Positions 1 through 64,000 of a DNA stretch of 64,000 nt are shown in pieces. Each line of letters begins with the position of its first letter. The stretch's first letter is position 1. Origin of the DNA: Marinobacter panjinensis (lineage in GTDB: Bacteria > Pseudomonadota > Gammaproteobacteria > Pseudomonadales > Oleiphilaceae). The stretch is from the NCBI RefSeq assembly GCF_005298175.1, contig NZ_SZYH01000001.1, forward strand, positions 2,542,001 to 2,606,000. Reading direction: 5' to 3'. A program made the position numbers and the translations under genes. The notes beneath the pieces are model-generated. The model was not told the DNA's origin, ran no database searches, and saw only the letters and a list, made by a program, of their open reading frames with translations.

Positions 1-1363
1 TCACCATTAGCCCCGGGTACTCGTCCCCGGGATGGTGATCGCTCAGGGAAATGGTTCCCTGGTGTATCTCGGCCACGGCACTGACAAGACTGAGCCCAAG
101 ACCATTACCCGGCAATGACCGGCTCTTGCCAACCCGGTAGAAACGTTGGAAAACCTGGTCTTTCTCTTCGTCGGGGATGCCGATACCGCTATCCCCCACC
201 TCGAAAATCGCATCGTTCCCTTCCTTGCGAACATTGACACGGATCTTGCCCTGTTCGGGGGTGTACTTGATGGCGTTGTCGATCAGGTTGCTGACCATCT
301 GGAACAAAAGATCCCGATCCCCCTCGACCACCACCTGGTCTTCCAGCGACTGCTCGAAATCCTGCTCCTTGTCTTCCGCCAGCGCCTCGTACAGTTCGCA
401 GGCATCGCTGACCAGTTCCCCCAGAGAGACCTGCTTCATATCCGCAGCATTGCCACGGGTTTCCAGGCGCGCGATCCGTAGCAGGGCATTGAAGGTAGCC
501 AGCAACTGATCCGCCTCCGCCACGGCTTTGCCCGCCTGGTCTCGAGCTTCGTCGTTGTCCACGGACATCAGGGTATTCTCCAGCTGGTTGCGCAGCCGGG
601 TCAGCGGGGTTCTCAGGTCATGGGCAATACTGTCGGAAACATGCCGGATACCTTCCATGAGGTACACAATCCGGTCCAGCATCTGGTTGAGATTTTCCGC
701 CAGCTGGTCGAAATCGTCATCGGTACCCCGGGTGGGTATGCGAAGGGAAAGATGCCCGTTCATGATTCGTCGGGAGGTATTATTGATTACCTCGATACGC
801 CGGGTGGTACTACGGCTCATCAGAAAACCGCCAAGCAGGGCCAGGGCGAGCGTAATCCCCATGCCCCAGTTGATGGCGGTTTCTATCACCCGTTTGAGAT
901 TGGTAAGCTCCTCCACATCTCGACCGACCAACAAGCGCAGGCCACCCTGCACCTCGAATATCCGGGCACGTGCGAGGCGCTCTGGCCCCGTCCAGCCTAC
1001 GGATTGGTCCAGCGTGAAATTGATCCAGCCACTTTCCGAGCGTGAACCCTTGGGCCAGGTTTCGATATTGCCGGCAAGCTTGAGGAAATCGTCGGTAGTA
1101 AGCAGGTAAATGGACTTGGCGTTAGGGTCGCGAGCGACACGCTCGCGGATAATGGATATCAGCCCATTGATACCGCTGCCGCGGTATTGCTCAGCGAGGC
1201 CGGCAATCTCGGCCTCGATGGTTTCATCGGTCTGGGCAGTCATGAACCCTGCTGTGCGCCAGTAGATAAACGCCAACAACAAAAAAACCGAGGTGGCGAA
1301 CACCACCATATACAGCAGGGCTAACTGGAACGATGAGGTTCTGAGTTGGCTAAGCAGTTTCAC
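1..1363 (-). CDS. Two-component sensor histidine kinase (3' end outside window)
   Basis: Inner-membrane sensor kinase that should phosphorylate the response regulator encoded just upstream. Reading from a GTG at 1363, the protein has a membrane segment at about residues 12-36, a periplasmic stretch, a second membrane segment near 165-185, then HAMP. The H-box SIAHDLRTPL places the phospho-acceptor at His248. An ATPase domain follows with GDSGIGIPDEEK and GNGLGLSL. The frame is open to base 2, so the C-terminus lies outside the window, though the ATPase domain is almost complete. The start overlaps the end of the regulator gene by 14 bases, as in a translationally coupled pair. The signal sensed is unknown; nothing in the periplasmic part identifies it. 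Confidence 0.9.
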   Translation of the reverse strand, partial: MKLLSQLRTSSFQLALLYMVVFATSVFLLLAFIYWRTAGFMTAQTDETIEAEIAGLAEQYRGSGINGLISIIRERVARDPNAKSIYLLTTDDFLKLAGNIETWPKGSRSESGWINFTLDQSVGWTGPERLARARIFEVQGGLRLLVGRDVEELTNLKRVIETAINWGMGITLALALLGGFLMSRSTTRRIEVINNTSRRIMNGHLSLRIPTRGTDDDFDQLAENLNQMLDRIVYLMEGIRHVSDSIAHDLRTPLTRLRNQLENTLMSVDNDEARDQAGKAVAEADQLLATFNALLRIARLETRGNAADMKQVSLGELVSDACELYEALAEDKEQDFEQSLEDQVVVEGDRDLLFQMVSNLIDNAIKYTPEQGKIRVNVRKEGNDAIFEVGDSGIGIPDEEKDQVFQRFYRVGKSRSLPGNGLGLSLVSAVAEIHQGTISLSDHHPGDEYPGLMV

Positions 1364-2030
1364 GCAACATGTATCCTGCACCCCGGATGGTCTGCAGCAG
1401 TGGGGTATCGAATTCCTTGTCGATTTTTGCCCTCAGGCGGCTGATATGCACATCAATGACGTTGGTCTGGGGATCAAAATGATAATCCCAGACCTTTTCA
1501 AGCAGCATGGTTCGGGTGACCACCTGCCCGGCATTGCGCATCAGGTATTCCAGCAGACGGAATTCCCGGGGCTGAACGTCGATATTGTGCCCTGCCCGCT
1601 TGACCGTTCTGGCCAGCAGGTCCATTTCCAGATCCGCCACCTTCAATACCGTCTCGGTTTCAGCGGACTGGCGATTGCGGCGAACCAGGGATTCAATCCG
1701 GGCCAGCAACTCAGTAAAGGAGAAGGGCTTGGTCAGGTAGTCGTCGCCGCCACCACGCAGGCCTTCCACCCGATCATCCACATCGCCCAGGGCGCTGAGA
1801 ATCAGCACAGGCACCTGGTTTCCGGTGGCACGCACCGTTTTGATAATCGACAGGCCATCCATACCCGGAAGCATGCGGTCAACAATCATGATGTCGTAAT
1901 CTTCGCTGGCGGCCATCATCATTCCGTCCTTGCCATCCGCCGCATGATCCACGACAAAATCAGACTCTTTCAGCCCTTTAACAAGGTAGTTTGCCACGTC
2001 CTGATCGTCTTCAATTACCAGTGCTTTCAC
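1350..2030 (-). CDS. OmpR/PhoB-family response regulator
   Basis: DNA-binding response regulator of 226 residues, partner of the overlapping kinase. The receiver domain has acidic residues EDD at 7-9, the phospho-acceptor Asp51 in IMIVDRMLPGMDG, and a conserved Lys in DYLTKPF. The C-terminal winged helix includes REFRLLEYLM and the typical ending TIRGAGYMLR. The start is GTG at 2030, preceded by a strong AGGAGG seven bases upstream. The neighbouring hyi-glxR genes are on the same strand and may be unrelated or a target; sequence does not decide. The subfamily (for example metal-responsive CusR or PfeR types) cannot be assigned safely. Confidence 0.92.
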   Translation of the reverse strand: MKALVIEDDQDVANYLVKGLKESDFVVDHAADGKDGMMMAASEDYDIMIVDRMLPGMDGLSIIKTVRATGNQVPVLILSALGDVDDRVEGLRGGGDDYLTKPFSFTELLARIESLVRRNRQSAETETVLKVADLEMDLLARTVKRAGHNIDVQPREFRLLEYLMRNAGQVVTRTMLLEKVWDYHFDPQTNVIDVHISRLRAKIDKEFDTPLLQTIRGAGYMLRETA

Positions 2031-2134
2031 CGGTTATCCTCCTGAATAGCGGATTACATTAACAGCTAGGGTACGAAGAACATCGGTTGCCGGCCAGTTA
2101 CGATCTTGTAAGAGGGTGTCGCCATTGGCGACGG

Positions 2135-2914
2135 TCACGCTCCCTGCCGAAACCAGCCCAGACTATCCCCCGTGGCGCCACTAGGGCGATATTCCGCACT
2201 CACCCAGCCACCATACCCCAAGCGATCAAGGGCTGCGAAAACATTCCAAAAGTTAATCTCACCGGTACCGGGCTCATGGCGGCCGGGATTATCAGCAAAC
2301 TGGATGTGGCCAATCCAGGGCAACAGACACTCCACGGTGCGGATCAGATCCCCCTCCATGATCTGCATGTGGTAGATGTCGTACTGCAGCTTCACATTGC
2401 CAGCATCAACCGCCTCGATTAACTGCATCACCCGGGCGGAGGTATCCAGGAAAAAGCCCGGTATATCCACCCGCGAGTTGATGGCTTCCAGGCACAGGGT
2501 GATACCTTCGTCTTCAAGCCTCCCGGCAGCATAGTTCACGTTGTCCACCAGCGTTTGCCAGGCCAGCGACTCCTCCAGCGTGTCTGGCCGGATACCGGCC
2601 AGGCAGTTGACCTGCCTGCAGTTCAGGACCCGGGCATAGCGAATGGCCTGGTCCACACCCGCCCTGAACTCCTGCACACGGTCCGGCAGGCAGGCAATAC
2701 CGCGTTCACCAGCGCTCCAGTTGCCGGGGGGCAGGTTGAACAGCACCTGAGTCAGCCCATTTTCCTCAAGCGCCCGCTTCAGATCCTCTTCCGGCCAGTC
2801 GTAGGGAAACAGATACTCGACACCGCAAAACCCCGCCTCCCGAGCCAGCCGGAAGCGATCCATAAAATCCACTTCGGTATACAGCATGGAGAGGTTCGCA
2901 GCGAATACAGGCAT
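2135..2914 (-). CDS. hyi: Hydroxypyruvate isomerase
   Basis: Cytoplasmic TIM-barrel enzyme that interconverts hydroxypyruvate and tartronate semialdehyde. The 259-residue length is normal for Hyi. Family features are visible: the N-terminal NLSMLYTEVDFMDRF, CLEAINSR with a metal-ligand Glu, HIQFADNPGRHEPGTGEIN, and a terminal SAEYRPSG Glu. It follows glxR by three bases on the same strand, so the two are almost certainly one operon: the isomerase makes the substrate that GlxR reduces. This is the standard pairing in glyoxylate and allantoin utilisation, but no glyoxylate carboligase gene (gcl) is in the window. Confidence 0.93.
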   Translation of the reverse strand: MPVFAANLSMLYTEVDFMDRFRLAREAGFCGVEYLFPYDWPEEDLKRALEENGLTQVLFNLPPGNWSAGERGIACLPDRVQEFRAGVDQAIRYARVLNCRQVNCLAGIRPDTLEESLAWQTLVDNVNYAAGRLEDEGITLCLEAINSRVDIPGFFLDTSARVMQLIEAVDAGNVKLQYDIYHMQIMEGDLIRTVECLLPWIGHIQFADNPGRHEPGTGEINFWNVFAALDRLGYGGWVSAEYRPSGATGDSLGWFRQGA

Positions 2915-2917
2915 GGG

Positions 2918-3829
2918 TTATCCCTTACGTTTGATGGCTGGCGCGGAACCCAACAGGACCCCATTGAGATGCTCCAATTCCAGCAACAGGCCACTATGGT
3001 CCACGTCACTGTGCCCATTGGCTACCAGGCTCTGATATTCATTATGCACCTGCTGCGCCAGCGGCAGCGTCAACCCCTCGGAACGGGCTTCATCGAGAAT
3101 CATGCGCAGATCCTTGAGCTGAATCCGCGCCGGAGCACCGGGAGAAAAATCCCGGTCAATCATTCGTTGACCGTGCAGCTCCAGAATCCGGCTGCCCGCA
3201 AAGCCACCCATCAGCGCCTCCCTCACAGCGGCCGGGTCCGCACCGCCCTTCGCAGCCAGCAACAACGCCTCGGAAACCGCACCAATGGTAATACCCACAA
3301 TCGCCTGATTAGCCAGCTTCGCGAGTTGCCCGGCACCAACGGGACCAATGGGAGTACATTTACCCAGGGCCTCAAAAACCAGCCGCACCCGCTCAATATC
3401 CACTTCCGAGCCCCCGGCCATAATACTCAGCCGCGCCTGCTCGGCACCGACGGTTCCACCCGACACGGGCGCATCCACATATCCGGCGCCCTGTTCCTGA
3501 GCCAGAGCAGCATGGCGACGAGCCAGCGAAGGCTGCACCGAACTCATATCAATATACACCGCCCCCGCCTTGAGTGACGCAATACCACCTTGTGTCACCA
3601 TCACGTCATCCACCACGTCGCCATTTTCCAGCATGGTGATCACCACATCGGCATCACGGACAGCATTTTTCGGAGAATCGGCAGTTGTTGCCTCGCCGTT
3701 AAATTGCTCGCACTTACTGGCTGTACGGTTCCAAAGCGTCATGGAGAAACCGGCATCCAACAGATTCCGGACCATGGGCGCTCCCATTAGTCCAATTCCA
3801 AGGAAAGCTACGTGAAGATTCGCTGTCAC
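2918..3829 (-). CDS. glxR: 2-hydroxy-3-oxopropionate (tartronate semialdehyde) reductase
   Basis: NAD(P)H-dependent reductase of the 3-hydroxyisobutyrate dehydrogenase family that converts tartronate semialdehyde to D-glycerate. The protein has 303 residues. The dinucleotide motif is GIGLMGAPMVRNLL, the substrate loop is DAPVSGGTVGAEQA, and the catalytic-lysine region is QLAKLANQ. The start appears to be GTG at 3829, with an AGGAG about ten bases upstream. It is first in a two-gene operon with hyi. Paralogues acting on other beta-hydroxyacids look similar, but the hyi neighbour strongly favours GlxR. A large stem-loop repeat begins 30 bases upstream of the start. Confidence 0.9.
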   Translation of the reverse strand: MTANLHVAFLGIGLMGAPMVRNLLDAGFSMTLWNRTASKCEQFNGEATTADSPKNAVRDADVVITMLENGDVVDDVMVTQGGIASLKAGAVYIDMSSVQPSLARRHAALAQEQGAGYVDAPVSGGTVGAEQARLSIMAGGSEVDIERVRLVFEALGKCTPIGPVGAGQLAKLANQAIVGITIGAVSEALLLAAKGGADPAAVREALMGGFAGSRILELHGQRMIDRDFSPGAPARIQLKDLRMILDEARSEGLTLPLAQQVHNEYQSLVANGHSDVDHSGLLLELEHLNGVLLGSAPAIKRKG

Positions 3830-3859
3830 AATTCCAGAACTCCTATTCCCAATGCCGCA

Positions 3860-3969
3860 GAAGTGAGTGGGCAGGCCCTTCCAAAACCGTGCGGAGCCAT
3901 GGATGGCGGAGCCCGAGCCGAACAGGGACGTCTTGAGGCGCGTTTTGGAAGGGCCTGCCCACTCACTTC
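3860..3969. repeat. Intergenic stem-loop repeat, copy 1
   Basis: Two 28-base arms (3860-3887 and 3942-3969) are perfect reverse complements and enclose a 54-base centre. The centre begins with GCGGAGCCATGGATGGCGG. A second element at 63725-63837 has the same centre in reverse orientation but different arm sequences that are again perfectly complementary. The element lies between the divergent-tail rpoH terminator and the glxR start, so it could be transcribed from either side. No protein is encoded. Confidence 0.9.
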
Positions 3970-4011
3970 CGCCCGAAAATTCGAGTTAAGCAACCAAAAA
4001 GAGAGTATACA

Positions 4012-4052
4012 AACAAAAACGCCACCAACCCGGCATAAGGGTGGTGGCGTTC
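4012..4052 (-). terminator. Rho-independent terminator of rpoH
   Basis: On the minus strand, arms AACGCCACCACCC and GGGTTGGTGGCGT form a stem over a seven-base loop and run directly into TTTTTGTTT. It lies just downstream of the rpoH stop codon, in the correct orientation to end rpoH transcripts. Confidence 0.88.
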
Positions 4053-4078
4053 TGACCAAGCCCGGTATTCTTTCGGGC

Positions 4079-4948
4079 TTAAGCGGCGACTTCTTCCGTC
4101 GTCATCTGGGCACGGATCTTCTTCATGGCGTTCTTCTCAAGCTGACGAATACGCTCAGCAGACACACCATACCGATCAGCCAGCTCATGCAACGTAGACT
4201 TGCTGTCAGATAACCAACGTTCACGCAAGATATCCTGGCTGCGTTCGTCCAACAGCTCCAGTGCCGCCATCAGGCGACCGTTGGAGTCATCCGTCCAGTC
4301 CGACTGCTCAAGCTGAGTAGCCGGATTGCTGCGATGATCTTCCAGGTAATATTGCGGTGCCTGATAGGCATTGTCGTCGTCATCATCCTGGGGCCCGTCG
4401 AATGCCGTATCGTGGGAAGCCAGACGGCCCTCCATTTCGCGGACCACTTTGGGCTCAACACCCAGGTCACTGGCCACCGCATTGACCTCATCGTGACTCA
4501 ACCACGCCAGACGCTTCTTCTGGCTGCGCAGATTAAAGAACAGCTTGCGCTGGGCCTTGGTGGTTGCCACTTTGACGATGCGCCAGTTACGCAGAATAAA
4601 TTCGTGAATCTCGGCCTTGATCCAGTGCACCGCAAAGGACACCAGGCGCACGCCATATTCCGGATTGAAGCGTTTGACGGCTTTCATCAGGCCCACGTTG
4701 CCTTCCTGGATCAGGTCGGACTGGGACAGGCCATAACCGGCATAACTGCGCGCAATATGGATGACGAAGCGCAGATGCGAAAGAACCAGCTCACGGGCGG
4801 CCTCAACATCACCTTCGTAATGCAGCCGCTCTGAGAGCTTGCGCTCTTCCTCGACAGAAAGTACCGGAATACGGCTGGCCGCCTGGATATAGGCTTCCAG
4901 ATTAGCGCCGGGAACCAGTCTGTCGATCACCTGTAAATTCGTACCCAT
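4079..4948 (-). CDS. rpoH: RNA polymerase sigma factor RpoH (sigma-32)
   Basis: Heat-shock sigma factor of 289 residues, a typical length. Region 2 contains [17 protein letters not shown]. The diagnostic RpoH box QRKLFFNLR is present, separating it from RpoD and RpoS. Region 4 has the helix-turn-helix [20 protein letters not shown]. The start ATG at 4948 has GGAGGA six bases upstream and a good sigma-70-type promoter further up. The gene stands alone with its own terminator. In many gammaproteobacteria rpoH lies next to ftsEX, as here (the ftsX stop is 194 bases upstream). An acidic DDDDD insert near residues 197-201 lies in the linker between regions 3 and 4. Confidence 0.97.
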
Positions 4949-4977
4949 ATCTTATCCTCCGAACCAAGCGATCAATA

Positions 4978-5006
4978 AATATACCAACTGAAGCGTTGAC
5001 CGCCAA
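4978..5006 (-). promoter_or_regulatory. Predicted sigma-70 promoter of rpoH
   Basis: On the minus strand a -35 element TTGGCG (5001-5006) is separated by exactly 17 bases from a -10 element TATATT (4978-4983). They match consensus at four and five of six positions. They lie about 30 bases upstream of the rpoH start codon. Prediction by inspection only. Confidence 0.6.
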
Positions 5007-5142
5007 GTACTCTGAAAGTTCCTTTAATTCCCACTAAAACGTTTTAAATCAACAAGCTGGGAATCTGCCAACTTCTGCTATCTGTTACCAACCTACTCCG
5101 GAAGCAGCTGATTTTTCAATACGGTATTTCCGAGACCGAAGA

Positions 5143-6141
5143 TCACCCGCCCGCAATTTCACCGGGTTCGATATCATCAAGATGGCGTTTGACGGCCACC
5201 CAAGCACCCAACCAGCCTAACAGCATGGCGGCAATTATCAACGCCAGCGCGCCGTCGAAGGTCAGGCCATTAAGGGAAAATTCGCTGCGGTACAGCCCCG
5301 CCAGGCGCTCAATCGGCCCGCTCAGCCACCAGAGCGATAGCTGCAACAGCACCCAGGCCACTATGCCACCGCCAAGGCCAAACCAGGCACCGGTGTAGAG
5401 AAACGGCCGGCGCACGAAGGCATCGGTGCCACCTACCAGCTTTGCCACCAGAATCTCATCACGACGGTTTTCAATGGAGAGGCGCACGGTATTGCCAATG
5501 ACAAGCACTACCGCGGCCGCCAGCAACAGGGCCAGCGCCCACACCGCCCGGCCCAGAAGATCGGTCATGGCGTTCAGGCGCTGCAACCAGCCAAGGTCCA
5601 CCTGCACACGCTCCACACCATCAAGCCCTTCGATAACGGTCAGCAGCATTTCCACACCGGCGGCGGTACGGGAACTTTCACTGGGCGTAACCAGCAAGGT
5701 ATGGGGCAGCGGGTTCTCGTCCAGGTAGTCCAGGGCATCCTCAAGGCCGGAAGAGGCGCGGAATTCATTCAGCGCCGTGTCCCGGTCGATCAGCTCCACT
5801 TCAGCCACGCGGCTGTCATCAGCCACTTCAGCTTTCAGGGCCTGGGCCTCTTCAATTGAAACCGAATCGTTCAGGTAGGCAGTCACCCGTGCGGAGCTTT
5901 CCCAGCCGGCACTGACACCTTCAAGACTGGCAAGCAACAGCATCAGCGCCACCGGCAATGCCAGGGCCACACCCATCACCGTCCAGGTCATCATGCTGGC
6001 AATCGGCGAATGCCACAGCCTCTGGGCGCTGTCCCGGGCGACTTTGCGATGATGGCTGAGATAGCTCTCCGCCTGCTCGCGCCAGGGAGAACGGGCACTT
6101 TTCGCGCCCCGGCTCTGTTGCCTGCGGGGATCGTTAGCCAT
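5143..6141 (-). CDS. ftsX: Cell division ABC transporter permease FtsX
   Basis: Inner-membrane partner of FtsE, acting at the septum to activate peptidoglycan amidases. The 332-residue protein has an Arg-rich cytoplasmic N-terminus, a first membrane segment (MTWTVMGVALALPVALMLLL), an extracellular domain of about 120 residues, then three more membrane helices. I chose the ATG at 6141 rather than the one at 6162: a GGGGGAGG lies five bases upstream, and this ATG overlaps the ftsE stop by eight bases (ATGGCTAA), typical of coupled translation. The order ftsY-ftsE-ftsX is conserved across proteobacteria. Confidence 0.95.
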   Translation of the reverse strand: MANDPRRQQSRGAKSARSPWREQAESYLSHHRKVARDSAQRLWHSPIASMMTWTVMGVALALPVALMLLLASLEGVSAGWESSARVTAYLNDSVSIEEAQALKAEVADDSRVAEVELIDRDTALNEFRASSGLEDALDYLDENPLPHTLLVTPSESSRTAAGVEMLLTVIEGLDGVERVQVDLGWLQRLNAMTDLLGRAVWALALLLAAAVVLVIGNTVRLSIENRRDEILVAKLVGGTDAFVRRPFLYTGAWFGLGGGIVAWVLLQLSLWWLSGPIERLAGLYRSEFSLNGLTFDGALALIIAAMLLGWLGAWVAVKRHLDDIEPGEIAGG

Positions 6142-6817
6142 GCCGACCTCCCCCTGCCCCAACGCCGGACACCAGCCTGCCCTGCTCCAGCGTGAGCGTG
6201 CGGCGCCCGAGATCGTTGATCAGAGCAATATCGTGGGTGGCAATCAGTACCGTGACTCCTACCTGGCTGAACTCCGCAAACAGCCGCATGATGTCGGCAG
6301 ACAGTTCCGGGTCCAGGTTACCCGTGGGCTCATCCGCCAGCAGCACCGGCGGCTTGTTCACCACCGCCCGGGCAATGCCTACCCGCTGCTGCTCACCACC
6401 GGAAAGCTGCAACGGGTTCATCTTTTCCTTGCTCAGCAGACCGACCTTGTCCAGCGCAGCCCGAACGCGCCGGCCAATATCACGGGCGGGCGTACCCATC
6501 ACTTCCAGGGGCATGGCGACGTTATCGAACACGGTGCGGTCAAACAGTAGCTGGTGATTCTGGAATACCACCCCGATGTGGCGGCGGATATAGGGCACCT
6601 GGCGGCGCGGCAGCGTATTGAGCACCTGGCCACCCACAATCACTTCACCGGCACTGGGGCGCTCCATCACCATGATCAGCTTGAGCAGGGTACTTTTACC
6701 GGCACCGGAGTGACCGGTGAGAAACGCCAGCTCACCACGCTCCAAACCGAAATTGACCTGACGCAGCGCAGTATGGTCGCTGTCGTAGCGTTTGGTGACC
6801 TGGCGGAACTCGATCAT
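6134..6817 (-). CDS. ftsE: Cell division ATP-binding protein FtsE
   Basis: ATPase of the FtsEX complex, 227 residues. It has Walker A GHSGAGKSTLLKL, the Q-loop in VVFQNHQLL, the ABC signature LSGGEQQRVGIARA, Walker B PVLLADEPTGNLD, and the switch His in LIATHD. It sits six bases downstream of ftsY and overlaps ftsX, so the three genes form one operon. The length and every motif are standard. Confidence 0.97.
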   Translation of the reverse strand: MIEFRQVTKRYDSDHTALRQVNFGLERGELAFLTGHSGAGKSTLLKLIMVMERPSAGEVIVGGQVLNTLPRRQVPYIRRHIGVVFQNHQLLFDRTVFDNVAMPLEVMGTPARDIGRRVRAALDKVGLLSKEKMNPLQLSGGEQQRVGIARAVVNKPPVLLADEPTGNLDPELSADIMRLFAEFSQVGVTVLIATHDIALINDLGRRTLTLEQGRLVSGVGAGGGRHG

Positions 6818-6823
6818 CGCGGG

Positions 6824-8035
6824 TTACTTCTCTGGGCTTTCATCGAACAGCGCATCCACAAACGTGCGGGCATCGAAGCTGCGCAGGTCGTCCACCTGCT
6901 CACCCACACCAATGTAGCGGATGGGCAACTGCAACTGCCGGGCGATGGCGAACACAATACCACCCTTGGCAGTGCCGTCCAGTTTGGTCAGGGTAATACC
7001 GCTCACGCCCACCGCCTGCTGGAAAACCTGGGCCTGGCTGAGGGCGTTCTGGCCGGTGCCGGCGTCCAGCACCAGCATGACTTCGTGGGGTGCAGTGTCG
7101 TCCAGCTTCTTGATCACCCGCACGACCTTTTCCAGCTCGCTCATCAGATTGTCTTTGTTCTGCAACCGGCCAGCGGTATCGGCAATCACCACATCCACAC
7201 CGCGGGACTGTGCCGACTGGACCGCATCGAAGATGACCGAAGCGCTGTCGGCACCGGTATGCTGTGCCACCACCGGTACATTGTTGCGGTCGCCCCATAC
7301 CTGCAACTGCTCAACCGCAGCCGCCCGGAACGTATCCCCCGCCGCCAGCATTACCGACTTGCCATCGCGCTGGAACAGTTTGGTGAGCTTGCCAATGGTG
7401 GTGGTTTTGCCCACACCATTCACACCCACCATCAGGATCACATAGGGTTTTTTCCCGGTATCGATCTCCAGGGGTCTGGTGACATCCGCCAGCAGACCGT
7501 GAAGTTCATCCCTCAGGGCTTTGCGCAGGGCTTCGCCGTCCTTGAGCTGGTTGCGCTCAAGCTTGTCGGTCAGCGACTCGATGATTTCCGAGGTAGCGGT
7601 AACGCCCACATCTGCCATCAGCAGCGTGGTTTCAATTTCCTCCAGCAGGTCCTCATCCACCTTCTTGCCGACAGAGAACAGGTCGGCAAGGCCGCCGGTC
7701 AGGTTGGCCCGGGTTTTACCCAGACCCTGGCGGATGCGCTCAAAAACGCTGACCTGTGGGGCTTCGGGTTCCGGTTCAGGCGCTGCCGGAATCTCCGCAG
7801 GCGGTTCCTCGACAACAACAGCTTCTTCAGGTGCTTCGACAGCCGGTACACTATCAGCCTCTGCTTTTTCCTCCGCCCCTGCCTTGGGGGTGGCACCTTC
7901 CGGGGCTTCCGGTTTTTTCTGGGGCACCGGCTTCGGCCGTGGCACGCGCCGACGGTTGGCCGCCACATCCAGAACAAACACAAGGACAAGAAGGGCCAGA
8001 AGGCCGATAGCAATCCACTCTGCCGTCATAGTCAT
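6824..8035 (-). CDS. ftsY: Signal recognition particle receptor FtsY
   Basis: GTPase that docks ribosome-SRP complexes at the inner membrane. The 403-residue protein starts with a hydrophobic stretch (IAIGLLALLVLVFVLDVAA), followed by a Pro/Glu/Ala-rich acidic A region to about residue 100 and then the NG domain. GTPase motifs: GVNGVGKTTTIGKL, DTFRAAAVEQL, DTAGR and TKLDGTAKGG. It is the first gene of the ftsYEX operon and is divergent from rsmD, with a 161-base gap between their starts. That gap should contain both promoters, but I could not pick them confidently. Confidence 0.97.
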   Translation of the reverse strand: MTMTAEWIAIGLLALLVLVFVLDVAANRRRVPRPKPVPQKKPEAPEGATPKAGAEEKAEADSVPAVEAPEEAVVVEEPPAEIPAAPEPEPEAPQVSVFERIRQGLGKTRANLTGGLADLFSVGKKVDEDLLEEIETTLLMADVGVTATSEIIESLTDKLERNQLKDGEALRKALRDELHGLLADVTRPLEIDTGKKPYVILMVGVNGVGKTTTIGKLTKLFQRDGKSVMLAAGDTFRAAAVEQLQVWGDRNNVPVVAQHTGADSASVIFDAVQSAQSRGVDVVIADTAGRLQNKDNLMSELEKVVRVIKKLDDTAPHEVMLVLDAGTGQNALSQAQVFQQAVGVSGITLTKLDGTAKGGIVFAIARQLQLPIRYIGVGEQVDDLRSFDARTFVDALFDESPEK

Positions 8036-8196
8036 ACCATTGGTTGTCGATTCGCGGGATAAAAGAAAGCCGGTATTCTAGCAGACTGCTTGCTCTAAGT
8101 GATGGCCGCAGGTGACTCGCCCGATAAACCTTCGTAACATGGCACCACCCGCACTCAAAGGCGCACCACATCAGCGATCAAAAGGCCGTATCCAGA

Positions 8197-8796
8197 ATGG
8201 CACGTAACCAGAAACCCGAGCCAGCCAGCGGCGGTGAACTCCGCATCATCGGCGGCGACTGGCGCAGCCGCAAACTACGCTTCCCCGAAGCCGGCGGCGT
8301 ACGCCCCACACCGGCCCGCACCCGCGAAACCCTGTTCAACTGGCTATCTTTCCACATCGCAGGTAGCCATTGCCTGGACCTCTTCGCCGGCTCCGGCGCC
8401 CTCGGCCTTGAAGCTCTCTCCCGAGGCGCCGGCACAACCGTCTTCGTCGACCACACCCCGGAACTGGCCCAGGCCCTGCGCAGCAACCTCAGGCTATTGA
8501 AGTCAGACAAGGGAGAAGTGACCTGCCAGAACGCCGACACCTACCTGGCCCAGCCACCGCCCGAACCCTTCGACATCCTGTTCATGGATCCACCATTCAG
8601 ACAGGGCTGGCTGGAAAAACTGTTCCCGATGATCGCGGACAACGGCTGGGTAAAACCGGGAGGCTGGATCTACGCAGAGCACGAAAGCGAATTGCCGACA
8701 CCCACAGCCCCCATCAACTGGACCCTGCACCGACAAAAAACAGCAGGCCAGGTGACCTACTGTTTGTTCAGAGTGGAAGAATCAGTACCTGTCTGA
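8197..8796 (+). CDS. rsmD: 16S rRNA (guanine966-N2)-methyltransferase
   Basis: Methylates G966 of 16S rRNA in the assembled 30S particle. The 199-residue protein shows the N-terminal RIIGGDWRSRKL, the SAM-binding motif DLFAGSGALGLEALSRGA, and the catalytic DPPF of N2-guanine methyltransferases at FMDPPF. Its position divergent from ftsY is the classical arrangement. It converges on the desaturase gene; the 150-base gap between them holds a large imperfect hairpin. Confidence 0.95.
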   Translation: MARNQKPEPASGGELRIIGGDWRSRKLRFPEAGGVRPTPARTRETLFNWLSFHIAGSHCLDLFAGSGALGLEALSRGAGTTVFVDHTPELAQALRSNLRLLKSDKGEVTCQNADTYLAQPPPEPFDILFMDPPFRQGWLEKLFPMIADNGWVKPGGWIYAEHESELPTPTAPINWTLHRQKTAGQVTYCLFRVEESVPV

Positions 8797-8830
8797 AGAA
8801 ACCGCAGCGCGATATCACTGCGGTCAGATC

Positions 8831-8922
8831 GGTCTCGGGGCGGGGTGCCTTTTCTGCCGGGAAAAGGTGTCTGAGCAAAGCGAGTTCTTTTCCCAGAAGA
8901 AAAGGCACCCCACCTCGGGACC
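8831..8922. repeat. Large imperfect inverted repeat between convergent genes
   Basis: Arms of 36 bases (8831-8866 and 8887-8922) match as reverse complements except at five positions, several of which would pair as G-U in RNA. The loop has 20 bases. It is centred between the rsmD and desaturase stops, so it could end transcripts from both sides, although neither side has a clear U-tract. The core differs from the 3860 and 63725 repeat family. Confidence 0.75.
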
Positions 8923-8945
8923 AGACACCTGAACCAGCAGGCTAC

Positions 8946-10124
8946 TTAGGGAGAGGGCCGCAAAGAATAAGCCCGCAAATGCGCCGCAAAATCCTCCAGG
9001 TACCGAATACCACTGGCCTCCGCCTCCCGGCACCACTGCATCAAAGCCTGAAGCTTCTCCTGCGGCTTCAGCCCACGGCGACGCCACAGCTCCTGCAATT
9101 CATGGCTCTTCTCATAAATCTGACGCAGCGTCGCATTGCGCTCCAGCACAGTGTCCAGGTGCTCCTTCTCCTTCGGCTTGATCAACGTCACCTCACGGGA
9201 CAGCAAGCGCTTCAGACTGCGGTAACGGGGACGAATTTCCTCATCCATCAGCGCCTTCTGCTGGCGCAACACCGGCTCCATCACCCGCTTACGGTACTGG
9301 CGCATAATGTCGAACCGGCTGTTGGTAATCGCCTGCACGGTTTCAACATCCACTTCCTGCTTACCGGGAACATAATGTGCAATCGGCCTGAAGCCCTTGG
9401 GTTTTGCCAGCCCGAAGAACTGGAACAGGCGAATGTAACCCCAACCGATATCCACTTCATACCAGCGACGGGAAAGCTTGGACGAATTGGGATAGGTATG
9501 GTGATTGTTGTGCAGCTCTTCGCCACCAATCAGGATTCCCCACGGCGAAATATTGCGGGCGTTGTCCGCACATTCAAAATTGCGATACCCCATGAAGTGG
9601 CCGATGCCGTTGACTACACCTGCGGCCCACACCGGAATCCACATCATCTGCACCGCCCAGATCCAGATGCCGTGAACACCGAACAGCAACAGGTCGATAA
9701 CGGCCATCAACTGAATGCCCAGCATGCGGTAGCGACTGTATACCCTGTTCTCCACCCAGTCTTCCGGGGTGCGCTGGCCGTAACGCTCGAGAGTTTCCGG
9801 AGTGCCGGCCTCGTCGTACAACTCAGCCCCTTCAAAAAGCACCTTGCGAATACCCAGAACCACAGGGCTGTGAGGATCTTCCTCGGTTTCGCACTTGGCA
9901 TGGTGCTTACGATGGATAGCCGTCCACTGTTTGGTGTTCTGCGCTGTGGTCAGCCATAGCCAGAAACGGAAGAAATGCGCCAGCACCGGATGCAGATCCA
10001 GTGAGTTATGGGCAGAATGGCGATGCAGGTAAAGCGTCACGCTGATAATGGTGATGTGGGTAAGACCCAGCGTAACCAGAATCAGCTGCATCACCGAAAG
10101 GTCCAGAAGACCGTTGTACCACAT
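8946..10124 (-). CDS. Acyl-CoA/fatty acid desaturase
   Basis: Membrane di-iron desaturase of 392 residues that would introduce a double bond into fatty acyl chains. All three histidine boxes are visible: HRHSAH, HRKHH and HNNHH (in EELHNNHHTYPN). Hydrophobic segments lie between them. The C-terminal 130 residues are charged and helical, which is unusual in length for a bare desaturase. I set the start at ATG 10124, where MWYNGLLDL begins seven bases after GAGGAAA; a longer frame upstream lacks hydrophobic or conserved character. The gene is divergent from mutM. Substrate and double-bond position cannot be read from sequence; a delta-9 type is likely. Confidence 0.87.
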   Translation of the reverse strand: MWYNGLLDLSVMQLILVTLGLTHITIISVTLYLHRHSAHNSLDLHPVLAHFFRFWLWLTTAQNTKQWTAIHRKHHAKCETEEDPHSPVVLGIRKVLFEGAELYDEAGTPETLERYGQRTPEDWVENRVYSRYRMLGIQLMAVIDLLLFGVHGIWIWAVQMMWIPVWAAGVVNGIGHFMGYRNFECADNARNISPWGILIGGEELHNNHHTYPNSSKLSRRWYEVDIGWGYIRLFQFFGLAKPKGFRPIAHYVPGKQEVDVETVQAITNSRFDIMRQYRKRVMEPVLRQQKALMDEEIRPRYRSLKRLLSREVTLIKPKEKEHLDTVLERNATLRQIYEKSHELQELWRRRGLKPQEKLQALMQWCREAEASGIRYLEDFAAHLRAYSLRPSP

Positions 10125-10331
10125 AGAAGTTTCCTCGTTCGAAATCACAAGGTTGCAAAGTGCATGACAGGAACAGACAGAAAGCCTGCGGCCTGGCGGA
10201 TCCGGTACTGCCCAACAACCGTATTCAGCCACTTTAGCGTACAGTTGTTAGCCGAAACAACCGTATTTGGCTGTCATTTTGTTACTGATCACTCATGTCC
10301 GTTCCCGCACATACGATTGGAGTAAATGGCC

Positions 10332-11156
10332 TTGCCAGAACTACCAGAAGTGGAAACCACCCGCCGAGGCATCGCGCCGCATTGTGAAAACCGGACCATC
10401 ACTCACGTCACCGTGCGTGATGGCCGCCTGCGCTGGCCGGTACCGGGCAATCTGGCGGAGTTGCTGGAAGGCGCCGTGATCCACACCGTGGACCGCCGGG
10501 CAAAATATCTGCTTATTGGTGTAAGCTCGGCCACCGTAGCGGGCACGCTCATCGTGCACCTGGGCATGTCTGGCAGCCTGCGGGTGATCACCGACCAGAG
10601 CGAGCCTCTGCTACACGACCATATTGAACTGGAGCTGGACAACGGCATTCGCCTGCGTTTTAACGATCCACGCCGGTTCGGCTGCTGGCTGTGGTCGGAA
10701 ACCCCGGACCAGCACCCGCTGATTGCCCGCCTGGGACCGGAACCCCTGGCGCCGGAATTCAATGGCCGCCTGCTCTATCACCTGTCACGTGGCAGGAAAA
10801 CACCGGTCAAGTCCTTCATTATGGATAACCACGTGGTTGTGGGTGTTGGCAACATCTACGCCAACGAAGCGCTGTTCAAGGCCGGCATCCACCCCCGCCG
10901 CGCCGCCGGCCGTATCAGCCTGGACCGTTACAATCGCCTGGTGGAGGCCATCCGCGAAACCCTCAGCGCCGCCATCCTGATGGGCGGAACCACCCTGAGG
11001 GACTTCGTGAACAGCGACGGCAAGCCCGGCTATTTCGCCCAGTCGCTTCTGGTGTACGGCCGCACCGGTGAGCCCTGCAAGGAATGTGGACACACGTTGA
11101 AGGAAATCCGGATGAACCAGCGCTCGACGGTTTATTGCAGCAAATGCCAGCGATAG
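10332..11156 (+). CDS. mutM: Formamidopyrimidine-DNA glycosylase (TTG start)
   Basis: Base-excision enzyme that removes 8-oxoguanine. The mature protein must begin with Pro-Glu, because the N-terminal proline is the catalytic nucleophile. An ATG at 10326 would give [11 protein letters not shown] and bury that proline; the TTG at 10332 gives [13 protein letters not shown] at 10319-10322 is nine bases from the TTG but only three from the ATG, which also favours the TTG. The product has 274 residues, with the Lys of RRAKYLL and a C-terminal zinc finger (CKECG ... CSKCQR) on the expected C-x2-C spacing. It is divergent from the desaturase gene. Confidence 0.95.
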
Positions 11157-11284
11157 ACAACGACCAGACAACTATTGAAACAGAAAAATCGTTTGAAAAT
11201 ACGCAAATATGATTCATAGTTAACAGAGTATCCATAATTGTCAGCTACAATACGCTGTAGATTTATCGCCAGGAGTAACAAGAA

Positions 11285-11617
11285 ATGACCGGTAAGATCT
11301 CCCACATCGTTATTACAGCCGTAGCGGTTTGCCTGCTGGCGTTTTCCTCTGTCGGCCATGCCCGGGCCATTGATGAAGAGCCCTCCGCACTGGCAATGAC
11401 CGGCGACGCCCTGTTCGTTCGTCCGGCCCTGCTTGCCACCACCATTATCGGAAGCGCCGTTTACCTGGTGTCGCTGCCTTTCTCCGCACTCGGCGGCAAT
11501 GCCGGTGAAGCCGGTGAAGTGCTGGTTGTTGGCCCGGCCAGGGCCACCTTCGTGCGCTGCCTCGGCTGCACCCGGACCGGCAAAAAGCCCGAGACCATTG
11601 AGCAGGGCGCCAACTGA
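11285..11617 (+). CDS. Small exported or membrane protein of unknown function
   Basis: Protein of 110 residues that I do not recognise by name. It opens with a signal-peptide-like segment ending GHARA, has a second hydrophobic stretch (ALLATTIIGSAVYLVSLPF), and a Gly-rich segment before RCLGCTRTG, a Cys pair near the C-terminus. AGGAG lies eight bases before the ATG. The gene is followed by a clear terminator and so forms its own unit. It may be an envelope protein with one anchoring helix; function unknown. Confidence 0.75.
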   Translation: MTGKISHIVITAVAVCLLAFSSVGHARAIDEEPSALAMTGDALFVRPALLATTIIGSAVYLVSLPFSALGGNAGEAGEVLVVGPARATFVRCLGCTRTGKKPETIEQGAN

Positions 11618-11655
11618 TCCGTAGAAACCCGCCTTGCCAATTTAGGCATTATTCG

Positions 11656-11693
11656 GCAGCCTGAAGACCAATCAACTTCAGGCTGTTTTTGTT
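11656..11693 (+). terminator. Rho-independent terminator before yrfG
   Basis: Arms CAGCCTGAAG (11657-11666) and CTTCAGGCTG (11676-11685) pair perfectly over a nine-base loop and are followed by TTTTTGTTT. It ends the small exported-protein gene. The downstream yrfG start codon falls directly after the T-tract. Confidence 0.9.
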
Positions 11694-11694
11694 T

Positions 11695-12384
11695 ATGGTG
11701 AACTGGCACTCCCTCGATACCGTGTTCCTGGATATGGACGGAACGCTGCTCGACCTGCATTTCGACAACCACTTCTGGCTCGAACACCTGCCCAGGCGTT
11801 ATGCCGAGCACAACAACCTCAGCCCTGAAGAAGCGCGCAACACCATTATTCCCATGATCATGGCCGAACGTGGTTCCCTGAACTGGTACTGCACCGACTA
11901 CTGGAGTGAACGCCTGAACCTGGATATCACCGGGCTCAAGGCCGAAGTGGGCGAGCGCATCGGCTATCGGCCCCATGTCACGGATTTTCTCGATGCGGTG
12001 AAAAGCACCGGCCTGCGTTCGGTGATCGTTACCAACTGCCATCCGGACCCACTCAGCCTGAAACTGCAGCGCACTGGTCTGGACAGCCGGGTGGACAACA
12101 TCATTTCCAGCCACCAACTGGGAAAACCCAAGGAAGATCCAGCCTTCTGGCAGGACCTTGCCCGACTTGAACCCTACCGGCTCACCACCACCCTGATGGT
12201 CGACGACAGCTTCCCGGTACTGGAAAGCGCCCGAACTGCCGGCATCGCCCAGTGTCTGGCCATCCTGGCACCGGACAGCAAACAGGCCGCCCGGGACAAA
12301 CACCCGGACATCCCCTCGATCCATCACTTCGATGAAATCCTGCCAGCCCTGCGTCAGCGCCAACCCCTGCCATCAGGCCAGTGA
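11695..12384 (+). CDS. yrfG: GMP/IMP 5'-nucleotidase, HAD family
   Basis: HAD-superfamily phosphatase of 229 residues, orthologous by context to YrfG, which dephosphorylates purine monophosphates. It carries motif I DMDGTLLD, motif II VTNCHPD, the Lys of GKPKEDP, and motif IV MVDDSFPV. The next genes, hslR-hslO-pckA, follow in the same order as in Escherichia coli. The start is odd: the ATG at 11695 lies at the end of the T-tract of the preceding terminator with no visible Shine-Dalgarno sequence. A later start would remove the catalytic Asp, so initiation must occur here or at the TTG/GTG alternatives within a few bases. Confidence 0.88.
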   Translation: MVNWHSLDTVFLDMDGTLLDLHFDNHFWLEHLPRRYAEHNNLSPEEARNTIIPMIMAERGSLNWYCTDYWSERLNLDITGLKAEVGERIGYRPHVTDFLDAVKSTGLRSVIVTNCHPDPLSLKLQRTGLDSRVDNIISSHQLGKPKEDPAFWQDLARLEPYRLTTTLMVDDSFPVLESARTAGIAQCLAILAPDSKQAARDKHPDIPSIHHFDEILPALRQRQPLPSGQ

Positions 12385-12425
12385 GCCAGCTATACTATGG
12401 CTATACGCTCATTAGGTGAGGAGAC

Positions 12426-12833
12426 ATGACGGCAACCACCACTGACGACACCCGCGTAAGACTCGACAAATGGCTGTGGGCAGCGCGCTTCTACAAAACC
12501 CGCAACCTCGCCAAGCAGGCCATCGAGGGGGGCAAGGTTCACTACAACAGCCAGCGAACCAAACCCGGCAAACTGGTGGAGCCCGGCGCCAAGGTCACCC
12601 TGCGGCAGGGATGGCAGGAGCGCATCATTATCGTGGACGACATCAGTGAACGTCGTCGGGGGGCGCAGGAAGCACAACAGCTCTACCACGAAACGGAAGA
12701 CAGCGTGAAGCGCCGGGAAGAGCTCTCGTGGCAGCGCAAAACCATGCAGGCGGCGCAGTTGCCACCGGCCCGACGGCCCTCCAAGAAAGACCGCCGGGAC
12801 ATTCAGCGCTTCCGCGAACAGAACGGGCTTTGA
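12426..12833 (+). CDS. hslR: Heat-shock protein 15, ribosome rescue factor
   Basis: S4-domain RNA-binding protein of 135 residues. Hsp15 binds 50S subunits that carry stalled peptidyl-tRNA. The N-terminal S4 fold is clear (RLDKWLWAARFYKTR), followed by a basic C-terminal tail rich in Arg and Lys, as in the family. GAGG lies four to seven bases before the ATG. It lies between yrfG and hslO as in enterobacteria. Confidence 0.93.
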   Translation: MTATTTDDTRVRLDKWLWAARFYKTRNLAKQAIEGGKVHYNSQRTKPGKLVEPGAKVTLRQGWQERIIIVDDISERRRGAQEAQQLYHETEDSVKRREELSWQRKTMQAAQLPPARRPSKKDRRDIQRFREQNGL

Positions 12834-12886
12834 TGTCCTGCCCCACAGATTACCGATTCCGACTTTAACGCTCAGGAGAAAACACC

Positions 12887-13741
12887 ATGGCATCCCGGGA
12901 CCAGTTCCAGCGATTTATTTTTGAAGACAGCCAGGTCCGGGGAGCCTGGGTGAAGCTCAACGACAGCTATAGTGAAATCGGCAACCAGGCGCCGTATCCC
13001 GCCTCTGTAAGGCGCATTCTTGGAGAATCACTGGCCGCCAGCGTACTGATGAGCACCACCCTCAAATTTGAAGGCACCCTCTCTTTGCAGGCCCAGGGCA
13101 AAGGGCCGCTGCGCACCCTGATGGCCGAGTGTAGTCACGACCGCTTCATCCGTGGCCTTGCCCGATACGACGAGCACGCCGTTACCGAGGATTCCCTGGA
13201 CGCACTGCTGGGCGAAGGCAGCATGGCCATCACCATCTCGCCAGACAAAGGCCAGCGTTATCAGGGCGTGGTGCCCAGAGAAGAAGAAAATCTGGCCGAC
13301 TGCCTGGCAGAATACTTCGAGCGCTCGGAACAGATCCCCACCAGCTTCTTCCTGTTTGCCGACGACAACTGCAGTGCCGGCCTGATGCTGCAGAAAATGC
13401 CCGGCAACACCGAACATGATTCCGACCTCTGGGACCGCCTGAACCACCTGGCCAGCACCGTGGAAGCCGAGGAGCTGCTGGGGCTGGACAGTGAATCCTT
13501 GCTCTACCGACTGTTCCACGAAGAGACTGTGCGCCTGTTCGACGCCGAAACGGTCGCCTTCCGCTGCAGTTGCTCACGGGAACGGACCCTGGGCGCACTG
13601 GAGGGCATCGGCCAGGAAGAGTGCTACAGTATCCTTGAGGAACAGGGTTCCATCGAGATGGATTGCCAGTTCTGTCACGCTCACTATCGCTTCGATAGAA
13701 ATGATATTGATCATCTTTTCACCGGCCATACGTTACACTGA
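12887..13741 (+). CDS. hslO: Redox-regulated chaperone Hsp33
   Basis: Cytoplasmic holdase chaperone switched on by oxidation; 284 residues. The zinc-binding redox switch is near the C-terminus: CSCSRE (Cys-x-Cys) and, about 30 residues later, CQFC (Cys-x2-Cys). AGGAG lies upstream of the ATG at 12887. The gene follows hslR by 53 bases and precedes pckA, and may be co-transcribed with hslR. Confidence 0.95.
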   Translation: MASRDQFQRFIFEDSQVRGAWVKLNDSYSEIGNQAPYPASVRRILGESLAASVLMSTTLKFEGTLSLQAQGKGPLRTLMAECSHDRFIRGLARYDEHAVTEDSLDALLGEGSMAITISPDKGQRYQGVVPREEENLADCLAEYFERSEQIPTSFFLFADDNCSAGLMLQKMPGNTEHDSDLWDRLNHLASTVEAEELLGLDSESLLYRLFHEETVRLFDAETVAFRCSCSRERTLGALEGIGQEECYSILEEQGSIEMDCQFCHAHYRFDRNDIDHLFTGHTLH

Positions 13742-13915
13742 ACACCCGACTGAAAGGCCCGGAACCCAGTCATAGCGCGGCTTCCGGGGCAGTCGTTTTT
13801 TACCGGCGTCTCTGGCATAATAGCGCGCCTGAACTGACCCGATTGCTCAGATTTCCGTCAATTTTCAGGGGGACGGCTTGAGCAATGACGATCACATCCC
13901 GAGGGCGAGGTCGAA

Positions 13916-15448
13916 GTGAGTAACACTTATAATGATCTGTGTGCAGCACGACTGGTCGAGCTGGCACTGGAAAGACGTGAAGGCCAGCTGGCCGCAAACG
14001 GTTCACTGGTAGTAAAAACCGGCGAACGCACCGGCCGGTCCCCGATGGACCGCTACATCGTGGAGGAGCCAAGCACCTCTGACGACATCCACTGGGGCCC
14101 CATCAACCGCCCGTTCGACGCGGAAAAATTTGATGCCCTCTGGGATCGCGTTGAAGCCAACATTGCCGAGAAAGACAGCTTTGTAAGCCACGTACACGTC
14201 GGCTCTGACCCGGAACACTACCTGCCGGTGCGCATGACCACCGAAACCGCCTGGCAGAACCTGTTTGGCCAGAACCTGTTCATCCGTCCTGACAATTTCA
14301 ACCCGGCGGACAAGCAGGAATGGCAGATCCTCAACGTTGCCAACTTCGAATGTGTGCCCGAGCGTGACGGCACCAATAGCAACGGCTGCGTAATCATTAA
14401 CTTTGCCAAGCGCAAGGTACTGCTGGCGGGCATGCACTACGCTGGCGAGATGAAAAAGGCCATGTTCTCGGTTCAGAACTTCCTGCTGCCGGAAAAAGAC
14501 GTGCTGCCCATGCACTGCTCCGCCAACGTGGGCGAAGACGGCGAAACCTGCCTGTTCTTCGGCCTCTCTGGCACCGGAAAAACCACCCTCTCCGCCGACC
14601 CCGAGCGCTTCCTGATCGGCGATGACGAGCACGGCTGGGGCCCAGGCACCGTCTTCAACATCGAAGGTGGCTGCTACGCCAAGTGTATCGACCTGAGCCG
14701 AAAGAACGAACCCATTATCTGGGACGCTATCCGCTTTGGTGCCCTGGTTGAAAACGTCACCATCGACCCGGAGACCCGCGAGCCAGACTACACCGACGTC
14801 TCCCTCACCGAAAACTCCCGCTGCGCTTACCCGCTGGAGCACGTTGAGAAGCGCGTGATCGAAAACCGCGCCGGCGAGCCGTCACACATTGTTTTCCTGA
14901 CCTGCGACATGACAGGCGTACTGCCGCCCGTGTCCGTCCTCAGCAAAGAAGCTGCGGCCTACCACTTCCTCAGTGGCTATACCGCATTGGTGGGCTCTAC
15001 GGAAATGGGCTCCTCTTCCAAACTGAAAGCCACCTTCTCCACCTGCTTCGGCGCACCCTTCTTCCCGCGTCCCGCCGGCGTATACGCCGAGCTGCTGATG
15101 AAGCGCATGGAGGAGTTTGGCAGCAAGGTCTTCCTGGTCAACACCGGCTGGACCGGCGGCCCCCACGGCGTGGGCGAGCGCTTCAGCATTCCCACCACCC
15201 GTGGCATTATCGCCGCCATCCAGAATGGCGACCTGGACGATGCCGAAACCGAGCACCTCCCCACCCTGAACCTGGAGGTGCCAGTAGACGTCCCTGGCGT
15301 AGACAACAACCTGCTGAACCCGCGCAACACCTGGGCCAGCAAGGAAGACTATGACGCCAAAGCCGCCGAACTGATCGGCCAGTTTGTTGAGAACTTCAAG
15401 AAGTTTGATGTTTCCGACGCCATTATAAAGGCCGGGCCGAAAGCATAA
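13916..15448 (+). CDS. pckA: ATP-dependent phosphoenolpyruvate carboxykinase
   Basis: Gluconeogenic enzyme converting oxaloacetate and ATP to PEP, CO2 and ADP; 510 residues. The P-loop is [13 protein letters not shown], the metal-binding segment is [10 protein letters not shown], and the substrate region [12 protein letters not shown] is present. The start is GTG at 13916 with GCGAGG five bases upstream; no ATG in this frame comes before the conserved N-terminus. The gene is followed by a strong terminator and marks the left edge of the accessory region. Confidence 0.96.
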
Positions 15449-15461
15449 GCCCGCTTTAACC

Positions 15462-15501
15462 GAAAAAAGCGCCCTACTCTTGGAGTACGGCGCTTTTTTT
15501 G
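15462..15501 (+). terminator. Rho-independent terminator of pckA
   Basis: AAAAAAGCGCC and GGCGCTTTTTTT form the outer stem, with inner TACTC/GAGTA pairing, immediately after the pckA stop. The A-tract and T-tract are symmetric, so it could also act on the opposite strand. Confidence 0.92.
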
Positions 15502-15579
15502 TGTCTTTCTTACACGAATGCGTCAGTAAAAACGGGAAAATAGTCGTGGCGACTCATATACTGATGTTAGAGGTTTTAT

Positions 15580-15817
15580 ATGAGTTGGGAATACTCGAAG
15601 TACAAGGCCAGATGTGAAAGCTGTGGACATGAAAGTTTTTGCATTCGAGGCTCCGACGACTGGGGCCAATCTTCCACTGCATGGGATGGATTTGAAGCTC
15701 GTCAACCTGACGCCACCAGCGTTGGAACAAAGAGGGCTGATGCCCGAGCATATGAGTCCCGTTTGTTCGTGCGGAAACTCAAAAATTCAAAGTGGTGAGT
15801 ACGTCGGTGAGGTTTGA
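15580..15817 (+). pseudogene. Frameshifted small zinc-ribbon protein gene
   Basis: The first frame (from ATG 15580) encodes MSWEYSKYKARCESCGHE and continues to GTKRADAR, with a C-x2-C pair, then loses sense and stops near 15798. The +1 frame carries the natural-looking ending PVCSCGNSKI...GEYVGEV and stops at 15817. Joining the frames near 15750-15760 gives a zinc-ribbon-like protein of about 78 residues with Cys pairs at both ends. This indicates a one-base frameshift or a sequencing error. From memory, small proteins of this type occur in scattered proteobacteria. The gene ends 11 bases before the attC-like site, as an integron cassette gene would. Confidence 0.6.
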
Positions 15818-15827
15818 TCCGGCACAA

Positions 15828-15905
15828 CTCTAACAATTCACGTCAGTACGCGGCCATTGGCCGCCGGACGCCCCTGACGGGCCGCCGCTGCGCTCCGCGT
15901 TATAT
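15828..15905 (+). other. attC-like site (integron cassette recombination site candidate)
   Basis: A 78-base element begins with CTCTAACAATTC, close to the attC inverse core RYYYAAC, and ends with GCGTTATAT, close to the core GTTRRRY; each core deviates at one position. The interior is GC-rich and self-complementary (GCGGCCATTGGCCGC; CGTCAG with CTGACG). It starts 11 bases after one small gene stop and ends 26 bases before the next small gene start, the spacing expected between cassettes. No integrase gene is in the window. Confidence 0.5.
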
Positions 15906-15931
15906 TTCTTAAACCTCAATCAAGGAAGATC

Positions 15932-16140
15932 ATGAGAATATCGACATTAGCCCTAATCGTTCTCTGCCTATTCATGGGCTTCACTTTTTGGGTTATGGAA
16001 GGCGCAGAGTAGTCGCTTTTGGCTTTTGGTACCCAACTCATGTCGAGCCCAGACACTGCTCAGGTCGTCATTGATCTCTATATTCTTGCCGCGCTGGCTT
16101 GTGTTTGGATGTACCAGGACGCCAAAAGCCGCGGCAGTAC
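15932..16140 (+). pseudogene. DUF2834-like small membrane protein, interrupted and truncated
   Basis: From ATG 15932 (AAGGA five bases upstream) the frame reads a membrane helix, ALIVLCLFMGFTFW, then meets TAG at 16010-16012. The same frame continues past the stop through GTQLMSSPDTAQVVIDLY and CVWMYQDAKSRGSTG, which resembles the second half of DUF2834-type proteins. The third hydrophobic segment expected after KSRG is missing, because the sequence passes into the end of the efflux-pump gene on the other strand. So the gene is broken twice: an in-frame stop and a lost 3' end. Alternatively the 26-residue peptide is a gene of its own. The family assignment is from remembered pattern. Confidence 0.5.
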
Positions 16141-16167
16141 GGGGCCGATGGCTGACGGAAAGCGCCT

Positions 16168-17559
16168 TCAGGGCGATTTTGCGGCTGCAACAGGCGCGCC
16201 TGGGAGCCATAGGCTCATGAGGGCGGACAGCGCAATGGCAACGGTAAACAGCCGGATCATGACGTCGTGGCGCGCCACGCTGACGATTTGATCGTGTCCC
16301 AGGACCGCGCCGAGAACCAGTATACTCAGAATGCCGCCCAGATAACGCATCGTGGAACTGACCCCGGCTGCCATTCCAACCTGTCCAGGCTCCACGGCGC
16401 TCATCGAGGCTGACTGTGCAGGCGCGTTGCACAAGCCAAGGCCCAACCCAGACACCAGCAGGGCTGGCATCGCGCCCTGCGGGGACTCAAACGAACCCAG
16501 ACCCCATAGCTGACCAACGCCTGACAGCAGCAACACACTTCCCAAAAGCGCCGCACTCCGTGCGCCGATCCGGTCGGTCAGTTGTCCACCCAATGGCGCG
16601 GCAACGACCATGCCTATCATCATGACGAAGAGCATGTAGCCAATGTCGCGTGGCTCCGTCACGCGGAATACGGAAAAGAATTGCGGTAACTGAAACAGCA
16701 AACCATACATCGCAAAGTTCTGCAGAGCGATTATCAGCGTTCCCGCAGCAAAGGGGGACAGGGAAAACAGGTGCGGATCAAAGACCGGTGCTGAGGTTTT
16801 CGACTCCCATTTGACGAAGGCTGCTCCGGCAACGGCCGCCGCCAGAACCACGGCCATGAACACAGTGCCTTCAACTTTGCTGGCCACGATCAGCAACGCC
16901 AGTGACAGCGCCAGCAGCCCGATGCCCATAAAATCCAGCGATCTTGTCAGCTTTCTCAGCGGGCGCTGTGCCGCTGTGTTTTCCGCAGGCAGGGGATACC
17001 GATGCAGCAGAAGCGCGGAGACGGCCAGAAAGGGCACATTGGCAACAAAAACAGCACGCCAGCCAAAAAGGCTCACGATCTCGCCACCCAGGACGGGGCC
17101 GCAGGCTGCGGCAATTGCCATCGTAGCGCCAAACAGGCCAAAGATACGGCCACGTCGCTCTGGGGGCACATGCAGGCGCAACAGGGCGAGGGTTGCCGGA
17201 ACCACCAGGGCACCGGCTACCGCCATCAGGCAGCGCGAGAGAAACAGGAAGCTCAAATCCTGCGCCAGGACCCCGAAAGCCGCGCCGATCAAATAAAGGC
17301 CAATACCTGTCCACAGGATGCGCGAATGCCCGACGACATCGCTTATCTTTCCCGCCGGCCCCAGGCAAACCACGTTGACAACCAGATAACCGGTGACCAG
17401 CAGGCCCGTGATCAAAACGAGATCCGCACTGATTCCGAGGCTGATGGACGGCAGCGCCACGGCGATCAGTGTCGAACCCAGTGGCGCCTGGGCCGACGCC
17501 ATCAGCAGGCCCGCCGTACTCGCGGCAGTCATTCGGATGGCAGCGTTGTTGGCGCTCAA
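16168..17559 (-). CDS. MFS efflux transporter, DHA2 (EmrB/QacA-like) family
   Basis: Proton-driven drug exporter candidate of 463 residues with about 14 predicted membrane helices. Family marks include GPAGKISDVVGHSRIL in the loop between helices 2 and 3, the RCLMAVAGALVVPATLALL segment, and GPVLGGEIVSLFGWRAVF (motif C region). The start is probably TTG at 17559 with GGGA eight bases upstream; an ATG nine codons later is possible. It lies 21 bases downstream of the ATP-grasp subunit gene, so it is the last gene of a three-gene operon with the split dikinase. Pairing a modifying phosphotransferase with a pump suggests detoxification or product export; this is inference. Confidence 0.85.
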   Translation of the reverse strand: MSANNAAIRMTAASTAGLLMASAQAPLGSTLIAVALPSISLGISADLVLITGLLVTGYLVVNVVCLGPAGKISDVVGHSRILWTGIGLYLIGAAFGVLAQDLSFLFLSRCLMAVAGALVVPATLALLRLHVPPERRGRIFGLFGATMAIAAACGPVLGGEIVSLFGWRAVFVANVPFLAVSALLLHRYPLPAENTAAQRPLRKLTRSLDFMGIGLLALSLALLIVASKVEGTVFMAVVLAAAVAGAAFVKWESKTSAPVFDPHLFSLSPFAAGTLIIALQNFAMYGLLFQLPQFFSVFRVTEPRDIGYMLFVMMIGMVVAAPLGGQLTDRIGARSAALLGSVLLLSGVGQLWGLGSFESPQGAMPALLVSGLGLGLCNAPAQSASMSAVEPGQVGMAAGVSSTMRYLGGILSILVLGAVLGHDQIVSVARHDVMIRLFTVAIALSALMSLWLPGAPVAAAKSP

Positions 17560-17580
17560 AGTGTCGTCCCGATGTTATCG

Positions 17581-18402
17581 TCAGGCCACAGCCGATTTCG
17601 TCACTGGGCGTAATTGCAGCAGGTAAAGTGTCTCGCGTTCAAATGCCCATTCGATATCATGGGGTCCGGTACCGAAAACACCCTCGCACTGCGTCACAAG
17701 CGTGTGTAGCGCAGCCAGCTTTTTCGCATCAAGGCAGAGTTGCTCGACAAGATGCGCGGCGACCGCTTCGGTGCGGGTCAGGCCTCCGGGCACACGCTGC
17801 ACACTGATGTCCTTGAAACCCGCGCAGCTTTCAAGGAGACATCCTGCGCGATCCATGCGATAGCTGTCGGGGATGACAAGACCCTGCACAACTGCTTCAC
17901 CCAGGCCCCACGAAGCCTCGACGACAAGTTCGTCTTGACCGGTCACGGGATTGCAGGTGAATAGCACGCCGGCCACATCGGCGGCGACAAGACTCTGGAT
18001 GACCACGCCCATGCGTATGGCCGTGTCCGCCCCGACGCGGTCTCGATACGCTCGGGCAGACTCCGTTCGCGCTGATTGCCAGACGACCAGAATCGCGTCC
18101 GAAATCGCCTCGAAACCCATGAGGTTGAGAACAGTCGCATGTTGTCCGGCGAAGCTCGCGCCCACCGAGTCTTCGCCGATGGCCGACGATCTGACAGCCA
18201 CCGGTCCGGGCATCTGCGCACATAGTCTGGCGAGTTCCGTTCGCGCACCGGCGTCGCCTGCCGCGATGGCATCGACGAACGCGGTATCGAGCGCGAAACC
18301 TCCGGGCACGGGCAGCCCGGCGCGCAGCGCTGCACCGAGTTGCGTGGCTTTGCCGCCGTACACCGACTCATCGCAGGCCGAGGCCAACGGACACGGTTTC
18401 AC
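17581..18402 (-). CDS. PEP synthase-like ATP-binding subunit (PPDK_N domain alone)
   Basis: Stand-alone nucleotide-binding half of a PEP-synthase-family dikinase, 273 residues. Family motifs are intact: GGKATQLGAALRAGLPVPGG at the N-terminus, VAVRSSAIGEDSVGASFAGQ, VLFTCNPVTG, WGLGEAVVQG, and the closing DIEW...LYLLQLRPVT. There is no phospho-His domain in this protein; it is supplied by the upstream gene, which overlaps by four bases (GTGA, with GTG at 18402 as start). It should use ATP to phosphorylate the partner's histidine, releasing AMP and phosphate. It is shorter than the usual domain of about 350 residues. The layout matches the beta subunit of phenylphosphate synthase. Confidence 0.85.
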   Translation of the reverse strand: MKPCPLASACDESVYGGKATQLGAALRAGLPVPGGFALDTAFVDAIAAGDAGARTELARLCAQMPGPVAVRSSAIGEDSVGASFAGQHATVLNLMGFEAISDAILVVWQSARTESARAYRDRVGADTAIRMGVVIQSLVAADVAGVLFTCNPVTGQDELVVEASWGLGEAVVQGLVIPDSYRMDRAGCLLESCAGFKDISVQRVPGGLTRTEAVAAHLVEQLCLDAKKLAALHTLVTQCEGVFGTGPHDIEWAFERETLYLLQLRPVTKSAVA

Positions 18403-20045
18403 GGTGAGTCGATCCGGACTTCGCCTGTCGTTCCGTCCACTGTCACACGGGTTCCGTCTGCGATCTGCGCCGTGGCGATACGAGTCCCGACAACGGAGGG
18501 AATGCCATATTCGCGTCCCACGATGGCGGCGTGTGACAGCAAACCGCCCGCATTCGTGACGATGGCCCCCAGCAGAGGAAGCACGATGTTGAAGGAATCT
18601 GTGGTCGCTGCCGTGACCAGCACGTCACCACGTTCGAGACGGCCCAGGTCATCCGGCCCGTCGATGACACGTGCGATGCCGCTGTAGGTTCCGGGGCTTG
18701 CGCCGATTCCCCTGATGACGGCGCTGTCGCGATTACTTTGAACGTTGGCCCCAAGGGATTGAATGGCCGTCCCCAGGGCGGTCATCACCCGTCTCACCTG
18801 GGGTGGCAAACCGTCCATCGGAGGGGGCGGCGAAGCGGGATCGCCAAGTTCCGCAGGCGCTGTGTCGACGCGATGCCCTTTGCGATAGGAGGCGCGCGCC
18901 GCAAGCTCGGCCCCGCTCGGGCCACCCTGTCGGCCGAGAAGGGCCTGGATCTCGTCGTAACTTGCCTCGATAAGATGCGCTGCCTCTTCGATCAGGCCAT
19001 CTGCGGCAAGTCTCGCGCCGGCGGAAAGCAGCGCGCGGCGCATGACACCGCCCGCCCAGACGTCGCTGTAAAATCCGCGTTCGTCACGCAGCCGCGACAC
19101 CAGACGCACCTCGTCAAGAAGTTCATCGAAATCGGCACGGTGTTCTGCTGGAATCTTTTCCCGCAGTCTGGACACGTCTGCTTCGGCAACAGCCTCAGCC
19201 TGAGCCGCGCTCTGTTCGACGGCCATCCTGATCCGGGCGACGAGCGCGTCGGGCACTTCGATAGCCGAGGGCTCGCCGGTATCAAGACTGTTAAGCAGTC
19301 GGTCACCGACCACGCCAAGATAGTCTCTGGCTGCTTCACCCAGAGGTCCTGGGGCATCGCGGAGCTGGGCAAGGATATCCGCACTCGCCTTTCCGGATTC
19401 CAGGATTTGACGGGCATCCGGGCTGTTGCGTATTTCCTCGGCCAGTCGATCCATCTCTGGAAAGGTCCCGGCGGATTCCGGTGCCGATCCACGCGTCAGG
19501 GCCAGAAACTCGCCGATGGGAGCGTCCGTCCAAGCGCCGACATGGGCCATGAAATCACCGACTGGAAGAATCGCTGCCAAATTGAAACTGTGATGTTGAT
19601 GAATCATCCGTTCCAGGTTGTCCCGGCATTGTTCGATATAAGCGATCAACTCATCGTCGGACAAAGCCAGCGGGTCCACGGCAAGTAGCTCTTTATGCGT
19701 TCTGATCGAGGCGGGTTTCACATCGCGGTCCCAGCGCTCCAGATCCTCTCTCCAGATTTTTTTGCGGAACACATCTTCGGCGGCTCTGAAGCGCGCCGGA
19801 ATTTCCGCCTCGGGCGCCGGTACGACGGTGACGTAGGCAAAACCGTTTATAAACCGGTAGTCGAGAGTATCGATCAGCAACCCGTAGCGGCGCGCGCAGT
19901 CCAGAAAACCCTTGGTGATGCCTTGCGGGTGGATCTCGGCCTGAAAACGAGAGACTGGTCGCGGGAAATGAGCCGCGTCAACGGTCCATGATCCTGGGCC
20001 AGGTGCTTCAAATACTGATGCGGCGGATGAAGTTGTTGTGTTCAT
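18399..20045 (-). CDS. PEP synthase-like phospho-histidine/substrate subunit
   Basis: Protein of 548 residues with the PEP-utilising mobile domain at its C-terminus: GDVLVTAATTDSFNIVLPLL, then GGLLSHAAIVGREYGIP, with phospho-acceptor His505. The first 400 residues are helical and charged, with no ATP-grasp motifs, and in position correspond to the substrate-binding region of rifampin phosphotransferase or the alpha subunit of phenylphosphate synthase. The C-terminal PEP/pyruvate-binding barrel of true PEP synthase is absent, so the phosphoryl group probably goes to another small molecule. ATG 20045 has AGGA nine bases upstream, better than the ATG at 20063. It is first in the operon with the ATP-binding subunit and the efflux pump. 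The substrate is unknown. Confidence 0.8.
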   Translation of the reverse strand: MNTTTSSAASVFEAPGPGSWTVDAAHFPRPVSRFQAEIHPQGITKGFLDCARRYGLLIDTLDYRFINGFAYVTVVPAPEAEIPARFRAAEDVFRKKIWREDLERWDRDVKPASIRTHKELLAVDPLALSDDELIAYIEQCRDNLERMIHQHHSFNLAAILPVGDFMAHVGAWTDAPIGEFLALTRGSAPESAGTFPEMDRLAEEIRNSPDARQILESGKASADILAQLRDAPGPLGEAARDYLGVVGDRLLNSLDTGEPSAIEVPDALVARIRMAVEQSAAQAEAVAEADVSRLREKIPAEHRADFDELLDEVRLVSRLRDERGFYSDVWAGGVMRRALLSAGARLAADGLIEEAAHLIEASYDEIQALLGRQGGPSGAELAARASYRKGHRVDTAPAELGDPASPPPPMDGLPPQVRRVMTALGTAIQSLGANVQSNRDSAVIRGIGASPGTYSGIARVIDGPDDLGRLERGDVLVTAATTDSFNIVLPLLGAIVTNAGGLLSHAAIVGREYGIPSVVGTRIATAQIADGTRVTVDGTTGEVRIDSP

Positions 20046-20459
20046 GGTTTTATGTCCTGGCATGAATTTACGATTGTGACGTGTCCCTGTTAATCAATAG
20101 GACAGGCCAGCCTTCGCCCGGCCGGTGCATTTCTGCCCGAGGGAAGTCGATTGATCGCCATTAATACAAAAATAGACCCAGCCTAGGTTTCGAACAAGAA
20201 AATGATTGCTTGAGAGGTGGACTTATTCCGGCCCACTAGACACTCCCCGTTATTTCCCTATGTTTGTTCATGGGCTTTACCTTTTGGGGCATGGTGGGCG
20301 CGAATATGAAGCCAAAGTCAGCAAGCGCTCGAATTCTTCATAGGTAGCTAAGCTTTTGGCTTGACAAAATCAGAGAGTTATCCGAAAAATTTCGCGCTTG
20401 ATAAGACTGTTGAACGAGCATGCTGTCCAATACTTGTCAGGTCGCCAGGAGTAATTGCC
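20046..20459. other. Divergent intergenic region with gene relic
   Basis: This 414-base stretch separates the dikinase operon start from the hydratase start. It should hold the promoters for both directions, but I could not fix either. It contains the truncated coding relic annotated at 20249-20347. No intact gene, tRNA or convincing hairpin was seen. Confidence 0.5.
20249..20347 (+). pseudogene. Truncated relic resembling the 15932 small membrane gene
   Basis: The frame reads VISLCLFMGFTFWGMVGA, nearly identical to ALIVLCLFMGFTFWVMEGA at the 15932 locus. The nucleotide match covers TTCATGGGCTT and flanking bases (15968-16006 against 20264-20302). Here there is no start codon, an in-frame TAG lies a few codons upstream, and the sequence diverges after the helix. 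It is a non-functional fragment of the same family, on the other side of the dikinase-efflux operon. Confidence 0.6.
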
Positions 20460-21281
20460 ATGCTCGCTGCTCCGGAACTTCAAGAAATCGCCTTTCAGAT
20501 ACGAGCCGCACAGATCGAAGTGCAACAGATCGAGCCATTTACTTCGCGTATACCCGCATTTGACCTGCCGTCGGCCTACGCTGTGGCTCAACTCAATCAT
20601 AATGCTCGCTTGTCGGAGGGCGCCGTGCCCGTAGGCCGAAAAATCGGCTTTACGAACCCCGACATGTGGGCCATCTATGGTGTCCAAGAGCCGATCTGGG
20701 CCTACGTATACGATCAGACGGTCACCCGCTTGCCGATGACCGGTGGCACTTGCAGTGTCGGCAGGTTTACCGAGCCGATGATTGAGCCTGAGATTGTCTT
20801 CCACTTTCGCTCGGCGCCACCTGTCGGCGCTGACCTCTCCGCGCTACTTGCGTCCATTGACTGGGTCGCTCACGCCTTCGAGATAGTACAGTCCCACTAC
20901 CCGGGCTGGAAATTTCAGGCTGCAGACACCGTCGCCGATTGTTCATTGCACGGCACGCTGCTGCTGGGCAAACCAGTGCCCATCGACCAACTCGCTTCCG
21001 ATCCAGTTGCCGCTCTCGAATCGTTCTCCGTCGAGCTTTCATGCAACGGGGAAGTTCGGGAGGTCGGTAATGGCGCCAACGTGCTGGGTAGCCCGCTGAT
21101 GGCTTTGGTGCACTTAATTCAGGTGCTTTCAAAGCAGCCGGAATGTTTGCCACTGCAAGCCAATGAGATCGTAACGACTGGCACCATCACAACGGCTCAG
21201 GCCGTTCGGTCCGGCGAGTCATGGCAAACGAAGGTACAAGGTATCGCGCTGCCGAACCTTGCTGTGGACTTTCTTCCGTGA
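20460..21281 (+). CDS. 2-oxopent-4-enoate hydratase / oxalocrotonate decarboxylase family protein
   Basis: Enzyme of the MhpD/DmpE/DmpH group within the fumarylacetoacetase-like fold, 273 residues. These enzymes act on 2-oxo-4-enoic acids made by meta-cleavage of catechols. Visible marks are GRKIGFTNPDMW, the metal-binding EPMIEPEIVFHF, a central His (WVAHAFEIV), DCSLHGTLLLG, and the terminal GSPLMALVHLIQ. The start is ATG 20460 with AGGAG eight bases upstream; the longer open frame lacks family similarity. No ring-cleavage dioxygenase, aldolase or dehydrogenase is nearby, so it is an orphan from such a pathway or acts on another keto acid. It is divergent from the dikinase operon. Confidence 0.8.
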   Translation: MLAAPELQEIAFQIRAAQIEVQQIEPFTSRIPAFDLPSAYAVAQLNHNARLSEGAVPVGRKIGFTNPDMWAIYGVQEPIWAYVYDQTVTRLPMTGGTCSVGRFTEPMIEPEIVFHFRSAPPVGADLSALLASIDWVAHAFEIVQSHYPGWKFQAADTVADCSLHGTLLLGKPVPIDQLASDPVAALESFSVELSCNGEVREVGNGANVLGSPLMALVHLIQVLSKQPECLPLQANEIVTTGTITTAQAVRSGESWQTKVQGIALPNLAVDFLP

Positions 21282-21483
21282 AGACGCCGCGACGCTGGAC
21301 TAAACGCTCCTGGCCTATTGTCAGCTTATTTGACGGCTGTAACGACCTTTAAGGGTACGTGGTGTCAGATACGCTTACACGTTATAAGAGGTGCGCCATC
21401 AGCCTGTTGATTGTAAAGCCAGTTTTATATGGCTCGAACATTGCTTCGATGACCCTGGCAATCTCATTTGCAAGGAGCTGACT

Positions 21484-22062
21484 ATGAAAAACTTATGGTT
21501 GATGTTTGTCATGGCATTCTTGGTGCTGCCCGGCTGGGCGAGCGCAACATTGATTGGTGATCAAGTGCTCATCGAGCAAAACAGGACGACCCTTGGAACG
21601 TTTCGGGACGACTTGGTAACCGTGGGCGCTGGCGTCGAGTTGAGCTGCCCCGGCGCCTTCGAGTTGTGCGAAGCCAATATCCCGGGTGACTCACAGGGCT
21701 CGATTGATATTGGGGCTTCGTCAATACTGTTTAACCTCGGCAGTATCATTGCTGCAGCGTTCGAAAGTGATATCTTTAACGGATACATTTTCTCGGATCT
21801 CGACTGGACCGATGGGCCCGGAGCCATTACCGGCGTCAGTCTTGTCACCGACGTGGACGGGCTGATTGCATCGCGGATCAGCTTTGGCAGCGACTTTGTG
21901 GCCGTGAATTTCGAGTCGCTGTTGCTGGATGAAGACGATACCTTCTTCGAACTCACTCTGACCCACTCCGTTTCCGTTCCCGAACCCGGTACCCTGGGGC
22001 TGTTGGTAGCCGGTTTGCTAGGCTTCCTCGCGAAAAGTCTGTCCAGAAGGCACCGTTCCTGA
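21484..22062 (+). CDS. PEP-CTERM sorted surface protein
   Basis: Exported protein of 192 residues. An N-terminal signal peptide (KNLWLMFVMAFLVLPGWASA) is followed by an acidic, Asp/Ser-rich body with beta-like repeats, and then the tripartite sorting tail: VPEPGTLGLLVAGLLGFLAK and a basic end SRRHRS. The PEP motif, helix and Arg cluster are the recognised exosortase signal. ATG 21484 is preceded by AAGGAG at six bases; an open frame extends upstream but has no signal-peptide character. Two Cys residues lie about ten apart in the body. No exosortase gene is in the window, so it must be sorted by one encoded elsewhere, or the gene is an orphan. Confidence 0.85.
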   Translation: MKNLWLMFVMAFLVLPGWASATLIGDQVLIEQNRTTLGTFRDDLVTVGAGVELSCPGAFELCEANIPGDSQGSIDIGASSILFNLGSIIAAAFESDIFNGYIFSDLDWTDGPGAITGVSLVTDVDGLIASRISFGSDFVAVNFESLLLDEDDTFFELTLTHSVSVPEPGTLGLLVAGLLGFLAKSLSRRHRS

Positions 22063-22101
22063 TCATTAGGAGGCTGGAAAAGCCGACCGGTTGGACGAAC
22101 C

Positions 22102-23391
22102 CTACGCTCCACCGGCCTCCGTCAGAAAGGCGGCCCCGAGAGGCGCCCGTGAGTCAGTCTCGCCTGCAAGATCAGGCTTCCCGAGCGTTGCCAATTCTGA
22201 CGTTTTCATTGCCTTTCTCATCAACATCCGGCTATTACGACCCGAATCCGGAAAACAACTCTGGCCGGCTCTCCAGTTCAGCATCACGCTGGTTGCTTCA
22301 GTTCGCGCAGGAAGGTTGCGAAGACGCTCGTACATAGCTTCATGCTGGCGATGGGCAGCGTTATCAACAACCACTACAAACGCACTGGGTGAATAACGGG
22401 CAAGATAGCTGCCTTCATCAATGACCTTGATGACCTCATTGGCGGCCGCTGTCATGGCCCCTTCAGCCTGCTCGCCTGGGATATCCCGGTAATTGGCGAC
22501 CTCCAGATAAATCACAGCAAAAGCATTTTCATCAGGCTCACTTCTCGCCAGCTCCATAACCATGTGGTTGGCCAGGCTGGCGCGGTTTGGTAGCCCAGTG
22601 GTCGCATCATAAAGCGCCTTGCGCTCAATACGTTCAGATTGTTCCTGAGCCAGAAACGCTGCGTTGCGACGATGTTTGACGTCGGTGCCGGACACAACCA
22701 GAGCCACAAAGATAAGTGCTCCGCTAACCAGCGCAAGAGGGGTGCCCAACCAATCACCTGACAACAGGTTGTCTGCGGCAGGCAGGGCATTCTCGGGATA
22801 TATCATCGCTGCCATGCCGGTGTAGTGCATACCACAGATGGCCACGCCCATGATCAGTGCTGCCCCAAACTGAAAGGCAATCCCTTTGAATCCCTGAACC
22901 GACTGCAGGCTACGGCAAATCAGCAATGCGACTGCAGAAGCACCAAGCGCGATTATCAGGGAAGCCGCGAACAGCAAAGGGTCGTAGGTCATGCCGGGAT
23001 TCATCTGCATCGCTGCCATACCGACATAGTGCATGGTAGCAATGCCGCCCCCCATAAAGAGGCTGCCGATGATGATGTGTACCGCTCCCGCCCGCTTGTT
23101 ACCAATGATGTACAAGGCGAGGCCCGAGGTGCCCACGGCGGCTAACCAGGAAGCAACGGTAATGGCAAGGTCGTAACTCATTTCCATTGGCATCACGTAG
23201 GCCTGCATGCCGACGAAATGCATTACCCATACGCCGCTTCCCATCGACAAAGCGCCGAGCAGCAGCCAGACTCGCGCTTTTATCCGCTCGAGTGACGCAA
23301 GCTGAGCACCAAAATATAACGCGCTGTAAGAGGCAAGAACTGCCACGACATAAGACGCGGCCACCAAGGTGAAATCGTATTGTTCAGTCAT
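22102..23391 (-). CDS. MHYT membrane sensor with degenerate GGDEF domain
   Basis: Protein of 429 residues. The N-terminal half has seven membrane helices and three copies of the MHYT signature (MHFVGM, MHYVGM, MHYTGM), proposed in this family to bind a metal that senses O2, CO or NO. The cytoplasmic half begins like a diguanylate cyclase (ALYDATTGLPNRASLANHM), but the catalytic GGDEF position reads SPSAF in ARYSPSAFVVVVDN, so cyclase activity is unlikely. There is no EAL domain. It may act as a c-di-GMP or protein-binding sensor. The start is ATG 23391; an upstream in-frame GTG at 23418 is less likely. It converges on the PEP-CTERM gene. Confidence 0.85.
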   Translation of the reverse strand: MTEQYDFTLVAASYVVAVLASYSALYFGAQLASLERIKARVWLLLGALSMGSGVWVMHFVGMQAYVMPMEMSYDLAITVASWLAAVGTSGLALYIIGNKRAGAVHIIIGSLFMGGGIATMHYVGMAAMQMNPGMTYDPLLFAASLIIALGASAVALLICRSLQSVQGFKGIAFQFGAALIMGVAICGMHYTGMAAMIYPENALPAADNLLSGDWLGTPLALVSGALIFVALVVSGTDVKHRRNAAFLAQEQSERIERKALYDATTGLPNRASLANHMVMELARSEPDENAFAVIYLEVANYRDIPGEQAEGAMTAAANEVIKVIDEGSYLARYSPSAFVVVVDNAAHRQHEAMYERLRNLPARTEATSVMLNWRAGQSCFPDSGRNSRMLMRKAMKTSELATLGKPDLAGETDSRAPLGAAFLTEAGGA

Positions 23392-23598
23392 TTTGACACC
23401 CGTTTTCGTGAATACCACTTATGCACGGGATGTTTTCGTAAGGAGTGAAACATCCCGAAATGTGCAATCGATCACAAATACGGGGAGCTGGAGACTATTG
23501 ACTCATAATAACTGTAGCGTTTTGTAACATATGCAGGAAGGCTTTAGATTTTCAGCGGGGGAGATGCGCACTCGCAGAAAGCCTGGAGGCCTGGTGGT

Positions 23599-23775
23599 TC
23601 ACCACTGCTCTCTGTCTTCTGCGCTTTCTTCGGCTTCAATTTCCGCCTTGCGCTCCTGGATCTTTTTCATCTTTTCCTTCGATATCGGCATTTTGCCGCT
23701 ATCACGCAGCATGAACAGTCCGCCAAGCACCAGGGCAATGGCACCCAGAAGAAAGACCCAGCCTATCGTTGGCAT
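23599..23775 (-). CDS. DUF2897 family small membrane protein
   Basis: Protein of 58 residues with one N-terminal membrane helix (IGWVFLLGAIALVLGGLFML), followed by a highly charged Lys/Glu tail, as in DUF2897. I chose the ATG at 23775, since GGGAG lies eight bases upstream; the ATG two codons earlier would be only two bases from it. Function unknown. It is divergent from the glycosylase gene, with about 85 bases between their starts. Confidence 0.7.
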   Translation of the reverse strand: MPTIGWVFLLGAIALVLGGLFMLRDSGKMPISKEKMKKIQERKAEIEAEESAEDREQW

Positions 23776-23859
23776 TAGCATGACTCCCTGACCGGATTGG
23801 TTTCCTTTATAGTGGACCACACACCTTCAAACCTACAACCAGATTTCGGATATTACTCC

Positions 23860-24528
23860 ATGTCCTTTGCCAGAATTTACAGCCAGGCAGCCGCCCGCAA
23901 GGGAGGAGACGCCGAATTGCGGGCACTGCTACCCCGGGTCGCCGGGCCTGACGAGCTGGAAGCCCGGGGCGACGACCGCTACCTGTCGGAGGTTACCCGC
24001 TGTGTGTTCAAGGCCGGATTCGTGTGGCGGGTCATCGAGAACAAATGGCCGGGTTTCGAGGCTGCGTTCAAGGGCTTCGTACCGCTCTACTGGCAGCAGG
24101 TACCTCCAGAAGTGCTGGAGGACTTGGCGCAGGACGAGCGCATTGTGCGCAACATGCAGAAAATCCGAACCGTACCGGATAACGCCAGGATGATTGTGGA
24201 TGGCGGCCGTGAGCACGGCAGCTTCGGGGCTTTCCTCAGCCACTGGCCCTCGGATGATCAGGTTGGCCTGCTGATGTGGCTCAAACGCAACGGGGCCCGG
24301 CTGGGTGGCAATACCGCCCAGTATTTCCTGCGCCGGGTTGGCTGGGATGGCTTTATTTTGTCTTCGGATGTGGTCGTCGGGCTGCACCGTGAAGAACGGC
24401 TGGACGCGACGCCAGGCAGCAAAAAAGCCCTGGTGCAGGCACAACAGGCGTTCAATGACTGGCACCGGGAAACTGGCCTGCCCTACAGTCATTTATCGCG
24501 GATTCTGTCCTGTTCGGTGGGGGACTGA
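23860..24528 (+). CDS. DNA-3-methyladenine glycosylase I family protein
   Basis: Protein of 222 residues of the Tag/HhH glycosylase family, which removes 3-methyladenine from DNA. The segments FKAGFVWRVIENKWPGFEAAF and RRVGWDGFILSSDVV match the family fold. It is more divergent than E. coli Tag: the N-terminal zinc-ligand Cys and C-terminal His/Cys cluster of Tag are not evident, so it belongs to a side branch. ATG 23860 begins MSFARIYSQAA; the Shine-Dalgarno sequence is weak. The gene converges on the J-domain gene with two bases between their ends. Confidence 0.75.
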   Translation: MSFARIYSQAAARKGGDAELRALLPRVAGPDELEARGDDRYLSEVTRCVFKAGFVWRVIENKWPGFEAAFKGFVPLYWQQVPPEVLEDLAQDERIVRNMQKIRTVPDNARMIVDGGREHGSFGAFLSHWPSDDQVGLLMWLKRNGARLGGNTAQYFLRRVGWDGFILSSDVVVGLHREERLDATPGSKKALVQAQQAFNDWHRETGLPYSHLSRILSCSVGD

Positions 24529-24530
24529 CT

Positions 24531-25277
24531 TTATTCGCCGAGCAGGAGCTCCTTGGCCTCGTTGATACGGGCTGCAAAATAGTTACTGCCGCCACGGTCC
24601 GGGTGCATCTTCTGCATCATGCGGCGATGCGCCTGGATGATGTCATTGCGAGAGGCATCAGGCTTCACCCCCAGGATATCCCGGGCTTCACTTTCAGAAA
24701 GTGTGCCGCCACGGTACCTTTCTTCGCTTTCCCCGCGTTCGCTGTCATCACCGGTGTGGGGGTCATCTGCACGCCAGGAGTCGCCAAAGCGGCGGTCCAG
24801 GTATGTTTCCAGCAGCCGGGCGGAATCGTCATCATGCTGCCTGCAGTATTGCAGTAGTTCGATAAACTCGCCTTCGCCCAGATCCGCCAGCGCCCGACCT
24901 GCCATGGGGCCTTTCAGTATCTCGCCGGTCATGTCTCCGGAGTCGTGGTCCAGTGTCATGTTGAGGATGTCACTGGCAACGTTAGACTGGTTGCCCGTTC
25001 GGGCTTCGGCACCCTCTGTGCCGCCGGCTCCGCCTCCGAAGCCCCCGGGCCCGCCGCCCAGCAACCCTGGCAGGAAACGGCGCAGCAGCGGAAACAGGAA
25101 GCCCAGCAGGGCAAACAGGAAGTGCAAGCGGCCCGTCAGCGCCATAACAACCACCATCAGGATGCCGGAAAACAACACCAGTTTGATAATAGCGGGTTTA
25201 CGCTGGCTGGCCGGTTGGCTGCGCAGCCAGAACCATGCAACAACCGCCAGAATAATAACCAGAAACGTTAATGGCAC
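24531..25277 (-). CDS. Membrane-anchored J-domain co-chaperone
   Basis: Protein of 248 residues: an N-terminal membrane helix, a second hydrophobic stretch near residues 30-65, a Gly-rich linker (GGGPGGFGGGAGG), a helical middle domain, and a C-terminal J domain with the HPD motif in MHPDRGGSNYFAARIN. The J domain at the C-terminus behind a membrane anchor recalls DjlA and mitochondrial Tim14 types. It should stimulate DnaK at the inner membrane. The VWA gene lies eight bases upstream on the same strand, so the two are likely co-transcribed. Confidence 0.82.
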   Translation of the reverse strand: MPLTFLVIILAVVAWFWLRSQPASQRKPAIIKLVLFSGILMVVVMALTGRLHFLFALLGFLFPLLRRFLPGLLGGGPGGFGGGAGGTEGAEARTGNQSNVASDILNMTLDHDSGDMTGEILKGPMAGRALADLGEGEFIELLQYCRQHDDDSARLLETYLDRRFGDSWRADDPHTGDDSERGESEERYRGGTLSESEARDILGVKPDASRNDIIQAHRRMMQKMHPDRGGSNYFAARINEAKELLLGE

Positions 25278-25285
25278 AATGAGCG

Positions 25286-25987
25286 CTACCTGAGCTGTTG
25301 AGTCAACCGCTTCACTTCGGGGGAGCTACGGCTGGAATAATCCTGCAATGCCTTGGCGCCCCCGGAAGCATAGACCGCAACGGCCGCCATAAGATCCCTC
25401 AGTACCTGGGGGCTGTTGCGATCAAACGGAGCATAGGCGCCGCCCGAGAGTTTGCTTACCTGCTGGAAAACCGCTCTGGCATGGGCATCACTGCCCTCAT
25501 GGAACATGAAAACCGGGGTTCTGAGCATGCCCAGCTCGCCGGCGGTATGGCAGAGCTCGTCGACTGGCTCTTCGCAACAATCGCCGATAAACACCACAGC
25601 CTTGACCGGTTGTGTCCGGGTTTCCTTGACGGCATGTGCCAGAACCCGGCTGATCTGGGTTCGCCCGCCCAGGCAGGACACACCGTTCATCAGCTTCAGC
25701 AATTGACTGGTCTGGGTGACAAATGCCGTGGATCTGAATTCGCGAAAGCCCCGATAGTAGCAAAGCTGTATTGCCAAACCACCGAGATCACGGGTTGCCA
25801 GAAACAGCTCGCTTTGCAGGTCACAGGCCTGATCCCAGGTAGCTTCGCGGCTGGCGGTGGCGTCCAGGGCAAAAATCAGCCGGCCCTGCCCGCCTCCTTG
25901 TTGCGGCGTCGTGCGAACCTGGTGAATAAACTGGTCTATCGACTGTTTATTCGAGCGGGTACTGACAGGTTTGTCATTCTTTGGCAT
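25286..25987 (-). CDS. VWA-domain protein
   Basis: Cytoplasmic protein of 233 residues made almost entirely of a von Willebrand A domain. The MIDAS metal site begins with ALDATASRE (D-x-T-x-S form), and later strands include AVVFIGDCCEEPVDEL and TPVFMFHEG. There is no signal peptide. I placed the start at ATG 25987 (MPKNDKPVSTRSNK) because the longer frame adds a low-quality N-terminus. It lies directly upstream of the J-domain gene. VWA proteins often act in metal insertion or complex assembly, so the two could form a chaperone pair; the client is unknown. Confidence 0.75.
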   Translation of the reverse strand: MPKNDKPVSTRSNKQSIDQFIHQVRTTPQQGGGQGRLIFALDATASREATWDQACDLQSELFLATRDLGGLAIQLCYYRGFREFRSTAFVTQTSQLLKLMNGVSCLGGRTQISRVLAHAVKETRTQPVKAVVFIGDCCEEPVDELCHTAGELGMLRTPVFMFHEGSDAHARAVFQQVSKLSGGAYAPFDRNSPQVLRDLMAAVAVYASGGAKALQDYSSRSSPEVKRLTQQLR

Positions 25988-26091
25988 AGCCGTAGAGATC
26001 CCCGAGTGATCGGTTTCTTCTATAGTGGCTTTGCTAAGACCGTATGGCAATGGCAGGATGTCCGCTTCCTTGCGATGAAACAGAAGGCACC

Positions 26092-26829
26092 ATGAACCCG
26101 ACCATTGAACTGCTCAAATCACACCGCTCGATCCGCAAATTCCAGGATCGGAAGATTCCCCGCGAACTGTTCGAAGAGCTGATCCGTGCCGGCCAGAGCG
26201 CTGCCACGTCCAGTCATGTGCAGGCCTATTCCATCATCCACGTAGTCAACCCACAAAATCGGGAGACCCTGGCGGAGTTGAGTGGAGGCCAGCGCTATGT
26301 AGCGGAATGCTCGGATTTCCTGGTGTTCTGCGCGGACATGAAGCGTGCCACAGATGCCGCCGAACGGGCTGGTGCCGAGGTGGTTCGTGGGATGACCGAA
26401 CAGTTGCTTGTGGCCAGTATCGATGCCGCTCTGGTCGCCCAGAACGTCGCTACGGCGGCAGAGTCCGCGGGGCTGGGCCTTTGTTACATCGGTGGCATCC
26501 GCAACAACCCCGCCAAAGTGAGCGAATTGCTGCGCCTGCCGGACCATGTCTACCCGGTGTTCGGCATGTGTCTGGGGTATCCGGACCAGAACCCGGAGGT
26601 CAAACCGCGCCTGCCGCTGACCTCGATCCTCAAGGAGGACTATTACCAAGACGAGCAAGACGCGGAACTGGTGGCGGAGTTCGACGCCACCATGCATACC
26701 TATTACCAGGCCCGTAGCGGAGGCAACAAAGACACCAACTGGTCGGAGCAGCTCAAGCCGCTATTCACCTCCAAACTGCGTCCCCACATGCGGGACTTCC
26801 TGCGTGGCAAGGGCTTCGAGATGAAGTAA
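26092..26829 (+). CDS. nfsA: Oxygen-insensitive NADPH nitroreductase (NfsA-like)
   Basis: FMN-dependent two-electron reductase of nitroaromatics and quinones; 245 residues. The N-terminal HRSIRKFQDRKIP is the FMN-phosphate motif, AATSSHVQAYSIIHV is typical of the NfsA/FRP branch, and GLGLCYIGGIRNNP completes the flavin site. ATG 26092 has AAGG five bases upstream. The gene is divergent from the VWA/J-domain pair and convergent with the TRAP permease gene. A flavin reductase (Frp) activity cannot be excluded. Confidence 0.85.
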   Translation: MNPTIELLKSHRSIRKFQDRKIPRELFEELIRAGQSAATSSHVQAYSIIHVVNPQNRETLAELSGGQRYVAECSDFLVFCADMKRATDAAERAGAEVVRGMTEQLLVASIDAALVAQNVATAAESAGLGLCYIGGIRNNPAKVSELLRLPDHVYPVFGMCLGYPDQNPEVKPRLPLTSILKEDYYQDEQDAELVAEFDATMHTYYQARSGGNKDTNWSEQLKPLFTSKLRPHMRDFLRGKGFEMK

Positions 26830-26853
26830 AGCGCTCGTTCATTCTCGCTCTGC

Positions 26854-28914
26854 TCAGGCGTAGAACAGCAACGGCACGAATGCCACCAGAACCAGCGATA
26901 GGCCCATGGCAATCAGTGGCATGATGATACGTTCGTGGCGCTGGTAGAAGGTACCGTCTTCCTGTTGAGCCGCCAGCACTTCCGCTTCGCCGACCACTTG
27001 CCTGGTCAACAGGTGGTTCAGTGCCACCGGCGGGCTGAGGTAGCCCAGCTCGAAGGCCACCAGGGTCACCATCCAGAAGTGGATCGGATGAATACCACTG
27101 CTGTAGGCAATGGTCGCTACGGTGGCGGTCACCAGAATAACGGCGCCGAAAGCGTCCATGATCATGCCCAGAATGACCAGGATTACCACCATGAGCAGCA
27201 TGGCGGACCAGGCGCTGTCGAAGGCCTGGGGGAAGGCTCCCATGATGTGGGAGCGCTCGATCACGCCGCCGATGCTTACCGACAGACCCAGCAACAACAG
27301 CAGTGCACCAATTTCAGCGGTAGTGTCATTGGTGGCGGAGCGCAGGCTGCGCTCCAGGCCCTGGTGATTGATCTCGCCACTGGCCCGGCCCTTGCGGTTT
27401 TTCAGGCTGATGTGCTCATACAGCAGAATGGCCAGCATGATCACCGGCAGCAGCCGGGGTGCCGAGAACTCATCCATTTTCACATCCAGGGCAAAGCGGT
27501 ACAGCAGCACCACCGCTGTGATCACCAGAACGTAGGGAATCAGTTGCTTCAATGCCGACATCATCGGCGCAAAGGCGACCGATGCCGGCGCCAGGTCGAA
27601 CTTGCTCTGGCGGTTAACCGTCAGTGCTACGGCAGTAAACATGGCCGCTGTAAGTACGAACACCCAGATACCCCAGCCAAACAGCTCGTCGGTGGTAACT
27701 TCCCGGTTGAGGTAGGCGATGACCACTACCAGCAGGCAGGGCCGCAACACCACACCGAGGGAGCCGGACATGGCGGTAGCGGCCAGTGCCAGATGGCGGC
27801 GGGCTCCGGCGGCACGCAATTCGCTGTAGATGACGGCACCGGCAGCAATGACGAAGATACCGGAAGCACCGGTGTAGGCCGTAGGTACGGCCGCGACCAG
27901 CACTGCCACAACCGCAAGAAGCTCCGGCGGCATGTGCCAGGGCCGGAACACATTGAACACCAGGGTGGCGAGGCGGGTCTGCTTCAGCATCATGCCTACC
28001 CACACATACAGGCCAACGTTGAGGAACATGTCCGACAGTTCCATCATCTTGCCCAGGTAGATACCGATACCGGAGGCATGACCGATCAGCGCAAAGTAGG
28101 TACCTGATATCAGGCACATAACGGTATAAAGAGGGACAGCCAGGAAGGCCTTGTTCAGCTCACCACCCTCTTGCAGGTCGTCCGGCACCCGTATCAGTCG
28201 ATAGAGGCTGGCCAGGGTCAGCGCAGCGAACCCGATAACCCACAGGTTGTGGAGCAACAGCTCCGCGGAGGACACGGTGTTGTCCGAGCCGAAACTGGAC
28301 TGCCTGAAAATTACGCTGGACCCCAGCAACATGGCATTGGCCACTGTCTGCAGGGTGTGGGAAACGGTGTAGTCCAGGCGGGTTTCCATGGCACGCATGG
28401 CGATGTGGTGGCGGGTCAGGGTAGCAGTTACCGCACACAGCATGACGAGGATAACCAGGATATAGCGCTGGGATTCGAGGCCGAAGGCAATCAGGTCTGC
28501 CACGAACAGCTCAACCGTCCGGTAGGCTTTCACACCCGGAGTGAGCTTGTCCTTGAGGTTCTCGTAGCTCCGGTAACTCTGGCGGCAGTTTTCCACCGAC
28601 CGCTCGATGGCCAGGCGAACCTCGTCAGGATCTTTCTCGGCCTCGCCCAACAACGCGGCCATTGGATTGTCGCTGCCCTCTTTCGCCAGCTCTTCCTGCA
28701 CCGCGGCTTCGATATCCACGTTGGGATCACAGGATGGCTGTACCGGGTCTGCCCTGAGTTTGTAATAGCCACTCCACAACTGCTCGCCACCGCGCAGCAT
28801 CTGGTTGTGGATATCACTGCTGGTGGAAAACAGCACCACCGCCAGCAGAAGCAGACAGGCCGGCAGGGAAGAGAACCATTCCCTGCCACTACGGTGAAAA
28901 CCACCCTGGAACAT
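26854..28914 (-). CDS. TRAP transporter fused small/large permease (DctQM-like)
   Basis: Inner-membrane protein of 686 residues. The N-terminal 200 residues hold four membrane helices with a large soluble loop after the first, an expanded DctQ-like part; the rest carries about a dozen helices of the DctM large permease, with GASGIFVIAAGAVIYSEL and the ending ELGYLSPPVALN typical of the family. TRAP systems use an ion gradient and a periplasmic binding protein for uptake. The tatT-like gene is 25 bases upstream on the same strand and a binding-protein gene lies further up, matching TPAT systems. The substrate is unknown. Confidence 0.85.
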   Translation of the reverse strand: MFQGGFHRSGREWFSSLPACLLLLAVVLFSTSSDIHNQMLRGGEQLWSGYYKLRADPVQPSCDPNVDIEAAVQEELAKEGSDNPMAALLGEAEKDPDEVRLAIERSVENCRQSYRSYENLKDKLTPGVKAYRTVELFVADLIAFGLESQRYILVILVMLCAVTATLTRHHIAMRAMETRLDYTVSHTLQTVANAMLLGSSVIFRQSSFGSDNTVSSAELLLHNLWVIGFAALTLASLYRLIRVPDDLQEGGELNKAFLAVPLYTVMCLISGTYFALIGHASGIGIYLGKMMELSDMFLNVGLYVWVGMMLKQTRLATLVFNVFRPWHMPPELLAVVAVLVAAVPTAYTGASGIFVIAAGAVIYSELRAAGARRHLALAATAMSGSLGVVLRPCLLVVVIAYLNREVTTDELFGWGIWVFVLTAAMFTAVALTVNRQSKFDLAPASVAFAPMMSALKQLIPYVLVITAVVLLYRFALDVKMDEFSAPRLLPVIMLAILLYEHISLKNRKGRASGEINHQGLERSLRSATNDTTAEIGALLLLLGLSVSIGGVIERSHIMGAFPQAFDSAWSAMLLMVVILVILGMIMDAFGAVILVTATVATIAYSSGIHPIHFWMVTLVAFELGYLSPPVALNHLLTRQVVGEAEVLAAQQEDGTFYQRHERIIMPLIAMGLSLVLVAFVPLLFYA

Positions 28915-28939
28915 AACAACTCACTCTGGGAATGTTGGT

Positions 28940-30004
28940 TTACAGCAGATCATCCAGATCCATGGTTTCGACGGTTTCCTTCTCGTCATCCCAGAAGGTT
29001 CCCAGCTTGCCGGTCGGCGTACGGTGCCCGGTATTTTCCATCCACATGCGGTCGGATATAGTGACAATCATCTGGGTGGCCATGGCGTCCACGAACGTCC
29101 ATTCTTCATTCGCCGGTGTTTCGTCGATGGCTTCGGCATGGCTGCGAATAACAGACCGCAGGCGCTCGTGGTCACCCTTGTTCTGAGCGGCAATAGCGTG
29201 GAAAACATGGCTGATTCTTACGCCGGCTTCTTCACCCTGTTCATCCGCAATGTCCAGGCGCTGGAAGGGATCCTCACCATCAGGCAGCGCACCGGGGATC
29301 ATCGACCAGACCGTGGCACGCAAAGCCATGGGCGCACCCCACCACTTGTCGTTCTCAAGGCAGCTGGTGGCCCGGGCAACTGTGGAACCAATATTCTTGG
29401 GGACCCCGATGGACGAGGTCGACTGGATCTCTGCATTCAGTGCCTGCAGGCCCGAGAGCAGGCCCGCCAGATAGATAAACTCGCCCAGGTCATCATCAAA
29501 TCCGGGACATTCGCTCGCATCCGGCTTGCCGTAGAAAGCGTTGTGGTGTTTCCAGCCCCGGTGATAACGCTTGGCGGCCAGTGACAGCGCACGCTTCTGG
29601 CGGATCATGGCATCTTCGGCCTGTTCCGCGTTCCTGGCACGCAATGCACCCAGGCTGGCCAGCTCGTGCTCTCGGGCCTGTTCCTCGGCGCAGCCGCCGG
29701 CGGACAGGTAGAGCATCACTGCCAGCTGGTCCGGTTCACTGGTTACGCGTCCGAAGGACATCAGCAAAGGTGCAGTGGCCTCACTCATGGCGCAGCCCAT
29801 GGCCAGATCTTCGCTTTCCAGAAGATAGGGCACAGTGTGATTGCGGGAGAAGCCCTGCATCACGTCGCCGGTGGTTTTGTAGATCATGTTGTTGACGACA
29901 CCACAACCACTGAGAATCACACCGACAAACACAGCCGATACTGCACCGCGAAACCGGACAAGCCCGTGAGGGAGCCGGCTGGCAGGTTTCAGAATATGTG
30001 TCAT
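28940..30004 (-). CDS. TatT-like lipoprotein of a TPAT/TRAP transporter
   Basis: Predicted lipoprotein of 354 residues with lipobox LSGC (lipidated Cys34). The mature part is helical, rich in Ala, Glu and Arg, and resembles TatT, the TPR-like protein that forms a trimer with the TRAP binding protein in Treponema pallidum. Conserved-looking parts are the N-terminal ATPLLMSFGRV, the central YHRGWKHHNAF and AVYLSAGG-like stretches. It is directly upstream of the permease gene (25-base gap). TatT is proposed to help deliver hydrophobic ligands to the binding protein. Confidence 0.8.
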   Translation of the reverse strand: MTHILKPASRLPHGLVRFRGAVSAVFVGVILSGCGVVNNMIYKTTGDVMQGFSRNHTVPYLLESEDLAMGCAMSEATAPLLMSFGRVTSEPDQLAVMLYLSAGGCAEEQAREHELASLGALRARNAEQAEDAMIRQKRALSLAAKRYHRGWKHHNAFYGKPDASECPGFDDDLGEFIYLAGLLSGLQALNAEIQSTSSIGVPKNIGSTVARATSCLENDKWWGAPMALRATVWSMIPGALPDGEDPFQRLDIADEQGEEAGVRISHVFHAIAAQNKGDHERLRSVIRSHAEAIDETPANEEWTFVDAMATQMIVTISDRMWMENTGHRTPTGKLGTFWDDEKETVETMDLDDLL

Positions 30005-30267
30005 AACTTCGTACCTTTTTCTTATAGGGCGACCGGAACATGGTCCGGCCGGGGCCGCGCACCAGCTCAGTTACAGTTTGTAACCGAAACGGCATTATCG
30101 CCGACAACTCCCTGTTTTTATGCGACTCCGCCCGCAAATGGCGACGGAGATTCAAATGTATCCGGACTACCGGTTTGCACAATGGGTCGCAAACCGCTAT
30201 AGATTTGGTCAGCCGGCGGTTACGCAGCCGCCGGCCAACAACCAAAAACGACAACAAGGAGTACCCA

Positions 30268-30540
30268 ATGCGCAAACCTGAACTTGCCGCCGCTGTTGCA
30301 GACCAGACCGGATTGACCCGTGACAAAGCCAGCGAAGTGATCACCGCTTTCACCGACCAGATCTCCGCAGCCGCTGCCCGGGGCGAAGATACTACCCTGA
30401 TCGGTTTCGGTACCTTCAACATCCGCAGCCGTGACGCTCGCGATGGCCGTAACCCTCAAACCGGGGCAACCATCCGGATCCCCGCCAGCAAGACTGTCGG
30501 CTTCAAGGCAGGCAAGGCGCTGAAGGACTCGATCCGCTAA
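30268..30540 (+). CDS. HU-family DNA-binding protein
   Basis: Nucleoid protein of 90 residues. It shows the standard HU fold: an N-terminal helical dimer part, the GFGTF turn, the RNPQTG beta-arm tip, and the ending FKAGKALKDS. AAGGAG is placed before ATG 30268. It sits on the opposite strand between the TRAP binding-protein gene and the tatT-like gene. It is more diverged from HU-beta than a housekeeping copy might be (DARDGRNPQTGATIRIP), so it may be an accessory paralogue. Confidence 0.93.
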   Translation: MRKPELAAAVADQTGLTRDKASEVITAFTDQISAAAARGEDTTLIGFGTFNIRSRDARDGRNPQTGATIRIPASKTVGFKAGKALKDSIR

Positions 30541-30548
30541 AGCAGCAA

Positions 30549-30570
30549 CCAGGGGCCGCCCGGCCCCTGG
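30549..30570. terminator. GC-rich hairpin between HU and binding-protein genes
   Basis: A perfect nine-base stem (CCAGGGGCC / GGCCCCTGG) with a four-base loop lies between the convergent stops of the HU gene and the TRAP binding-protein gene. Neither strand has a T-tract, so it is a candidate bidirectional pause or weak terminator. Confidence 0.5.
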
Positions 30571-30581
30571 GTATTACCGGC

Positions 30582-31601
30582 TCAGGACGCGCATTCGGAA
30601 CGGGAACCATCCACCCGGCAACGGATCGCCTTCATCAGGCTGATGGCTCGTTCGTCATAAACGCCGTCTTCCAGTAACGACAACCGCACCTTGCGAAGCA
30701 TCTTGTCGTATTCGGCCACGTCCTCCTGTGGCGGATGCATCCACACATCCTCTGGTATCCCGGCTTCCGCTTCAGCAATAATGCCGTAGGCCTCATCAAT
30801 GCGCTTGATGGCCTGGTCGCGCACCATCTGGCCAGCACTATCCGGGAAGCGGTCGCGATGGATAATTACCTGGAAGTTCATGTAGGCCAGTGCGTACTTG
30901 AATACACCTCCGTTCGGGGTAACGCCCTTGTAGAGTTCCAGGGGGGAATAGGCGACCGCCGGCGCGTAGGCCAGGTCGACACTGCCATTGTTGAACTTGC
31001 CGGCAAAATTGGCGGAGTTGGAGCCCACCACGGAAGCACCCACATGGCGCACCATGCGTACGGAGGCGGTGTCGAAATCCAGGGTGGCAATGCGTTTGCC
31101 CTGCAGCTTTTCCACGGAATCGATAGCCCGGTCACGGGTATGGAGGTACACCGCACCACCGGGGAAAACGCCGGCCACTTCGTAGTCGCCGTCGATCAGG
31201 AACGGCCGCGCCTTTTCCTGGCTGAGGGTGTTGTACAGCAGCCGCATTTCCTCCTCACCGGGCACAGCACCCATAGCCTCCAGGGTACCGGTGAATTTGT
31301 TGAACTCGCGGGCACGGGTGCCGGTAAGCAGCACTGCGTCACACTGACCGGCCTTGAAGTCTTCGGCCGCGACTTTCTCGTCAGTATAGGCACGCAGGTT
31401 CAGCTTTATGCCTTCCTTGAGGGCAATGGGCTGGAAGGTTTTGGTGATAGCGAACAGCGGGCCGTTGGCTCCGACCGGATCAAACACACAGAAGCTTCGC
31501 TCCATGAGGTCCGATTCCGCCTGAGCGAACGGCGACAACGCAAGACTGGCACACAGGGCGGCAACCGCTGTGGCCTTTCGCGGTAGGTTGACTAGTTTCA
31601 C
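30582..31601 (-). CDS. Periplasmic solute-binding protein of TRAP/TPAT type
   Basis: Exported protein of 339 residues with signal peptide KATAVAALCASLALSPFAQA. It resembles a DctP-like family that accompanies TatT lipoproteins; the body has two alpha/beta lobes (DFKAGQCDAVLLTGTRAREF; GKRIATLDFDTASVRMV; GSVDLAYAPAVAYSPLELY). GTG 31601 is the start with AGGAG eight bases upstream. It probably binds the ligand taken up by the permease encoded at 26854-28914, although the HU gene on the other strand lies between them. An even number of Cys in the mature part (including RCRVDGSRSECAS) suggests disulfides. Confidence 0.8.
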   Translation of the reverse strand: MKLVNLPRKATAVAALCASLALSPFAQAESDLMERSFCVFDPVGANGPLFAITKTFQPIALKEGIKLNLRAYTDEKVAAEDFKAGQCDAVLLTGTRAREFNKFTGTLEAMGAVPGEEEMRLLYNTLSQEKARPFLIDGDYEVAGVFPGGAVYLHTRDRAIDSVEKLQGKRIATLDFDTASVRMVRHVGASVVGSNSANFAGKFNNGSVDLAYAPAVAYSPLELYKGVTPNGGVFKYALAYMNFQVIIHRDRFPDSAGQMVRDQAIKRIDEAYGIIAEAEAGIPEDVWMHPPQEDVAEYDKMLRKVRLSLLEDGVYDERAISLMKAIRCRVDGSRSECAS

Positions 31602-31774
31602 GGGGATGACTCCTGAATTATTATTGTCTGGCCGAGATTAGGTCGGCCACGACAAGAATACGTTGGCACAGGTGCCTGTCATCAAGGGCTCTGAAGCAAA
31701 AAGGTAAGGATCTGTGACGGGCTCGACAGAGGTTTCGCAACCTCTGCCACATTTTGCCGACATGAAAGCTCGAG

Positions 31775-33046
31775 CTACAGGTTATTGTGGGGCCAGACCT
31801 GTCGTCCATTGCACAGGGTGAGCCGAACCACACCTGGCAGATCTTTACCGGGCAAAGGAACGTGGCGCCCCACGGAACAGAGGTTGTTGTCGCCCTGCCT
31901 CCAGCTGGCAGCGGCGTCGAACACGCACAGGTCTGCCACCGCGCCTTTCCGCAGTTCAGCAGAACGACCAATGACCGAAGCCGGGCCAGTGGTTAGCGCC
32001 CGGACCAGGCTTGCCCTGTCCAGCTCCCCCCGCTCCACCAGCAGCAGGCCCATCGACAGAGTGCTCTCGATGGTAGAAAGTCCTGGCTCAGTGGCCGCCA
32101 TGGGTGCCTGTTTGGCAGCGGAGTCGTGGGGCTGGTGCTGGCTGGTGATGGCATCGATCACGCCGTCACGTACGCCGGCCAGCAGAGCCTGCCGGTCTTG
32201 CTCCGAGCGCAGTGGTGGCCGCACATGGTAGCGGCTGTCGAAACCGGCCAATGCCTCTTCGGTAAACAGCAACTGGTGCATGGCGACATCAGCGGTCACT
32301 GCGATACCGCGCTTGCGGGCATCGGCCAGCATTTCCACGCTACGGGCACAAGACAACTGACTCAGGTGCAGCCGAACGCCGGTTTCTTCTGCCAGCAGCA
32401 GCATTTCCATGGCCGCAGCGGTTTCCGCCACTTCCGGAATACCCAGCAGCCCCAGCCTGGAGGCCACCAGACCATCGTGGGCGTAACCGTCAGCCGCCAG
32501 GGCCTGGTTCTCGGGGCTGAACATCACGGTGAGTCCGAAGGTCTGGGCATAGGCCATGCAGCGGCGCAGCACCCGCGCATTCTTCACCGGACGGGCACCG
32601 TTGCCCAGGGCAATACAGCCAGCGCTGGCCAGGCCCGCCATATCGCTGAGCAGGTCGCCTTCCAGGCCGCGGGTGATAGCGCCCACGGGCAGTATCCGCA
32701 CCGCTGAACGCTTGGCAGCGACGTCGAGTATCAGATTGGTGACTGCCCCGGAATCGTTCACGGGCGACGTGTCCGGAGACGCACACAGGGTTGTGAATCC
32801 GCCGTGAGCGGCGGCCAGGCTTTCCGAGGCAATATTACCTTTCTGGCCATTGCCCGGTTCACGCAGGTTGCAGCACAGATCCACAAAGCCGGGCGCCAGA
32901 ATACAGCCGGCAGCATCAAAGTCGCGATCGGCAGACTCTCTTTCAGCAGCCTCGCCTAGCGCGGCAATATGGCCATCGCGAATCAGGAGTGTGGTTTCAG
33001 CATCGGTATTCGCCAGGCGGCCACCGGTAATCTTCAGGCTGCTCAT
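31775..33046 (-). CDS. pyrC': Dihydroorotase-like protein, non-catalytic (PyrC')
   Basis: Protein of 423 residues with the fold of class I dihydroorotase but without its zinc-binding HxH: the sequence reads [11 protein letters not shown], with Cys58 and Asn60 in place of the two His. Such inactive PyrC' proteins form the dodecameric complex with aspartate transcarbamoylase in Pseudomonas and stabilise it. The gene follows pyrB with a four-base ATGA overlap, as in Pseudomonas. A catalytic pyrC must be elsewhere. Downstream, 31602-31774 holds small hairpins (for example CAGAGGTT/AACCTCTG near 31729-31748) but no gene. Confidence 0.92.
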
Positions 33047-34056
33047 CCCTCGGCCCTCCCTGCCAGCTTGCGATTGCGATCTGCCATCTGGCCGCCCATG
33101 GCCATGGACATCACCGCCATGCGGATGGCGATGCCGTTGGTGACCTGGTTAAGGATCACCGATTGTGGCCCATCGGCCACTGCCGATTCTATCTCGACAC
33201 CCCGGTTGATGGGGCCCGGGTGCATTACGATGCAGCCAGGGTCGGCCAGGGCCAGTTTCTCCCGGTTAAGGCCATAGAGCCGGTAGAACTCCCGTTCGCT
33301 GGGCAGCAACGCCCCTTCCATACGTTCTTTCTGCAGCCGCAGCATGATCACCACATCCAGATCTTTCATGCCCCGGGCCATATCGTATTCCACGGTGCAG
33401 CCCAGGCTCTCCACGTCTCTTGGCAGCAGGGTGGCCGGCGCAATCACCCGCACTTCGGAAGCGCCCAGTTCGTTCAGGGCGCGGATCTGGGAACGAGCCA
33501 CCCGCGAGTGCAGCACGTCGCCCACGATCGCGACTTTCAGGCCCTCGAAACGACCCTTGTGCTGACGGATGGTGAGCATATCCAGCATGGCCTGGGTAGG
33601 GTGGGCATGGCGGCCGTCACCGGCGTTGATAATGGCCACGCCCGGGGTCACGCTTTCGGCAATAAAGTGAGGAGCACCACTCTGGGAATGGCGCACCACG
33701 AACATGTCACTGGCCATGGCCTCAAGGTTCAGCAGGGTGTCGGACAGGGACTCACCCTTGGAGGTGGCGGAGGTGTTGATGTCCAGGTTGAGCACGTCCG
33801 CCGACAGGCGCTTGGCCGCCAGTTCAAAGGTGCTGCGGGTGCGGGTGCTGGATTCGAAGAACAGGTTCACAACGGTACGGCCCCGCAGCAACGGCACTTT
33901 CTTGATGCTGCGCTCACCCACTTCAATAAAGGAATCTGCAGTATCGAGAATTTCAGTCAGTAGCGTACGGTTCAGGCCATCAAGGGTCAGAAAATGCCGT
34001 AGCTGGCCGTCGGCGGTAAGTTGAAGGGATGTCGAGGAAGGGTCGTTTGCCGTCAT
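33043..34056 (-). CDS. pyrB: Aspartate carbamoyltransferase catalytic subunit
   Basis: Condenses carbamoyl phosphate with aspartate, the committed step of pyrimidine synthesis; 337 residues. The carbamoyl-phosphate motif [24 protein letters not shown] and the Asp-binding [10 protein letters not shown] are present. The N-terminal extension (about 25 residues before FLTLDGL) is typical of Pseudomonas-type enzymes that bind PyrC'. No pyrI is present. It lies in the operon pyrR-pyrB-pyrC'. Confidence 0.96.
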
Positions 34057-34087
34057 GTGTCGCCTGTTGATGTTATGCGTTCGCTGA

Positions 34088-34597
34088 TTACTTGCCCGTT
34101 TCCTGTAATTCTATGTGCAGAGGGTCCGGGCCACGCAATTTCACCCGCTGGTGAGACTGCAGGGCCAGCACCCGGCCGGTTACGTCCGGCTGCACCGGCA
34201 GCTCCCGTGCGCCCAGATCCACCAGTGTGGCGAGGATAATACTCGCCGGCCGGCCATAATCGAAAATTTCATTCATTGCTGCACGGATGGTGCGGCCACT
34301 CATGATGACGTCGTCAATCAGGATAATGTCCCGGTCTTCGGTGCTGAAAGGCAGGCTGGACGGTTTCACTTTCGGGTTCAGGCCGATGCGGCTGAAGTCA
34401 TCCCGGTAAAAGGAGATATCCAGCTCGCCCCAGGGTTCTTTCAGGCCCAGGCGCTTGCTCATGACATCCGCCAGCCAGACACCACCCGTGCGAATACCGA
34501 TCAATGCCGGAGCCGTCACTCCCCGCTCTTCCAGCTTCCTGCGCAGGCCCGCTTCCAGGTCGTCCAGCAGCCGGTCCATATCAAGCAATGCAGTCAT
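34088..34597 (-). CDS. pyrR: Pyrimidine operon regulator / uracil phosphoribosyltransferase
   Basis: PRT-fold protein of 169 residues. The PRPP-binding motif is [30 protein letters not shown] and the ending [11 protein letters not shown] match PyrR. In Gram-positive bacteria PyrR controls attenuation; in Pseudomonas-type organisms it sits upstream of pyrB and its regulatory role is less clear. I chose ATG 34597 (AGAGG seven bases upstream) over the TTG at 34615. The 31 bases between pyrR and pyrB leave no room for an attenuator there. Confidence 0.94.
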
Positions 34598-34629
34598 TTG
34601 AGTCCTCTCATACAACAGCCTGAGCCCGC

Positions 34630-35070
34630 TCAGGCAGAACGGGATTCCTGCTGATGAAACCAGGTTTCCAGAATCAGTACGGCGGCGCGATCATCCACCC
34701 CGTCACGGCCAAAATCACGGCTGCCGCCGGCGGCCATGACATCGCCTTTGGCCTCGAAACTGGTCAAGCGCTCGTCCACCATTTCCACTTCGACATGAAA
34801 GCGGCCGTGCAACCGTTTACCGAACTTGCGAGCCCGGGCACACATGTCGTTCTCGGTATCGTCCATGTTCAGGGGCAGGCCTACCAGCACGCAATCCGGC
34901 TTCCATTCGTCCAGCAGGCGGCCAATCTGATCCCAGTCCGGGACACCGTCCCGGGCCGCCAGCATGGTCAGGGGTTTGCCGGTACCAAGCAACTCCTGGC
35001 CACTGGCAACACCAATTCGCCGGGTGCCGAAATCGAAGGCCATTACCCGGCGGCTTCCGACCTCAGGCAT
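34630..35070 (-). CDS. ruvX: Holliday junction resolvase-like nuclease / rRNA processing protein
   Basis: YqgF-family RNase H-like protein of 146 residues, involved in 16S rRNA 5' processing. Strand 1 carries AFDFGTRRIGVASG with the catalytic Asp; VDERLTSFEA and the C-terminal DDRAAVLILE supply the other acidic residues. The start at ATG 35070 overlaps the yqgE stop by eight bases (ATGCCTGA), favouring it over the longer frame. It lies in a conserved run with yqgE upstream and pyrR downstream. Confidence 0.94.
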   Translation of the reverse strand: MPEVGSRRVMAFDFGTRRIGVASGQELLGTGKPLTMLAARDGVPDWDQIGRLLDEWKPDCVLVGLPLNMDDTENDMCARARKFGKRLHGRFHVEVEMVDERLTSFEAKGDVMAAGGSRDFGRDGVDDRAAVLILETWFHQQESRSA

Positions 35071-35629
35071 GACCAACAAACTCGCTGAGCTGTTTGAGGT
35101 CAATACCGATGAGTTTCAGTACAGCCTGATAGCGGTCTTCCCAGGGGGTGCGGAACAGGATGTCGGGGGTGGCGGGGCAGGTCAGCCAGGCGTTACTTGC
35201 CAGCTCGTCTTCCAGTTGCCCCTCACTCCAGCCTGCGTAGCCCAGACAAACCAGGTAGTTTTCGGGCCCGTTGCCGGCGCCAATGTCGGAGAGCACATCC
35301 CGGGAAGTGGTCAGCAGAACATCATCAGACACCCGCGCTGTATTCTGCCAGCCGGCATCCGGGGAATGCAGCACGAAGCCGCGTTCCGGCTGCACCGGGC
35401 CACCACCGTATACGGGCACGTCCAGTTCGCCACCTTCCATGTCCAGTTGTTCGAGGATTTCCCCAAGGTGAATGTCCAGGGGGTGGTTCACCGTCAGCCC
35501 CAGGGCGCCTTCATCGGAGTGCTCGCACAGGTAGATCACCGCACCGTGGAAACGGGGGTCCTGCAAATAGGGAGACGCCACCAGAAACTGGTGTCGCAGA
35601 CTGTGTGGAGAGTGTTTCGATGCTGTCAT
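35063..35629 (-). CDS. yqgE: YqgE/AlgH family protein (UPF0301)
   Basis: Protein of 188 residues, known as AlgH in Pseudomonas. Family marks: HQFLVASPYLQDPRF near the N-terminus, GALGLTVNHPLDIHLGEIL, YGGGPVQPERGFVLH, and LVCLGYAGWSEGQLEDEL. The biochemical role is unsettled. It overlaps tonB by four bases (ATGA) and ruvX by eight, so it is tightly coupled in the gshB-to-pyrC' run. Confidence 0.95.
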   Translation of the reverse strand: MTASKHSPHSLRHQFLVASPYLQDPRFHGAVIYLCEHSDEGALGLTVNHPLDIHLGEILEQLDMEGGELDVPVYGGGPVQPERGFVLHSPDAGWQNTARVSDDVLLTTSRDVLSDIGAGNGPENYLVCLGYAGWSEGQLEDELASNAWLTCPATPDILFRTPWEDRYQAVLKLIGIDLKQLSEFVGHA

Positions 35630-36492
35630 CCTGATGTCAGCCCCCGCCGTTCGAATACCCAGGTGCGGATAATTTCCAGTTCGTCGACATTCTCGCGCAT
35701 ATCTTCCGGGAAAGGCGCGAAGGGTGCTGCCATTCGAACGATGCGTATTGCCGCATCGTCAAGCACGGTACTCCCGGATGATTCGAGTATAGCCAGTTCC
35801 TTGATTGTGCCATCCTTCTTCAGGGAAACCAGCATACGCAAGTTGCCATAGATGCCGGCCTGCCTCGCCTCTTTAGGATAGTTGATGTTCCCGACCCGGG
35901 TCACCTTGCTGACCCAGTTCTGCACGTACCAGGCGTTGGTCGATTTCAGGGTAGAGGCCGCCGTAACACGCATGACTCTGGGCTTCTTGGCATAGGCCTG
36001 CCGCTGCTGGTCAAACCTGGCCTCCAGGCTGGCAATTTCCAGACTGCGCTCCATCAGGCTTTTCTTTTCCTTCACCGGCAACGGCTCTTCCGATTCCGGT
36101 TCCGAGGTATCCGGCTTCGACACCTGGCGTTCACTACTTGCCTCGGTCTGCACCACAGGTTGTTCCTGCTGGCTCACCGGTTCGACCTGCGACGGCGGTT
36201 CCGGCTGAACTTCGGCAATTTCCTGCTGGCTGATGTCCGTGGGCTGCGGCGAGGTCATCTCCACCGCCTCTTCCTCGGTACCGCTGCCTTTCTGGCTGGT
36301 CTGGGCGAGGAAATCAGCTTTCTCGGGATCGGTCTCGTCATCAAACTGCGACAGGGTGATTTCCATGGTCTGGGCCGAGGAACGGGGCGATTCCGGCGCA
36401 AAGGTAATGCCCAGCACCACAATGGCATGGAGCGCCAGCGCCATGAAAAGCGTAAAAGAAAACCGATCGAAGTCGCTGACCTGTACTGCCAT
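35626..36492 (-). CDS. tonB: Energy transducer TonB (TonB3-like)
   Basis: Protein of 288 residues: a short cytoplasmic N-terminus, one membrane helix (LFMALALHAIVVLGITFA), a long Gln/Glu/Pro-rich periplasmic stretch, a helical segment, and the C-terminal TonB domain (NYPKEARQAGIYGNLRMLVSL). TonB couples the ExbBD proton motive force to outer-membrane receptors, but no exbBD is here. By position (between gshB and yqgE, beside pilG) it matches Pseudomonas TonB3, reported to be needed for twitching motility. The gene context suggests a pilus-related role. Confidence 0.9.
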   Translation of the reverse strand: MAVQVSDFDRFSFTLFMALALHAIVVLGITFAPESPRSSAQTMEITLSQFDDETDPEKADFLAQTSQKGSGTEEEAVEMTSPQPTDISQQEIAEVQPEPPSQVEPVSQQEQPVVQTEASSERQVSKPDTSEPESEEPLPVKEKKSLMERSLEIASLEARFDQQRQAYAKKPRVMRVTAASTLKSTNAWYVQNWVSKVTRVGNINYPKEARQAGIYGNLRMLVSLKKDGTIKELAILESSGSTVLDDAAIRIVRMAAPFAPFPEDMRENVDELEIIRTWVFERRGLTSG

Positions 36493-36531
36493 TACTACTG
36501 TATACCTTCGGTTAGACCCGGCTGGGGACCA

Positions 36532-37479
36532 TTATTTCAGACGCCGCTCTATGGCATCCATCAACTGGCTGGAGATATCGATTCCGAATGCGGCATCAAG
36601 TTCCCGGATACAGGTGGGACTGGTGACGTTGATCTCGGTCAGGTAGTCACCGATCACGTCGATACCGACAAAAATGAGCCCTTTTTCCTTGATCACCGGC
36701 GCCACACGATCACAGATTTCCCGGTCCCGGGCAGTCAGTTCGCGGCCTTCGCCCCGGCCACCCGCCGCCAGGTTACCGCGATTTTCCCCATGGGAGGGGA
36801 TACGCGCAAGTGCATAGGGAACCGGCTCGCCATCAATCAGCAGAATGCGCTTGTCGCCCTGTTTGATCTCGGGAATGTATTTCTGTGCCATGGCCTGGTG
36901 GGCACCATGGTTGGTCAGGGTTTCGATGATCACCCCGAGGTTGTCGTCGTTTTCCTTGACGCGGAAGATCGAACGCCCGCCCATGCCATCCACCGGCTTC
37001 ATGATGACATCACCATGCTCGGCGTAGAAATCCTTCAGCCGCTTGGCAGAGCGGGTCACGATCAGCGGTGGGGTGCAGTCTTCAAACTGGGCTGCGAACA
37101 ACTTTTCGTTACAGTCACGAAGAGTCGATGCGGGATTGACCACCAGGGCGCCCTGTTGCTCGGCAATCTCCAGTATAAAGGTCGCCATCAGGAACTCGCG
37201 GTCCACCGGCGGGTCCTGGCGCATCAGGATAACGTCCAGATCACCCAGCGCCCTCTCCTGGGAGCCACCGAAGCTGAACCAGTCGTCCGGGTTCATGTGC
37301 ACCGTCAGGTCACGGGTTCGTGCTCTGGCCTGCCCACCCTTCAGGTAAAGGTCCGGCAGCTCCATGTACTCAATTTGCCAGCCCCGCTTCTGAGCGGCCA
37401 GCAGCATCGCCAGTGAGCTGTCTTTCTTGAAATGGATCTTCTCGATGGGGTCCATCACAATTCCGAGTCGGACTGTCAT
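36532..37479 (-). CDS. gshB: Glutathione synthetase
   Basis: ATP-grasp ligase that adds glycine to gamma-glutamylcysteine; 315 residues. Typical segments: GIVMDPIEKIHFKKDSSLAM at the N-terminus, VMKPVDGMGGRSIFR in the ATP site, and GIDVIGDYLTEINVTSPT with metal-binding Glu and Asn. It is the first gene of the minus-strand run that continues into tonB and the pyr genes. It is divergent from pilG; the 296-base gap (37480-37775) should hold promoters for both, though no element stood out. Confidence 0.97.
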   Translation of the reverse strand: MTVRLGIVMDPIEKIHFKKDSSLAMLLAAQKRGWQIEYMELPDLYLKGGQARARTRDLTVHMNPDDWFSFGGSQERALGDLDVILMRQDPPVDREFLMATFILEIAEQQGALVVNPASTLRDCNEKLFAAQFEDCTPPLIVTRSAKRLKDFYAEHGDVIMKPVDGMGGRSIFRVKENDDNLGVIIETLTNHGAHQAMAQKYIPEIKQGDKRILLIDGEPVPYALARIPSHGENRGNLAAGGRGEGRELTARDREICDRVAPVIKEKGLIFVGIDVIGDYLTEINVTSPTCIRELDAAFGIDISSQLMDAIERRLK

Positions 37480-37775
37480 AATGCCTCGTCAGGTAAAAGG
37501 TTGAAAACACGAACCGGTCTGCAGAGCGCTCTCAGCGATAAGTGCTATGCTGTGAACACAGATGGTATTGTACCCGAGCCGCGAATGCATCCGGAGAAAT
37601 CCCGTATCAAATACGTGACTTTCCGGGCAGAAGTACATTTGGTCACAAAGTTATACTTTTTATCCGGCCCCCAATACTCTATAAATGAGCGGGATTTATA
37701 GAACACCGTTAACGTTTGTGTTAAAACCCCCGGTTGAAAAATAACGACAGTCGCAGAGCGCAAGGCAGTTGGACA

Positions 37776-38168
37776 ATGGATGACAACTTCGAGAATCTGA
37801 AGATTATGGTGATCGACGACAGCAAGACCATTCGTCGCACCGCTGAGACCCTTCTGAAGAAGGTCGGTTGCGAAGTCATTACGGCAACAGACGGCTTTGA
37901 CGCTCTGGCGAAAATTGCCGATTCCCAGCCCAACATCATTTTTGTAGATATCATGATGCCCCGGCTGGACGGCTATCAGACCTGCGCACTCATCAAGAAC
38001 AATTCCTCTTTCAAAAAGACGCCGGTTATCATGCTCTCCAGCAAAGACGGACTGTTCGACAAGGCCAAAGGCCGAATTGTCGGATCAGACCAGTATCTGA
38101 CCAAACCGTTCAGCAAGGACGAGCTTCTTAACACTATTCGCCAGTACGTTCCCCAAGCGGAACAGTAA
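37776..38168 (+). CDS. pilG: Type IV pilus response regulator PilG
   Basis: Single-domain receiver of 130 residues. In Pseudomonas PilG acts with the ChpA kinase in pilus extension control. Acidic pocket DDS at the N-terminus, phospho-acceptor in IIFVDIMMPRLDGYQ, and the Lys in YLTKPFSKDEL. ATG 37776 begins MDDNFENLKIM; an upstream in-frame start lacks family similarity. First gene of the pilGHIJK-chpABC cluster. Confidence 0.95.
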   Translation: MDDNFENLKIMVIDDSKTIRRTAETLLKKVGCEVITATDGFDALAKIADSQPNIIFVDIMMPRLDGYQTCALIKNNSSFKKTPVIMLSSKDGLFDKAKGRIVGSDQYLTKPFSKDELLNTIRQYVPQAEQ

Positions 38169-38200
38169 ACCTGCTGAAGTAAAGAACTATTGAGGACACC

Positions 38201-38563
38201 ATGGCCCGCATTCTGATTGTTGATGATTCCCCGACCGAGGTTAAGAAAATCTCGACCATTCTGGAAAAGCACAAGCACGAAGTGCTGACGGCCGATAATG
38301 GCGCCGACGGCGTTGCCAAGGCCCGCGCAGAAACTCCGGACCTGGTTCTGATGGACGTGGTTATGCCCGGCCTGAACGGCTTCCAGGCCACCCGCCAGCT
38401 GACCCGCGCCCCGGAAACCGCGTCCATCCCGGTGGTTATCGTGACCACCAAGGATCAGGAAACGGACCGGGTATGGGGTACTCGTCAGGGTGCCAAGGGC
38501 TACCTTGTAAAACCCGTCAACGAAGACGACCTGATCAAAACAATCAACAGCCTGATTGCCTGA
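38201..38563 (+). CDS. pilH: Type IV pilus response regulator PilH
   Basis: CheY-like protein of 120 residues, second receiver of the Chp system and associated with pilus retraction or signal drain in Pseudomonas. It reads ARILIVDDSPTEVKKI, with phospho-acceptor Asp in LVLMDVVMPGLNGFQ and Lys in GYLVKPVNEDDL. It lies 32 bases after pilG and 20 bases before pilI on the same strand. Confidence 0.95.
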   Translation: MARILIVDDSPTEVKKISTILEKHKHEVLTADNGADGVAKARAETPDLVLMDVVMPGLNGFQATRQLTRAPETASIPVVIVTTKDQETDRVWGTRQGAKGYLVKPVNEDDLIKTINSLIA

Positions 38564-38583
38564 TCCCCAACCGTGGAGTAAGC

Positions 38584-39129
38584 ATGTCCGCACAGGCCGC
38601 CCCCTTTGCCGTTCTGACGGATATCGCCCGACGCAGTCGCACCATGGCTGCCGGTCTGCCGGAACAACAGCAAGCTGTCGAACTCTGGAACGGGATCGGC
38701 TTTGTTCTGGCAGGCGAGCGCTACGTTGCGCCCATGGGTGAAGTCACTGAAATCCTCCATGTCCCCCGCTATACCCATATACCGGGGGTTCATCAGTTTA
38801 TGTTGGGCGCCGCCAACGTGCGGGGCCGCCTCCTGCCACTGGTCGACCTTGCCGGCTTTTTTGAAATCCCCCGCTCTTCCCGCAGCCAGCGTGAGCGCCG
38901 GGTGCTGGTTGTGGAGCAGGGCGACGTATTCAGTGGCCTGGTAGTCGACAGTGTCTCGGGCATGCAGTATTTCGCAGTGGACAGCTTCGTGGCATCGCCA
39001 CAGGATGTGCCTGCAAACGTTCAACCGTTTGTAAATGGCGGTTACGAGCGTAACGAGGAAGTCTGGAAAGTGTTTTCCGCCGCCGAGCTGCTCGGGGACG
39101 AACGCTTCCTGGATGTAGCGCAATGGTAA
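38584..39129 (+). CDS. pilI: Type IV pilus CheW-like adaptor PilI
   Basis: CheW-domain scaffold of 181 residues that links the PilJ receptor to ChpA. The core has GIGFVLAGERYVAPMGEVTE, GAANVRGRLLPLVDLAGFF and VVEQGDVFSGLVVDSV. GGAG precedes ATG 38584 by six bases. It lies between pilH and pilJ as in Pseudomonas. Confidence 0.94.
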   Translation: MSAQAAPFAVLTDIARRSRTMAAGLPEQQQAVELWNGIGFVLAGERYVAPMGEVTEILHVPRYTHIPGVHQFMLGAANVRGRLLPLVDLAGFFEIPRSSRSQRERRVLVVEQGDVFSGLVVDSVSGMQYFAVDSFVASPQDVPANVQPFVNGGYERNEEVWKVFSAAELLGDERFLDVAQW

Positions 39130-39223
39130 GGGCGGAGACAACGGCAGGAACTCCTTCCCGCCTGCCCAACGCCCGCAGAATCAAACTTGCCAATATTACG
39201 AAGAAGAGGCCGGGAGCCAGAAA

Positions 39224-41299
39224 ATGAAAAATAGAGCCGGAAGACTCAGTATGGGACAGGGAGGCAACAAGCTTGTTGCCGGCCTGATCGCCGCACTGAT
39301 CGCATTGACCGTCCTGCTCGTTGCAGTGCTGTTCATTATCAACAAGGACAGCCAAAACGACCAGGCATACATCGCCCACGCTTCGGAGCTGCGGGTACTG
39401 TCACAGGAAATCGCAAAGAACGCGACGGAAGCAGCGGGCGGTACCGCCTCAGCCTTCGACGCTCTGCGACGTTCCCGTGACGAATTCGAGCGCCTGTGGG
39501 GTTATGTGGTTGATGGCAACCCGGAAACCGGCCTGCCCCCTAGCCAGCTCGCCCAGGAAAGCGGCGTGCAGGAAACCTGGCAGGAAGTACGGAACAACGC
39601 TGACAGCATCCTGTCCACCCGGGACGCGGTACTCGGCCTTCACGAAGTGGCCCGGACCCTGAACGAAACCATCCCGCAGCTGCAGGTGGAATACGACGAC
39701 ATCGTTCAGATCCTGCTGGATAACAACGCGCCTGCCGAACAGATCGCCCTGGCCCAACGCCAATCGCTGCTGGCAGAGCGGATTGTTCGCTCAGTCAACA
39801 ACGTTCTGTCAGGTGATGAAGACGCGGTTATCGCCGCCGACCGTTTCGGCCGTGACGCCAGCCTGTTCGGCCGTGTTCTTGACGGTCAGGTAAACGGCAA
39901 CCCGGCCATGGGCATCTCCCAGGTTAACGACGAAGATGCCATCTACGGCCTCGAAGCCGTCGGCGAGCTGTTTGAATTCGTATCCCAGAACGTAGACGCC
40001 ATCCTTGAAGCCTCTCCCGACCTCTTCAAGGTGCGTACTGCGGCCAGCGACATCTTCCAGAACTCTCAGGTTCTGCTGGACGAGCTGTCGGTTCTTGCCA
40101 CGAAGTTTACCGGCCAGGCTGGCTCCCGCTTCATCAGCCCGACTCTCGCCTTTATCATTCTGGCTGCCATGGTTGGTATCGTGGTGATGATCGGTGTGGT
40201 TCTCTACCGCGAAGCCCAGGAGCGTCTTGCGACGACCCAGGAGCAGAACGAGCAGAACCAGAACGCGATCCTGCGACTGCTGGACGAACTGGCTGATCTG
40301 GCCGATGGTGACCTGACAACCGAGGCCACGGTAACCGAGGACTTCACCGGTGCCATCGCCGACTCCATCAACTACGCGATCGACCAGATGCGCGGCCTGG
40401 TACAGGCCATTCGTGGTACGGCGGTACGGGTAGCGTCAGCCGCCCAGGAAACCCAGGCCACAGCCATGCACCTGGCGGATGCGTCCGAGCACCAGGCCCA
40501 GGAAATTGCCGGCGCCTCTGCAGCGGTCAACGAGATGGCGGTGTCCATCGACCAGGTATCTTCGAACGCTGCAGAATCCTCCGCGGTTGCGGAGCGGTCG
40601 GTTGCGATCGCGAAGAAAGGCGCGGAAGTGGTACAGAACACCATCCGCGGCATGGACAACATCCGTGAGCAGATCCAGGAAACCTCCAAACGGATCAAAC
40701 GCCTGGGTGAGTCTTCCCAGGAAATCGGTGACATCGTCTCGCTGATCAACGACATCGCCGACCAGACCAACATCCTGTCCCTGAACGCAGCCATCCAGGC
40801 CTCCATGGCCGGTGACGCGGGCCGGGGCTTCGCGGTGGTTGCGGACGAGGTTCAGCGCCTTGCGGAACGTTCCTCTGCGGCAACCAAGCAGATTGAAGCA
40901 CTGGTCAAGACGATCCAGTCGGACACCAACGAAGCGGTTATCTCCATGGAGCACACCACCGCCGAGGTGGTCCGTGGTGCCCGTCTGGCCCAGGACGCGG
41001 GTATCGCCCTCGAGGAAATCGAGAACGTATCCATGAGTCTGGCGGAACTGATCCAGAACATCTCCAACGCAGCGCGTCAGCAGTCGTCTTCTGCGGCTCA
41101 CATTTCCAACACCATGAACGTCATCCAGGAAATCACCTCGCAGACCTCTTCCGGTACCAACGCGACTGCGAAGTCCATCGGTAACCTGGCAGAGATGGCG
41201 TCTGAACTGCGGTCCTCTGTTGCGGGCTTCACACTGCCCGAAGAGGAGTCAGTCGACCAGGAAGAAGAGGAAGACAGCGACGTTCCGGTGGTGAGCTGA
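39224..41299 (+). CDS. pilJ: Type IV pilus chemoreceptor PilJ
   Basis: Methyl-accepting protein of 691 residues. Membrane helix 1 spans about residues 16-38 (AGLIAALIALTVLLVAVLFI), followed by a large periplasmic PilJ-type domain, helix 2 (LAFIILAAMVGIVVMIGVVL) near residues 306-330, HAMP, then a long signalling coiled coil. The hairpin tip reads DIADQTNILSLNAAIQASMA and GDAGRGFAVVADEVQRLAER. The ASMA variant in place of the usual ARAG is characteristic of PilJ. It is the main receptor of the cluster; PilK and ChpB are the likely methylation enzymes. Confidence 0.96.
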   Translation: MKNRAGRLSMGQGGNKLVAGLIAALIALTVLLVAVLFIINKDSQNDQAYIAHASELRVLSQEIAKNATEAAGGTASAFDALRRSRDEFERLWGYVVDGNPETGLPPSQLAQESGVQETWQEVRNNADSILSTRDAVLGLHEVARTLNETIPQLQVEYDDIVQILLDNNAPAEQIALAQRQSLLAERIVRSVNNVLSGDEDAVIAADRFGRDASLFGRVLDGQVNGNPAMGISQVNDEDAIYGLEAVGELFEFVSQNVDAILEASPDLFKVRTAASDIFQNSQVLLDELSVLATKFTGQAGSRFISPTLAFIILAAMVGIVVMIGVVLYREAQERLATTQEQNEQNQNAILRLLDELADLADGDLTTEATVTEDFTGAIADSINYAIDQMRGLVQAIRGTAVRVASAAQETQATAMHLADASEHQAQEIAGASAAVNEMAVSIDQVSSNAAESSAVAERSVAIAKKGAEVVQNTIRGMDNIREQIQETSKRIKRLGESSQEIGDIVSLINDIADQTNILSLNAAIQASMAGDAGRGFAVVADEVQRLAERSSAATKQIEALVKTIQSDTNEAVISMEHTTAEVVRGARLAQDAGIALEEIENVSMSLAELIQNISNAARQQSSSAAHISNTMNVIQEITSQTSSGTNATAKSIGNLAEMASELRSSVAGFTLPEEESVDQEEEEDSDVPVVS

Positions 41300-41326
41300 T
41301 TATCGCTCCGAGGCTGCTGACAGTTT

Positions 41327-42226
41327 ATGGCTGAAACACGCAACCATCTGTCACCTGCCGACGGCATCTGGTCACTGCGCCGACTCCCCGATATGGATGA
41401 GGCGCAGTTCAGCCAGTGGCAGACACTGCTTGAGCACCGTACCGGCATTACCCTGTCATCCGGCCGCAAGTCGTTTCTCGAAACCAACCTCGGGATCCGC
41501 ATGCGGGAGATCGGATGCAGCAGCTACCAGGCCTACTACGAACAGATCGTATCCGGCCCGAATGCCATTATGGAGTGGTCCACCCTGGTGGACCGGCTGA
41601 CGGTACAGGAAACACGGTTTTTCCGGGATCCGGATGCTTTCAGGCTGGTGTCCGACTATGTACTTACCCGGCCCCGTGAAGCGCTGAAAAAGCGCCCCCT
41701 GGAGGCCTGGAGTGTGGGTTGCTCCACCGGCGAAGAGCCCTACACGCTGGCGATGCTGCTGAACGAGTGCATGGAAGGCTTGTCGCTACAGCCACTGTTC
41801 GGTGTTACCGGCTCCGACATCAGCAAGCCCGCCATCGACAAGGCCCAGTCCGGCCTGTTCAGTGCGCGCAAGCTGATGGGCATGGACGAAGCCATGAAGG
41901 CCAGGTACTTCCGGCCGGCAGAGCGGAACAACGTTGAGATTGTAAAAAGCATCCGGGAGCGGGTGTGTTTCACAAGGCTGAATGTGCTGGACCTGAAACA
42001 CGCTCCCATGCACGGAATGAACATTATCTTCTGCCAGAATCTGCTGATTTATTTCCGGCGCTGGCGCCGGCGGGAAATCGTAAAACGGCTTGCAGAGCGG
42101 CTGGCGCCCGGGGGGTTGCTGGTCCTGGGCCAGGGAGAACTGACCGACTGGCAGCCCCCTGGCTTACAGAGGGTACCCTCGGAACATGTGCTGGCGTGGA
42201 TCAAACGCCAGACTGACGAAGAATAA
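41327..42226 (+). CDS. pilK: CheR-type methyltransferase PilK
   Basis: Methylates glutamates of PilJ using SAM; 299 residues. It has the CheR N-terminal helical domain (RTGITLSSGRKSFLETNLG), the SAM motif WSVGCSTGEEPYTLAMLL, and NIIFCQNLLIYF. It lies 27 bases after pilJ and directly upstream of chpA. Confidence 0.95.
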   Translation: MAETRNHLSPADGIWSLRRLPDMDEAQFSQWQTLLEHRTGITLSSGRKSFLETNLGIRMREIGCSSYQAYYEQIVSGPNAIMEWSTLVDRLTVQETRFFRDPDAFRLVSDYVLTRPREALKKRPLEAWSVGCSTGEEPYTLAMLLNECMEGLSLQPLFGVTGSDISKPAIDKAQSGLFSARKLMGMDEAMKARYFRPAERNNVEIVKSIRERVCFTRLNVLDLKHAPMHGMNIIFCQNLLIYFRRWRRREIVKRLAERLAPGGLLVLGQGELTDWQPPGLQRVPSEHVLAWIKRQTDEE

Positions 42227-42237
42227 CCGGAGTGGTT

Positions 42238-45200
42238 ATGGGCAATCACCATGACAGCATAGCCCTGGACTGGGTTCGTGGCGAAATACAGGACACGCTG
42301 ACCCAGGGTCAGCAAGCACTGGAAGCGTATGTCGAGAATCGAGACGACACCGCGCGCCTGCGCTTCTGCCTGAACTATCTCCACCAGGTTCACGGTACTC
42401 TGCAGATGGTTGAGCTTTACGGCGCAGCCCTGTTGACCGAGGAAATGGAGAAGCTCACCCAGGCCGTCCTGAACGAAACCGTCGCCAGTGTGGACGACGC
42501 GGTGGAAGTGTTGATGCAGGCTATCCTGCAACTTCCCCAGTACCTGGAACACCTTGCCAGCAGCAAGGATGATTTTCCTATGGTGCTGCTGCCACTGCTG
42601 AACGATCTTCGGGCTGCGCGGGGCGAATCACTGCTGTCTGACACCTCGCTGTTCAAGCCAGACCTGGCCCCCTCGAAGGTTGCCGCGGCTGCCAATGTTT
42701 CCCAGCGCCTGCAGGATCCGAAGGTTCTCGGCCATATCCGCAAACTTCGCCAGATGTACCAGTTCGCGCTCGCCGGTGTGGTTCGCGAAGCCGATCTGGA
42801 CGCCCACTTCGATTACATGCAGAAGGTCATCCAGCGGCTGATCCGGTTGTGCCAGAAAACCCCCCGGGGTCAACTCTGGAAAGCGGCCGGCGCGTTTGTG
42901 GAAACCCTTCAGGAACACGTCAATCCGGTCAATACCGCCGTCAAGGCACTGTTGCGGGAACTGGACGCAGAAATCCGTCGCCTGACCGACGAGCACGTGG
43001 ACATCCTGCAACAGGAGGCCCCCGAAGCCCTGCTCAAGCACCTGCTGTATTACGTTGCCCGTGCCCGGGAACTGGATACTCCGCTGGTGCAGGAACTGCG
43101 CAACGATTACCGGCTGGAACAGGCGCTGCCGTCCGACGATGACGTCGACGCCGCCAAAAGCCGGGTATCCGGCCCCGGCCGCGATGCCATTCACTCGGTG
43201 GTCAGTGCCCTCAACGAAGAGCTTGCCAAGCTCAAGGACCAACTGGATCTGTTCGTACGATCCGAGCTGCGCCAGAACGACGAGCTGGAAGAGCTGCAAC
43301 CGGGCTTGCGCCAGGTGGCCAATACCCTGGCAGTTCTGGGCCTGGGAATACCCCGCAAGGTCATTACGGAACAGCTGGAGCTGGTGGAGAAGCTCTCCGC
43401 CCAGCCGGAAACAGTGGACGATGGTACCCTGATGGATATCGCCGGTGCCCTGCTGTATGTGGAAGCCAGTCTTGCAGGCCTCGACAGCGACCGGCAATCC
43501 GAGAGCAGCCGTACTGAGGACGATCAGCAGTCCGTTAACATGGGCTCGCGGGAACTCGGTGACGCCAGCAGCGCCCTGCTGAGGGAATCACGCAATACCC
43601 TCGAGCAGGTCAAGACCGCCATTGTCAATTTTATTGCCTCCCAGTGGGAAACCGGTGAAATCGAGCATGTCCCCGGGTTGCTCCACAGCATTCGCGGTGG
43701 CTTGAGCCTGATCCCGCTGGACCGTGTTGCCGACATGCTGGCGTCAGCCGAGCGTTACATCACCGATGTGCTGCTTGGCGGCAGGCAGGTTCCGGACTGG
43801 AAACAACTGGACACCCTGGCCGATGCCATCACCAGCATCGAGTATTACCTGGAGCGACTGGCCGAAGGCATCGAGGATAACGACAGTGTTCTCAGTGTTG
43901 CCGAAGCCAGCCTCAACTCTCTTGGCTTCCCGGTTGGCGCCGAACCCACCTGGCGGCATCCGTCGGAAGAAGAGGTACCGCTGGTCGATGCGGAAGTGCC
44001 CACAGCATCAGAAGCGACTGACTCCAAAGGCTCGGACGAAGAGCTTCTGGATGACGAAATACTCGGCATCTTTGTTGAGGAAGCCGAAGAAGTCCTGGAA
44101 ACCATCAACGAGTTCTATCCCCGCCTGCGCCAGAACCATGACGACCGCGAAGCACTGACCGAAGTTCGTCGTGCGTTCCATACCCTCAAGGGCAGCGGTC
44201 GACTGGTAGGCGCTACCAGTATTGGTGAGGTAGCCTGGTCGGTGGAGAATCTGCTGAACCGGGTGATCGACCAGACGCTTCGCCCCAACGACGACATGTT
44301 CAGCCTGATCGACGACGTCAACGCTCGAATTCCGGCGCTGATCAATGATTTCCGTAGTGGCCGGTCTGATGGCGACGTCGCAGAGCTCATCGAGCGCGCC
44401 GAAGCCATGTCCACTACCCGAAAAACTGACAGTGACAGCGCTACTGCTGAGTCTGAAGCGGAATCCGACAGCGACGAGTCCGATGCAGAAGTACCATCGG
44501 AAGACCGGACAGAGACTCCGGCTGCCCAGGAGCAGATCACTGTCGAAGACAGCTCTGATGACGATCTCATCGACGACGAAATTCTCGAAATCTTTATCGA
44601 GGAAGCCGGTGAGGTTCTGGATACCATCCGCGAATTCCTGCCCATGTTGCTGCGGCAGCACGACGACCGCACCGCGCTGTCTGAGGTCCGACGGGCGTTC
44701 CACACCCTGAAGGGCAGTGGCCGTATGGTTGGAGCGCTGGTTGTTGGCGAGCTGGCGTGGTCCGTCGAAAACATGCTCAACCGCGTGATCGACGGCAGCA
44801 TCTTCATGAACGATGACATCGCCGGTTTGCTGGACGAAGTCACGGCTGTCCTTCCTGAGCTGGTCGAAGACTTCGAGAAGCGGCGCGCTCCGTCCCGTGA
44901 TATCTCGACGCTCGAAGCCCGCGCCAAGGCCCTGGCGAACGGTGAGATCCCTGATGCCAGCACCATGCCACCTTCAGAGCCACAGGCCTCTGCTGATGAA
45001 CAGCCCACGACGGAAGCCCTGCTGACCGATGACGACGAAGACGCTGCAGTCGACCCGGTACTGCTGGATATCTTCGAGAGCGAGACCGAGACCCACCTGC
45101 AAACCCTGCAGGACTTTATTCACGCCGCTGGCGACAAGGCCAGCGTTGCCTATACCGACGACCTTTCCCGCGCCCTTCATACCCTGAAAGGCAGCGCGCA

Positions 45201-48200
45201 CACCGCCGGTATCGGCCCGATCGCCGCTGTCATTACTCCGCTGGAACGGTTTGTAAAAGAATCCCGCGCCCAGAACAAGCGGGCAGACCAGGAGGTTATC
45301 GGCCTGATTGGCGATGCCTGTCACTTCCTGACCCAGGGCCTGAGCCAGATCCGCGAGAATCCGCAGGGAGACCTTCCCGGCACAGACAGCTTCCTGGATC
45401 GGCTGGAACAGATCAGCAATGCCACATTGCGCAGCGCCCGTTCCCGTGATGATGAATCCGACGAGGATAACCGGCCGCAGCTGGTTCAGCTATTCCTCAA
45501 CGAAGGCCTGGACATCCTGCTGGATGCCGACCGGATTCTTGACGAGTGGGCAGAACACCCTGAACAGACCGCTGCACTGGATACCCTGCGCACGGAATTG
45601 CGCCAGTTGACGGAGGGCGCACAACAGGCTGGCCTGGCAGACGTCGCCGAACTCTCGGGGGCGCTTACAGACGTCTACGAGCGCGCTGCGAAACCGGGGT
45701 TCCAGCCAGACCCGTCCTTCTTCGAGACCATCCGCGCTGGCCACGAACACCTGATCAACATGATGGACCAGGTCGCTGCCGGGCTTGCCACTGAGAGCGG
45801 TGATGAGCTGATTGCCAGCCTGGATGCGCTGGCCGTGGATATTTCCGAAGAAGCACCGGATGAGACACCGGATGCCTTTGAACAGGAATTCACCGGTGAC
45901 CTGGAGGAAATCGACCGCAGCTTTGAGCTTGAGGCAGAGGAGACCCCGGAAGAACAAAGTGACGAACTGCCACCGTTGGCGGAAACCGATGAAGATATGG
46001 ATCAGGAGCTTGCGGAGATCTTCCTTGAGGAAGCCCGCGACCTGATCGACAGCACCGCCGATGCCCTGCAGAACTGGAGCGACAATACCGGCAATCTGGA
46101 TCTGTTGCGCCTGCTACAAAGGGACCTGCACACACTGAAGGGCGGTGCGCGTCTTGCCGATATCCCGTCCATCGGTGACCTGTCCCACGAACTGGAAAAC
46201 CTGTTCGAAGGCCTGACCGAACAGCGGCTTGCCGTTACCGGTGAACTGTCCGATTTGCTGTTCCGCTGCCACGACCGTTTGGCGGGCATGGTGGATGCCC
46301 TGGAACAGAATGAGCAACCCCGGCCGGCACCGGACCTCATCAGTGAAATCCACGCCTACATGGACAGTGCCACTGGCTCTCGCCCGGTGACGGACGTGAA
46401 CCACGATGACCTCGAAACCGAAGCGGATGAAGACATTCCTCTGGCCGACCTGGACCAGGACGATAGTCCGGAACCGGAAACCCCGGCGGAGGTTCCGGAA
46501 GACGCTCCTGAAGAGGAACACGCCACCGATCTCTCCCACCTCGACCCGGAGCTGACCGGCATCTTCCTCGAAGAAGCCTACGACCTGATCAACTCCACCG
46601 GCAGCGCGCTGCATACCTGGAGCGAAGACACCTCCAACCGCGAAGTTGCGGCAGAGCTGCAGCGTGACGTGCACACCCTCAAAGGCGGCGCCCGCATGGC
46701 CGGTGTCGACGCCATTGGCGACCTGACCCATGTGCTGGAAGACCTGTTCGAGAAAGTGGCGGAAGGCCAGCTCAGCGCCAGTGACGAGATGAACGATCTG
46801 CTGTTCGCCTGTCACGACAGGCTGGCACAGATGGTTGAGCAGGTTGCCACGCAAAAACCGTGTCCGCCGGCAACAGCACTGGTTGCGCAGGTGCAAGCCA
46901 TTCTCTCCGGCAAGCCGATGCCGTCGGCAGAACCTGAAGAACCTGCGGAAGAGCCGGGAGCAGCAACCGATACATACGACGAAACAGAAGCAAACGACGA
47001 ACAGCCGGCGTCCGTCGCAGACGCCATACCACAGGCCTCCGATGATGACCTGGTAGGCATCTTCCTTGATGAAGGCCTGGAGATACACGAAGCCATTGGC
47101 GAATGCATTGCCCAGTGGCGCGATGAACCGGAAGAACTTGTCGGCGTAACCCAGCTTCAGCAGGAACTGCACACCCTCAAGGGTGGCGCGCGCCTGTCCG
47201 ACGTTGACCCCATTGCCGATCTGGCCGAAGCCTGGTCAGACGCCCTGGATCCACTGATTGCCGGTGCCAGCAACCAGTCGACTCTGCTGGAGCTCAGCGA
47301 AAAAGCTCATGGGTCCTTGCGGAACATGCTCGCCAGCCTGGAAGACGGCAGCAAGCCGGCTGCCGACAAGACGCTCATCGAGGCATTGAAAGATGCCCAC
47401 AAAGCGTCTGGCGAAGAGCTCTCCGAGGGTACCGCGCCTGCCGAAGCCTCCAGCGAAGAGGATGCTGTTGACGCCGAAGTACTGGAGATCTTTCTGGAAG
47501 AGGCCGGCGAGATCCTTGACCAGCTGGAACAGTTACTGGACGACTGGCGCAAAGACCCGGCCAACCACCATTTCAACCAGGAAGCCCAGCGTGCACTGCA
47601 CACCCTCAAGGGTGGAGCAAGGCTGTCCCAGCTTGGCGAGCTGGGAGACAAGGCCCATGGCCTGGAGACACGGCTGATCGACCTGGGTGGCAACACTCCG
47701 GGCGACGAGGCCTGGCAGGCCATTACCAAAGATCACGATGCCATCGTGGCGCTGGTTGCGGATATCCGCAGCCGGTTCGAGAATACCGGTGCGGTTCCCG
47801 AACCCGCCAAACCGGAAGCGAAAACACCAGAAGCGCCCAGGGCGCCCGAGCCGGTGGCCGAAAAGCCTGCCGAGCCGGAAAAACCGGTGGCGCCAGCGCC
47901 CAAGCCCAACAAAGTGCCCTCCAAGGCACCGGCAAAAGGGGCTGCCGCCCAGCGCGCGCCACAGGAAACCATTCGGGTATCCGCACCGCTGCTGGACGAA
48001 CTGGTCAACCTGGCCGGTGAAACCAGTATTACCCGTGGACGCCTGGAACAGCAGACCAGTGACTTCAGCCACAACCTCGACGAAATGGCCGCCACCATCG
48101 AGCGTCTGCGTGAACAGCTGCGCCGGATGGAGATCGAGACAGAGACCCAGATCCTTTTCCGCGCCGAGAAAGAGCACGGCCCGGACTACGGTGATGACTT

Positions 48201-49794
48201 CGACCCGCTGGAAATGGACCGCTATTCCGCCATTCAGCAGCTGTCGCGCGCATTGACGGAATCCTCCTCTGACCTTGCGGACCTGCGGGAAACCCTGTCC
48301 GACCGGGTACGGGATACCGAGACCCTGCTGGTACAACAGTCGCGGATCAACACGGAACTCCAGGAAGGTCTGATGAAGACCCGTATGATTCCGTTTGCTT
48401 CCATGGTGCCCAGGCTGCGCCGTATTGTTCGCCAGATCAGCGGCGAGCTCAGCAAGAAGGTCGAGTTTGATGTCCGTAACCCGGAAGGGGAAATGGACCG
48501 CAATATCCTTGAGCGCATGATTGCGCCGCTGGAACACATGCTGCGTAACGCGCTGGACCATGGTATCGAGACCCCCGCAGACCGCAAGAAAGCCGGCAAG
48601 CCGGAAACCGGTGAAGTGACCCTGTCGCTGACCCGTGAAGGTGGCGATGTGGTACTGCGGATGATCGACGACGGCGCCGGCATACCGGCCCAGGTCATTC
48701 GTGACAAGGCCATTCGCCAGGGCATGATGTCGGCGGATGAAGATCTGAGCGAGCGCGAAGTCCTGCAGTTCATCCTGCAGCCAGGCTTCTCCACCGCACA
48801 ACAGGTCACCCAGATTTCCGGCCGTGGCGTCGGCATGGACGTGGTTGCCAGCGAGATCAAACAGCTTGGCGGCAGCCTGGATATCGACTCCACGGTCGGC
48901 AAGGGCACCGTATTCACCGTTCGCCTGCCATTCACGGTATCCGTCAACCGGGCATTGATGGTCTCTACCGGCGAGGATTTCTACGCCATCCCGCTGAACA
49001 CCATTGAAGGTATCGTACGGGTCAGCACCTATGAGCTTGAGGAATATTACAAGCCAGAAGCGCCCCTTTACGAATACGCCGGCCAGCAGTACCGCCTGCA
49101 GTACCTGGGCAGCCTACTGAACAGTGATCACCATCCCAAGCTTCAGGGCCAGGCCCTGCCACTGCCGGTCATCCTGGTGCGTGGTGCCGAGCAGCCCATG
49201 GCCCTGCAGGTGGACAGCCTGATGGGCAGTCGCGAAATCGTGGTCAAGTCTCTTGGCCCGCAGTTCAGTACCGTACGTGGTGTGTCCGGTGCCACCATCC
49301 TTGGTGATGGTAACGTGGTGGTGATCCTCGACCTGCCGGCAATGATTCGTTCCGACATCCTTTCCGAGCGCCAGCGAATTGCCAACCTCGAGAAGGCCAA
49401 GGAAGCCTCACGCCGCGTGGAACAGTCCACCGTGGTTATGGTGGTGGACGACTCGGTCACCGTGCGCAAGGTTACCTCCCGCCTGCTGGAGCGTAATGGC
49501 ATGGAAGTGATCACGGCCAAAGACGGCCTGGATGCGGTGGCACAGCTGCAGGATCACAAGCCCGACATCATCCTGCTGGACATCGAGATGCCCCGCATGG
49601 ACGGTTTCGAAGTGGCCAGCTTTGTGCGCCATGATGAAAACCTCAAGGATACGCCGATCTGCATGATCACTTCCCGTACCGGGGAGAAGCACCGTGAGCG
49701 GGCGTTGGCCATCGGTGTCAACGAATACCTCGGCAAGCCTTTCCAGGAGACCGAACTGCTTGACACCATCACGCGGCTGACCGGGAATCAGTGA
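42238..49794 (+). CDS. chpA: Hybrid chemosensory histidine kinase ChpA (multi-Hpt CheA)
   Basis: CheA-type kinase of 2518 residues that drives type IV pilus chemosensing. I count ten Hpt-type modules by motif. Seven have the full HTLKG box, with His at about 648, 822, 981, 1298, 1479, 1645 and 1788. Two weaker ones have His49 (LHQVHGTLQM) and His483 (LHSIRGGLSL). One has Arg1122 at the His position (LRQLTEGAQQAGL). The CheA core follows from about residue 1910: dimerisation, ATPase (NALDHGIETP, MIDDGAGIP, GRGVGMDVV), a CheW domain, and a receiver with Asp2448. ATG 42238 has GGAG five bases upstream and begins MGNHHDSIALDWV. The stop overlaps chpB (TGATG). Confidence 0.96.
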   Translation: MGNHHDSIALDWVRGEIQDTLTQGQQALEAYVENRDDTARLRFCLNYLHQVHGTLQMVELYGAALLTEEMEKLTQAVLNETVASVDDAVEVLMQAILQLPQYLEHLASSKDDFPMVLLPLLNDLRAARGESLLSDTSLFKPDLAPSKVAAAANVSQRLQDPKVLGHIRKLRQMYQFALAGVVREADLDAHFDYMQKVIQRLIRLCQKTPRGQLWKAAGAFVETLQEHVNPVNTAVKALLRELDAEIRRLTDEHVDILQQEAPEALLKHLLYYVARARELDTPLVQELRNDYRLEQALPSDDDVDAAKSRVSGPGRDAIHSVVSALNEELAKLKDQLDLFVRSELRQNDELEELQPGLRQVANTLAVLGLGIPRKVITEQLELVEKLSAQPETVDDGTLMDIAGALLYVEASLAGLDSDRQSESSRTEDDQQSVNMGSRELGDASSALLRESRNTLEQVKTAIVNFIASQWETGEIEHVPGLLHSIRGGLSLIPLDRVADMLASAERYITDVLLGGRQVPDWKQLDTLADAITSIEYYLERLAEGIEDNDSVLSVAEASLNSLGFPVGAEPTWRHPSEEEVPLVDAEVPTASEATDSKGSDEELLDDEILGIFVEEAEEVLETINEFYPRLRQNHDDREALTEVRRAFHTLKGSGRLVGATSIGEVAWSVENLLNRVIDQTLRPNDDMFSLIDDVNARIPALINDFRSGRSDGDVAELIERAEAMSTTRKTDSDSATAESEAESDSDESDAEVPSEDRTETPAAQEQITVEDSSDDDLIDDEILEIFIEEAGEVLDTIREFLPMLLRQHDDRTALSEVRRAFHTLKGSGRMVGALVVGELAWSVENMLNRVIDGSIFMNDDIAGLLDEVTAVLPELVEDFEKRRAPSRDISTLEARAKALANGEIPDASTMPPSEPQASADEQPTTEALLTDDDEDAAVDPVLLDIFESETETHLQTLQDFIHAAGDKASVAYTDDLSRALHTLKGSAHTAGIGPIAAVITPLERFVKESRAQNKRADQEVIGLIGDACHFLTQGLSQIRENPQGDLPGTDSFLDRLEQISNATLRSARSRDDESDEDNRPQLVQLFLNEGLDILLDADRILDEWAEHPEQTAALDTLRTELRQLTEGAQQAGLADVAELSGALTDVYERAAKPGFQPDPSFFETIRAGHEHLINMMDQVAAGLATESGDELIASLDALAVDISEEAPDETPDAFEQEFTGDLEEIDRSFELEAEETPEEQSDELPPLAETDEDMDQELAEIFLEEARDLIDSTADALQNWSDNTGNLDLLRLLQRDLHTLKGGARLADIPSIGDLSHELENLFEGLTEQRLAVTGELSDLLFRCHDRLAGMVDALEQNEQPRPAPDLISEIHAYMDSATGSRPVTDVNHDDLETEADEDIPLADLDQDDSPEPETPAEVPEDAPEEEHATDLSHLDPELTGIFLEEAYDLINSTGSALHTWSEDTSNREVAAELQRDVHTLKGGARMAGVDAIGDLTHVLEDLFEKVAEGQLSASDEMNDLLFACHDRLAQMVEQVATQKPCPPATALVAQVQAILSGKPMPSAEPEEPAEEPGAATDTYDETEANDEQPASVADAIPQASDDDLVGIFLDEGLEIHEAIGECIAQWRDEPEELVGVTQLQQELHTLKGGARLSDVDPIADLAEAWSDALDPLIAGASNQSTLLELSEKAHGSLRNMLASLEDGSKPAADKTLIEALKDAHKASGEELSEGTAPAEASSEEDAVDAEVLEIFLEEAGEILDQLEQLLDDWRKDPANHHFNQEAQRALHTLKGGARLSQLGELGDKAHGLETRLIDLGGNTPGDEAWQAITKDHDAIVALVADIRSRFENTGAVPEPAKPEAKTPEAPRAPEPVAEKPAEPEKPVAPAPKPNKVPSKAPAKGAAAQRAPQETIRVSAPLLDELVNLAGETSITRGRLEQQTSDFSHNLDEMAATIERLREQLRRMEIETETQILFRAEKEHGPDYGDDFDPLEMDRYSAIQQLSRALTESSSDLADLRETLSDRVRDTETLLVQQSRINTELQEGLMKTRMIPFASMVPRLRRIVRQISGELSKKVEFDVRNPEGEMDRNILERMIAPLEHMLRNALDHGIETPADRKKAGKPETGEVTLSLTREGGDVVLRMIDDGAGIPAQVIRDKAIRQGMMSADEDLSEREVLQFILQPGFSTAQQVTQISGRGVGMDVVASEIKQLGGSLDIDSTVGKGTVFTVRLPFTVSVNRALMVSTGEDFYAIPLNTIEGIVRVSTYELEEYYKPEAPLYEYAGQQYRLQYLGSLLNSDHHPKLQGQALPLPVILVRGAEQPMALQVDSLMGSREIVVKSLGPQFSTVRGVSGATILGDGNVVVILDLPAMIRSDILSERQRIANLEKAKEASRRVEQSTVVMVVDDSVTVRKVTSRLLERNGMEVITAKDGLDAVAQLQDHKPDIILLDIEMPRMDGFEVASFVRHDENLKDTPICMITSRTGEKHRERALAIGVNEYLGKPFQETELLDTITRLTGNQ

Positions 49795-50846
49795 TGGCCG
49801 GCCAGCCAGGACGGCCAGCGGTCGGTATCGTCTCGGACATCGTCCTGCAGCGCCACCGGCTGCAGGAAGCCACGTCCAGGTTCGGCCTGGACGTTTGCTT
49901 TTCTGGCGACCCGGATCGTCTCCAGGGTTACCCGGAATTTCCGGATGCCAGCCTGTGGCTGATCACCCTGGAAGACGAGGCGGACCATCCGGTCCTGTTT
50001 GATCATCTGCTGGAGAATACCGAGGCACCGGTTCTTTTTGGCCTGGACCCGGCCCCTAAGCCCGGCAGCACCGACTATTTTCGCTGGGAACGCCGGTTGC
50101 TGGACAAGCTGGAGCAGTCCCTCGGACACATAGAGAAGCTGGATTCCGCGGCGGCTATCGAGGAGCTGGCCAACGAGCAGCCACAAACGGCGACCTCACC
50201 CACACTGCCCCACTGGATTCCGCCCGCATCGGCAGATCTGCCGGCCGAAGAAATCTGGATTCTGGGTGCATCACTCGGTGGCCCTGCCGCGGTTAAAACC
50301 TTCCTCGACAACCTCCCACCCGGCTTACCGGTGGGTTTTGTCTATGCTCAGCATATCGATAACAATTTTACCGAGGTGCTCACCCGGGTTCTGGGGCGCC
50401 ACGCTCACTACCAGCTGAAACCGGCAGAGAACGGCTATCGGATCCACAACGGTGACGTTATCCTGATGCCGGTGGAGCATGAATGGTCGCTGGACGACAG
50501 CGGTGCACTCCTGCAGCGGGATACACCCTGGCCGGGACCCTACGGCCCGTCCATCGACCAGGTGCTGCTGAATATCGGCGACCATTACGGTGCCCATTGC
50601 CACGCCATCGTGTTTTCAGGCATGGGCAATGACGGCGCCATTGCCGCGCCGTTGCTGAAGGCTTATGGTAGCCGCATCTGGGTGCAGGAAAGCTCCAGTT
50701 GTGGCAACAGTTCGATGCCCGATTCTGTGGCAGCCACGGGCTGCTCTGTGTTCTGTGGCACGCCGGAACAGCTGGCCCGAGAACTCGTCAAAACGATTGA
50801 AGAATCCTGCCTGCTCAAGGGCCGGCAAAAACGGGATTCCGCCTGA
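49794..50846 (+). CDS. chpB: CheB-type methylesterase ChpB
   Basis: Removes methyl groups from PilJ glutamates; 350 residues. The C-terminal catalytic domain has the Ser in ILGASLGGPAAVKTFL, the His in AQHIDNNFTEVL, and the Asp in SGMGNDGAIAAPLL. The N-terminal 170 residues are receiver-like in length but lack an obvious phospho-acceptor Asp. The start codon overlaps the chpA stop by one base, so translation is coupled. The adjacent 3' gene is chpC. Confidence 0.92.
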   Translation: MAGQPGRPAVGIVSDIVLQRHRLQEATSRFGLDVCFSGDPDRLQGYPEFPDASLWLITLEDEADHPVLFDHLLENTEAPVLFGLDPAPKPGSTDYFRWERRLLDKLEQSLGHIEKLDSAAAIEELANEQPQTATSPTLPHWIPPASADLPAEEIWILGASLGGPAAVKTFLDNLPPGLPVGFVYAQHIDNNFTEVLTRVLGRHAHYQLKPAENGYRIHNGDVILMPVEHEWSLDDSGALLQRDTPWPGPYGPSIDQVLLNIGDHYGAHCHAIVFSGMGNDGAIAAPLLKAYGSRIWVQESSSCGNSSMPDSVAATGCSVFCGTPEQLARELVKTIEESCLLKGRQKRDSA

Positions 50847-50857
50847 GGAAATGAGTA

Positions 50858-51319
50858 ATGAACGACAACAGCCAAACCCTGCCCTGCGTTATGATCCCCA
50901 TGAGCGGAAAACAACTGCTGTTACCGAACGTTTCGATAGCGGAAGTCGTGGATTTTGTCAGTTCCGACCCGGCAGCCAATACGCCGGAATGGCTGGTCGG
51001 TGAGCTGGACTGGCGCGGTCTGAACCTGCCGGTTATATCCTACGATGCAGCCAATGGCGGCAAGCTCACGGTTCCCGGGGGCAACCGGGGGCGCATTGTG
51101 GTGCTGAACACCATTGGCGATCACCATAATTCGGTGCCCTTCATGGCCCTGGTCACCCAGGGTATTCCCAGCCAGAACCGCCTGACTGAGGATCAGATCA
51201 AACAGATTGACGGCGAGACCGGCCCCGCCGACCTGATGGTGGTTGAAGTTGAGGGGGAAACCGCCATCATTCCGGATCTTGGCTACCTTGAGTCCCTCGC
51301 ACTGGAAGCATCCCGCTAG
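50858..51319 (+). CDS. chpC: CheW-like adaptor ChpC
   Basis: Second CheW-domain protein of the pilus chemosensory cluster; 153 residues. CheW-like strands are visible in MIPMSGKQLLLPNVSIAEVV, LVGELDWRGLNLPVISY and GRIVVLNTIGDHHNSVPF. In Pseudomonas ChpC is thought to link additional receptors to ChpA. It follows chpB by 11 bases and is the last gene of the pil-chp run; the zur gene begins 86 bases later behind its own promoter. Confidence 0.92.
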   Translation: MNDNSQTLPCVMIPMSGKQLLLPNVSIAEVVDFVSSDPAANTPEWLVGELDWRGLNLPVISYDAANGGKLTVPGGNRGRIVVLNTIGDHHNSVPFMALVTQGIPSQNRLTEDQIKQIDGETGPADLMVVEVEGETAIIPDLGYLESLALEASR

Positions 51320-51350
51320 CCGAACCACCCCTGTGACAGTCAACGCAGAC

Positions 51351-51388
51351 GTGGCACTGTGATTTGCTAATGTTATAATGTTGCAAAT
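51351..51388 (+). promoter_or_regulatory. Predicted zur promoter with overlapping Zur operator
   Basis: GTGGCA (51351-51356) and a perfect -10 TATAAT (51374-51379) are 17 bases apart. The -10 lies inside AATGTTATAATGTTGCAAAT (51369-51388), which matches the left half and centre of the Zur consensus (core TGTTATAATATAACA) with a weaker right half. Binding there would block RNA polymerase, giving zinc-dependent repression of zur-znuCB. Prediction by eye. Confidence 0.6.
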
Positions 51389-51405
51389 TTCGCAGGACAG
51401 TGCCC

Positions 51406-51897
51406 ATGTCATCCAGCGCTCTTCCCTATCGCCCCCACAATCACGAGGCCTGTGTTACCCAGGCACTGGCTGACGCCAGAACCATCTGTCAGCAGCATAA
51501 TGCCCGCCTGACGCCAACCCGCGAGCGGGTACTGGAGTTGATCTGGCAGTCCCACAAGCCTCTCGGTGCCTATGACGTTCTCGCTGTGCTGGCAGAAGAT
51601 GGCCACAATGCCGCGCCACCCACCGTGTATCGTGCCCTGGACTTCCTCCAGCAATACGGACTGGTGCACCGCATTGCCTCGCTGAATGCCTTTACAGGCT
51701 GTACCCACGCTGGCAAGAACCACAATGGCATGTTCCTGATCTGCCGTTCCTGCGGGAACGTGCTGGAACTGACAGCGCCCGCCGTTTCCAGTGCCGTCCA
51801 TACCGCCGCTGCGGAAGAAGCCTTCCGGCCGGAGGATGTCACCATTGAGGTTTCCGGCTACTGCCCGCGCTGTGCATCGGATAATGCCCATGACTGA
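51406..51897 (+). CDS. zur: Zinc uptake regulator Zur (Fur family)
   Basis: Zinc-responsive repressor of 163 residues. It has the Fur-type winged helix (LTPTRERVLELIWQS, PPTVYRALDFLQQYGLVHRI), the regulatory His/Cys region (CTHAGKNHNGMFLICRSCG) with a CxxC zinc site, and a second pair GYCPRC at the C-terminus. The context with znuC and znuB, eight-base overlap included, separates it from Fur and PerR. ATG 51406 has AGGA eight bases upstream. Probably autoregulated through the operator described above. Confidence 0.95.
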   Translation: MSSSALPYRPHNHEACVTQALADARTICQQHNARLTPTRERVLELIWQSHKPLGAYDVLAVLAEDGHNAAPPTVYRALDFLQQYGLVHRIASLNAFTGCTHAGKNHNGMFLICRSCGNVLELTAPAVSSAVHTAAAEEAFRPEDVTIEVSGYCPRCASDNAHD

Positions 51898-52669
51898 AGC
51901 ACTGGTAGAACTCCGACGGGTCACCATCAACTTCGACAACCGCCCCGTGGTGGATCAGGTGGATCTGCGGGTTCAGCGGGGAGATATCATTACGATTATC
52001 GGCCCCAACGGCGCTGGCAAGACCACACTGATCAAGGCGGTGTTGGGCATTCAACCCATCTCCGACGGCGCCCTGACCATGGCGCAGGGGCTCACCATCG
52101 GTTATGTGCCCCAGCACCTGACGCTGGAGTCCACCTTACCGCTCAGCGTAAAACGATTCATGCTGCTCAGTGGCCGCTCCCACCAGGAATGTCGGGAGGC
52201 ACTGGCCAAGACAGGTGTGGATCACCTGCTTGATGCCTCTGTCCACCATCTGTCAGGTGGCGAGAAGCAGCGGTTGCTGTTGGCCCGGGCGCTGGCCCGC
52301 AGGCCGGATCTGCTGGTACTGGACGAACCCGCTCAAGGCGTTGATATAAACGGGCAGGCAGCCCTTTACGACCTGATCAGAAACCTCAGGGATGATCTGA
52401 ACTGTGGCGTGATCATGATCTCCCACGATCTGCACCTGGTCATGGCGGCTACTGACAAGGTTATCTGCCTCAACCAGCACGTGTGCTGCAGTGGATACCC
52501 CGCGGACATCTCCCACGACCCGGCTTTCATTGAAACCTTCGGGCGTCCGGTAGCGGAAAGCCTGGCCGTTTACCATCACCGCCACAACCACAGCCACGAC
52601 CTGCACGGCGATGTGGTCTCCGGCGACCACGATGATGCCCATGGAGAGTGCTCCCATGCCCATCATTGA
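51890..52669 (+). CDS. znuC: Zinc ABC transporter ATP-binding protein ZnuC
   Basis: ATPase of the high-affinity zinc importer; 259 residues. Walker A GPNGAGKTTLIKAVLG, signature LSGGEKQRLLLARAL, Walker B LLVLDEPAQGVD, switch His in MISHDLH. The C-terminus is His/Asp-rich (HHRHNHSHDLHG, HAHH), a likely zinc-buffering tail typical of ZnuC. It overlaps zur by eight bases and znuB by 14. Confidence 0.96.
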   Translation: MTEALVELRRVTINFDNRPVVDQVDLRVQRGDIITIIGPNGAGKTTLIKAVLGIQPISDGALTMAQGLTIGYVPQHLTLESTLPLSVKRFMLLSGRSHQECREALAKTGVDHLLDASVHHLSGGEKQRLLLARALARRPDLLVLDEPAQGVDINGQAALYDLIRNLRDDLNCGVIMISHDLHLVMAATDKVICLNQHVCCSGYPADISHDPAFIETFGRPVAESLAVYHHRHNHSHDLHGDVVSGDHDDAHGECSHAHH

Positions 52670-53468
52670 TGCCGTCCTCGGGGATTTTTTCTGGCGTGCA
52701 CTGATCGGCGGCCTTGGCGTTGCCCTGGTGGCAGGACCGCTCGGCTGTTTCGTGGTCTGGCGGCGTATGGCCTACTTCGGCGATACCCTGGCCCATTCCG
52801 CACTGCTGGGCATTGCCCTGAGTTTTCTGATCAGCGTTCCCATCAACCTGGGGGTAATCATCACCTGCGTGGTACTGGCAGTGGCTCTGGTTCTGTTTTC
52901 CCGCAGCAAGACTCTGGCCACCGATACCCTGCTGGGAATTCTGGCCCACAGTGCACTGGCTATCGGCCTGGTGACACTGAGCTTTATGCCCGACATACGC
53001 GTGGACCTGACCGGCCTGCTGTTTGGCGACCTGCTGGCCATGAGCCGCCATGACCTGCTGTGGATCTATGGGGGTGCCTTGTTGATTCTGGGGTTGCTGA
53101 CAGTGCTGTGGCGGGGACTGCTGATGAGTACGATTCACGAAGAACTGGCCAGGGTTGAAGGTGTGCCGGTAGAACGCCTGCGACTGGCACTGATGCTGAT
53201 GTTTTCCATAGTTATCGCCGTAGCCATGAAAATCGTCGGGGTACTGTTGATCACTGCCTTGCTGATTATTCCTGCTGCTACTGCACGCCGCCTGGCAACC
53301 AATCCGGAGCACATGGTGGGACTGGCGATCGTCTTCGGTTTTGTGGCCGTTACCGGGGGGCTGACACTGTCCTGGCACCTTGATACTCCGGCCGGCCCTT
53401 CCGTGGTGGTCACCGCCTTTTCCGTTTTCCTACTGGTTTATGGCTCGGCGCGACAGATCCAGGCCTGA
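52656..53468 (+). CDS. znuB: Zinc ABC transporter permease ZnuB
   Basis: Membrane subunit of the zinc importer, 270 residues, about eight helices of the ABC-3 family. Typical segments: LVAGPLGCFVVWRRMAYFGD, HSALLGIALSFLI, and VGVLLITALLIIPAATAR. ATG 52656 lies inside the znuC end, preceded by GGAG. The periplasmic binding protein ZnuA is not encoded next to it and is not found in the window. Confidence 0.96.
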   Translation: MPIIDAVLGDFFWRALIGGLGVALVAGPLGCFVVWRRMAYFGDTLAHSALLGIALSFLISVPINLGVIITCVVLAVALVLFSRSKTLATDTLLGILAHSALAIGLVTLSFMPDIRVDLTGLLFGDLLAMSRHDLLWIYGGALLILGLLTVLWRGLLMSTIHEELARVEGVPVERLRLALMLMFSIVIAVAMKIVGVLLITALLIIPAATARRLATNPEHMVGLAIVFGFVAVTGGLTLSWHLDTPAGPSVVVTAFSVFLLVYGSARQIQA

Positions 53469-53581
53469 CGCCGGGTACTACAGACCGGGTTTCCGGGTGC
53501 TGTGGCCACGATCCAAAGTGTAGACTAAGGTATAGGGCACGCAGTCACCCCAAAATCTCGCCCACGGTTACGGATCAACCT

Positions 53582-54616
53582 ATGGAAAACCCCGAACTGA
53601 CAGGGAAAGGACACCTTCTGGCGCTGCCACACCTGTGGGCACCACTGCTGGTCCTCGCCGCCGGCCTGGCAATTACCGGCTTCACGGCCCAGGCTCTGGG
53701 AAAGCAGGCCCGCGCCTTGGCCGAAGAGGTCTATCACCGACAGCACAACACCCTTGTTGCCCGACTGAGCGGCTACGAGGAGCTCCCTCCCTTAGCTACC
53801 GCTGGGCCTGTACCCGAGCAGCCAGTGAACGACTCGGCATCCGTCGAACTCTGGCTCGCAGCCGTGTTCAAAAACTCTGTGCCAGGCATGCTGAACCTGC
53901 GGATTGATACTCTTGAACGACATACCAAGACTCCGCTGTTTCAGACCATTCATACCGCAAACCCGGACCGATCCCGGTCACTGCGTTCGGAAATCGCCAT
54001 CGGGGAACATCGCTGGCTGCTAACCACCATGCCTGATACCCGGTTCCTGGAACGCCCGGCGCGACAGTCTTTTCGATTCGTGTGGCTGGCGGGCCTGGTA
54101 ACAACCCTTCTGGCAACGCTGGTTCTGGTCCTGCTGTGCCTGCGATTGCGGCGCTGGCAGACCCATTACCACACTGCCAACAAGGGGCGTGAGGAATTCC
54201 AGCAGCAAATCCACAATATGCAGGTTGAAAAATCGATTCTGCGGCAGGCGTTGAATGATAGCGAACAGCGCAGTCGCGACCTGGTAGCGCTTTCCGGGGC
54301 GACGATCTGCGAGCTGGATGAGGAAGCCAACACCGGATACATCTCCCCCCAGGTGGCTGATCTGTTGCAAATGGCACCGACTGATCTTACCGGGCGGCCC
54401 TTCGAACAACTGGTGGTCCCGGATTGCCTGAACAATTTCCGCAGGACACTCCAGGCCTCGCGGCAGGAGCAGCAGATACAGCGTATTGACCTGAAACTTC
54501 TGGATGCCGACGACCAGCGGGTTCCGGTAACCCTTCGGGTTCTGGCATTGCGGGATACGTTGCACGGTTTCAGCGGCTACCGTCTCAGCCTTCAGCCCTG
54601 TACTCAGGCAACGTAG
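53582..54616 (+). CDS. Membrane PAS-domain protein without an output domain
   Basis: Protein of 344 residues. A membrane helix at residues 18-38 (LWAPLLVLAAGLAITGF) and another near 165-185 (VWLAGLVTTLLATLVLVLLCL) flank a periplasmic sensor-like domain of about 125 residues. A coiled coil (NKGREEFQQQIHNMQVEKS) then leads to a PAS domain (residues 225-340: LSGATICELDEEANTGYISP). The protein ends after the PAS fold, with no kinase, GGDEF, EAL or methyl-accepting part. It resembles the front half of a hybrid sensor. No stop or frameshift is apparent. It may signal by partner binding. Function unknown. Confidence 0.75.
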   Translation: MENPELTGKGHLLALPHLWAPLLVLAAGLAITGFTAQALGKQARALAEEVYHRQHNTLVARLSGYEELPPLATAGPVPEQPVNDSASVELWLAAVFKNSVPGMLNLRIDTLERHTKTPLFQTIHTANPDRSRSLRSEIAIGEHRWLLTTMPDTRFLERPARQSFRFVWLAGLVTTLLATLVLVLLCLRLRRWQTHYHTANKGREEFQQQIHNMQVEKSILRQALNDSEQRSRDLVALSGATICELDEEANTGYISPQVADLLQMAPTDLTGRPFEQLVVPDCLNNFRRTLQASRQEQQIQRIDLKLLDADDQRVPVTLRVLALRDTLHGFSGYRLSLQPCTQAT

Positions 54617-54652
54617 CCTGGTTTTCAGGTGCAGGCTGACGATTGAGAGTTA

Positions 54653-55747
54653 TCAGCGCTTCCCATCCAGAGGCCGCAATACGTCTTTAAGGCGGCCGGA
54701 TTCCACCAGTTCCAGGAACTCGTCACCCAGGCGGTCGCTCTCGGCGATGGCCTTGCGCCAGGCGCGCTCGCGGCCGGCGTCGTCGCCGAGGTAACGCTCG
54801 AAATCCTTGCGGTCCGGCAGTTTTTTGTCCGGCAGCGACTCCAGGTATTCCGGTGACGGCGACACCAGCAGAACATCCTGCAACCGGGTGGCGTCGCCGC
54901 GGCGCCAGGGCAGGGTTTTGTCGAACCAGCCCGGAACCACCTTATCGGTGAAATGGGGATAGAGGATAACGCCAGGCTGTTCGTAGGGCAGATCCAGGTG
55001 GTAATCCAGCAAGCCGCCGTCGCGGTAGAGACCATCTGGAGCGCCGGGGATGTTACGCACCCCTGACATCACCATGGGAATAGAGGCGGACGCCAGCAGG
55101 GCCGGCATCAGGTTGTCGCGACTCAGGGCTACTTCGTGGCTGGGGAAATCCACCAGTTTGGCCAGCGGTGCTTTAACCCGGGCGTCGTGGATGATACCGC
55201 GCTCCATAAAGCGGCCCAGGTGGCGGCGGCTGACCATGTTGGCACTGATGGCATTCATCAGGCCCAGGCTGAGGCGCCCCCTGGTATCGTGCTCCAGCAT
55301 GCCGCGGCTGCGAACAACGACAATGTTCAGGCGGTACCAGGGGTGGTTGAGGATATGGTCTTCACAGCCGGCCAGCAGCTCCTCCAGGAACAACACGCTC
55401 CTGCGGCTGACTTCTGCCATGCTGACGCCCTTGGCGAAGCGCTGGGAGGTGTACAGGTCTGCCAGACGGGCCAGCTGTTCCTTGGGGTCGTCCGTTGACG
55501 CTACCGCGGCAAACCGCCAGCTACCGATGGAGGAGCCGATCAGCGAGCGCACCTGGGGTACAGCAGGTAGAAATTCTCCGAATATGGCCTTGTCCAGGCC
55601 GGAAATACCCAGTGCCTTGGGGCCCCCTGCCGCTCCGGGAACCACATGCACATCGGCTGCGGTAAACGGCTGTTGCTGCAACCGTTCAAAAGCACGGCTG
55701 CCAGCGCGAATGGTCAGCCCTGGCGGTCGGGTGTGAACAGCGGTCAT
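54653..55747 (-). CDS. Patatin-like phospholipase
   Basis: Patatin-family lipid acyl hydrolase candidate of 364 residues. The nucleophile elbow is GSSIGSW (G-x-S-x-G), with the oxyanion-hole Gly-rich loop GAAGGPKAL before it, and the catalytic Asp is in the DGG motif (YRDGGLLDYHLDLP). No signal peptide is visible. ATG 55747 with AAGGAG five bases upstream is preferred over a start 23 codons earlier. It converges on the PAS gene. The substrate is not predictable; some family members act as bacterial effectors, but there is no secretion gene nearby. Confidence 0.85.
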   Translation of the reverse strand: MTAVHTRPPGLTIRAGSRAFERLQQQPFTAADVHVVPGAAGGPKALGISGLDKAIFGEFLPAVPQVRSLIGSSIGSWRFAAVASTDDPKEQLARLADLYTSQRFAKGVSMAEVSRRSVLFLEELLAGCEDHILNHPWYRLNIVVVRSRGMLEHDTRGRLSLGLMNAISANMVSRRHLGRFMERGIIHDARVKAPLAKLVDFPSHEVALSRDNLMPALLASASIPMVMSGVRNIPGAPDGLYRDGGLLDYHLDLPYEQPGVILYPHFTDKVVPGWFDKTLPWRRGDATRLQDVLLVSPSPEYLESLPDKKLPDRKDFERYLGDDAGRERAWRKAIAESDRLGDEFLELVESGRLKDVLRPLDGKR

Positions 55748-55922
55748 AACGGCTCCTTGCTCAGAACCCGCAAGTTTATCGAACTGCAGGCCGGGCAGCC
55801 ATAGCGGTGGCGGCATTCATGTCGGCACTGAAAACCGGCTTTCTTCTCGGGAAGGTCGTGCTAGACTTCCGAAAAGCCTGGGTCAGGTGGTTTGGCCCCA
55901 CCATAGACAGCCGGAGTATGCT

Positions 55923-56987
55923 GTGAACCCTCTTTCCGCCACAAGCAACCTGGCTTCAAATCCCACCCTTGCGGTACTTGGCTTCAAACGTCAGATCGTT
56001 TACCACCTGCACTTCTGGGCCTTTGTAGCCGTTGCTCCTCTGGTGATGGTGCAGTGGCGACAGGGCAATATTGTGCTGGCGTTACTGCTGATCCTGTTTT
56101 GCCTGAATGCGGTTGCTGTCATTGCGTTTCTGCGGTTCCGCAGTACCTATTTCCTGCAGGGGCGGCTGTTCCCCATCCTCGCGGTCATCTGCGCTGCTTA
56201 TTCCACCATGATCAATGGGCATGCCGGGCTTTACTGGGCGTACCCCGCCGCTGCGGCGCTGTTTTTCCTGCTTCCTCTGAAGGAGGCCACCGTCAGCAAT
56301 ATTGTGTTTGTGATCAGCATGTCAGTGGTGTCATTTATTACCCTTCCGGAGGCTGATTTCTGGCGCATCACCTTTTCCCTGGGCCTGACCTGCCTTTTCG
56401 TGATGATCTTTGCCTGGCTGGTAGGGCGGCTGCAGGCAGAGCTGACTCGACTGGCCACCACCGACCCTCTTACAGGTTGTCTTAACCGGTCTCAGCTGGC
56501 AGACATCCTCAATAGCCAGATTCAGATGCGCGAACGCTATGAGCGGGTATCCAGCCTGATATTGCTGGACATGGACTATTTCAAGATTATCAACGACCGG
56601 TGGGGGCACCTGGCCGGCGACAGGGTTCTGCAGGAACTGTCTTCCAGGCTGCGCAAGCGGCTGAGGGAGAGCGACCAACTGTTCCGCATTGGCGGCGAGG
56701 AGTTCATGCTGGTGCTGCCGGAAACGCGCCAGAAAGACGCCGACAAGGTCGCCCGGGAGCTGCTTACAAACATCAGCGCCCGCCCCTTCGTTGAAGGTAT
56801 CCAGGTTACCGCCAGCGCCAGCGTGGCGGAAGTGGACAAGGGCGAGACCTGGTCCGTGTGGCTTAACCGGGCAGACCAGGCACTCTATGAAGCCAAGGCC
56901 AGGGGTCGGAATCAGGTAGCCAACGCCGTCAGGCGTCAGGAAGTCACACCACCTGAAGGCGCGGATCCACAGTTAGCCGATGCCTAG
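55923..56987 (+). CDS. Membrane diguanylate cyclase (GGDEF)
   Basis: Protein of 354 residues. The N-terminal half has about six membrane helices with short loops; the C-terminal half is a GGDEF domain (TTDPLTGCLNRSQL, LDMDYFKIINDRWGHLAGD). The active-site variant is GGEEF, which is functional in known enzymes. An inhibitory I-site RESD stands five residues before it, so product inhibition is expected. It should make cyclic-di-GMP. The GTG start at 55923 has GGAG six bases upstream. Confidence 0.92.
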   Translation: MNPLSATSNLASNPTLAVLGFKRQIVYHLHFWAFVAVAPLVMVQWRQGNIVLALLLILFCLNAVAVIAFLRFRSTYFLQGRLFPILAVICAAYSTMINGHAGLYWAYPAAAALFFLLPLKEATVSNIVFVISMSVVSFITLPEADFWRITFSLGLTCLFVMIFAWLVGRLQAELTRLATTDPLTGCLNRSQLADILNSQIQMRERYERVSSLILLDMDYFKIINDRWGHLAGDRVLQELSSRLRKRLRESDQLFRIGGEEFMLVLPETRQKDADKVARELLTNISARPFVEGIQVTASASVAEVDKGETWSVWLNRADQALYEAKARGRNQVANAVRRQEVTPPEGADPQLADA

Positions 56988-56999
56988 TGTCCCGTCTGG

Positions 57000-57917
57000 C
57001 TATTTCGTTTGCCGGCAAAACTCCCGCCAGGCCCGGTAGACCTCGGCGGCACTCTCGAAATGCGGGTAGTGGCCGACATTGCGCAGGCTGACAACATCAG
57101 CATGCGGTATGAGCTCGCGATAACGCCTTGCCATTGCCGCGCCTGAAACCGGGTCCGCCACACCCGAGATCAGCCTCATCGGCTGCTTTGCATTCTGTAG
57201 CGCGCCTACCCAGCGATGGCGGTGGCAACGGCGCTCTTCCATGAAATGAATCAGTTTGTGCAGGATGCCCCGGCCATTGTTGTAGGTCAGCAGATACCAG
57301 AAATCATCCATGTCTTTCGAAACAGGCGCGTTAACCTCGCCAAACAGACGCCGGAAACTGCGCTCAAAGGTACGACGGGACAGTCCCCGGCTGATCAATC
57401 CACCCAGAGGACTGCGCAGGAGTTTCTGTATCAGTAAGGGGTTGTGTACCTCCGGGAACAGCGCCCCGTTGAGAAAACCGACGCGGGTGATGGCAAATGG
57501 CAACACACCTTCCTGGTCACGAGCCAGTATTTCCTGAGCCACACTACAGCCATAATCGTGGGCCAGGATGCTGACCTCTTTTAACCCGAGGCCGGCAATC
57601 CATCCCTCAATCATGTCTGCCTGGTCTTCAATACTGTAATCGTACAGCGCCGGCTTGTCAGAGAAGCCGAAGCCCAGCATATCCAGCGCGAATACCGCAT
57701 GATGTTGAGTCAGCATTGGCCACAGCCGGTGCCAGTCCCAGCTCGCAGTGGGAAAGCCATGAAGCAGTACCAGGGCATCGCCCTGCCCTGCCATGCGGCT
57801 GAATATGGCATGCCCCCCGTAAGAGAACCATTTCCCCTCTTGCTGCCACCCTTCCAGAGTCCCTTCCCCTGCGCCGTTGCGTGGCTGGCCATGAGCTCCT
57901 GGTATCACCTGTTCCAT
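57000..57917 (-). CDS. Alpha/beta hydrolase with Asp nucleophile (epoxide hydrolase-like)
   Basis: Protein of 305 residues of the alpha/beta-hydrolase fold. The oxyanion segment is LLHGFPTASWDW. At the nucleophile elbow the sequence is LAHDYGCSVA, so the nucleophile is Asp rather than Ser, as in epoxide hydrolases and haloalkane dehalogenases. The final His is in NVGHYPHFESA. The first 25 residues look unstructured. It converges on the cyclase gene, with 12 bases between their ends. Activity beyond the general class cannot be named. Confidence 0.82.
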   Translation of the reverse strand: MEQVIPGAHGQPRNGAGEGTLEGWQQEGKWFSYGGHAIFSRMAGQGDALVLLHGFPTASWDWHRLWPMLTQHHAVFALDMLGFGFSDKPALYDYSIEDQADMIEGWIAGLGLKEVSILAHDYGCSVAQEILARDQEGVLPFAITRVGFLNGALFPEVHNPLLIQKLLRSPLGGLISRGLSRRTFERSFRRLFGEVNAPVSKDMDDFWYLLTYNNGRGILHKLIHFMEERRCHRHRWVGALQNAKQPMRLISGVADPVSGAAMARRYRELIPHADVVSLRNVGHYPHFESAAEVYRAWREFCRQTK

Positions 57918-58111
57918 TCCGGTTTCCTGAAACCTGCCTGAGTGTGGAACTCTAAATCAATCCACCCATCCCTTCCATATCTGGTATGGCATTTTGCGAA
58001 ACGGGTCGGTCAGGGTGGTCTTTTTCAACTCGGTAGCCGTAAATCTGGAGGACATTGGCAAATTCCCTTAAGCTTTCGCCTTTGAACCGACTTTTAACTC
58101 CGGAAGCCTCT

Positions 58112-58678
58112 ATGACCAACAAGCTTGACGACCTGGCCAGCCATTTCCAGCAGATTATCGCCGGCCTGGGTGAAGATCCCGGCCGCGAGGGCCTGCAAAA
58201 CACACCGCTGAGGGCGGCAAAGGCGATGCAGTTTCTCACCCAGGGATACAGGCAAAGCCTTGCGGACCTGGTCAACGATGCCGTTTTCGAGTCCGCCATG
58301 GATGAAATGGTGGTGGTTCAGGACATCGAGCTTTACAGCATGTGCGAACACCACATGCTGCCGTTTATCGGGAAGTGCCACATTGCCTACCTGCCTCAGG
58401 GCAAGGTGCTGGGCCTGTCCAAATTCGCGCGCATTGTTGACATGTATGCCCGGCGGCTTCAGATCCAGGAGAACCTGACCCGTGAAATTGCCGAGGCCGT
58501 GGAAATGGTCACCGGTGCCAAGGGAGTCGCTGTGGTTATAGAGGCCCAGCACATGTGCATGATGATGCGTGGTGTGGAAAAGCAGAACTCCCGCATGAAG
58601 ACGTCGATGATGCTGGGCCAGTTCCGGAAGTCACAGGCCACACGGACTGAATTCCTCACGCTGATTCGGGATCGCTGA
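58112..58678 (+). CDS. folE: GTP cyclohydrolase I
   Basis: First enzyme of tetrahydrofolate/pterin synthesis, converting GTP to dihydroneopterin triphosphate; 188 residues. Zinc ligands are in [20 protein letters not shown] and [15 protein letters not shown] 58112 ([12 protein letters not shown]) is the likely start; an open extension upstream lacks family similarity. It is 27 bases from folX, and the two act in sequence. Confidence 0.96.
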
Positions 58679-58705
58679 ACATTCCATGGGTAATCGGGAG
58701 ACCAG

Positions 58706-59086
58706 ATGACTGCAGTAACCGGAAATCACCAGGCAACCGTGCGTATAAAGGACCTGCTGCTACGCGCCTATATCGGTATCAAGGACGAGGAAATCAACAA
58801 TCGGCAGGATGTACTGATCAATGTCCGGCTGACCTACAATGCCGCGGACGCCATTAACCAGAACGATATCCGTGCAGCACTGAACTACCGCACCATTACC
58901 AAGCAGATCATCAGCCATGTAGACGGCAACCGCTTTGCCCTTCTGGAGCGCCTGACCCATGAAGTGCTCAGTATTGTTATGGAGCATGAGGCAGTCCGCT
59001 GGGCGGCAGTAGAAATCGACAAGCCCCATGCGTTACGCTACGCGGAATCGGTGTCCGTCTGTCTTGAGGCGCACCGTGCCACCTGA
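58706..59086 (+). CDS. folX: Dihydroneopterin triphosphate 2'-epimerase
   Basis: FolB/FolX-family protein of 126 residues, next to folE. It begins with [17 protein letters not shown], and [17 protein letters not shown] plus [11 protein letters not shown] match FolX better than FolB. FolX epimerises dihydroneopterin triphosphate to the monapterin form. A role as dihydroneopterin aldolase (FolB) cannot be fully excluded from sequence alone. Confidence 0.85.
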
Positions 59087-59101
59087 CGAACCGGTACCTC
59101 C

Positions 59102-59542
59102 ATGTCCCGTAATAATCCCGAACAGCTACGCAGAATACTCGAAACCGTCCGCACCATTGCCCTGGTCGGCGCCAGTGACAAGTCCAACCGCCCCAGCCAT
59201 GAAGTGATGGCCTATCTTCAGGGGCGCGGATACCGTGTGATCCCGGTAAATCCCAGGCTGGCGGGTAAAACAGTGCTCGGGGAAACCGTCTATCCTGATC
59301 TTGCTTCTGTTACCACACCCGTGGACATGGCGGATCTTTTTCTCGCGCCAGATCGCACCGATCCGGTCATTGATGCCGCGATCAAACAGGAGATCCCGGT
59401 GGTCTGGATGCAAATCGGTGTCCTCAATGAAGAAGGAGCGTTGCGAGCCGAAAATGCGGGCGTCATTGTTGTCATGGATAAATGCCCCAAGCAGGAAATC
59501 CCGCGCCTTGGCGTCCCTCCTGTGGCACAACCCGCCACGTGA
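59102..59542 (+). CDS. CoA-binding domain protein (YccU-like)
   Basis: Rossmann-fold CoA-binding protein of 146 residues, similar in layout to YccU: IALVGASDKSNRPSHEVM, YLQGRGYRVIPVNP, and the C-terminal VVMDKCPKQEIPRLG. These proteins resemble the CoA-binding part of succinyl-CoA synthetase, but their function is uncertain. It lies 16 bases after folX and may be co-transcribed with it. Confidence 0.88.
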   Translation: MSRNNPEQLRRILETVRTIALVGASDKSNRPSHEVMAYLQGRGYRVIPVNPRLAGKTVLGETVYPDLASVTTPVDMADLFLAPDRTDPVIDAAIKQEIPVVWMQIGVLNEEGALRAENAGVIVVMDKCPKQEIPRLGVPPVAQPAT

Positions 59543-59636
59543 TTTCGTTGCCGCCTGGCGCCTTTAACCACGCACCTGTCCCGGACACTGGATTTCTGAC
59601 ATAATCGAGTCAGACAATCAGAAGACTGGCAGAGCC

Positions 59637-60944
59637 ATGTGGTTCCGACGTAAAACCAGCAAAAAGCCTTCACGAAGGCCAACAATCCATCCCCAGCCAG
59701 GGACCCTGGCGCCTGATACCATGTCCCGCATTCAGCGGGTCAGGCTACCGGTGGATCTGCTCACCCCGGGAATGCGGGTGGTCAAACTGGATCGCCCCTG
59801 GACAGAAGTTCCCGTGTTGTTCCAGGGCTTTACCATCGAGACCCCCGACCAGGCCCGTATTCTCCGCCAGTACTGCGAATGGGTACTCGTCGAAGGCGAT
59901 GACGAGATACTGTCGAGTGCACTGGACAAGGTGGCGTTGCACAAACAACGCACTTCCAGACCGATGTCTGAAACCCGGCCACTGTCGAAAGAAATACCTC
60001 GCGCCCGCAAGGCATGGAACAATACGCAAGTCTTTGTAGAGCAGGTGACCCGTAACATTGAACTGGGCAATGACCTGAACCTGCAGGATGCCCGCCCCAT
60101 CATTCGTGACTGCGTTGAAAGCATCAAGGCGAACGCCAGCGCGATGTTCTGGATGAGCCGCATCAAGTCCCGGGACGCCTACACAGCCGAGCACTGCCTG
60201 CGCGTTGCCATTTTTACGGTGGCGTTTGCCCGTTTTCTGGGTATGCCGGACGAAGACCTGGAAATTGCCGGCATGTGTGGCCTGCTTCATGATCTCGGCA
60301 AACTGAAGGTGCCACCAGAGATACTCAACAAGCCGGGTGCACTTAGCCGCGAAGAATTCGCCATCATGCAGCAACACACCACCTTCGGCTATGAGCTGTT
60401 ACGCGCAGACACCACGCTCGACCCGATCATTCGCGATGTCACCCGTCACCATCACGAGCGCATCGATGGTTCTGGCTACCCGCAACAACTGCAGGAGTGG
60501 CAGATCAGTCGTTTCGCCCGCCTGGTGTCGATTGTCGACGCCTTTGATGCAATGACCAGCGACCGCTGCTACCGGGATGGCATTCCCGCGTCTGACGCCA
60601 TCCGCATTCTGTACCAGAACCGTGGCAGACAGTTCGATACCGACATGGTCGAAGCCTTTATCCGCATGGTCGGTATTTACCCGCCGGGAACCCTGGTAGA
60701 ACTGACCACCGGAGAAGTGGCACTGATTGTTGCGGTACACCCTGGCAAGAAACTCAAACCCAGGGTCGAGGTTCTTCTCGATACCGAGAAAAGGGCGGTT
60801 ACGCCGAGAACGATTGACCTGGCAAATCCGACGCCGGGAGAACAATCGGAGATTACTCGCCCACTCCCCGATGGCTCGTTCGGGATATCGTTGCAGGCAC
60901 GGATCCACCAATTAGTAACAGATCATCGCGTTTATCCCTCATGA
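59637..60944 (+). CDS. HD-GYP domain phosphodiesterase with DUF3391 N-terminus
   Basis: Cytoplasmic protein of 435 residues. The N-terminal 150 residues match DUF3391 (RLPVDLLTPGMRVVKLDRPW), followed by an HD-GYP domain with LLHDLGKLKVPPEIL, TRHHHERIDGSGYPQQL, and DAFDAMTSDRCYR. HD-GYP proteins hydrolyse cyclic-di-GMP to GMP. All HD and GYP residues look intact. The Lys/Arg-rich N-terminus (RRKTSKKPSRRP) may be an extension; an internal ATG at 59721 would begin MSRIQRVRLP. Confidence 0.92.
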   Translation: MWFRRKTSKKPSRRPTIHPQPGTLAPDTMSRIQRVRLPVDLLTPGMRVVKLDRPWTEVPVLFQGFTIETPDQARILRQYCEWVLVEGDDEILSSALDKVALHKQRTSRPMSETRPLSKEIPRARKAWNNTQVFVEQVTRNIELGNDLNLQDARPIIRDCVESIKANASAMFWMSRIKSRDAYTAEHCLRVAIFTVAFARFLGMPDEDLEIAGMCGLLHDLGKLKVPPEILNKPGALSREEFAIMQQHTTFGYELLRADTTLDPIIRDVTRHHHERIDGSGYPQQLQEWQISRFARLVSIVDAFDAMTSDRCYRDGIPASDAIRILYQNRGRQFDTDMVEAFIRMVGIYPPGTLVELTTGEVALIVAVHPGKKLKPRVEVLLDTEKRAVTPRTIDLANPTPGEQSEITRPLPDGSFGISLQARIHQLVTDHRVYPS

Positions 60945-60998
60945 TAGAATAAGCCCGGCCGATATGTTGTTCAGTAAATCAAGCAAACGGAGCACTTT

Positions 60999-63260
60999 GT
61001 GGACAAACCTGCCTCGGCGCTAACCCTGTTTATCAGGGGATTGCTGAACCCGGCATTTCCAGCACTGATTTTCCTGGTTTTCCTGGGAATTGCTCTGGTT
61101 TTGCAATACGGCATTGAAAAGCAGGATAGCTCCCAGATTCAGTCCAATCTGGACAGCGAAGCGCTGTCCATGGCCAGTCGCCTTGAGCGGGAATTTCTGG
61201 TTCATGTGGATGCCATTCGACGGATGGCAAAACGTCGGGAAGCCGCCCCGGACATGTCCCGTGAAACCTGGGAACGGGACGCCCGGAATTACCTGACTGA
61301 TTTTGGTGTCTACCAGGCGATCGAGTGGATTGACGAAAATTTTGTTATCCGCTGGATGGAACCTTACGGGGGCAATGAAGATGCCATCGGCTACAACGTT
61401 GCCTTCTCGCCGGAGCGCCGGCAAGCACTGGAAACAGCCAGGTCAACGGGCAATATTGATGTTTCCGGCGTCATCGACCTGAAGCAGGGTGGCAGCGGGC
61501 TGGTCATCTACGCGCCCGTACTCTCCGGGGAGGACAACGAAGGTTTTATTGCCGGCGTCTTCAAAATGGAAACCCTTGCCAGGCAGCTGCTGTCCGGACG
61601 CCCGTTGGAGTCCTTCCGCATTGATATCCTGGATAACAACAGCCCTGCCTACGTCCTCGGCCAGTCGATCGACGCGGATACCTCTTTCTCCAGCAACGCC
61701 AGTGTCGAACTGCCAACTTTGGACTGGACGCTGACCGTTACCCCTTCCGCGTCCTGGGTAAAAGATCATCGCAGCAACTGGCCCTTCGTTACCTTCGTGA
61801 TCATGCTGTGTATGGGGGTACTGACGAGCCTCACCACGCTGCTGGTACAGCAAATTCTCAAACGCAACCAGGCATTGCTGAAAACGCGGCGCGAGCTGGA
61901 TGCAGAAATCAGTCAGCGCCAGGCTGTACAACAGGACCTGGCGCGGCTTGAGACCACTGACACCCTCACCGGCCTGGCCAACCGCCGCTTTTTCATGGAA
62001 GACCTGGTTCACACTCTGAGCATTGCGGACAGGCAGATGCGTCAGGTGGCGCTGGTGATGATAGACCTCGACCGCTTCCAGATGCTCAACGACTCTCTCG
62101 GTCACCAGTTCGGAGATGAATTGCTGATCAAGGTGTCCGAGCGCCTCAACGCACTCAGCGATGAAAGGATCATGGTTGCGTATTCCGGCGGCGACGAATT
62201 CATGATCTGCCAACAGCATGTCGAAGACATAGACGACGTCATCAATCTGCTGGGCCAAATCAAACAGTGCTTTGAAGAGCCTTATCATGTTCAGGGCGAA
62301 AAGCATGGCGTTACCGCTACCATGGGGGTCGCGGTGTATCCCCAGAGCGGTCTGGACGCCGACACACTGATGCGAAATGCAGACGTGGCGTTGTACCGGG
62401 CCAAGGAGCAGGGCCGGAATACCTACCAATTCTATACCGAAGGCATGCAGGACCGGGAAGTCATGCGCCTTGAACTGGACAAAGACCTCGACCAGGCCCT
62501 GGCCAATGACGAATTCGTGCTTTACTTTCAGCCCCAGTTGGACCTCAACGATTCCTCCATCAACAGTGTGGAAGCCCTGATCCGCTGGAAACACCCCCGC
62601 AGAGGCCTGTTACCGCCGATCGATTTCATTCCCCTGGCTGAAGAAAGCGGGCGCATTACTGATATCGGCCGCTGGGTGGTCAAGGCCGCCTGTAGGCAGC
62701 TGGCTAATTGGCAGAACGGGCCTTATGCCAACCTGCGGATCGCCGTGAACCTGTCGGGCCGCGAACTGGATGACGAAGGCATTGTTGACCATATCCAGGA
62801 GACACTGGAAGCCCATGGAGTAACCGCGGATCGCCTGGAAGTGGAGCTGACGGAAGAGATTTTCATCCAGAATATAGAGCACAACCTCAATCAGCTCTCC
62901 AAGCTCCACAAACTGGGCGTACATCTGGCCATTGATGACTTTGGTGTGGGTTATTCTTCGCTGGGTTACCTGCGGGATTTTCCGGTTGACCTGCTGAAAA
63001 TCGACCGCTCCTTTATTACGGATGTCACTGAACGCCACGACGATGCAGTGATTACCCGCGCAGTCATCAATCTGGCCCATAATCTTGGCATTCAGGTGGT
63101 GGCCGAGGGCGTGGAAACCCGGGAACAGCTTAATTTTCTGAAAAATCATCGCTGCGATCTGATCCAGGGCTACTTCATCAGCCGCCCGGTTCCTGCCGCC
63201 GAACTGGAACAGGCGCTGAGTTCTGGCGTTCTGAATGTCGATACGCCGGTTGGTACCTGA
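60999..63260 (+). CDS. Membrane GGDEF-EAL protein with periplasmic CHASE-like sensor
   Basis: Protein of 753 residues: membrane helix near residues 20-38, a periplasmic CHASE-type domain (about 45-260), a second helix (FVTFVIMLCMGVLTSLTTLL), then GGDEF (TTDTLTGLANRRFFMEDL; intact SGGDEFM) and EAL (EALIRWKHPRRG, ELTEEIF, DDFGVGYSSLGYL, LLKIDRSFI, AEGVET). All EAL catalytic residues are visible, so phosphodiesterase activity is likely. The GGDEF half is intact at its signature but lacks an RxxD I-site. GTG 60999 has GGAG six bases upstream. It lies 54 bases after the HD-GYP gene on the same strand. Confidence 0.93.
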   Translation: MDKPASALTLFIRGLLNPAFPALIFLVFLGIALVLQYGIEKQDSSQIQSNLDSEALSMASRLEREFLVHVDAIRRMAKRREAAPDMSRETWERDARNYLTDFGVYQAIEWIDENFVIRWMEPYGGNEDAIGYNVAFSPERRQALETARSTGNIDVSGVIDLKQGGSGLVIYAPVLSGEDNEGFIAGVFKMETLARQLLSGRPLESFRIDILDNNSPAYVLGQSIDADTSFSSNASVELPTLDWTLTVTPSASWVKDHRSNWPFVTFVIMLCMGVLTSLTTLLVQQILKRNQALLKTRRELDAEISQRQAVQQDLARLETTDTLTGLANRRFFMEDLVHTLSIADRQMRQVALVMIDLDRFQMLNDSLGHQFGDELLIKVSERLNALSDERIMVAYSGGDEFMICQQHVEDIDDVINLLGQIKQCFEEPYHVQGEKHGVTATMGVAVYPQSGLDADTLMRNADVALYRAKEQGRNTYQFYTEGMQDREVMRLELDKDLDQALANDEFVLYFQPQLDLNDSSINSVEALIRWKHPRRGLLPPIDFIPLAEESGRITDIGRWVVKAACRQLANWQNGPYANLRIAVNLSGRELDDEGIVDHIQETLEAHGVTADRLEVELTEEIFIQNIEHNLNQLSKLHKLGVHLAIDDFGVGYSSLGYLRDFPVDLLKIDRSFITDVTERHDDAVITRAVINLAHNLGIQVVAEGVETREQLNFLKNHRCDLIQGYFISRPVPAAELEQALSSGVLNVDTPVGT

Positions 63261-63318
63261 TTGAAATGAGCGCCGCGAATCACCACTATTCCGGTATCAG
63301 CTTTCAAGGTACCGACTT

Positions 63319-63639
63319 ATGAGTTCAAACTATCTGACCAGGGAACAGGACGAGCGCTTGCGGCGCTGGGAAGCCTGGAACAAGCGTTATTTCATTTTTG
63401 CGTTCGTTTCGCTGATCGTGATTCTGGTTTTCAGCAGCCAGCTTGGCCTCTCCAGTGGCGACAGCTGGGGGCCTCTGGGTGTTCTTATTGCGGTGTTAAT
63501 CACTCCCATCATCATCCTGCAATTGCGCCTGGAATGCCCTGCCTGTGGGCAGAAGATCGGCTGGCAGGCCAAACTGATGGCCCCGGACCAATGTAAGGCC
63601 TGTGGCACCTTCCTCCGTTCAAAAGATTCCACGTCCTGA
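63319..63639 (+). CDS. Small zinc-ribbon membrane protein
   Basis: Protein of 106 residues with two membrane helices (YFIFAFVSLIVILVFSSQL and VLIAVLITPIIILQLRL) and a C-terminal zinc ribbon of two Cys pairs (CPACGQ ... CKACGTF). I do not recognise a named family. It follows the GGDEF-EAL gene by 58 bases on the same strand and may be read with it. Confidence 0.7.
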   Translation: MSSNYLTREQDERLRRWEAWNKRYFIFAFVSLIVILVFSSQLGLSSGDSWGPLGVLIAVLITPIIILQLRLECPACGQKIGWQAKLMAPDQCKACGTFLRSKDSTS

Positions 63640-63724
63640 AAAAACCTTTGACCTGTTAGTAGCTCACAGGTTTTAGGCTACCCTTAATGCAATGCTTGGT
63701 GGCATCCGCAATTGGGTGCCGTCC

Positions 63725-63837
63725 GTGAAGGGAAGGACGGCTTTTCCGAAACACGCTCCTTCGGCACATCCATGTGACGCTTGGGCTCCGCCATCCATGG
63801 CTCCGCACAGTTTCGGAAAAGCCGTCCTTCCCTTCAC
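63725..63837. repeat. Intergenic stem-loop repeat, copy 2
   Basis: Two 28-base arms (63725-63752 and 63810-63837) are perfect reverse complements. The centre, read on the minus strand, contains GCGGAGCCATGGATGGCGG and continues with a CA-GGA-GT pattern as in the copy at 3860-3969, but in opposite orientation. Arm sequences differ completely between copies. It lies between the zinc-ribbon gene and the MerR gene start. Confidence 0.9.
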
Positions 63838-63867
63838 TCTATGAACATTGGGGGGGCGGTCTGCGTT

Positions 63868-64000
63868 ATGAAAGTTAAAGAAATTGCTATGGGTGCGGGG
63901 GTTAACCCCGATACCGTCCGGTTTTATACCCGGGAAGGGTTGCTGAAGCCCACCCGGAATCCGGACAACAACTATCAGCTGTACGACGCAGAAGATTTGC
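63868..64000 (+). CDS. MerR-family regulator (5' part only)
   Basis: The last 133 bases encode the N-terminal winged helix of a MerR regulator: KVKEIAMGAGVNPDTVRFY, then TREGLLKPTRN and NNYQLYDAEDL. The gene runs off the window, so the sensor part (metal, drug or redox) is unseen. An in-frame ATG at 63841 would add nine residues; ATG 63868 matches the usual family N-terminus. Confidence 0.88.
   Translation, partial: MKVKEIAMGAGVNPDTVRFYTREGLLKPTRNPDNNYQLYDAEDL

Follow-up and report, generated by a model that had tools for sequence, protein, structure and literature searches.

Small-molecule dikinases whose histidine and ATP functions are split between two proteins, PpsAB, CreHI and HpeHI, have already been published as a subfamily, and the available part of PMC12167813 describes all three as starting the catabolism of aromatic compounds, phosphate trapping being proposed for HpeHI. 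Rifampin phosphotransferase (RPH) consists, according to the accessible text of PMC4844700, of a substrate domain followed by a C-terminal swivel domain, together with an ATP-grasp. The terms "transporter", "MFS" and "export" were absent from the available part of PMC12167813, as were "efflux", "transporter" and "operon" from that of PMC4844700. No description of a dikinase with an exporter was found among the matches listed from the open-licence literature (titles and abstract starts).

Organization of the locus

The locus analyzed here lies in a 64,000-nt stretch of the Marinobacter panjinensis genome (GCF_005298175.1, NZ_SZYH01000001.1), referred to as the window, on which all coordinates are based. 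ORF reading revealed a tightly packed three-gene unit on the minus strand, at 16168-20063. The first gene (18399..20063, minus strand) encodes the His-swivel/substrate-binding subunit of a split dikinase, assigned by Pfam domain and motifs, and overlaps by four bases the gene of a 273-aa ATP-grasp subunit with a compact N lobe (17581..18402, minus strand; Pfam and alignment). After a 21-base gap comes the gene of a 463-aa, 14-helix DHA2-type MFS pump (16168..17559, minus strand), placed by Pfam, hydropathy and tree in a kinase-linked clade. The arrangement is the one originally noted. These ORFs are not chance frames, since dN/dS was 0.15-0.24 between the window and three other Marinobacter copies and 0.11-0.15 against a Jannaschia copy.

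Translation of the His subunit from an in-frame ATG at 20045 gives 548 aa, and a further in-frame ATG exists at 20063. The former appears the likelier start, because in L024 the ATG corresponding to the upstream one does not lie in frame. The upstream region (20064..20294, minus strand) is conserved with other Marinobacter copies, the alignment to copy L023 reaching 20294, and presumably contains the promoter; a promoter scan upstream of the module returned 3 sites against 1.8 expected, none above chance. A hydratase gene at 20361-21281 was rejected as a member, since similarity between the window and the other Marinobacter loci is limited to the module and small flanking pieces.

Three further Marinobacter species also carry the kinase-pump module, elsewhere in their genomes. 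Its dS values within the genus were 0.11-0.22, versus 1.94 for ppsA (one core gene); the Marinobacter module is young, has recently spread by horizontal transfer and is under purifying selection. What travels is the set of three genes, with no biosynthetic gene among them. No relative was confirmed in the viral_contigs scan, and in the phage records tblastn matches came from 9 entries and spanned no more than 21% of the query in any of them.

Domains and motifs of the kinase subunits

In a Pfam search of the three proteins, with hits accepted to E 1, PF00391 was found at residues 477-547 of the His subunit and PF01326 at residues 56-270 of the ATP subunit, and a PEP/pyruvate-binding barrel in neither. 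The catalytic histidine is residue 505 in the 548-aa numbering (511 when counted from the ATG at 20063), and the motifs TxxGGxxxH, RDERG and HFPxP are kept, the last one reading HFPRP in the window. The profile check that had been suggested, together with the motifs, bore out a phospho-His subunit with His505 and no PEP barrel. The ATP-grasp motifs foreseen for the second subunit were also present, but the subunit lacks around 50 N-lobe residues that PpsB, CreI and HpeI have, and is shorter than these by that length. The AlphaFold model of the His subunit was poor (mean pLDDT 55).

The original prediction had named a barrel encoded elsewhere, or a recent fission of a single-chain PEP synthase, as findings that would speak against it. 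Neither was borne out. The Pfam search showed no barrel in the genes of the module. Since the single-chain relatives group in a clade of their own in the tree and the same genome carries a separate PEP-synthase-like gene (839-aa frame), the recent fission was rejected. A row for the genome's own PEP synthase that had been translated in a wrong frame was left out of account.

The pump and its linkage to the kinase

The pump matched MFS_1 and MFS_2 in Pfam and displayed 14 hydropathy peaks, as anticipated for a 14-helix protein. The nearest proteins of solved structure in the PDB were drug exporters, namely the antiseptic resistance protein, EmrB and EfpA, and these DHA2 exporters likewise have 14 predicted helices. 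The best NCBIfam match was TIGR00711 (EmrB), with 169 bits, below its cut-off of 230 bits. We take the pump to belong to the DHA2 class, and family membership suggests that it would work as an exporter. The aspartate of TM1 has a role in QacA; in the clade of the window pump it is replaced by Gly or Asn, unlike in the DHA2 drug exporters, and Pro26, Arg128, Asn281, Tyr285, Gln382 and Tyr406 are specific to the kinase-linked clade. The AlphaFold model of the pump was poor (mean pLDDT 41).

In the survey of co-occurrence that had been proposed, a pump adjoined the kinase in all six proteobacterial loci read. Among 18 actinobacterial loci whose His subunit is a separate protein, 6 had the pump, where 0.22 were expected (P ~3e-8 if the loci are independent). 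The linkage recurred in Jannaschia, Boseongicola and Actinomycetota, that is, in two phyla and in several gene orders, and when loci were picked by similarity to the pump alone, a kinase pair adjoined in two of three. Twelve kinase-linked pumps formed one clade (support 100/99), from which 22 other pumps taken from related genomes were separate. In each linked genome searched, the window pump found its best match, or its best two, in the linked pumps, by a narrow margin in G1011. In L087 and L106, candidate starts of the pump overlapped the frame of the kinase. The linkage of kinase and pump is not due to chance.

No pump was found beside the kinase in 9 of 17 clade I rows, nor next to any of the six fused relatives whose surroundings were read. 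Other neighbors were TetR genes, immediately upstream of five clade I pairs; a UDP-glycosyltransferase-like gene, following one; and O-methyltransferase genes, which followed two fused relatives. The characteristic partner genes of catabolism (carboxylase, UbiD, CBS, biotin-carboxylase and HAD) were absent within 6 kb of 24 modules.

Proposed function and alternatives

Judging from sequence comparison for activity, substrate class, direction and resistance role alike, we put at about even the probability that the module is a horizontally spread unit of detoxification, or resistance, that phosphorylates and exports. The ATP subunit would present ATP, and His505 of the large subunit would take the beta-phosphate, with release of AMP and Pi. 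The His domain would then swivel to a cavity formed by the N-terminal domain of the same subunit and pass the phosphoryl group to a hydroxyl group on a toxic small molecule that is probably phenolic; the associated pump may expel this molecule as such or phosphorylated. Detoxification is favored because of the kept motifs, the full-length homology to phenol kinases, the recurrent linkage to pumps of one clade, the drug exporters nearest to the pump, the missing catabolic partners, the TetR, UDP-glycosyltransferase-like and O-methyltransferase neighbors, and the low dS. It is weakened by the pump-free clade I rows and fused relatives, by the score of the pump under the EmrB cut-off, by the fact that no regulator gene was seen in the marine modules, and by generic catabolic-type genes (SDR, P450 and ALDH; three hits) near 3 of the 24 modules.

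The catabolic role of HpeHI, CreHI and PpsAB, with the trapping proposed for HpeHI in the available part of PMC12167813, would agree with scavenging, in which a nutrient, phenolic or hydroxylated, enters through the MFS protein and is trapped in phosphorylated form by the kinase, to be catabolized. The partner genes missing from the 24 neighborhoods, the exporters nearest to the pump and the TetR neighbors make this unlikely. Still more doubtful is a role in biosynthesis or signalling, with the kinase producing either a natural product in phosphorylated form or a protected precursor, for secretion by the pump; the relatives that score include the dikinase-like ligases RedH and PigC, whose names come from prodigiosin biosynthesis, and glycosyltransferase and O-methyltransferase genes adjoin some relatives, but the Marinobacter module travels without biosynthetic genes. 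That the two genes are independent of each other and became neighbors by hitch-hiking on a mobile element is improbable to a high degree: horizontal spread and the pump-free clade I rows would fit, against which stand the several gene orders in two phyla, the single pump clade, the two kinase pairs found from the pump and the overlapping starts.

RPH and the window pair share a substrate domain with a C-terminal swivel domain and ATP-grasp homology, as far as the accessible text of PMC4844700 goes; RPH is a single chain (ATP-RIF-His), whereas the window has two. The closest solved structures to the His subunit by sequence were those of Listeria RPH, and when the active-site Arg666-Glu667-Lys670 of RPH and its rifamycin-contact residues were compared, the Arg-acid pair is kept, the Lys position differing in alignments and the N-terminal Gln positions not being confidently alignable. 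Even so, a split RPH paired with a pump for rifamycin is hardly credible and was rejected, as the subunits scored 97 and 166 bits against a cut-off of 999 (NF041857), the match misses the N-terminal third, there is no significant match toward the N terminus of the substrate domain, and HFPxP is common to the window and the phenol kinases and absent from Streptomyces RPH.

Comparison with the two-component phenolic dikinases

Should the detoxification reading be correct, a mobile mechanism of detoxification or resistance lies hidden under the labels "PEP-utilizing enzyme", "MFS transporter" and the like, the pump signature predicts kinase neighbors, and the substrate is approachable with two purified proteins. 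A broader proposal is tentative: that these modules form a widespread mobile class in which a split swivelling dikinase turns a toxic hydroxylated compound into an anionic phosphate ester, exported by a dedicated DHA2 clade without the usual TM1 Asp, as a phosphate-conjugation counterpart of phase II/III detoxification serving resistance.

In the window pair, as in PpsAB, CreHI and HpeHI (NCBIfam PRK08296 models), the His/substrate domain and the ATP-grasp domain are encoded by two neighboring genes. The window His subunit is homologous to PpsA, CreH and HpeH over the full length (516 columns, E 2e-45, 23% identity), with 24-33% identity to these references, and the catalytic His motif and HFPxP block are common to all. 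Nevertheless, it scored 131 bits with NF006153, failing the cut-off of 578 that the three references pass (809, 747 and 772), and the window kinase and PpsA/CreH/HpeH formed separate clades with 100/100 support each. The pair is a distant relative of phenylphosphate synthase, in a subfamily separate from PpsAB/CreHI/HpeHI. Of the predicted dikinase of RPH or phenylphosphate-synthase type, the split and the lack of a PEP barrel stood; the split subfamily had already been described, and the relationship is distant, below the curated cut-off. Unlike HpeHI, CreHI and PpsAB, the window pair has a linked exporter-type pump, and two-component dikinases, whose known members start aromatic catabolism, are now tied to a dedicated putative exporter.

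Organization of the Module

In the 4.42 Mb host genome, the three tightly packed minus-strand genes described in the original prediction were confirmed. The His-swivel subunit (18399-20063) is an ORF with PF00391 at its C-terminus, the ATP-grasp subunit (17581-18402) an ORF with PF01326, as the profile check showed, and the pump (16168-17559) an ORF of the MFS_1 type. There is a 4-base overlap between the two kinase genes, and a 21-base gap lies between the ATP-subunit gene and the pump gene. The catalytic His505 (numbering of that prediction) was borne out by the sequence, as was the absence of a PEP-binding barrel from the module proteins (Pfam search, E up to 1). The same module was present in near relatives, named Marinobacter. 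Outside the shared module, 20361-21281 holds a divergent gene that resembles 2-keto-4-pentenoate hydratases and scores under the curated cut-offs; it is followed by a PEP-CTERM protein (21391-22062) adjoining an MHYT-GGDEF protein (22102-23418).

A tree of 37 His-subunit rows placed the window protein in clade I (17 rows, support 100/100). The Pps/Cre/Hpe proteins, hereafter phenol type, formed a clade of five rows (100/100), the single-chain, fused relatives a third of six rows (95/89), and stand-alone actinobacterial His subunits a fourth of four rows (100/97). Clade II (four rows, 92/90) joined the phenol type weakly (84/79).

Association of the Pump With the Split Kinase

The order His subunit, ATP subunit, pump was found in M. 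caseinilyticus, M. vulgaris and Marinobacter sp. CHS3-4, the neighbouring genes being different, and in the Actinomycetota genomes G539, G1500 and G1567. The pump precedes both kinase genes in Jannaschia, and precedes the His subunit in Boseongicola, where the contig ends. Among other Actinomycetota, G954 and G1260 showed the order ATP subunit, His subunit, pump, and in G1312 the pump is divergent from a TetR-His-ATP gene row.

Three actinobacterial sets contained His-subunit matches in 22 of 396, 8 of 278 and 2 of 277 genomes, from which 18 stand-alone loci were read after excluding 11 single-chain genomes, the partial contig G961 and two repeats. An ATP subunit adjoined the His subunit in 13 loci; in the remaining five (L082-L086), the 15-20 kb retrieved showed none. 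A pump lay at most 3 kb from the kinase in six of the 18 loci, all among those 13; the number of similar pumps per genome would give 0.22 (P ~3e-8 if the loci are independent), an approximate expectation because pump matches were cut at 1e-10 in one search and at 1e-15 in another. The predicted link between kinase and pump was recurrent and appeared in several gene orders; judged from this sequence evidence, the pump belongs with the split kinase.

The association was also approached from the pump side, by fetching the loci of three well-matching pumps distant from known kinases. Two of them (L095 in G1011, L096 in G1260) each adjoin an ATP-His pair, and the third (L097 in G1046) has no kinase pair next door. 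At 387 aa the L095 pump is short, and it ranked barely above an unlinked pump. A 34-pump tree put all 12 kinase-linked pumps on one side of a single branch (support 100/99). The other 22 were next-best matches, 14 from linked-pump genomes and eight from genomes in which a split kinase, or a His subunit on its own, had no pump beside it; except for L097, their surroundings were read for about 500 bases either side. Partner exchange between kinase and pump clades is suggested, since the pump of the clade I locus L079 groups with those of clade II loci.

The 11 linked pumps compared have in common Pro26, Arg128, Asn281, Tyr285, Gln382 and Tyr406, each found in at most two of the 22 others; Asn281 and Tyr285 lie within a predicted helix, and the other four close to helix ends. 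In TM1, the site corresponding to Gly28 is Gly or Asn in each of the 12 linked pumps and Asp in 15 of 21 others. In QacA this Asp is important for handling cationic drugs, so its absence here would be consistent with cargo that is neutral or anionic.

Distribution and Spread

The module was found in four of 124 genomes of the genus. Of 398 genomes sampled from the phylum, one, that of the window, carried it, and of 394 from the Jannaschia family also one, namely Jannaschia. For the window copy and L023, a copy in another Marinobacter, dS was 0.11-0.22 across the three module genes; for the PEP synthase genes of these two genomes, the single gene used for comparison, it was 1.94. The dN/dS between the window and the Marinobacter copies was 0.15-0.24. 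These values show a module that spread horizontally in recent times and whose genes selection still maintains.

The module of L023 sits between the two copies of an exact 14-base inverted repeat (at 9629 and 14000), of which L024, a further Marinobacter locus, keeps only the right one. Fragments adjoining the module in L023 (8954-9645) include a phage-type integrase. Pieces of a small membrane-protein-like ORF lie either side of the module in the window (15971-16005 and 20267-20301; 35 bases, 83% identical), and L023 has a 131-base relative upstream of it (9680-9810). The stretch at 15826-15910, just downstream of the pump, resembles an integron attC site in its features; as single-stranded DNA it folds more stably than most of its shuffled versions (z -2.3; four of 200 equal or better), and the attC core pattern alone was not above chance there.

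Proposed Function

Hydroxyl groups are often the target of swivelling dikinase-type enzymes. The best-supported reading is that the pair would phosphorylate, through its phosphohistidine relay, the hydroxyl of a small, probably phenolic, toxic compound, and that the pump would carry out the export; activity, substrate, direction and phenotype are all predicted. Against phosphorylation with export count the nine of 17 clade I rows without a pump beside the kinase, and the marine modules, in which no regulator was seen. In five clade I pairs (L029, L077, L078, L079 and L110), a TetR gene lies immediately upstream. TetR-type regulators whose N-terminal motif is similar stand ahead of a single-chain relative (L089, 11434-12144) and of a lone His subunit (L084, 8490-9122) as well. 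A UDP-glycosyltransferase-like gene (6686-7984) follows the split dikinase of L078. O-methyltransferase genes share four bases with single-chain relatives in L090 (1849-2925) and L091 (6722-7651).

Against 24 neighbourhoods, some near-duplicates, covering 6 kb either side where the contig allowed, tblastn was run with 14 partner proteins from the three reference clusters (Azoarcus, Rhodococcus, Rhizobium). Three generic matches (SDR, P450, ALDH) were obtained, and none to carboxylase, UbiD, UbiX, CBS, biotin-carboxylase or HAD proteins.

Comparison With Known Dikinases

HpeHI, CreHI and PpsAB are described as one subfamily, the two-component small-molecule dikinases. Set against rifampin phosphotransferase (RPH), one of their subunits corresponds to the substrate and swivel domains and the other to the ATP-grasp domain (PMC12167813). 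Reference sequences were taken from annotated plasmids: Pps from an Azoarcus plasmid, alongside phenylphosphate carboxylase genes; a Rhodococcus protein adjoining P450 and toluene monooxygenase genes, read as Cre type; and a Rhizobium protein alongside biotin carboxylase and HAD genes, read as Hpe type. By BLASTP, the window His subunit was 24-33% identical to the three (for two of them over 255-276 columns only) and the ATP subunit 30-36%, against 43-48% between Pps and the other two.

A profile built on 15 proteins related to the window His subunit aligned across 516 columns (E 2e-45, identity 23%) with a profile of five Pps/Cre/Hpe-type proteins; with a Streptomyces RPH it aligned across 332 columns, the N-terminal part not included. 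The predicted likeness to phenylphosphate synthase held for the two-subunit homology but not for subfamily: the three references passed the 578-bit cut-off of NF006153 (809, 747 and 772 bits), the window His subunit scored 131 bits, and it falls in its own clade. The pair is accordingly assigned, on sequence grounds, to a subfamily separate from the Pps/Cre/Hpe type. The split dikinase is of an already known kind, the apparent novelty being this subfamily and its exporter, neither found among the matches listed in the literature searched or in the sections consulted of two dikinase/RPH papers.

Window-type His subunits retain the catalytic features: they share TxxGGxxxH with the phenol kinases and have RDERG where those have ENH or EDH. 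HFPxP is also common to both groups. The Pps/Cre/Hpe ATP subunits have an N lobe about 50 residues longer than the clade I ATP subunits compared. RPH has REYPK in place of RDERG, and the Streptomyces enzyme lacks HFPxP.
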